From: Margaritispora aquatica
Taxonomy: Eukaryota > Ascomycota > Leotiomycetes > Helotiales > Discinellaceae
Reading direction: 5' to 3'
NCBI GenBank assembly: GCA_007644065.1
Contig: VJWN01000015.1
Coordinates: 1 to 39,458 of the forward strand
Length of the DNA stretch: 39,458 nucleotides
Made by a program: the position numbers and the translations under genes. Each line of letters opens with the position of its first letter. The stretch's first letter is position 1. The notes beneath the pieces are model-generated. The model saw only the letters and a program-made list of their open reading frames with translations, was not told where the DNA came from and did not search any database. Positions 1 to 39,458 of the stretch are shown here, one piece after another.

Positions 1-155
1 AACCCTAACCCTAACCCTAACCCTAACCCTAACCCTAACCCTAACCCTAACCCTAACCCTAACCCTAACCCTAACCCTAACCCTAACCCTAACCCTAACC
101 CTAACCTAACCCTAACCCTAACCCTAACCCTAACTAAACCCTAACTAAACCCTAA
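1..155 (+). repeat. Telomere, (CCCTAA)n tract
   Basis: About 25 tandem CCCTAA hexamers start at base 1, with the C-rich strand reading 5' to 3' inward, so this is the left chromosome end. The first 100 bases are nearly perfect. Toward the inside the repeats degenerate: one unit lacks a C near 105, and CTAACTAAACCC variants lie at about 130-155. The older, inner repeats have therefore drifted while the terminal ones are kept uniform by telomerase. Confidence 0.98.
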
Positions 156-850
156 AACTTAGTATAGAATAGTTAAAAAGACAACGAAGTTATTTAAAAA
201 AGATAATCTATAAGTATATAATTATAGTAGAAATATATTTAGACCTTATACGTAAGATACTATAAACGTACTCGAAGTTTATAGAATAAATAAAAACGAT
301 ATATATTCTAAATTTTATAAAGAATATATTATTATTCTAAAAAAAAAAAATATAAAACTTTTTACTTTAAGGTCTTTAAGGTAATAGTCTAGTTTATTTA
401 TAAATAATAAAATTAAAATTAAAATTATTTATATAAAAAAAAATAGATTAAGATAATAAATAATAATCTTTAAATTATAATATATTATATTTTTTTATAT
501 AAATAGTTTAAAGATATTATTTTTTTATTATTTATTTATACTTTTAGATCTAAAAGACAAAGTAGTTATACTTAGTAAAGGTTTTTCTTTTTTTTTCCGT
601 TAATATACGATATACCTTAAGGGTTTAACTTCTTTACTAAGAATTAGTAAGTATATTAGTATATTAAAATTACTAAAAAGTTTTTAGATATAACTTAAAT
701 AATATAAATAATTACTTTTTATATAAAGATATAATTAAAGTATTAATTTTTACGAAATTATAGTTTTAAAAAATATAGTTTAAAAAGCTTTATTAATAAG
801 TAATTATAATTAAAAAGATAAGACTAGTATTAATATAGATTTAAATAGCT
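156..850. other. AT-rich, probably RIP-mutated relic next to the telomere
   Basis: About 700 bases dominated by TA, AAT and TTA words, with no open frame of note. The composition matches the copia relic at the right end of the window (36785-39458), so I infer a repeat mutated C-to-T on both strands by RIP. No family could be recognised. Confidence 0.6.
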
Positions 851-879
851 AGCTATTTCCGTAGTCCTAAATTAAACCT

Positions 880-889
880 CTAACCCTAA
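880..889 (+). repeat. Single interstitial telomere-like motif
   Basis: CTAACCCTAA sits at the junction where the AT-rich block ends and ordinary-composition DNA begins. One and a half hexamers may be chance. Its position at a composition boundary suggests an old junction or a healed end. Confidence 0.25.
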
Positions 890-1524
890 GCGAGATACCC
901 TACGTACTATTTTTGCTTTGATTACCAAAGGTCAATTACAACTTGGATTATACTGATAAATTTAATTAAAAATCTAGCTTTTTTCTAATAGCAAAGTAAT
1001 ATATCTATAATACTTCGAAAGGCAATACGAAGCTCTAGATATACTGTAGTACCCTCATGTCCAATAAACCTAGCAAAGCTATAATTACTGAATGTAACGA
1101 TATCGTTGTAGTAATGCTATACGGATTCCTTTTTAAGCAAAAGATATCTAGTATATTTTCAAACACAGTCGATAAACCGCTTCAGTATATCTTGCTAGGC
1201 CCCAAACACCATCAGGTTATCAAAATTAACATTATCATTATCACCCACAACGGTATACTATGCAAAGGTTACGAAATACAAGACATCCCATTTTGTATTA
1301 GAATAACCAAAGTTCCGATGAGCGACTTGGCCATAGAATTCGAACCAAAGTTCAGGTCGAAGTGCGAAATCTTGCTGTGTTATGCCAGTGACAACAAGAA
1401 ACAAACACATTCTCGCGATTCTAAAGACCCTGACTTTGGAAATAATCTACTTCACGCTAGATAATACGAGTCATACTTTTTAATCATCGCCGAATTTTAA
1501 GTACTACGAAACTCAGTGACTGAG
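890..1524. other. Unassigned subtelomeric sequence with one 135-codon open frame
   Basis: A plus-strand open frame at 1057-1464 (135 codons) has no recognisable domain, signal peptide or convincing splice sites. It sits in decayed sequence, so I do not call it a gene. Nothing else is visible. Confidence 0.3.
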
Positions 1525-3312
1525 CTACGGAATGTGAGACTCGGCGAATTTGGTACATTCTTTAATCTTAGTACATTTAGACTCCAATCGTTTATTGTAT
1601 TTGTTGTAACTGCTCGCCTTGAGTAGAGATATCTCGATGTGTAAGGCTTGATTTGCTTCAAAGAGAGTTCGCGAATTCAGCCGCCATGTAAACAGTTGGC
1701 GCATATATTGATACTGTTTGACGTAGACTGACGCCTCGTAGTTTTTCATCGGTTTTCCGACTTCGGTATCAGTAAACCTTAGTCAAGTAATCTGCGTTAC
1801 CCACGGGGGCTTTCCCGCAAGCACCAACCAACCCTCTCTCCATACGAGAGCCAGCCAGAAAGGCCGTGCAAAGGATCATATCTGTGTGCTCAAAAATTGA
1901 TTCGAACAACTTGTCAACCAGTTTTCCGAACGAGGCTTTCTGAGTTTCTGTACGATGTGTAACTGGACTATTGAGTGTTTCTGCGAATTCCTGATGCTTG
2001 GTACGAAAATAAAGCGGAGATAGATTCTCGGTACCTATGAATACAGCGACCTTTAAAGCCATACCTGCGAGGGATAAATCGAATGAATATCCATGGTTTT
2101 CTGCCCTAGAATTCTTCGTGACCGATATATAGCAGGATCATATTTCTTCAACACACCTTTCTCTGTCTACTCTGACCAAGTATGAATGACGATATATGTC
2201 TCATCGCCTACAACTGGAAAGATCATCCGCTTGGCAATATCTCTTGCCCTGATTGGTGGACGAGAGACATAACACACTTCTGTCGGAGCAACTACGAGTG
2301 TAACAGACGTTGGAGCATGCCGATCTTTTCCACACCTGCACTGTCTTTGATGATTAGGATGCCTTGCGGTACTCTTGGAAAATACTTGTCGATAAATTTT
2401 CGCTCCTTGCGGGTACAGGTGGCGTCTAATGAGTCAACCTGCTCGGTAGTGAGAGCATCCGGAAAGTTGAAAGTAATTGTCTTTTCACATCCCTTCCCTT
2501 GTAAAATAGACCGTTGATGCTGGTAGTTGTGTTGAATGGTGTCTTTCCTAGTTACAACGCCCGTCTTCTGAGAAACAAAGGTGGAGCAAAGATTTGCCTC
2601 TGTAGCTGGAGACGTGGTAGCAAGATCACTTTGGGTTTGTGAATCAGAGGAATAATAGTTGGCACACTGTCCAGCTGTGAAGATGAATCCCCAGTTTGGC
2701 AGAGGGCTTTTCTCTATAGATGAGTGCTCTATGGTACCTGAAGGCTATTCGTCTCCACTAGAACCTAGCTCTTGAGATGCAGAAGCCCGAGCGATACTCA
2801 AAGTTTCATTGACTTTAGATACGATACCTGGAGCAGATCTTCCGGTCCAAGCTCAGAATTACTTCCATGGAAATTTTCATCTGGGTTGTTGTGATTGTAA
2901 GTAATATCACCGCCCTGATCACGCTCGAAAGGCTTATGGAGAGATTTGCGAGGGTCTTGTGAGGTCATCCAATTGGCGAAAACATCTTTCAAACCATTAA
3001 CACGAGTACGAGCAGTATTCAATGACTCGGTGATAGACAGGTATATTCCGTATCTGCCTGATCAACGGTGTACTTGTCGGTATAAAAGATCTGGCGAGTA
3101 TCGGAGTCGACCCACCTCCTCTAGTCATACTCCATCCGAGATCGCAATACTTCTAATGGAAGTTGACCTAGGTGATCTTGTCTATAAGGTAATAGAATTT
3201 TGCTTTTTCCCCAAAAGCTTTTGTACGCTTTATACCTCGGGCAGCCGCACAAAATACTCTCTAGACAGCTCCTTTTTGAGACGTGTAATTCTTGCCTAGA
3301 AAATAACCACAT
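1525..3312 (-). pseudogene. Decayed P-loop helicase-like gene (superfamily 1-like)
   Basis: Minus-strand reading frames run in series across 3312-1525 but are broken by frameshifts and stops. At about 2517-2310 one frame gives a segment ending in GILIIKDSAGVEKIGMLQRL, which looks like a damaged Walker A loop (family form GxxGxGKT) preceded by the usual hydrophobic strand. After a frameshift, about 2270-2230 reads LCLSSTNQ and then, in another frame, ARDIAKRM, which resembles motif Ia of DNA2/NAM7-type helicases. Further on (2062-1769) comes DMILCTAFLAGSR, similar to the strand before the DEAD/DEAA motif. A shift near 1767 joins this to the frame at 1749-1525. The upstream part (3312-2520) is low-complexity coding-like sequence. 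The Walker A lysine survives but its GKT context is lost, so the product cannot be active. The broad class is likely; the exact family is uncertain. Confidence 0.5.
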
Positions 3313-3889
3313 CTTTGTCTAGAATTATTATTCAGGCTTCCTATTCTACACTTGAGCGTGAATTTCTTTCGCCTTTAGGCTTGCCATATATCGTTAGTAT
3401 TGATTTTGTTGCTTTTGCACGCTTATGAAGGTCAGATGCCCCTCTAGGTGTTCGGCTAAAGAATAAACACTTTTCACAAATACACTAGTCTATTCAGAAA
3501 CTGACGGATGTTATTCGTGAATTGAAAAAATTCCACCGTGAACCTAAACAAATCTTTAAAAGCGCCTTTACTTGGAAGTAAGCCATTGGCTTGGCAAGGG
3601 ACAACATCCCCACATTACTACTCCCCAAAATGTTGTAGAGTAGTCTCAGTCAATATGAGTCTGCTTTCGAGTGATACAGTACACCGGATATGAACATGAA
3701 CTTCTGTTCCGTCAGTAGCTGCTCTTTCAGCTGCGTATTAGTGCGCCCGCTCTCTACAAGCCGCGAGAGGCCAAGTGTTGCTCTTCAAAACCACTGTGTA
3801 GTCCGCTTCTCTCTTTCCATACCATTCGGTATTTCTGTTCAATTTTTATCAAGATTCTCTTCTGAGAATCTTCTCCCGTCTCTATTATC
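3313..3889. other. Upstream region of the secreted-protein gene
   Basis: No gene is supported between the decayed helicase (transcribed leftward) and the secreted-protein gene (transcribed rightward), so this divergent stretch should hold the promoter of the latter. A 92-codon plus frame at 3690-3968 overlaps the true first exon in another frame and is not believed. No clear TATA element was identified. Confidence 0.4.
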
Positions 3890-6800
3890 ATGCGTTTCTC
3901 TTCCTTTGCTGTGGCGTGCCTTTCTGTGCCGTCATTTCTTGTTGCCGTCAATGCCCAGAAATGCGTAAGCTTACGGCAGTTCTATACACTATAATATGTC
4001 CTTTCTTTTAACAAGACACGCAGGTTGAAAACGAATGTTTCAGACGAGCCAACAACCCTCTATATATTGCTAGTATGGCGACTTTCTGTGCAACGTACAC
4101 CATGTCGACTACAAACGCAGCTGCTATCGCAATCCCGACATGGATAGGAAATGTATGTGACGGAGCACCATCTAGACTTAGTTCGGTGTGTTCCTGTCTT
4201 ATATCTACGACTGGTACTATTTCTTCAACAACCTCATCAACCAAGACCTCTTCTTCATCAATTACACCCTCTTCTTCATCAATTATAACCTCTTCTTCAT
4301 TAATTACACCCTCTTCTTCATTAATTATAACCTCTTCTTTATCAATTACACCCTCTTCTTTATCAATTACAGCCTCTTCTTCATCAATTACACCCTCTTC
4401 TTTATCAATTATAACCTCTTCTTCATCAATTATAACCTCTTCTTCATCAATCATAACCTCTTCTTCATCAATCATAACCTTTTCTTCATCAATCATAACC
4501 TCATCTTCGTCTTCAAGGAGTATAAGAACTTCGACTTCCATATTCTCGATAACTAAAACAACTACTTCGTCTATTTCCATATGTACACCGCTTGTTACTG
4601 CCGCACCTAAGTGTCCCAAAGATGATTGCTTCAATCAAATCAATAACCCCAAAATCAGCGCGATAGCTCTTAAGTTTTGCAGTATATATATTACCCCCAA
4701 AAAAACCAATCTTCCTGACATTCCATTATATCTGCCCGCTTGTTGGAGATTGCCGGTCAAAGTAAGTTTGGCATGTTCATGCCTTATATGGCATGCTTCT
4801 AGTAGGAGTTTTACTACTTCTACTAGCTCGAGTTCCAGATCTACTTTGAGGAGCTCAAGCGCTAAATCGACTACAATAGCTTTGAGTTCTATATCCACTT
4901 ATACTAGCTCGAGTTCCTTATCGACTTCAACGAGCTCAAGCGCTAAATTGACCTCAACAAGTTCTGGCACCCAGCCAGCGGCTAGAGATGATTTTTTAGT
5001 GTTTATCATCGAACCATCTGATTTGAATAAAGATATTGTCAAGAGACAAACATACAACACACCGGTCATTATTGGTGCCAATGGTGCAGAATCCTCTTGC
5101 AAATATACATACGCCTTTACAATCGTTGAAGGAAAACTACTGGATAATGGACTACCAATACCAATTGGTGTGAATGAAGGCGTTGCCAATGCCCTATTTC
5201 TAGGCACTAGCTCCCCAGGCACTATTCAAGGAACCGTCGCCGTAACCAGAGGCTATTTCCGCTGGATCAACGAGAAATTCACTGGTGGTGAAGCATTGTT
5301 TTGTGTCCAGTCGAATAAAGTCATAGCTGTGTTTAATGGTGTGTATCCATCGCTGTGCACTCCGATCAAGATATCAGCTAGGTTACAGAGTACGTAGAGT
5401 TTAACCAAAAACCTACTAAGGAAATCTCTAATTATAATTTTAGCATCAATATGCCCCGATGGAACTCATTTTACTACAATTCCCGGCTATCCGTCCAGTA
5501 ATACCGCCTCGACAACATTCCGCCCTGTAGCACTTACTCAAACACAAACAAACTCTACCCCGTCATCTACTGTTGGTAAATGCGCTGCGGATAGTGGTCC
5601 GGAACAAATGATTTCTGTTCTTCCAGCGCCAAATCCAAGTGTGGATCGATCTTCTTGGCTCAACTTGATTCCCTCTAAGTTTGCTACACTTTACTATGCT
5701 GAACCAGGACCTGGGACCCAGATTCTTTCACTCGAATATGCAATGGACTACCCACAGGTAACCTTGGAAGATTCAGCCGCCGTTACCTCTATTGAGTGTT
5801 CCTCCGGGTTGATGACGGTATCGGTTAGTACACAAGATGCCTACAATGCAATCGCTTCATGGCCGCAAACGAATTTGGTCATGATTACGAGAACGACAGG
5901 CTGCAATCCAAGTAATCAGAGAGGAGTGTATCTTGTCACGTCGTACACCTTGACTGGAGCCACAAGAACAATAACTCTTAGTGTGACACCGAAGGAGTGG
6001 AAGGAGGTGGCTGAGACGGTGGAAATCAAGTATGGACAGACCGCTTCTGGTACATCAAAGACTCCATACACCTCAACGTGTACAGCGTCATACTCAAATA
6101 CTGCAACTCCTTCTGCCAAACCATCATCGAACTCTAGCAGCATTGAGTATGCAAATCTCACTCCAGAGGAAAAGGCTATAGTAGCATTCTTAGTAACAAG
6201 GACGAAGTATGACGACAATGGAAACATTATCGGTGAAATGCCACTCGGTCCCGTTGTGGATATCACTGTTGAGACTCCAGATGTTTATGATCCTAATAAT
6301 ACTGAGCTGCAAAAGAAATTAGAAGACGAACTTCAGAAGCTTGGGTTGAGTTCGCCTGATAAATTGTCGAATCAAGCGACCAGAGGCATCGCTGGATATT
6401 GCGATGCTAGTGGATGGGTTCCTGCAACAAGGCGTCGCAGTTTCGATCTCGCTGCTCCTGGGTTTAGTCCTGCATACCTTCCACAACTATTTCGACGCGA
6501 CGATGAAGATAACCCAATCTTTTGGACGTACATGTGGGAAATAGGATGCAGTGATGCCATTGGAGTTATCTGGGAAGCTATAGGGCCAGCTGGCAAATTT
6601 GCTCAAGTTATCTGCGCATTGAAGGAAATCTTTGTAAGAATTCTGGCTTATTGTCAAACAAATTCCTCGACTCTCATATCTTCGTGGTAAAGAATCGAAA
6701 GTGCTAACAAGTGATCTAGGATACCGTAGAGAAAGCCTACAAGAATCGTGATGCCATCAAATGCTATTGGTACGGGTGCTATGTCATCATACCACCAACT

Positions 6801-8820
6801 ACAATCTGGGACTATAACTATAGCTGGAGTATCAATTTCAATGGCCTTAAAAATACTAAACTGTTCTCCGCAGGCCCTGAAAACTATGTTCGTTGCATTG
6901 ATTGTTTTATGTCCGTCTCCGAAGTCAGGTTTATTGGCAAAGTCAAAATTATACTCAAGTCATCCACTATCTTGGATGCCGAGCTTACAACAACTATGAC
7001 TTCGAAAGCAAATCTTCTCATGGACTTCAAATGGGTAGGTGCACTTAAATATAATTGGGATTATACTGTCTCAACCGGGACTTTCAGACCTGTAGATGTT
7101 CCAGGCGTTTTCACAGTTACGTAAGTGCTGAAAACACTGAAAACACCACTAAGGATCACTGCTAATAAAAAAAGACCGAGCATGATTTACAGCGTTGGAG
7201 TTGACGTCTCCACTGATGGCACAGTTGGTCTAATTACAGCTGGAGCTGCAGTAAGCTTGAATAAAGCTTCGTAAGAATCCTCAGATTGTTCAAACCACAA
7301 CATATGCTGATTCCAGTAGTGCCCACATAAATTTCAAAGATAAAACCGCAGATGCATTCTCTGGCTGGAATCCAGAGGTCACATATACCTACCCTTTCTT
7401 CACAACTAACTCCAAGGTTCATTTCGCGCCACGGATGAGATCTGCAATGACCATCACTGTGGTTATTTTTGGTGGTCGTTATGTTGAGCCAGTCACGTTC
7501 ACTGCTGAAACTGTGGTGGGATTTGATGCAGAGTACGCTGTAACTGGAAACGGCTGTCCGGTCGACACACAAAAGATGACATCTTATTCGAATGCAAAGA
7601 ACTCCCTCGTTTGGGGTTACGGCAAATCTCAAATGATTGGACCGGAAAAGAAAGTACTCGGACAACCAGCATGTTATTCTGTTCCAAGTCTCAGGCCATC
7701 AAACGAAGAAATCGAGTCTTTGAAGGCAGTAGGTGCTGAATACTGCACTCAGTATATCAATTATCAACCGCCTACAGTTGTTTCATACGGCGTTGCAACG
7801 GTCACGACGCCAACGACTGTTCCTACTACTGTAACTACAACCATCACCTTTCGGTCAACCATCCACGTCATCACAACTACCACCGACGTCACAACAATGT
7901 CATTTTCCACGGTGGCACCTAGTGTGGTCCGATATGCAGCTGGATCTCAAACTATGCAAACTGAATACCTCAAGCGCGGTCTACCCCACCCTACATCTCT
8001 TATAACCATGTCTAAAGCGATCAAGAGAGATGCTCCAATACCGACATCACAACCAACTGTAACCGCACTGGGAAGGCGTGCTGTAGAACCTGCTCTCGTC
8101 TCCGATTGGCCTGCAAGTAAGAGACTTTTTGGCTGCTCACAGGTGGCGACAGGCACAATAACCAACATAATCATTACCTCCACTACAACATCCTATAGTG
8201 GAACAACCACTAGTACGGTTTGGAGCACCATTGACACGCAAGGTCTAGCCGTAACAAGCATAACTATCTACACCGTGCGAAGCCTAGCAGCAACATACGT
8301 CACGGATAACAATCTTCCGGTCACCACTACAACAGTTTTCACTAGTTGTCCATTGCAGACACAAATCCCAGGCGGCTGTTTCAACATCATAGGCCATGGT
8401 GCACCTCACATAGAGGGCAAGATACTCGGTCTAGGTCGAGGGATGATGGGCAACGCCTTTGGAAACTGGGCGTACGATATGCAGCCAAGCCCATTCTATC
8501 TCACATGCAAAGGGTTCTTGGTTTTTCTGCCTGATCATCAGACGTTGATTCCCAAGAGTCCATGGTCATTTGGCGGCCTAGGGATGCTCAACTTCGACTA
8601 CTCTTTCTCGAGCAATGGGGTTGTGTGTAAAAAGGATCCAGCGACCAAGTCTCTGCTGTGTGGAAATGGATGGTTGGTGTATTTGCCTACACCAGCGACT
8701 GACTCAACTGGCAACAGATATCAATGGGGGGCGCTGGATGCCGATTCTGTTTACCCGGATCCGATGATGGTCTTTATAAGTTTGACGTATCAGGAAATAC
8801 CTTGTCCTTGTCAGTTTTAA
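3890..8820 (+). CDS. Large secreted Ser/Thr-rich cell-surface protein with DUF7029- and DUF7223-like domains
   Basis: Proposed exons: 3890-3964, 4024-5389, 5444-6633, 6720-7120, 7193-7270, 7317-8820 (1537 codons plus stop); all phases agree. The ATG at 3890 was chosen because it gives a classical signal peptide (about 22 residues, ending VNA before QKC). Then come a Cys module ending CSCL (about 30-90), a Ser/Thr 7-mer repeat (100-183), a second copy of the Cys module (about 220-279), more Ser/Thr, a Kex2-like KR site (about 366), a DUF7908-like domain with FTGGEALFC (367-480), a DUF7029-like domain (about 573-678), a DUF7223-like beta-rich domain (about 900-1110), a Thr/Val-rich linker with further KR sites, and a C-terminal Cys-containing domain. 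No GPI signal or membrane anchor is visible, so it is probably released or wall-bound. Intron 5 (46 nt) could instead be a one-base frameshift. Function unknown; an adhesin or wall role is inference. Confidence 0.8.
4246..4497 (+). repeat. Coding minisatellite, 12 units of 21 bp
   Basis: Twelve back-to-back 21-bp units, consensus CTCTTCTTCATCAATTA followed by YAMC, fill exactly 252 bp and encode a seven-residue Ser-rich repeat alternating ITPSSSS and IITSSSS. Units differ at a few fixed positions, suggesting an older 42-bp two-unit period. Such repeats provide O-glycosylated stalks and change copy number readily between strains. Confidence 0.92.
4822..4983 (+). repeat. Two diverged 81-bp coding repeats
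   Basis: ACTAGCTCGAG recurs at 4822 and 4903, and GAGCTCAAGCGCTAAAT recurs at 4851 and 4932, both 81 bp apart. The unit is 27 codons and stays in frame. It encodes the second Ser/Thr-rich stalk of the secreted protein. Confidence 0.75.
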
Positions 8821-9814
8821 ACTGGCTTTCACAATGGGATGCGACGGGTTGAGACCCGTACAAGAATCCTAAAACGCTAGTTAGATGTTTGTAATATGGA
8901 GTGTGCAGCATCGGTCAACATGAAGGCAAGCCATGACTGCGCAGAATGATAGATGACCAAGGTTCTCTGGATGTGGTCAATCTGTGTATCGATGATTTCA
9001 AGGTGGTATTCTAGAGCATTGTCTTTTTATATCTTGCCTCCCCATAATTGGCAGGAACCATATTGATTAACTGATCCTTGAGGATTTCCAGGTTGTTGAA
9101 CAGATCCATGTTCAAGACACCTCTAACTTGTGCGAGTGCTCTAACTTGTGCGAGTGACTCCTCGGCGGTTCCATGGTCGCTGCTGAGCATAATTTATCAC
9201 ATGGTCCTCCCTTGACTGTTTGTTGGTGTATGGGATATGTGTTGGACGATTAGTTGGAATTGCGGTAGACCAAATTCGTTATTTAGGTAGAGAAATCACT
9301 TCCAATTCATACTTTTTGGGATTCTCTGCCTTTCATTCTTGCAATCAAGCTGTCAAAACATGGCGTCTCGTTGCGGTGTCTAAAAAAAATCAATTCAGTT
9401 CCTCAATACACAGGGCGTCTCTCTACGTACCAACCATGCGAGGTCTGTCGTAGGGAGGCGCAACTGCAGGTCATGCAGCTGGCATATTGAGCAGTTCAAG
9501 ATCGAAATGTATGTAATTTAGATCGGAAATTCGTACAGAGGTGGATAGCGGAGACTTTTATATTGAGAAGGTTTGGTTGTTGCATGTGGTCGAGGATGAG
9601 CAGTTGCAAAAAAGCTGTTGATGGGAGAGTGATGTGAATTCGTAGCCCAAGGGGCTGTGGATGAGACAGAGGTGATGTATAATCCTCAAGCCTGTTCTTC
9701 AAGTTGTCCGAAGTGTCCCTCATGATGCGTGTTTTGTATATTGTGTGATGCAAAAGTTTGTAGAGCAGTTTGGTGTTTGGTGGTGAATTTGCAGAAAAGT
9801 AAAATATTTGTGAA
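8821..9814. other. Intergenic region, no gene seen
   Basis: This stretch separates the secreted-protein gene from the first array. Short open frames at 9220-9453 (plus) and 9496-9753 (minus) have no recognisable features. It contains the 18-bp tandem duplication at 9121. Confidence 0.4.
9121..9156. repeat. Perfect 18-bp tandem duplication
   Basis: CTCTAACTTGTGCGAGTG occurs twice back to back with no mismatch. Perfect identity means a recent slippage or duplication event. Confidence 0.9.
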
Positions 9815-12800
9815 AGTCTTTTGACAGATTATACGATCTTGCGTGATTCAATCTTAGATATCTCTACTTTCAAGACGCTTCCACAGGCTTAAGTCGCAGA
9901 AGTCTTGGCTATCTTGAGATGGTGTACAGTCCATTGTTCGCGTATCCCGCTCATGGACTTCAGAATTACGAGAAGACTCTTATTGATTCCTCGACAACCA
10001 TGATTATTCGCGGTTATCTACCTTCTAAAGATGCTCTTTAAGTATATCAAAGAGATATCTGATAATTTGTTCTTATCGAAAGACTAGACTTAGTATACGC
10101 TTCCGTCCGATGACTTCCTCTACCAAAACTAGGCGTAGAGGACATCACAGACAATTCCTCCAGAACTATGATGATTCGTGTTGCTATAATCTATGGCAAT
10201 GTTTTCGATACTTCAGAGAAAGTGATCTACTCGTCTGGATGATGAAAAGATTCAAGATGTTCTTAGATTGATGCTTGATGCCTCACCCCGCCAAAACTAT
10301 GCTTAGAGACATCATATAAGATTTCTTAACAACCACTCATTTTCTTGACATCGAGTCCTCTTGAGAGATTTATGAGAGATAAAATAAGGTGTTTCGCCTT
10401 TTATTTGTAATGTGACAAGTCAGATTATAGTCATACTGACATATGATGCAAGATCATACCAGGCACTGCGGGGAGGACATCAAGGACAATTCCCCGACAA
10501 CTACAAAACTTCGTGATGACTCGTGTTTTTGAGTGACTTATAGAGTGCATCTGGCATGATTCGCCTTTTATTAAATATGCGAAAGATCAGGATGCGGTTA
10601 CTTTCGTGCACGATGTATCCTCCTCTTAAAACACAGTGGAAGGAACATTATAAAGGATTCCTCGACAACTACTATGTTTTTTTTTGGCAATCTGTGCTTG
10701 CTAGGTGTTTATTATATATAACTGCAAAGATCTCGCTTTTTATTGCAAAGAGAAAGTTGAGATTGATATTGGAATGAGAGAGGATGTCGTCTCTTACCAA
10801 AATTCGGTGGAAAGGACACCGTAAAGGATTCCTCGACGACTCTTATCTTTCGCGACAATATATATTCTCTGAATATTGATTATATATAACTGTAGTGATA
10901 CTGCATTTCTTTACAAAGCGAAAGATGATATTGAACTTAGGTTGAGATATGGTGTACCCTCCTGCTGAAATTTTGTGGAGGGGACATCATGTCTAGTTCC
11001 TCGAAAACCATTAGCTTTCGGGACAATCCACGTTTGCATAGTACTAACCGAGAATTGCTTCACATATCCTGCTCGTCATTCTGTCACGAAAGTTCAGATC
11101 AACCTTGCGTTGACCCATAGTGTACTCTCTCGCTAAAGTTTGGTGTGGAGGATATTATGAATGATTTCTTAATAACTACTTTGATTCGTGAAAACGTGGG
11201 ATATACATGTCTATAATGAATATACATCTAATGGTCTTCCTAATATTTTTCAGGTGAAAGTTCAATTTCCATATATAATGTCGTACTATACACTCCACCG
11301 CAAAAGTTAGGTGTGGGGGACATCACAAGTGATTCCTCCACAACTATAATGATTCGCGAAAGAACATATGGTCTAGGTATCAATCATATAGAAATACAAA
11401 GGTGCTGCTAATCTTTTTATGGTAAAACTTCAAGTTCTATATATAGGGTCGCACTATGTATCCCACCGCAAAAGCTTGGTGAAATGGACATCACAAGCGA
11501 TTCTTCAACAATTATACTAATTCGTGAAAGGAAATATGGTCTAGACATCAATAGAATGGCTTTATACAAGTTTTGCATTTTTTCCTCTAAGAAAACTTCG
11601 ATCTATAGGTATACTAACATATCGTATACTGTCCCTATAAAACATTAGCGCAAAGGACATCATAAACGATTCCTTATCAACCATACACATTCGCATCAAT
11701 TCCTCTTGCACAGATCTTTTATGTGTATATAGACAAGATTCTTGCTTATCTTTATAGCACGAAATTTTAAATTAGACACATGCCAACACCTCATATGTCA
11801 TCACACCAAGGTGGAGTCTGGGAATAATATGAGCGATTCCTCCACAACTATGATGGTTCGCATGGAGTACTTTGGTACGGGTTCTCTCCAAGCCTCTATA
11901 CGAGATTCCTACTAATCTTTATAACAAGAAAGTCCAAAGTTATAAAGTCGTTAATATCTCACGTGTCGTTGTAGCAAAGTTAGCTGTGTATACATCAAGC
12001 GATTTCTCCACAACAAACAAAATTCGTACTGATTCCTTTGGTCCAGATCTTGATTAAACGTGTCTTCGGAGATTCTACTTACCTTTTCCTTTTGAAAGTT
12101 CAATTTACATGAGCGACACTCCCTCATGTGACTTCACTTCTCATGACCGGATACGGGGCATACTGGGTACATACAGATGACTTCTATACAACATTATCTC
12201 AGATATATATCTTGAGCCTAAGGCCTCAAAAGCACTATATGAATACATTACCTCTGTTGGGCACTTGGGATAGAAGTTAGGTATACAAACCTGTAGCTTA
12301 GATAAGTTCATGTTATATAGGTCAGCTGACACCGTACCAAGTATGCGTGAAGGACATTTGAAATGATATGTTCACGACCATGGAATTGCACATCGTGATA
12401 CAGAAGGTACACAATAAATCAATATAGTTGAATCAATATGCCCCAATTTAATACACAGAAACCGAGGATAGCGGATATACCTGTGATCGGTACAGCCCCA
12501 TGTGATGTCATACCAGAACAAGATAGACAAATATATCAAACGATTCCTCAACAACCATGAACTTTCTCGTCAAGATAAGTTGGGTAAGGGCTCTTAAACT
12601 CTATCGGAAGCTATTGTGCTTCCGTAAATACAGGGAATCATAAGATCGCATATATACTTACGCCCCATATCCGCTTATATGACGCCGCAGCATCACAGGA
12701 CAAGAAAATATATCAGAGGATTCCTCGATAACCATGAACTTTCTCATTAAACTACACGAGATCAGGGCTTTTAGGGTCTATTCAAAACTATCACGCTCAC

Positions 12801-14300
12801 GAAAACAAAGGGAAACACAAGATCTCATATATACTTGTACTCCATATATGCTCACATGACACCGCACTAAAAATTGACAAGAGAATATATCGAATGATTC
12901 CTCAACAACCATGAAGTTTCTAATAAAGCTACGTAAGTTGAAGGCTTACAAATGGTATTAAAAACTATTATGATTATAAAAAGATAAGGAAACATTAGAT
13001 CGCTGGTGTAGTTGCGTTCCGTATAAACTCATACCACTCTACACCAAGAATAGACATAAAATATACCTCAAACGATTCCTCAACAACTATTAACTTTCTC
13101 ATCAAAATACTGAAGAGATAGACTCTTTAGCTACACTGGAAACTTTTGAGCTTATAAAAATATAAGGAAACATAATACTTGCGTTCCATTTTTACTTACA
13201 CGTCCCGAAACCAAAGATCAATGCAGAGAACATACTAGGCGATTCCTCGACAACCCTTGACTTTCTCGTCAAGCTACAAGAGCTAGAGACGCTTGAACAG
13301 AGTTGAAAACTTTGTTGCTTATATAAATCCAAGGAATCTTGACATCGCAAATGCATTGACGTTATATACACACTTGTAGAACATTGCACCTAAACGAAAC
13401 GCAAAAGACTTCTCAACCGATTTCTCAACAACCATGAACTTTCCCGATGGATCTAGACGTAGTTACTATTATGATATATGGATAAACAGATTGGCCTAGT
13501 TTAATCTCATGAAAAGACGAGGAAACGTTAATAATTGTTTTCTATATAGCCGTCATAGAGATTTCTAGACTAATATTATCTCGAACGATTCCCCGACAAC
13601 TATAAGCTTTCCCATCAAATCAAGCAGAGTGTGTGATTATAGGATATGGGTGGACAGATTTGCCTAATTTAATCCCAAAGAAAGACGAGGAAACGCTAAC
13701 AATTGTCTTCTATGTAGTCTTCACCGGGATATCTAGACCAACTTCATCTCGAACGATTTCTCATCAACTATGGACTTTCGTGTCAAACCAAGCAGAGGAT
13801 ATGATTAAAAGACATGAACAAACAGATTGGCTTAATTTAATTCCATGGAAAGATAAGGAAACATGAACATTGATCTTCTATATAGTATCCACCGAGATTA
13901 CTAGACCGAGGACATATCAAGTGATTCCTTTACAACAGTCAAGTTTCTTATTAAGCCAAGCCTAAAATAGGATTGTAAGATACAATTGAATAGATTGACC
14001 TCGTCTAATTCTATAGAAATATAAGAAAACATAAGCAATGATATCCGATGAAGCCTTCACCGGGAATTGTCGTCCAGCAATATCTCGAGTGGTTTCTAGA
14101 CAACCATTAAGTTTCGTATTAAGCTACGATTGTCAGGTATATATGACCTTTGGCTAATGCAGATCGTCTATCCTTTATACATCGAAAACGAAAACTACGC
14201 ATATGATTTATTCTATATGGCATCCAGCGAAGTCTCTATCTTGACAATATCTCGAGTCATTTCCCTATGGCCATCAAGTTCCACATCCAAAACATGAGTA
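9815..14300 (+). repeat. Array 1: about 27 degenerate tandem units with a conserved core, spaced 166-186 bp
   Basis: A core close to GATTCCTCgACAACCATGAA, followed by TTTCG or ATTCG, recurs in one orientation. The core G lies at 9815 (weak), 9985, 10153, 10320, 10488, 10656, 10827, 10995, 11163, 11331, 11499, 11668, 11835, 12001, 12179 (weak), 12365 (weak), 12542, 12719, 12896, 13074, 13241, 13419, 13587, 13755, 13923, 14091 and 14258. Spacing is 166-171 up to 12001, mostly 177-178 from 12365 to 13419, then 167-168. In the first half GGACATCA usually precedes the core by about 14 bases; in the second half this becomes AATATATC or TATCTCGAAC and the tail becomes TTTCTCRTCAA. The rest of each unit is poorly conserved. 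There is no long open frame on either strand and no RIP-like AT bias. I do not recognise the family. Confidence 0.93.
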
Positions 14301-17030
14301 AGAGATTGAAACAGGGAATTGGACTCAACTCCTTTCACCCTAGTACACTGTGGCCAAGAATAGTATGTGTGAACTGTATACAGTCCTAGCGGACTCCATA
14401 CCTTTGGTTATTCTTACAATGATTAGGTTTCATGTGCTGTAGAGCGATATGGAGGTATGTAATATGGTTTTGGATCAATCTAGCTTGAAATCTGTAGGTT
14501 TGCGTGCTTCATACATGAGAGGTTAGGGTCGGGTTCTTCTCACCTTCAGAGAGTTGAGATTCCAATCCTGCATTTTCTCGCACGAGAGTATGAGCCTTTC
14601 ATTCTGAGCCTTCAATCAGAAGACCAATAGTAGGGTTCCCATTAAACTTGTCGTCTTGACTTGGCCTTTATGTAAAAGTTTTTTTTTAAGACATCAACCT
14701 TCGCTATTTCTTCAGTGGATTTGTCGACGACATCAACTCCTTTTCGTGAGTAAGAATTTGGATTCAAGCCAATCCAGACAATGCATAGTGAGTCATCGAT
14801 AGCCAATCATGCATTTTTCAAGTACGAGTTAACTGTGTTGGATTCCAAAATTCTCGCTTTCTCGTCGCACCCCACTTCGGTCAGGAGTGAGATCATTTGT
14901 ATCCTTAAAGAACTACTGTCTTTGTATCAAAGGTAGGCTGGCAAACGCTCAAAGTTATAGGAAGTCATATATTCATGTCGCAGAGAGTGATTCATATCTA
15001 ATAGTTGAGGCCAATACGCTCAACGACTCGCTAAACGTATTCGAACAGAGCTCAATTATGTCTCGAGATACAGGCAGGGATTGAATATATCTTCGAGTAG
15101 AACGTTTGATATGAACCATCAATAATTTAAAGTGGTGATGTATACTCTATTATAGGTGATTCTCAGTTGTATAATAGGTAGCTTAAAGTTTCAGTCTCCA
15201 GAGACACACGTCAGCATAAATATCACCAAATTTTTGAATAAATAATTCAGAATGGCAGTAGGAACCTAAAGAAATATACTCTCGCCCAGTTTCGATGGAA
15301 GGAGCAAAGTTTAAGATTGCATGCTACTTTTCAAATGTGCGAGGAGTGGGAACGTTGAGAAGTTCCCTAAGTGATTGATATCGAATGAGCACCTGAAAGT
15401 ATGAGAATAATGTCACCAAAAGTCGTTCTCAACAATTCCACTAAATATTGATATGGAGAGAGCATAATTAAGGCCAATGCTCTCGTGTCAATGTATAGCT
15501 GACAAACAAAGTGAGACGACAAAATATTTTATTACTACTGGGCCAACGTTGGAGATGACAGGGCTCTGGGAACCAGCTAATGTAAACCTTCGACATCGTC
15601 TGATTCTATACATAATCTCCGTTATGCCAAGTAGCACGTAGAGCAATCTATTAGACTATAATATCCTCCAATTACTGAATGAAATCCACGATGGTGAAGA
15701 ATATAAGGAGTTCTCTAAAGGTGGAGCCGCCACCATTTTAAAGAATTTTAGTGAGTTCTCAACAATTATATAAGATCTTTCGATTTTGTCAAGATTAGGG
15801 GGAAAGGAATAGCTTAGGGGTCATGTAGCACACAGAAACCATCACATTATCGAGTTGTCCACTTGTATACACGTCTACGAAATCTAGTCAATCGTTATGA
15901 TACTATAAAGTTGATAGCTTTCTCTAGGCCTAGCAACTTTACTAATCTTCTCCAGAAGTTCTAATCCCTTTGAAGTATTGGGTTTCCGACTGTAGAGATA
16001 TTCGACGGTATGTTAGTATAATGACTTAGAAAAGCCTGAAAAGTGACATGACTGAAAGGCTAGCCATTGAAGAGAGATTGTGACTCTATGAGGCGTTAGT
16101 GATGGAACATATTCCAGTAGTATACGTATAGTTACGTAGAAGTTAGGCTATTTTCTAGTATATTATATTGTAGACTCCAATGTAATTCGGGCTGTCTTTG
16201 AGACTCTCATCTTCTTAGCAGCTATACAGCAAAACATATCTTGCGAAATCCAGTACTAGTGCGCTATATAGAGTACGGACTTGGATTGTTGAATATACTA
16301 ATCTTGAGACTAAAAGTTAGCCAAAGCATTATATTCTATAAGCTACAGCCTGGTGGATTGTTGTGTCTTTAGCGACGATAGAGGAGAACAATATCATTTA
16401 ACATTGAACTGAAAACATTGCTAATACTTGAAAGTCTCTTTCAATCCTTGACAATCCTTAGGAATATCATGGCAATATAATCTCGCGACATATCTGGTGA
16501 CCTAATTCAAGCACATGAAAGAAAAGATCCAAGATTCTATTAGTATGGCTCATGGTAGTATAGCGTCCGGTTTTTTCAAATATCATCTTATTCCTGTAGT
16601 CTCTTTGGTTTAGTTTTATCTACCAGAGCCGCTAGTCAGTCCATCTTGAGACAGCCAATGACTTTGTAAAGCTAAGAAGGAATAGCTCTATATATCTGTA
16701 TATAATAGTATATAACATAGATTGGTTCAAGCACTGTATATTTTACAGCTAATAACAAGCTTAAATGTTTACAAAATGCTCAAAACTCTATATGGCGAGC
16801 GAACCTCAAAGGCAATCTTTTCGCAATTCAATATAATCAAGGAATTCATACTTGCTTAGGCGCTCGAGGTTTTGAGTATTCTATTTATAATATGATCTCA
16901 TCTCTCAGCTGTCAGTAATGTTTTCAGTAAACAAGTGAGGCCGTAGGATGGATAGGGTTCATCCTATCGCTTTATATCTTAGTCCTCTATAATAAGCACA
17001 GAATAATATGGAAGATATAGAAGCCGTGAG
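14301..17030. other. Gene-free region with possible decayed array units
   Basis: No gene is supported; a 65-codon frame at 14887-15084 is unremarkable. Weak core-like matches in the array orientation appear at about 15158 (GTGATTCTCAGTTG), 15423 (GTTCTCAACAATTCC), 15602 (GATTCTATACATAATC) and 15753 (GAGTTCTCAACAATTATA). They are roughly one to two array periods apart and may be remains of an extension of array 1. Confidence 0.35.
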
Positions 17031-17072
17031 CTTTAAAAGCATACCATCCTTTTTAGATTCCCGGAAAAAGTA
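17031..17072. repeat. Direct repeat, copy 1 (pair with 17587-17637)
   Basis: CTTTARAAGCATACCATCCT, then TTTTTAGATTCCCGG and AAAAAGTA, recurs 556 bp downstream. Flanks outside the repeat differ. It could be the termini of a small insertion or a segmental duplication. Confidence 0.8.
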
Positions 17073-17586
17073 GTTTGTTGGTATTTAGATTTTCCCATAT
17101 GCTACCTCGGGACGAGGCGGGCTACGTACTGCCACTATTCGAGGGCCAGTCCAGTGGCACATGGTGTGTATCAATAACATTATCACTGTTGGGATGTGGC
17201 CCGAATGAAGTCGGTAGGGTGGTGAACCGTCAAGAGATTTGAAACGCTTATGAATTGGCCTGCAATACGTACAGGTCTGCTGACGTCTTTGGAGCTGGGC
17301 GACCAGGGTCATAGTAGGAAAGGAGATCAGTTTTAGGATCCCAACCAACTAACTGGTCAGTATAATGTTGATATACAGAGTGATCTATGAATATCTTAAT
17401 ATCACCAACGATCATCAACGCGGTGCGACGTCTTAGGGCTCGACAGAAGTCGTTCTTGAAGGCGGTGAGGAGAGGAAGTCGTGTTGATACACGTGGGGAA
17501 GGTAACCATGGTAGAGAAAGTACAGAGATATAATATCCCCAACAGTATGAACTAGATAGTACAGAGGAATCCAGTCGTCAGCTGAA

Positions 17587-17637
17587 CTTTAGAAGCATAC
17601 CATCCTTCTTAGATTCTTAGATTCCCGGAAAAAGTAA
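17587..17637. repeat. Direct repeat, copy 2 (pair with 17031-17072)
   Basis: Same sequence as copy 1, but AGATTCTT is internally duplicated, making it 9 bp longer. The 514 bp between the copies hold a minus frame (17085-17348, 87 codons) with no recognisable domain. Confidence 0.8.
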
Positions 17638-18360
17638 TCTCAACCTTGCTCTTGAACACCTAATATTCATAGGTATAAGTAATGTCTACATTTTTGATTC
17701 ATAGTTTCAAACACGGATAAATCAACCAACTTTTTGTCTACACACTTGGCATCGGGTACTGAGAATATCCAACGAATGCGTATAACATAAGAGGACCACA
17801 AGATGTTTAAGTTGGAAGGTTAAAGAATTATCGTGAAGTGTTGGGTAGTAATATCCTGAGAGACATCCCGACGACATTAAGCGAGATTGCGATACACAGG
17901 GAAATGTGCATATCTACGGATTATACAAGTGATGATTGGCCTGGATTGACGTATACAGGATATTAGTGACCTAAATAGCGTTATCTTCTTCCGTTTGGTC
18001 TCAAAGGTATTAATATTCAAATTCGGGATTTTCACCACGGGCTCCATCCCCCATTCCGTCATTCATTTCCGAGTGGCGTTATGTTTTATTTTGACTTTGA
18101 GTTGGTATGGCATCGATAGTGAGCAGCTGTGTCAATTCCCAGACATTAGAATGGTCAGCGAGGGTCTTTTAAAGGTAGCGTATGCAACAAAAGGGTAAAA
18201 GCCAACTAAGAGACGATGACCTAGGCTTTGGGAATACTTGATGATGAATTCTGGTGGACTTCATGTCTGTATACTTTGCTGACCTACATGGCTTTTATGA
18301 CCATCCTTGAGTCAAGACGTCTCGTAACGACATGAAAGGATACTTGGCATGGAATTGGCG
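17638..18360. other. Gene-free region
   Basis: Only short overlapping frames on opposite strands (17877-18062 minus, 17995-18198 plus) are present, with no domain or splice logic. I see no structured element. Confidence 0.3.
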
Positions 18361-18381
18361 AACCCCTATGTTAGTGGGGTT
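18361..18381. repeat. Small perfect hairpin
   Basis: AACCCC and GGGGTT form a 6-bp stem around a 9-base loop. No poly-T tract follows and no gene ends here, so it is not called a terminator. Confidence 0.4.
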
Positions 18382-18571
18382 ATGTCATACCGAGAGCAAG
18401 GGTAGGTATTCACGAATACGAGTTGAAGTGGCAATATATTCACGAGGCCAATGTATATCACATCAATCAGGTTATCAGAGGACTTATCTTTAACATTTGG
18501 ATGTAAATACCCACATCATGAGAGTCTCAATTCAGTTGGCAACGAATATGATACCATCAGTGCTCATATGG

Positions 18572-19021
18572 GAGATTACTACTAAGAGGTGAGCCTCTAA
18601 GCTAATGAGTGAAGCGAAAGTCTAAAGGGTAAGGACGTGGGGCTTTGAGTGATAAAACACGAAAGGTGTGAATCACACCCTAGATATAAACACCTCCTGT
18701 GATAGAAGTAGAAGGGAATGTTTTCACCCTAGCGGTAATCAAAATCTAGGTATACTTTCACGAGATTACTGCGAGAGAAGCGAGCTGATGAGTGAAGCGA
18801 GAGTCTAAGTGATCGGGTGTGATGGACCTTGAATGTATAATGGGAAGAGGGATCTGTGGATGATTACTTTTATATTGGATACTGCTTGTGATAGGATATG
18901 AAGACGATCGCTAGCGAAGCTCAGTAATAGTTGGGTTTTGCGCCACAGTTTGGAAGGACATACGCTACAGCTGAGAGGGATACTAACATACATTATACTA
19001 AGCTAATGGACGAGGCGAAAG
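18572..19021 (+). repeat. Three spaced copies of a CTRATGAGTGAAGCGARAG motif
   Basis: GCTAATGAGTGAAGCGAAAG at 18601, GCTGATGAGTGAAGCGAGAG at 18784 and GCTAATGGACGAGGCGAAAG at 19002 are 183 and 218 bp apart. The first two are also preceded by GAGATTACT (18572 and 18762). Between them lies a perfect hairpin GGTGTG-AAT-CACACC at 18665-18679. This is either a second, shorter tandem family with a spacing similar to the arrays, or related small RNAs. The motif resembles a hammerhead ribozyme core, but complete stems I and III could not be drawn. Confidence 0.6.
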
Positions 19022-20514
19022 AAAAAATATGAAAACGTATCTCGGAGGCCTGCTAATGAAATACAGAGCAAGTTTATAATTTCTCTCATGAAGATGATTT
19101 GCATGGAGTGGAAAGTGAAAAGAATTGCCAACAGAAATCTGGGGATGATTGGAATCGAGAATTACATTTTGGTTTAATAATAAGATGGATGAGACAGAGT
19201 TCTGAAGCTTGACTTGTGTGTAAAGGACTGACATTAAATGTCGCCAAGTATTCCATCTAGGTTTGGTTAGAGACTAAACTTATACGAGCATGAAGTATTG
19301 GACTCTTTGACTCTGGAACTTGGAAGATGTGGCAAACCTAACAGATCTTAGCACGAGTAGCTGCTATCTGAAGTGTGTTGTCGATGGAGTTCAACTTCAA
19401 ATCAACTTAGAAGAAGGTCAAAGTCTGACATCCGCATTTACAACTATACGCTGGTTGGAGCATCATAGTAGCTCTCCTCGATCTCTACCAGACCCAGAGC
19501 CTAATTCTCATGCTCGTCCTAAACACCTCCCACCTTTTGCTCTATACCACTGTCGTCAAAACCAAGAGGCAAACCATACTTGAGATGAGATGGGTATCTG
19601 TCACACTCGCGTGTGGAATTATAATATTAGATGGTGGTGCCATTAGTAGGCGCTGCTTTCTCGCAGTCTTTGATCACAAAAAATGACCCACTTTTGGTTT
19701 CTTATCTAGGGCGAACTACATCTCCAAAATCACTTTGATTCATATCTCTTCTCAAGTTCTATATATCATTTCTGCGTTGTGAACAGCCAGTGGCATCTCT
19801 TCCATAATTATGTATAACCCTGGCCAAGTTCATGAAGACGGTGACAGGTAGGGTCCAAATAGTCCTTCACATCTCGTTGTGCAACTGACACACCTGCGCA
19901 GACCGAAGGCGTGGGAACATGTGCCGCTTCTGGTTTGGAACGACAGGAAGAGAGGGAGTGTGCTTCGCTGGACAGGGACATTGAGGATCCAAGTTATGTG
20001 ATAGATATAAGGCTAGCTTGTAGGCACTGCCCGTGTTAAAAAATATATGTGACATACTTCACACTTTTAGCTTGCGAGATATGAGGATCACGAAAGGAAA
20101 TGCGATGAAGGGCCATCGGGAATCTGGAGAAGTTGGGGAGTAGCCGTGCTGTTGACATTCCGTGATAAGTTATGTATGACTCGAGAAACGTCGCAGTCAT
20201 GCATTAAATTTATGTCCTGATTGACGTTAGGTGGAGTATAACTTGCAGACAAGGTGTGGTATTTATTGATGAAGCTTGTCGGGGAACAAGGGAATGAATC
20301 ATTGATACGACTTTTGTAGTCGACAACATGTAGAGAAAGAAATTTGCACAACTTCCAAATTCTAAGCAGAGAAGACGACATTGATACGATCATTCCAAAG
20401 AACCTAAACGACACTTGGGATGCAATGAAAATGATGCCCTAGATAGCTCAAGGCACTAAATGGCATTACAGATTGGCTAGAAATCCAAGTCGTGCACTGA
20501 AGCAAGGTCACGAA
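19022..20514. other. Mostly gene-free; minus-strand frames may be decayed coding sequence
   Basis: Short frames here are almost all on the minus strand (18998-19234, 19867-20055, 20088-20414). The last, 108 codons, has protein-like composition (for example LSASYTPPNVNQDINL) but no start, domain or intact neighbour. A decayed leftward gene continuing from 20708 is possible. One plus frame (19320-19583) is not supported. Confidence 0.3.
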
Positions 20515-20708
20515 GCTTGAACACTGCCAAAAAGTTGAAACTGCTCTTCTGCAAGTGACAGGAGATCTAATTGGGTTTCTTGCAGTTTGGTTCATGGATG
20601 TCGAGGTAATCCTCCTTTCCAATGCACAAAGAAAAGCATCTCAGAGTTGTAAGGTAAAGAAAGGTTTGCAACGACAGTGGCTTTGAGGGGTTTCGGGACT
20701 TCAATTTC
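20515..20708 (-). pseudogene. Decayed coding fragment, unknown family
   Basis: Reading leftward from 20708, one frame gives EIEVPKPLKATVVANLSLPY and about 17 more residues, ending in a stop after GGLPRHP. After a frameshift another frame gives QETQLDLLSLAEEQFQLFGS before a further stop. Both stretches look like real protein and abut, so a gene broken by an indel is likely. An A10 run just upstream (20709-20718 on plus as T) may hide another slip. The family is not recognised. Confidence 0.35.
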
Positions 20709-20759
20709 TTTTTTTTTTCTATCTCGAAAGATTTATCTGGCATGATATCTGCTTTACGC

Positions 20760-22130
20760 TTCTGTTCAGCCGTACGTAACCTAGCCGTCTTAGAGCCGGC
20801 ACAAATCTACAACAACAAATAGCATCGTATGTGGCAATCTTCCTTGGTGGGCTGTAATTCCGCATCAATTGAGGAGAATACACGAGTTTGAAATATAGGA
20901 GTATGGGGAACCTGGATGGGGGAGAGATTGGATGGCATGGGATGGAAGTGTAAAGAAATTGAGAGCTGGTGATGAAACATGCTCCACTAATCCCTTCATG
21001 GGTTGTACAAACTCCATGGCCACATCCCGTAGGCCACCTAGTCTTTAGAGCATCCATTTGCATTCTGTGAAGTTCATACTAGCATATCATGAAGGCGAAT
21101 GTCGCCAAATCGATTTGAAAAATGCAGTGCCACAGGTGGTGATGTGATTGCACATACAGTTCGCATGATGTAGGAAGCAATCACAAGATTGCTGTGCACA
21201 TAGCAGCAACCGTTCCATTCAAGCTCCACAGAATGGTATCCAACCTGCAGAAGTATCTTGCAGATAGAAAGACGGTAGGGCAAATAGACAATGTAACAAT
21301 CGTCCTGTCACCGTATTTGTTCTAGAAATGGTGTAAAAACTCCTCTATGAGGTTCTCATCCACTAGAAGTACACTCAGAAGAGTATCTCCAATCTATAAA
21401 CAACAATTTCTTACATCACTACACCTAGATGGTACTGCAGTATATGCACATAGGTAGCACTTGCAACTGTATATCTGCCACCAAGAGCAAAACATGATAC
21501 GCAAGATGTCGTGAAGCACTGAGGGTTGGGGAAAAGAACGAGTAGATAACCGAGCAATGACGTAGCGAGGAAAATACACACTAGAATCTATTATACCTAG
21601 TACGGATCAGAGAGAAGTGGGATATGAAGGCTGGTGGATTCTTGATGAGGAACACTGGCTCACTTCAAGATCCAAAAAAAACCCACAAATGGCTACTCAG
21701 CAACGCAGTAGCTCAGGGTGGCGAGCAGAACTACAGATCTGTTAATTGTCTTCCTCCTGCTTTCTCTCAAGATCAGGAAGTAATAGAATGAGGCGTCGAA
21801 CAACAAGGCAGACTGAGTAATAGTTGGAAATGAATTCGTGAACATCTCGGGCACAGGAAGGGAAGAGAAGTTCGATGACCAGCAAGATAAATGGAAATGT
21901 AGGAAACAAAAATGGGTAGTGCAGGGAACAGGTGGCGGGAGATTGACGCAAACTGTTTCCAACAAATGGCAGAGCCCAAGAAAGATAAATGATACGCAAA
22001 GACTCACATAGCTGTATGCCAATTTTCCTCGTCATTCCCTGGCCCTTTCTAGCCTGTATGCTACTCCTCGATATGACCAGCCCGCTCTTGAATTCAATTC
22101 CATTCCTCAACAAATCTTGTATGTCCTCCA
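20760..22130. other. Gene-free region with small minus-strand frames
   Basis: Minus frames at 20719-21063, 21074-21283, 21394-21579 and 21742-22233 show no domain, signal peptide or splice pattern I can defend. Nothing else is visible. Confidence 0.3.
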
Positions 22131-22133
22131 CTT

Positions 22134-22214
22134 GACCGAGGCCGTTCCTTGTTCGTATGTCTTGAAACTGCTGTATGCACTCCCCCACGCGACCGAGGCC
22201 GTTCCTTATTCGTA
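22134..22214 (-). repeat. Diverged 57-bp tandem repeat
   Basis: GACCGAGGCCGTTCCTTRTT, then CGTA, occurs at 22134 and 22191, 57 bp apart (19 codons), with partly matching flanks (TGTATGYNCTCC upstream of each). In a minus frame it encodes a repeated RNGLGxV peptide; in another, a repeated TNKERPRS peptide. The multiple of three hints at former coding sequence. Confidence 0.65.
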
Positions 22215-22613
22215 GACGAGGTTCTATTGACAAAAATTAGCAGGTAGACGAAGTGGCAAATTGAGGGGTTGGCGGGGTAGAAGATGTTTAACATGGGGAG
22301 TAATGTGGATAAATGCGGGGTAATATGTGCACGGATATATTGCAGGAGAGGCGGGAAAGCTTATTTCAACATCCCTGCAAGTCATGCAAGCCCATAAACG
22401 TGATAGGCAACACGGAGAGAAGCTGATTTCAGGAGAGACATGAACTTATATGCAATTTAGCTCTTTCAAATCCAAATCAATGCCATGGCTTGGCTCACGT
22501 GGTCCCAGTGTGAGTTCTCATGTTCAAGAGTTTTGCGAATGTTCAAGCACCACCAAGACATCGCGTCTTGATTCTTATAAGAGCGGTGTACTGTAACGAA
22601 ACATGGATTGTAT

Positions 22614-23763
22614 CTAAGTAGGAGGATTGTCGTATTCATAATGACCGGTTTCAAAATAAAGGTAGTAAATCTGGCTGATCCGGTCGTGGGGATGAATTAA
22701 ACATGACGTCATAATTGACAGGGCATGCTCAGCGATCGATGCATCTCGATAGTCTGCGATGTTGACGATTGGTATGAAGTGCATGAAGAAACCATGGATC
22801 GGAGCGACGACGAACATACACGCCTCAAACAAACTGTGCGATAATCAGTGAATATCTATCTACAAGAAAGATATAGCGACATACTTTCTGATCACACATC
22901 CGGCCTGAGCATGCATGTAGTGTGAGATCTTCCTACTGTCTGGGTGCCGAGTCCAACCGATATACACTGGCGACCACTGAACTGGTGACATTCGCTTGCC
23001 CTTTGAAATATATTTCAATCTAGACTCGAGTCTACGAACATTTAGCTCACAATTCAACTACTAGGAAGGGGTCTTACTCGTTCACGCAAATCAACACCTT
23101 CTTCCTCTGAGTTGGGTTGAGACAGTATCTTCGTGGATGTGGCAGCTTGTTGCCATGGGAGTCCTCATCCCACAAACCCTTCTCCCAGCTCGCCCAGTCT
23201 CTATTTGGCAAAAGACCTGGAGCACTGTCGACAGCATCTGCAATTGAATCAAGCGCGGTCCAGCTAGGGTCCACCGGAGTATCGAAATGAGTGGCATACT
23301 TTCGCATCATGATGAGCACCTCTTCATACAAGTTTTTAGTGGGAGTGACGCCGCTCTTGTCTGCTAGAACGAGTCCGTAACAAATTAGCCTATCTCCAAG
23401 TGTACCACGAGGGTGATATGGCTTAGGCATCTTCAAAGCTATGTTTCGCTTATGTATTGTTGTATGCAGTTTGTGATGAAGGAGTACGTGGATAAACTCT
23501 CGAGACATCGATGTCAACACATTCAGCAGTCGGTCCCATACATCCATGTTCTTGCTAAAGGGGCTATTCTTAAGGAAGTCCGATGTGGCGTCAATCCGCC
23601 AGATTTCCCTGGCTAGTGAAAGGAGGCCCCTATCGTGAGCGAAGGCTAGCTGAGCTGCAGTTTTGGACAATCCGAGCAGCTCGAACTCTTCGGTATATGG
23701 ATTGCTATGGCTTATAGGACGATCAGGGAATGCGATTGTTGAGAAATTTACTTCTTGTGCCAT
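22614..23763 (-). CDS. Hypothetical protein, three exons, 350 residues
   Basis: Exons on the minus strand: 23763-23078, 23031-22885 and 22833-22614. Intron 1 (46 nt) is GTAAGA...GTTCGTAG; intron 2 (51 nt) is GTATGT...CACTGATTATCGCACAG with a CTGAT branch site. All junction phases agree and the frame stays open to TAG. The start at 23763 is the first ATG of the long frame. The protein looks soluble: no signal peptide or clear membrane segment, and an even mix of charged and aromatic residues. The stretch VYIGWTRHPDSRKISHY (about residues 257-273) vaguely resembles the YIG half of a GIY-YIG nuclease, but the first half is not evident, so I do not assign it. It lies 244 bp downstream of, and co-oriented with, the 2EXR gene. 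The function is unrecognised. Confidence 0.7.
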
Positions 23764-24007
23764 TGTAGGACCTAGCCCAAATTAGTAAACGCGGCTCCCA
23801 TAGATAGGATTGATTCAGTACCAGCCAGCGGATGTGGCGTATAGTTGGCAATAAATTTCAAGAGAATGTATGGAGAGTATGATGGTGAAAAGAATTAAGT
23901 TTGGGAAGAGATGTAAAATCCCCTCTTGGAGAAAGGAGAGGAAAGCAGAAAAGAGGAAAAGAGAAAAGTTGGATAAGGTATACGGCAGGAGCGCCAAGGC
24001 AAGCGCT

Positions 24008-24676
24008 TCACGTGTTTTGCTGCAAAAGACGATTGTAGCGGGTGTCGACTTTCGTGTTTGGATGTTCAGACTCAGGATCTTCCACCAGATTTATAGGCCA
24101 CAACTCTCCCATATCTTGGAAGCCCTCTCTGCCATTCCTGATGCCTCGCCATCCTTCTGGTGAGCTCACTGAAATTCCAACAACAAACTTGGTGACATTC
24201 GGAAAATGTGTAAGGGCTTCAGTCAAATCCTCGCCAGCGCAACACAACGTAGCCTCATCTACGATAAGAGACTTTACAAGGCTCAGATCGGCACATTGTT
24301 GCCCAGCGTAATGAAGCAGTGAAGGACAGTCAATGTAGAGGCTGTCGATGTGGGGGTTGAACCAAATCCGTGAAGGTGCATTGGGGTATGGTCCAATACC
24401 ACCAAATGAGAGTACGTACTCGCGCATGGTCTGTTTTCTAGACTCCCTGCACACATATAGGGCCGTTGGGGGTGCAGTCGTACTGTGAAAGCCGTGAACT
24501 TCTGGATGATCGATTGCGTATTGGCGGGCTCGGTGGTTTCGCATGACCCAATTTGCATTCGTCGCAGTTTTGTACCGTCTGATAGTAATGACTCTCGCTC
24601 CCGGTAAGGAAAATTTCCAGATCGTCAGTTGAATCTCCAGGGGTAGCTTGCCGAAGACTGTGAACGAATGCATCAT
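24008..24676 (-). CDS. 2EXR domain-containing protein
   Basis: The minus frame encodes 222 residues. The N-terminus HSFTVFGKLPLEIQLTIWKF is followed by SLPGARVI, then ALYVCRESRKQTMREY (about 75-90) and IWFNPHIDSLYIDC (about 102-116). This order, F..LP.EI...IW...LPG.RV / CRESR / FNP..D.LY, is the hallmark of the fungal 2EXR family, an F-box-like fold of unknown role. The length is at the short end for the family. The ATG at 24676 is preferred because it leads directly into the domain; an ATG at 24700 is in frame but lies inside a plausible intron (24740-24692). If that intron is spliced from the exon at 24741, the transcript enters this region in a different frame, so the two models compete. 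Confidence 0.82.
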   Translation of the reverse strand: MMHSFTVFGKLPLEIQLTIWKFSLPGARVITIRRYKTATNANWVMRNHRARQYAIDHPEVHGFHSTTAPPTALYVCRESRKQTMREYVLSFGGIGPYPNAPSRIWFNPHIDSLYIDCPSLLHYAGQQCADLSLVKSLIVDEATLCCAGEDLTEALTHFPNVTKFVVGISVSSPEGWRGIRNGREGFQDMGELWPINLVEDPESEHPNTKVDTRYNRLLQQNT

Positions 24677-24735
24677 GGCTTCGAAGATGAACTGATGCAT
24701 AGGTTAGATCGAATTTTGAAAATGTATATATTACA

Positions 24736-25092
24736 CTAACCAATCTTGAGGCTTTCCTTAACAATCAAGAGGGATTTCAAGTACCCACCCACGCTCTCAT
24801 TAGCAATAGAGAGCTGATTTTCAAATAGCTGAAGCGAAGTGTTATTGTTCTGCTGATTTCTTGGCAACCCCTTTTGATGATGGATAGTAGGCGAACTCCG
24901 AAACTCTCGCCTCTCAATTCTCGCTTCTACGACTCCCCACTTTAATCGGGTATATGACTGGTCCGCAGCGAGATCAAGGACGAAGATTGGGAGAGGATGA
25001 GCTGTCAGTCTGTCAAGTGCGATGTGGTATCCATGAAGCCACACTTTGGAGCGGAATGAGGATGGAATGCAAAAGCTCTCAAAGATAGTCAT
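24736..25092 (-). CDS. Orphan exon or gene fragment, 118 codons
   Basis: The minus frame from ATG 25092 is open to 24736. It is preceded by a good acceptor (CATCTAATTTCAAATTCAG, ending just before 25095) and contains a possible donor at its end (ATTG then GTTAGT at 24740) with a matching branch and acceptor (CTAACCTATGCATCAG, ending 24692). It may therefore be an internal exon. Splicing there continues into a second frame (VHLRSHDAFVHSLRQ...) that overlaps the 2EXR start out of frame and stops at 24438. Upstream exon candidates exist at about 25456-25215 (donor GTAAGC near 25214) but need a frameshift. I do not recognise the protein; it contains SLQLFENQLSIANESVGGYL, a probable helix. Likely a truncated gene remnant. 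Confidence 0.35.
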   Translation of the reverse strand: MTIFESFCIPSSFRSKVWLHGYHIALDRLTAHPLPIFVLDLAADQSYTRLKWGVVEARIERREFRSSPTIHHQKGLPRNQQNNNTSLQLFENQLSIANESVGGYLKSLLIVKESLKIG

Positions 25093-28000
25093 TATCTGAA
25101 TTTGAAATTAGATGACGATTGTCAGGTGAGCATAATCTTATCGGGGTGCGGGACCAAGCGTGGAAGGTGCCAAAGCTGCTAGATCTCGTTGAAAGGTACC
25201 AAGTACAGCTTACTCTCTGCTTAGAGAGCTCAAAGTCCGAGATGGCGACGAATAGACCTGCGATATCTCAAGGACGATCGATAGCACTAACGGCACTCGA
25301 CTCATGACACTGGATAATCTTGTGGCCAATTGAGATGCACGATGACTTGATGTAATATAACATGCTCTCCCATTTCCGAAGTGGTATTAGGAGGTATATG
25401 TGTCGGTGAGGGTGAGGGTTGGTGGTCAGGAAGGGCGGGTTTCTCAAGGCTGTCATGCAAGCTAGGTAGTTGAGGATGCTATCACGGTATCCCCAGGCAC
25501 TTCACCCAATGCCGATGGTCTCTATTCCATTTTGACCTTGGAAGATATAGAAATATGCTTTGGATTTCCGACGGATCATGTCAACTTATATTCTTTCACA
25601 AAATATGCCTCGTGGCAAAATTGCACACATTGCATATGGATTGCCTGGATTGGGATATGTTATGAGTTGGTTAAGGTCGTTCAAATACTTGAGTACTATC
25701 CTGCAACATGCACGAGTTAGCAGTGATTTAATTCCTCGTCCCCGTTCGAAGACATGGAGGTAGACTGAGTGCGATGTATCAAGGGTGAATATAGGCGAAG
25801 ATTCCGCTTTGCGTCGTCCCCCACAAAGAAGATGCATATATGATGTGTTGCCCACCCTTTTAGTTATGTTTTCCTGGTCTTAGAGTCATTGCCTATAGCC
25901 AGGCTTACTCCAAAAATGTCTTTACTGCGAAGTTAATACATCAGGAAGGCATTTTCCACTTCCCTCATACAATGCTCGTTTGTGCATTTCAGCCTTATGT
26001 ATCTCAGTACGAGAAGACTTGGCAATCAACCACCTACCGTCATCACTTCATCAGTGCACTAGGAGTATAAAGCCCAACAACTCTCCAATGTGCTCTCATC
26101 ATTCTTTGTGACCAGTAGAACACCTCGAGTTAGCTACATTCACTTTCGCTTCATCATTTTGCAACTGTCACATTTCCACTCTCAGGATTTGACCAAATTC
26201 GTCCTTCTCGGGTTTCTTCTCAGGTTTCAATGAATTGAAAACCATGATTTAGAGTCATAATGCCTATCCTAACGGGCACCAGAATCAATTAGGATTAAGT
26301 TTTGATGTGTGTAATAGCAAAAAATGTCAGCTTAGCCCCTCAGCCACAAGTTGAACATTTTAGTCAATGCCGCGAGATTGAAGAGAGATGGCAGACACGT
26401 ATGGTCTGATCAGCACGGGGTGAGGGGTAAGGTTGCGCGTGTGATTCCATGATCAATGACCATGATTACTCTTTGTGTTTGAGCAGTCTTGGTTGATCCG
26501 AGCTGCCTTCTCCTCATATCGCCTCAGTAAACCCGAGATTCAAGGTTCTTTCACTGTAAAGTGTGGGTGAAGGCATTGGAGGGCAGGGGAGGTGATTGAT
26601 AATGATGGATGATTCTCGATTGAGGGGAAAGATTCGCAGTGGCACGTAGATACAAATTTACAAGGTGAATTATAGTTGACAAAGCGGAGCAAAATGTGGA
26701 ATTGGAGATCTTCTAGTCAATTTCTAAAGTATATTGAGCATATAAGCTAGAATAAGTCATAAGTAGTGGCAATAAGTTTAGGGAGGTGGGTAGCGTGGAT
26801 ATTGTTGTGGATTTCGAAAAGTTAACAACAACAAGATATCTTTATATTGGCGCCGGTGATTCAATACAGTTGCCTGAGACTTAGCGTGTTTGGGAGCACT
26901 AATGGCTTGGAATAAGATTGATAATCTTAAAGGTGAGGGGGGAGGGGCTTTATGGTAGAAATACTAAAGTGGCAAGATGGCGGGGTAAAGATAAAAGCAG
27001 ACTGGTATGGGAATTTACCTAAGTACAATACGTCTAATCAGAAACGGCTAAAGGTTTGAAGGACGTTTGAGAAAGTTGAAAATATGAGCTTTCGCGAGGA
27101 TTTATATAGAAGAAGCCAAAACTTCAAGTCAGGGTTTACAAGGTGGACAACGAGGGAGGAGGGTAGTTATATTCCTGGTGCTTTAAAACTACAAGGAATG
27201 GGCAATCTGGTGCAAATTGAATGTGTACGATATAAGTGATGACGGAGATTCCTTAACTTCAATATTCATAAGCAAAGTGACAACATAATAAACATGAAAG
27301 CGGGAAGCGTGACGTTGTTGGCTGGCGAGCTGTAGGTCGTACGGTAAGATGGAATGGATGCTGCAAATGAAATGGAAGGGGATTGTGGAATAAGTAATAC
27401 GTATGCGTGGTTGTGGGAGTAAGGAGAGGGGAGGAGAGCCTCGGTTATAGGGCTAATGGACTCTGGCAAAGGAATATACAATGTTGAGTGGAAACACCGA
27501 GTAAAGGAGAGTGGACGAGCATTCATGTAGTTTGTAGTTGTCCTTGTGATTTAAAATCATTGCTGAGTTGATGCGCTGTTGATACTGATGTTTTCGCTAA
27601 CTGGTAATATGGAAGTCATGAAAATTGCGTGATACGCGTGGCAGCACTTCTTTGAAACTCTACCAATTGAATCTCAAAGTTTGTAAGGTGGGCTTATGTT
27701 GATTGAGAAACGATTGCAATCGGGCCTTACTGCCACAGACTTGTGCCTATGTATATATATATTGAGCATGCTTTAATGCCTCTCTTTCAAATCACATGAA
27801 TTATTCTCCCGCAGCGTCATGGATTTCACGGCTAGATGGACTTCCAAGATCGATGATTGACCTGTTCTCCGGAATCCCATCAAGAGGGGAATTTTCGACC
27901 AGAGGGACGCCATTGTCAAGGGAAATTGACAGAAAGGTATATTCAATGTACCTACTTGGACATAAAATGGCATGGTATCGTCGGAATTACGAGGACGAGA

Positions 28001-28190
28001 GATCAGTTTCAATACCGAGGTAACAGACCTTCATACTTGACCGGGCTATATATACTTCCGTTTTGGCCAACTAGCAGCTCTCATTCTAAACGAATGAGTA
28101 GATGAATGGATAGAAGATGATGATGTTCTTAAAACTCTGATATGGACATCAAGGCATGAATTCACTATAAAAGGCCTTGCTTAGCTCTCA
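25093..28190. other. Long gene-free stretch
   Basis: About 3.1 kb in which all open frames are under 90 codons, overlap on opposite strands and lack domains or splice logic (for example 27266-27526 minus, and 27796-28023 plus against 27773-28012 minus). No repeats, RNA genes or transposon motifs were recognised. Its composition is ordinary, not RIP-like. Confidence 0.35.
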
Positions 28191-28240
28191 CACGTCAAAG
28201 TCTCTCTCGCTTGGCTATAAGCAATCCACCCGTGAGGAAG

Positions 28241-28265
28241 CCTGCCCGCAGCGACGCTGGACAGG
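28241..28265. repeat. Stable hairpin
   Basis: CCTG-CCCG-CAGC-GAC-GCTG-GA-CAGG folds as a two-segment GC-rich stem with a GAC triloop. It lies in a slightly GC-richer island (28230-28270) in otherwise AT-leaning DNA. It may belong to a short RNA or a degraded repeat; no terminator run follows. Confidence 0.45.
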
Positions 28266-28365
28266 TTCGTATCACGATGACCACGCACCGCAGAAAAAGT
28301 CTGTGAGGGCCATTTGAAATTCCATAACTTACTTGGTAGATCTATCATGTGTTAGAAGTTTAATT

Positions 28366-28390
28366 GGTGCTGCGGTGGGCGGGTAGCACC
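28366..28390. repeat. Hairpin GGTGCT / AGCACC
   Basis: A perfect 6-bp stem with a 13-base G-rich loop, 100 bp after the preceding hairpin. Significance unknown. Confidence 0.35.
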
Positions 28391-28399
28391 CTTTCAAAA

Positions 28400-29126
28400 T
28401 TTTGCAGTGTGTCGAAAAGTGCGGATCGATCGCGGAGAAGCGAGCATAGCACATGCCAACAAACCTTCAAGGCAAAAAGACGGTGTGCCCCAATGAATTT
28501 TGGCTGATTAGATGTGAATACGTGTGGAAATCCCTATATTCTCTTTTTATTTATGGAAAATTCATTCAGGCTAGGTTTTTAAGCATTTAGATTAAGTTTA
28601 TCATGGCACAACGATGGTGGAAATTATATGTTCTGACGTTGCCTCGAGATCTGCGGGCATGTTATATAGAATAACTTGCGCCTGTCATGGTGAATAGGTC
28701 TCTCTTTGGAGATATCACCGATTGTAAGTTTTGCTTTCTGCCGAAGACGCGTTCTGCATAGTTCCATTTTTCCAAATTTCATGGCGCCTCTCCTCCCAGG
28801 CATTGTCTCGGCAGCTTGTTGTCATCGCTTAACAGACTTCTCAATGCATAAACTCTAGGTCTAGAGTATGAACGCGAGACTGAGAATCCTTGACTTGAGA
28901 AAGCGCACCGTTTTTAACCACCACAAAGCTCCAACAGGGTCAAGCGAGCATCATGATGATGATAAAAAATTAGTAGATCATGTTGCTATGAAAGTTTTTA
29001 TCGCCAGCGAGAAATCTAATCTCCGACATATTTTACGATTCTGCATGCTTTAATTTCGGGTTTTAAGATTCTTAGGAAACGCAACCCTTTATTAACTTAG
29101 AGTGGGCAATTTTGGCATGAGGATAG
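28400..29126. other. Gene-free region before the tRNA-like element
   Basis: No supported gene. A 61-codon plus frame at 28868-29053 has no recognisable feature. Confidence 0.3.
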
Positions 29127-29218
29127 AAAAAAAACCAGACTCCGGATTTTCCCCGAGTCTGGATCTTTGTCTACCACAGATTTTCGAGACACGCATTCAA
29201 CCACTGGACCAAAGTCAC
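29127..29218 (-). pseudogene. tRNA-like sequence (degenerate serine-type tRNA or SINE head)
   Basis: Reading leftward, 7 bases are followed by TGGTCCAGTGG (29211-29201), a perfect A-box form. Then TGTCTCGAAAATCTG resembles a serine-type anticodon arm, a long variable region follows, and GGGGAAAATCC resembles the B box GGTTCRANTCC at 8 of 11 positions. An 8-base T run (29134-29127) follows at once, a Pol III terminator. The acceptor ends do not pair fully. Instead the 3' part folds as CCAGACTC / GAGTCTGG (29135-29162), an 8-bp stem with a further GG/CC pair. It is more likely a tRNA-derived pseudogene or SINE head than a working tRNA, but it could still be transcribed. Confidence 0.4.
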
Positions 29219-29321
29219 ATCCATTGGATTAAATACTCCCGGCCCTTTATGATGATATAATACCTTTAGTATAACTATATGGTCAGGAGGAGATCAGCCG
29301 GGTTGGAAAACGATATCAGGA

Positions 29322-32300
29322 GATTCTTAGCGAACCATAATGTTTCGTATGATAAAATTCATGGAAATCATGGGTAATACGTTGGCGAAGACAGACATGA
29401 AAAAGAATCTCAAGAAATGTTCAGCGTTTTGAAGTTTCTCTCTATACTGAGGTATGTGCCAGGAAATAACGTTGGACATATACCACGATTTCTACCCAAC
29501 CACGAGGATTCGTATTATAAGATCTTTAAATATAAGAGATGGGATGTCAGAGAGGAGGGAAAGTTCAGAAAGTTCAGAGGAATGTGTAGGGTTTGAAAGG
29601 TATTCTTATTGTCGTAGCGCTGCACCAAGTAATCACCACTGGGATATATTACGATTCCTTATCAACCATGAGGTTTCGCATTATGATTTCGTGGGATGGA
29701 GCGACTAACATCCTAGAGATAACGTGAGGATAAAAAATATGATGGGAATGCTTGGAAGTTGCGAGTTTTACTTGGAGGATGAGGTATATAGGAACTATGT
29801 CTGGAATACGTCTGATAATTCCTCGTCAACCATGAAGATTCGCATTATAAAATTGATGGGTATCAAAGTTGGAATACTGGAAAAAAGAGAAAGGAAAGAA
29901 AATCCCAAGTAGTATTCAGATTTTGTGGAGTTTCCTTTGGTAGTAAATGATATGCTATATATATACGTAGATATGGATATTATGATTCCTTATCAACCAC
30001 AGACTTTCGTGCTCTAATATTAAAACTCTATGTAGATTTTATATCAGGAAATCCACAATCCAGAGGGGAGTAATGGAATGTGAAGCGTTGCTGAGTAATT
30101 TATATTGATGAAATAGAGTACAAAAGAGAAACTGCGTGATTCCTCACCAGTCATTAAGTTCTCCATCTTTTTCCTCTAGACTAAAATGAAAAAATCCGAT
30201 GATAAAAACGGATTGATGACGAGCTTAGCTGCATTGAATAGCGTAGGTGGTTTGTTTTGTATAGGCGAGATGACACAACTAGTGGAGCTATAGAAAGAGA
30301 GAGCGATTTCTCGCCAACCACGAAATTTCCCATTTCAAAATTGATAGTGTCACTGGGCAGGGCGTTTTAGAAAACATAAGAATAAAGATATCCAATGGAA
30401 TCTATAGCATTGTTAGGTTGGTGCTGGTAGATATTGTACCTCAACATAAAAGTAATCACTCAGGGCCAAGCATTAAAGGATATGGTTGTAGCTTTAATGG
30501 ATTGAATCGGTTTTGTATAAAGATGAAAATGAGATATGTGAGATGGCTAATAGGTATTATCCTAAAGGTCGAAAAGCTTTCATCTTGAAATATGCATTAC
30601 ACAACTGTTACACAACTTTTCACAACACAAATTCGTATTCTGGTATCCTTGATAATCCTAAACGAGAGAGTGAGGGTAAATAAGTACGAAATTTGTGTGT
30701 AGAAAATGTAAAGTTAGGTAATTATTTACAAGCTTACGAGGTAATGGATACCGATGCTAAACACAGGCGCATTTACAAAATGTCTCTGTCAAACGATGTA
30801 GTATGGCGGAAAAGGGATCGTGGGTGTCAGCCCTCGCCAATTCATATTGCGCAACTAAAGTTTCCCAGGGGTTTAAGATTAGGATTAATAGACAGTCATA
30901 TGGATTATACAAAGATAGGGTCTTGTTTTCGACTTGTCGTTGGATGATGTCTTGTTCAGGATTTGCGAAGTCGACCTCGCGCTTAGGAAATGTGATTCCT
31001 CATCAACCACGACTTTTCGCATTTTAAGGCTGAGGGAAATAATGCTTGGGACTATAAGTATAAAGAAGGATTAAAATCTCAAAAGAAAAGGGAAGGGTGG
31101 TTGGTTAGTACCAGGAAGGCTTTGCTGATTTATGCTTGTGTGGTGTCTTTTAACAGAACCCAGAACGTGGCAGAGCCGAGAAAGAAAACATCACCATTTC
31201 TCGCCAACCGTGAATATTCGTGTCTTGATATTAATAAATCATATTTAAAAAGGTTTTAACTCAAGAGGAAGGTAAAGATCTATTGGGAAAATAAAAGTGT
31301 TGCTGGTTGGCATTTATAATGATGCCTCTCAACAAAATTCCCGACGCGAAATGACTGAGCAAGATTTCAAGATTTTTCGCCAACTATAAATATCCGTGCC
31401 TTGAAACTGATAGATCAAGGCTAATATGGTTCTGATTGAAGGAAAGATAAGAATATCATGAGGAAATAAAAGTAGACTGATTGACATTTGTTATGTGGTG
31501 TCCCTCAATAGAATACAGAACGCGACAAGACTGATCAAGATCTCAGGATTTCTCGCTAACCATGGATAGTCACGCCTTGAGAGTAATAAGTAATGGCTAT
31601 TATAGAACTGACCACAGAAGAAAGTAAAAATAATATAGGGAAAGAAAAGCTTTGAGGAGTTTTATTATTGACGCATGTCGTAGCCAGATCATACGGAACG
31701 ACGATGTCAAGTTTGGACATTGAGATTCCTCGCCAACCACGAAATTTCTTGGTTTGAAACCAAAAGCACAAACCTGCCAAAGTTTGAAGTTTAGAGAAAG
31801 AAAAAAACATCGCAGGGAAAGTGAAGCGTTGTTGGGCTATTCAAGCTGTGTCGAAAGTCATACATCTTTGCAGGGGGGGACGGCTGGCATGTATTCTGTA
31901 AATCCTCACCAACCACAAAATTTCTCGTTTTGAAATCAAAAGTACGAGCCTTCCAAGGTTCGAAGTCCAGATAAAGAAAAAGATATTACAGGGAAAGTGA
32001 AGCGATGTTGGGCTATTTGAACTGTGCCGAAAGTCAGAGATCTCTGCGAGCAGGAAAGGCTGGCTTGCAATGTGTGATTCCTCGCCAACAATAAGTCTTC
32101 GTGCTTTATAGTTTATAATACAAGATATTGATGACATGAAGTTAAAAGAAAGTTGAAATTATGACTTAGAAAGAGAAGCGTTGTTGGACTAAGCAAACTA
32201 TGGTGGGGTTACGGATATTTACAGGCATAAAAGAGAGGATCGCAAGCTGTGATTCCTCAACAACCATGAATTTTCGTGCTTTATAATTGAAAGGGGCTGA

Positions 32301-33030
32301 ATTGGGCATATATATTTTAATGGAAATATAAAATATCAGATGGAAAATAAAGCGTTGTTGGGTTATTCTAACAATACCGAAAGTTATAGCAGGGACACAT
32401 AGGACTGGATTATATACAATACCTGGATTATAAACTATGATTTCTTAACAACTATAAACTTTCGTACTTTATGATTGAAAAGGTAAACGATTGGATATAT
32501 AAATTATAATAAAGATTAAAAAAATTATATGGAAAGAGAAGTATCATTGAGTTATTCTGACTGGACCGGAAGTTATGGCACAATTATAAAAAGGCTGGAT
32601 TATAAAATATAACTGGATCTTGACAGTGATTTCTCGACAACCATATCCCTCAGTGCTTTATAATTGAGAATCTTGAGTACTAGGAAGATAAATTATAAAG
32701 AAAGTTAAAAATATCAAATGGAAAGAGAAGTGCTGTTTAGTTATTGTGACGACACTGAAATTTATGACGCAAATTTCAGGGACAGGATTATAAAATATAA
32801 CCGGATCTTGATAGTGATTCCTCGACAACCATTAACTTTTGTGCTGTATGATTGAGAATCTTGAATACTGGGAAGATAAATTATAGGGAAAGTTAAAGAT
32901 ATTAGGTGGAAAGAGAAGCGCTGTCTGGGATTCTGATGTTCAAGTATGAGTATGTAAGCCTGAATTCTTATTCCGAAGCGATCACCACAATCAAAACTTA
33001 AACTCCATAGCGAACCGCGATCATCGAAAA
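29322..33030 (+). repeat. Array 2: about 22 degenerate tandem units with the same core, spaced mainly 164-189 bp
   Basis: Same orientation and same core as array 1, with the variants CTCGCCAACC and CTYATCAACC common and a tail like TTTCGTGCTTTATAATTGA. The core G lies at 29322, 29487, 29653, 29817, 29984, 30138, 30305, 30457 (weak), 30643 (weak), 30828, 30994, 31195, 31371, 31547, 31724, 31900, 32076, 32251, 32439, 32628, 32816 and 33002 (weak). Spacing is 164-167 in the first part, 175-177 from 31195 to 32251, and 188-189 from 32251 to 32816. A second conserved block, GGAAAGAGAAGCGTTGTTGG and variants, lies about 90-105 bases after the core in the later units. There are many stops in all frames and no RIP bias. 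Confidence 0.92.
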
Positions 33031-35280
33031 TGCTGATTTACACAGTAAATGGCTTTTAAAGAGCATCACATAGGAAGTATAGAGCAGTGTGAGCCAAGGC
33101 AAGGCAGGTTGTAAGTAATCAACTGTTTGTTCTTTTGGGCAAAAGTATGCCCACTGCTTACTGATACCTGTGTGCCATTTTTCTATCCTTCATGCCATCT
33201 CAGTTCTCACTAGTGCTGAATACGAGGCTCTCAGCTTATCTGTAAATCAGGTCAATTCTTTGTACTTGGAGGCTGGAGGGAGAGCCGGCAGTATGAGTTC
33301 GACTTTCATGAACACTCGCTTATCCAGCTCACAGACTCTACGTGATGGCTGAATTGCATTTGGGTTATCATGACTTTATACGTCTCGTCAAGAATCCCTT
33401 GGAACAAAATATTAGCCTTGAACACTCTCTCCGAACTAGGTCAGCCCCTATCGAAGAGTGACAACGATCACGGATGCAAGACCGGTTATACTTTGGTTCA
33501 TTCATAAGGGTCGTCGAAGGCGTTGTGTGTAGTGCGGATTGGGGTTTATATTGACCTTGAAAAATAACGACCAAAGCATTTTTGAAGATTAATAGACTAG
33601 TTGGAGGTAAATATCCTAATTCCACTCTATATGAGTGATTCCTAGTGTGGAGAGACTCAAATACCATTAAGCCTGACTATTCTCATATATTTTGGAGAAG
33701 TTTAAGAGTATAAAGCAGACTTCGTCAATAAGCTGCACACCCTAGAGTATACCTCCATATAGACCGTAAATTACCCACCTTGTAATAATATCTTGGTGGC
33801 GCCATCGTCATCTGCCTGCCCGAGTACCATTCCACCTCCATTTATACCAGATGGGTGTCTCTACTTAGGGGTCTCCAAGGCCGAGGATTGTGGTGGTTGT
33901 ATTTGGTGGATTTGGTTAGGGTGTAAGATTTGTATCAGGTGTATGGACATCGATACACAACTTTCAACAGTCGAGTCGGAGCAGGTTGGATACACTTGAA
34001 TGGGCTATACTAAAAGAAATTTATTGGGGTATCAACGCGGCATGTTTCCCCAACTGTAGGAAATAGACCCCTATTGCATAAGCAGGCTATGTATGCTACA
34101 ATTCTAGGAAATCCAAATTTCCGCAATACTCTATGTATTTGGTGCTTGTATATGGAAAACGATCCAGAATGTGATTCTACCGAGACTCAATTGGCTTGAT
34201 ATAGTGGAGACCTAGCCATATCTAGTGTATGTTGCTCTAGCAATAGTCATGTACATACTCGAAAGGTGAGATATGAGGGATAGGGACTTCTGCCAAACAT
34301 AGTAAACAGCGGACCTATGTGGAATGCTGTGTGGAATGCTGTATGGTAGAAAAAGTAATTAAGAAGTTGGAGAGGATGTGTATTAACCGATATCTAGGTA
34401 GGCAAGTATGGGCACTGGCAATTAAGCGATGACCTACAAAGAATATATAAGATTTGAGATGTTCGGGAATCTGATACTACTATGCCAGAGTTTAGGCGAG
34501 GATAAAAAGGTTTAGCATCAACACTTGTCCTCAATGGCGGGGTGTCGCAATCTTATACCTAGGTATATAACTATGCGTGGGCCGAAGAACCTGATATGCA
34601 AATATTCTGACGGCCTGATGTCGAGGTGAATATGAGTGATGACTTGCTACGTCTAAGAGCTTGGCGGTCGCAGGTCTCAGAAAGTAAAGTCGACTTTATA
34701 TGCAAAGCCCAAACTGCTGACATGATCAAAATCAAGATCCATAGACCAGAAAATCCATTAAAAGATTCAAGGACCTCCCCTTTTCCAATTGACCTGAACC
34801 AGATGGGGTCATGCTGGCGGAGAAGAAGAAACCTACCGAGTATTTTTTCTCTTCTTTCGAAGTTGAGTGTTTGTTCTTACAAGTGAGACTCGTAGTACTT
34901 TATATGGAATTACTCATCTATAATCAATCTTCTACCGTAGCTATTTACAAGTCCAGGGTTATTGAAATCCATAATTTGTGCAAAATACGTTGAAATATGA
35001 ATTGTGGACTTAAGAATATAAGGTTAATGTGAGAGACAAGAAAGGGGACTGGCGAAATCGTGACTTGTAGGATACGGGAATGTTTAACTCTGACGTAAAT
35101 TTTGTAGACAATGATCAAATATGGTGAGTATTGCGACTTCATTTTACACAATGACACTAGCTTGACATTTCATCATCGAGATGGTGTTCCACTTAACAGT
35201 AGACATTTCAGAATTTCGATTTATTCGACTGACCTAAGGTTAGCCGTCGAACAATCAAAATGTCTTAGAGCACTGGTAAC
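33031..35280. other. Gene-free region
   Basis: Open frames (33170-33352, 33368-33667 minus, 33793-33999, 34626-34886, 34945-35157 minus) are short and featureless. A 12-bp tandem duplication (TGTGGAATGCTG twice) occurs near 34318-34341. I see nothing else. Confidence 0.35.
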
Positions 35281-35614
35281 ATGGCTACGGCCTTGCCTGG
35301 TAATTTTGTTGGTGGCGGAAGTGGTGACAACTTTGGTGGTGGTGGGTATATCGATAACCTTGGTGATCAGACCCTAGACCAGGTATGTTAAACACTTCAA
35401 GCTCAATTTTAGTATACTTATTTTATTTCAGGATACTACTATACCTTCTCGCATTACTCCTATAGCCAAGATGACAATTAGAGGCAATAATCCTTAGCAA
35501 CTTGGTTGGGTTGGCAAAACTGGGTTCGGTTATGGACTATGCAACATGTCAATCAAGGAACAGGCTGCTAGTGCTTGTATAATCTCACGATAAGTGGGTC
35601 GACTGGATATGCTA
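35281..35614 (+). pseudogene. Small glycine-rich gene broken by a nonsense codon
   Basis: ATG 35281 opens a 34-codon exon (MATALPGNFVGGGSGDNFGG, then a further GG and YIDNLGDQTLDQ) that ends at a GTATGT donor (35383). The 49-nt intron ends TATTTTATTTCAG, and the next exon resumes in phase at 35432. After 21 codons the frame meets TAG at 35495 and then stays open for 38 codons, with protein-like sequence QLGWVGKTGFGYGLCNMSIK, to a stop at 35612. The codon is TAG followed by CAA, consistent with CAG mutated by C-to-T, a RIP-type change. It could be a short intact gene if the first stop is genuine. No domain is recognised. Confidence 0.4.
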
Positions 35615-36784
35615 GGTGACAGGATCTTGAAAGGCCCTTTCGGCTGCTTATTGAAAATTGGAATACTCTTTTAAAATTACAACTAGACGGTTTATATAAC
35701 GTATTGATCTGACGAGCACGTTGATTCGTATGAAATGGCTGACGATGTATACTGTACTGAATCCAAACGGGGCAGCATGTAATTCCGGAACAAGCGATTG
35801 CCAAAGCCCCCACGCCAACAGAGTTGTCCAAATCACCGCAACCCAATGTTTAACATAAGACTTCCTTCTCAAAGTCAGACTTGCCAAAAACAGATGACAT
35901 GCTAACTCTTTTTTAGTCAAAAGTATATATATCAAAGGTATCTTTTACTAACTGGTTCTAAAATTGAAACGTGTTTCATAAACGAGCTCATGAAATGGAG
36001 GGCAAGCGAAACTCAAAAACCCTGGGAGTGAAGGAGTATTTGGGCTTTAGGAAGTGTGCAAAAGATGAATATCTTTCTAGGTTTCTACATGATTTTACCT
36101 GGCGCCTGTAATGTGGAATATTGGGATGACCAGCTTGCGTGAAGGGCCATTGCTGATCTAGGTGGGCGTGAAGCCTCGTCTAATCATGTTGAAGCATCAT
36201 GAGAGTTGATAATTACGGCTTTATCAGCGCTCCATAGGTTAGTGTAAATCGAAAAAGACACCATTCTACTATTTCTTCTCCTCTGAACGCCCCTACGCAT
36301 TCAATTCCCACTGCTGTACGCCCATAAATTGTTTTTCTAGATCCTATCTGTCTCTAACTACATGCGCTCATATATAACATGTAGATAGTGGGCGAGGTGG
36401 CAAGGTTTTGACAAAAAAGCACTTGACAATTTCTTTGAACTCCTCGTGGTTCCCAACGAGAGTTTCATCACTCATTAATAGACCGCCAGCTGTCTCGCCG
36501 ATCTGGAAAGGATTAAGTGCAAATCATTTTGTATAGCTAAGACACAAAATCGTGATATTTGGTTGGTGAAAAACTTAGCGAGATGCTTGATGCGTTCACC
36601 TGAAGATTTTCCCAACATGTCTGTACTTTCCTTAGAATTATTTCATCTTTACTTACTATTGGATAGACTTAGTACTTAGCCTGACGAGGAATATGTGCGA
36701 ATCTTCTCGCGTGACGAGGAAATAGAATACTGGTTATCCGGCTTAGGCCAAATTAGCGAGGCTTCAATTGATAAGGTGATAGAT
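35615..36784. other. Gene-free region leading into the copia relic
   Basis: Frames at 35568-35846 and 35648-35935 (minus) overlap one another in different frames and have no domain. Composition turns sharply AT-rich from about 36785. The terminal repeat of the copia element may lie near here, but its end could not be identified. Confidence 0.35.
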
Positions 36785-39458
36785 AATAGGGGGTAAATCA
36801 CGTAAGGAAGTAGTAGGTAAAATAGATAGGATTAAAGAGTCTAAAGAGTATCTACTATAGTAGAGAGCTTTATATATATAGATAAATTAGTACTTTATAA
36901 GGAATACTCTTATATTATAAAGAATATAGTAAGATTAAGAAGAGAATTAAAATAACTAAATATTATATATAAAAGTACGTAACCTTTAACTAATATACTT
37001 CTCTAGTCTAAAAGTAGTAAAAGATAACTAATAAAATATAAAAAAAATATACGAAGAAGTATATCTACTAATTATAAGCTTAGAAATCTTTAAAAAATAT
37101 AAAAAATTCTATATAACGAATTTAAAATTAAAATATATTAAATTATTAAGAGTTTTCGTTATAAGCTTTTACGAGTTTTTTAACGTTAACTATTTTTAAA
37201 TATTTAAGAAACCTAGTATAATTCTATACTAAAAGTATTTTAGTAAATCTATTAGCTAGTATATTATTAGTCTTTCTTTACTATAAGTCGAAGTTACCTT
37301 TACTTAGTTCTTATCTTAACTAGTAATTATAAATATTAATATACTTAAGTTTCGTAATAAGCTTTAGTGTTTTTTCTAGAAAAAGCTATATCGTTTACTT
37401 ATTATTATATAGAACTAGTAGTTTTTACTAGAGTTCTAGCCTAATATTATCTAAGAACCTTAACTATTATAGTAACTATAAGATAAGATATAATATCGAT
37501 ATTAGCTTAACCTTTATAGTTAACGTACTTACTAAGTTTTATTTAACTATTTATTAGTTAATAGTATTATAAAAGAACTTAATAAGCTTTCTTTTAGTAC
37601 TCTTCCGATTAGAGTAATCTACGAATAAAGTATCTAATAATAATTTAAAAAGGTAAGTATTCTTATTATCGTTAGTAACGTTAAGTTCTAGTATAAAGAA
37701 CTTTATACTTAGTATATAGTTAATAATATATAACGTTATATCTATATATTCTTTAAATAGATTTTATAAAAATAATATAAGTTTTTATATAATATATATA
37801 AGATTAGGTTAGTAGTAGTTTATAAAGTAAGTTATTAAATCTATTTTATACTAATAGTTATATACCTAGAATCTAGTTATAGTACTTTAGTATAGTATTA
37901 ATTTCTTTATAGTAAATAACGTTTTATTATATTTTAATATAAATATAACCTTAAAATTTATAATAACCTTATTAATATATATATTTTAATATAACTAGAT
38001 TTTATATTAATCTCTATCTTTTAACACTTATATACCTAGAAACTACTTAAGATTATTAAGATTATATATCTTAAAGATATTTATAATAGTATTTCTAAAT
38101 ATAATATAGTATTTTTTATTAAATAAATAGTATAAAATTACTATATTATCGATGTAAAAGAATACAATAAGATACTTACTAATAAATAAATATATATACT
38201 TTAGTATAAACTTGAAACCTAGCTTTTTTATCTCTTTATATAGTATCTTAAACTATAGTAATAGTAATTTTAGAAATCTATATAGTACTTTATTAAGTAA
38301 TAATTTAAATTCCTTTATTATTCTTTTTTTATTTATAAAACCTTTAGTATATAAGATATAGATAGTCTTATTAATAAATATATTTCTAAATATATTAATA
38401 ACGTTTAGTTATTTAATATTAAGGTTAAAAAATATAGTAATTACTATAAGGTATCTAAATACTTTTATAAATAGTATAGTTATATAAATATCTTTATTAG
38501 TTTAGATATAAAGATCTTTTTTAATATATAAGTATACTTTAAGCTTCTTTAGGTACCTATTATTATTATACTTATATATAAAAACTTATATTATAAGGAA
38601 AGCTTTAATATTCTTTACTTTTTCTAACTTCTTAATTTTACTTTACGTATTAAAAGCCTTTAAGTCTATATATTCTTTCTTTATTACTATAAGAAAGCTT
38701 ATTGTATAAAGATACTAGTTTAATTCTTTTTAGTTTTATAGTATAAGTAGTAGATCTCTCTTATATATCTTTTATTAATTATATACTATAACGTTTACTA
38801 TTTCTATATAAAAAGTAACTAAGCTATTAAGTTAACTATAAATAGCTATAAAGATTATTTATTTTTATATACGTTTTCCTTAGATAATATTTCGTTTATT
38901 AACTACTTAAACGTCTATCTACTTAATTCTTAAGGGTAGTATTAGATTTTTTATAGATAAATTAGATCTTTTATTCTACTATATTTAATTATACGTTTTT
39001 ATATTTTATAGATTATTCTATAAACGTTATAGTTAATTATTTAATATATTTAAGTATAGATTTTTGATTTTATTATATTCTTAAAAGAGCCTATAAGTAA
39101 GTTTTTTTACTTTAGACGTTTTTTTAAATATTATTAATCCTTTAGTTTTTTACTTTAATTCTAAGTTAACTTTTTTAATTATTAGTATATTATTACTAAA
39201 GATATTAACTTATATTATATTATTTATTTCCTTTAATAAGAGTTTATAATCTTTAAGATCCTTAACCTTTAATTAACTAATCTTTAGTTCTATTATTTTA
39301 ATAATATCTAGAACTTAAATAAGAATTACTTTAAAGACTTTATTTTTCTTTTATCTTTATATTATATTAAATATTATATCTTTTATTAATATACTTTTCG
39401 TTTCTTTAGTAACTAGATATAAAAGATATTAATAGAATTATAGTTTACTAGATAGCCT
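36785..39458 (-). mobile_element. RIP-mutated Ty1/copia retrotransposon, partial
   Basis: Read leftward, the polyprotein 3' half is recognisable through many stops. At about 38300-38160 comes an equivalent of the copia stretch LxKALYGLKQSPxxW...LGF...VFF. YIDNI at 38156-38142 stands for the reverse-transcriptase catalytic Y(V/I)DDI. FLGI lies near 38045-38031, followed by KDRD and YINKV in the normal order. NILANRFTKIL near 37270-37235 corresponds to the ADxLTKxLP motif at the end of the RNase H region. One catalytic Asp is changed to Asn (GAT to AAT) and TGG codons are TAG, as expected for G-to-A on the read strand from RIP. The 5' half lies beyond the window. The element is dead. Confidence 0.88.

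Follow-up and report, generated by a model that had tools for sequence, protein, structure and literature searches.

A short motif recurs approximately every 156–189 letters in six arrays at two genomic loci (69 units in total; periods mostly near 156, 164–169, 175–182, or 188), a natural example of spacing that seems to have outlived sequence. The motif has stayed regular while the DNA between its copies has drifted far, so both the motif and its distances are apparently read; the pattern suggests that something, probably a chromatin-arranging protein, does the reading. Selection on the core of the motif and on its spacing is well supported. The explanation that we favor, and to which we give about an even chance, is that an old nucleosome-length satellite was duplicated locally and diverged, and that purifying selection has since maintained it as a regular array of putative DNA-protein binding sites.

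The window analyzed here covers 39,458 bases at the start of contig C7, which is 1.16 Mb long, in a genome of 42.36 Mb assembled into 49 contigs. CCCTAA telomere repeats mark its start, and array 1 sits 10–14 kb from the telomere. A degenerate core pattern (≤3 mismatches) matched the window 34 times versus 0.26 expected from shuffles, always on the + strand. A weight matrix identified 41 window cores scoring ≥11, likewise all on the + strand, the best opposite-strand score being 7.5. Four additional window cores were added from spacing (12365, 14258, and 29161, scoring 5.8–7.8, and 12179, scoring -16.8); these are low-scoring and are therefore credible by place rather than by score. Whole-genome pattern searches returned 48, 153, 13, and 5 matches versus 19, 77, 4, and 0 when the pattern was reversed, and in the stricter searches 11 of 13 and 4 of 5 matches fall in the two loci, on contigs C7 and C25. 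Locations in the 153-match search rest on the approximately 100 matches listed, and weaker arrays elsewhere are possible. Seven isolated matches, searched together with ~0.6–1.1 kb on each side using the weight matrix (score >5), yielded at most one core each; one of these stretches (L043, contig C48) contains a single 158-bp repeat pair. The exact core pattern had no match in viral contigs. A core scoring 29.4 at C25:37592 (- strand), with a weak core 169 bp upstream, lies outside the unit counts.

The surroundings include, at 4075–8820, subtelomeric genes encoding DUF7908 and DUF7029 domains, where the frame at 4075–5397 contains a 21-bp tandem repeat (4246–4508, 12.5 copies), and a 2EXR-family frame on the - strand (24008–24700; Pfam E 2e-18), for which a protein search with 96 candidates gave none at E 0.001. 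The RPA2 (RNA polymerase I subunit) frame of 999 amino acids is 93% identical to that of Phialocephala subalpina, the nearest named protein; another match reaches 94%. The genome is accordingly that of a Helotiales-like ascomycete.

Orientation is uniform inside each array, and the units are thus tandem and head-to-tail. The features are as follows.

9985–10011, + strand: example core, with box 1 (GATTCCTC) at offset 0–7, CAAC at 10–13, and box 2 (WTTCG) at 21–25.
11253–11260, + strand: example box 3 (GGTGAAAG); its GAAA starts at +93 from core 11163.
9985–12028, + strand: array 1a, 13 cores with a period of 166–171 and mode 168 (weight matrix and intervals), at 9985, 10153, 10320, 10488, 10656, 10827, 10995, 11163, 11331, 11499, 11668, 11835, and 12001.
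12029–12541, + strand: decayed stretch of array 1, with a weak core at 12365 (5.8) and another almost erased at 12179 (-16.8), the best-scoring positions in the gap.
12542–14285, + strand: array 1b, period 177/178 and then 167/168, with one 167-bp unit amid 178-bp units; cores at 12542, 12719, 12896, 13074, 13241, 13419, 13587, 13755, 13923, 14091, and, weak, 14258.
29161–30331, + strand: array 2a, cores at 29161 (weak), 29322, 29487, 29653, 29817, 29984, 30138, and 30305, 154–167 bp apart.
30332–30993, + strand: interruption of array 2, with cores 30305 and 30994 lying 689 bp apart; in three places examined with the weight matrix, the score nowhere exceeded -8.
30994–32842, + strand: array 2b, intervals of 201 once, then 175–177, then 188–189 (weight matrix; Tandem Repeats Finder periods 176 and 188); cores at 30994, 31195, 31371, 31547, 31724, 31900, 32076, 32251, 32439, 32628, and 32816.
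C7 48809–50413: array 3, intervals of 155–157 and one gap of 667.
C25 28844–29511, - strand: array C25a, intervals of 158–175; the first core is weak.
C25 30231–31224, + strand: array C25b, intervals of 164–168, cores placed by eye on the sequence.
C25 38777–39315, - strand: array C25c, intervals of 176–182 (176, 180, and 182), cores likewise placed by eye.

Unit lengths are nucleosomal: 59 intervals span 154–201 bp with a mode of 168, a set that excludes the 689 and 667 gaps and the two intervals on either side of 12179, 178 and 186. Array 1 contains 26 core positions between 9985 and 14258, spaced mostly 166–169 or 177–178 bp apart. The original prediction that core spacing was held while the units diverged is borne out by the core matches, by the interval lists, and by the standard deviation (SD) of 1.15 in array 1a. 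Its list of intervals between 9985 and 12001 had the right values and one 168 too many, 13 where the 13 cores leave 12 (168, 167, 168, 168, 171, 168, 168, 168, 168, 169, 167, and 166), and its second list (177, 177, 177, 178, 167, 178, 168, 168, 168, 168, and 167) matches exactly when 12365 and 14258 are counted.

The core is bipartite. Column conservation over 66 units and a group-balanced test place its two TTC half-sites 20 bp apart; C25b and C25c are without the CAAC part and keep the 20-bp separation. A further element that the earlier work overlooked, box 3, is an inverted GGAAA/CGAAA approximately 92 bp past the start of the core, whatever the period. Of 57 units from six blocks of four arrays, 48 (84%) have a GAAW that begins between +91 and +94 (array 1a, 10/13; 1b, 11/12; 2a, 5/8; 2b, 11/11; array 3, 7/8; C25a, 4/5). 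Box 3 was chosen after looking at the data; elsewhere, 26 windows of equal width average 3.2 occurrences with a maximum of 11, and each of the six blocks peaks at +91 to +94. Under a null that shifts whole groups and so retains the relatedness of units, the columns above the 99.5% level are those of the core, box 3 (+92 to +97), and isolated positions at -11, +55, +78, and +101. Box 3 at +93 is absent from C25b (0/7) and C25c (0/4). C25b (C25:30231–31250) has an element of its own, (A)GGAAAACC, ~112 bp past the core, with GAAW near +113 in 4 of 7 units. A candidate hairpin between box 2 and box 3 was unconvincing, with z values of 2.1, -0.4, 1.6, -0.7, and 1.4 versus shuffled partners at offsets of -2 to +2.

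The constraint on spacing is more specific than had been proposed: in the blocks that carry box 3 the core-to-box-3 distance is ~92–93 bp, and the distance from box 3 to the next core is nearly fixed only within sub-arrays. In the 44 units with GAAW in a 14-bp search window, the first distance averages 92.7 with an SD of at least 0.78, a lower bound because it was measured inside that search window; the second averages 77.5 with an SD of 9.65. The latter is near-constant within sub-arrays (62–65, 71–77, 82–85, 95–96, and once 110) and changes between them in steps of ~9–14 bp. Taken as one value per run, these distances cluster at a period of 10.5 bp (n = 15, p = 0.0008), both the definition of a run and the period having been fixed after seeing the data. 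The periods of C25c (176, 180, and 182) lie off one-turn steps. Quantization of whole units by one turn was tried and rejected: at 10.5 bp, 24 runs gave p = 0.0066, and a scan over periods of 8 to 14 gave p = 0.011, but C25c breaks the rule, and eight distinct length classes alone give only R = 0.33. The spacers showed no 10-bp WW periodicity.

Relationships among units point to growth by local duplication followed by divergence without much later homogenization, since the adjacent unit is the nearest relative in 31 of 39 units of both window arrays (the last unit being cut at 33000). The arrays, of 4–26 units each, are not the long homogenized arrays of a satellite; overall identity of neighbors is 54–78% in 37 pairs on C7. 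The original prediction that the units match poorly outside the core stands as far as divergence goes, and overstates it in that the 33 window pairs are 55–78% identical and spacers score >3 SD above shuffled sequence in 30 of the 37 C7 pairs (≤3 SD in 7). Within arrays, spacer identity of 0.38–0.44 corresponds to ~1.1–1.4 substitutions per site. Between arrays 1 and 2 it is approximately at chance, 0.25–0.32 versus 0.25–0.30 predicted by composition (0.26–0.30 at +28 to +58, expected 0.28; 0.26–0.32 at +59 to +89, expected 0.25–0.30; 0.25–0.28 at +98 to +128, expected 0.26–0.27). Other comparisons exceed chance: C25a with array 1b (0.48, 0.51), 1a with 1b (0.33, 0.38), 2a with 2b (0.38, 0.39), and 2b with array 3 (0.33, 0.41). 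Core identity between arrays 1 and 2 is 0.64–0.70, nearly equal to the 0.67–0.77 within their blocks, although core conservation partly reflects the choice of rows because units were found by their core. A core conserved between arrays, a box at constant offset, and DNA between them that compares approximately at chance are what would be expected of binding sites in a fixed geometry.

Alignment without gaps was obtained for 6 of the 37 C7 neighbor pairs (314 substitutions), including three successive pairs at 13419–14090 with ~205 substitutions along the path; the other 31 show 1–11 gaps, which may be real or aligner noise because divergence is too high to tell. We simulated unit lengths for the 12 intervals of array 1a at 0.5 substitutions per branch, with either mixed indel lengths or 1-bp indels only. 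Mixed indels at indel-to-substitution ratios of 0.03, 0.1, and 0.2 gave length SDs of 5.6, 10.8 (simulated median), and 15.6 (P ≤ 0.0007); the 11–16 bp at 0.1–0.2, set against 1.15 in array 1a, supports the earlier suggestion that spacing itself is under constraint. With 1-bp indels the lengths are unlikely at a ratio of 0.1 (P = 0.005). The alternative offered at the time, divergence almost purely by point mutation, is possible, given the six gap-free pairs, the ambiguous gaps in the other 31, and a fit to the lengths at a very low ratio of 0.01.

The rival that survives best is one that we consider possible but rather improbable: the arrays may be a dead, decaying satellite of nucleosome length, whose units look fixed in length only because few indels have occurred since duplication. 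Nearest relatives are adjacent in most units, as in passive decay, and some cores have already been lost or decayed (12029–12541 and 30332–30993), which also counts against the selection reading. Array 1a lengths fit drift at a ratio of 0.01 with mixed indels (P = 0.10) and at 0.01 and 0.03 with 1-bp indels (P = 0.95 and 0.28), and neutral simulation places box 3 at frequencies of 0.83, 0.57, and 0.23 at ratios of 0.01, 0.03, and 0.1 versus the 84% observed. Published fungal ratios are higher, however. Mutation accumulation in Neurospora is reported to have yielded 1077 single-nucleotide mutations alongside 134 insertions and 97 deletions (231 in all); homopolymers contained 88 of the 96 1-bp indels (PMC10234303). 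In Podospora populations 23 short indels are reported as fixed versus 125 substitutions (PMC6786475). Drift simulated at such ratios, which are those of other fungi, fails to give the fixed lengths of array 1a. A dead satellite also sits poorly with core identity that is almost as high between arrays 1 and 2 as within them while their spacers compare approximately at chance, and with a box 3 distance kept across six blocks.

The units could instead be tandem small transcription units, each producing a short non-coding RNA, with the core as upstream promoter element and the AT-rich stretch before box 3 as a TATA-like sequence. The asymmetric, strand-consistent units and the peak of WW dinucleotides just before box 3 (0.59 at +80 to +89) would suit such an arrangement, which we nevertheless regard as unlikely: conservation is lowest in the part of the unit that would be transcribed, no Rfam family reaches its gathering score in the window, and RNAalifold gives no consensus pairs in three unit alignments (A2, A3, and A4). 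Sub-threshold Rfam matches amount to one per window array (E 0.69 and 1.7) and two at 18300–19300. This last region contains near-identical 20-mers (ATGAGTGAAGCGARAGTCTA) 183 bp apart at 18605–18624 and 18788–18807, and by eye a third, diverged copy can be made out near 19000; we take the pair to resemble a hammerhead core, for which there is no Rfam match at 18300–19300.

RIP is a very improbable origin of the divergence. The AT-rich blocks at 150–900 and 36900–39458 are strongly RIP-like, with (CpA+TpG)/(ApC+GpT) of 0.04 and 0.03 and GC of 0.16 and 0.17, but the same index is 1.12 and 1.23 in arrays 1 and 2 and 1.18 in the gene region. The arrays thus display neither the CpA depletion nor the transition-only change of a RIP-mutated repeat. 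Transitions make up only 59% of substitutions in six pairs, a count that includes the pair 13923/14091, which is not gap-free, and ~65% when one misaligned pair is removed; RIP alone therefore did not produce the divergence. RIP-like blocks flanking arrays that are not RIP-like may show how tandem repeats persist in a repeat-mutating genome. A decayed repeat-protein gene or set of tandem exons, its reading frame keeping the spacing, is barely credible even though 168 and 177 are divisible by 3, since stops interrupt six of six frames over 56 units and leave no open reading frame, mismatches show no mod-3 bias (p = 0.16 in seven pairs, one misaligned), and intervals of 166, 167, 169, and 178 occur.

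For the binding-site array under purifying selection, we propose the following model. Local tandem duplication would have built the arrays, sequence identity would then have been lost, and purifying selection would have kept a regular array of sites. Each unit carries a bipartite core whose half-sites lie 20 bp (about two helical turns) apart; four of the six arrays add an inverted half-site ~92 bp from the start of the core. A sequence-specific factor may bind the core together with box 3, probably sitting on a single nucleosome or next to it, which could account for the fixed distance between the two elements. The DNA between box 3 and the following core would then be linker, changing mainly by about one helical turn. 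About 80 bp corresponds to roughly one turn of DNA around the nucleosome; unit length, the near-80-bp distance from core center to box 3, and the steps near a helical turn all point to nucleosomes, whereas the WW analysis of the spacers lends this no support. From sequence, we infer the factor, the nucleosome, and a role of the arrays in ordered chromatin. It is tempting to go further and regard the arrays as a chromatin ruler, in which one factor reads a three-part site (the bipartite core and box 3), the linker changes only by about one turn, and array geometry rather than sequence is inherited; this extension is speculative, and we think it doubtful. That the family is known from only two loci argues against a general chromatin role.

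The original prediction that no fungal element with such a design has been described overstates its novelty: outside fungi, satellites of nucleosome length are known that carry a protein-binding box. A literature search at the level of titles and abstracts, in which subscription journals were thinly covered, found no fungal satellite of such design. The essential bases of the CENP-B box are TTCGNNNNANNCGGG; allowing ≤1 mismatch, the window contains three matches versus 3.47 expected, none of them in the arrays. Primate alpha satellite is described as consisting of nucleosomal-length tandem units with this short protein-binding box (PMC8122249), and the arrays reported here resemble it in combining tandem repetition at nucleosomal length with a short, putative protein-binding box. 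They differ from it in comprising 4–26 strongly differing units, located close to a telomere and at one further locus, and in that four of six arrays have a third element whose distance is fixed. Nucleosome linkers in budding yeast are reported to be quantized at 10n+5 bp (PMC2522279); the length steps near one helical turn observed here, known from sequence alone and misfitted by C25c, offer a likeness that is suggestive only. The nucleosome-length satellites of animals and plants (PMC8122249) share with these arrays a unit length in the nucleosomal range. Whether that length is functional or a by-product is a long-standing question. Unlike those satellites, arrays 1 and 2 have spacers that compare approximately at chance while core, box 3, and the distance between them remain; if these three are indeed selected, the arrays would allow the question to be addressed directly in a small genome.
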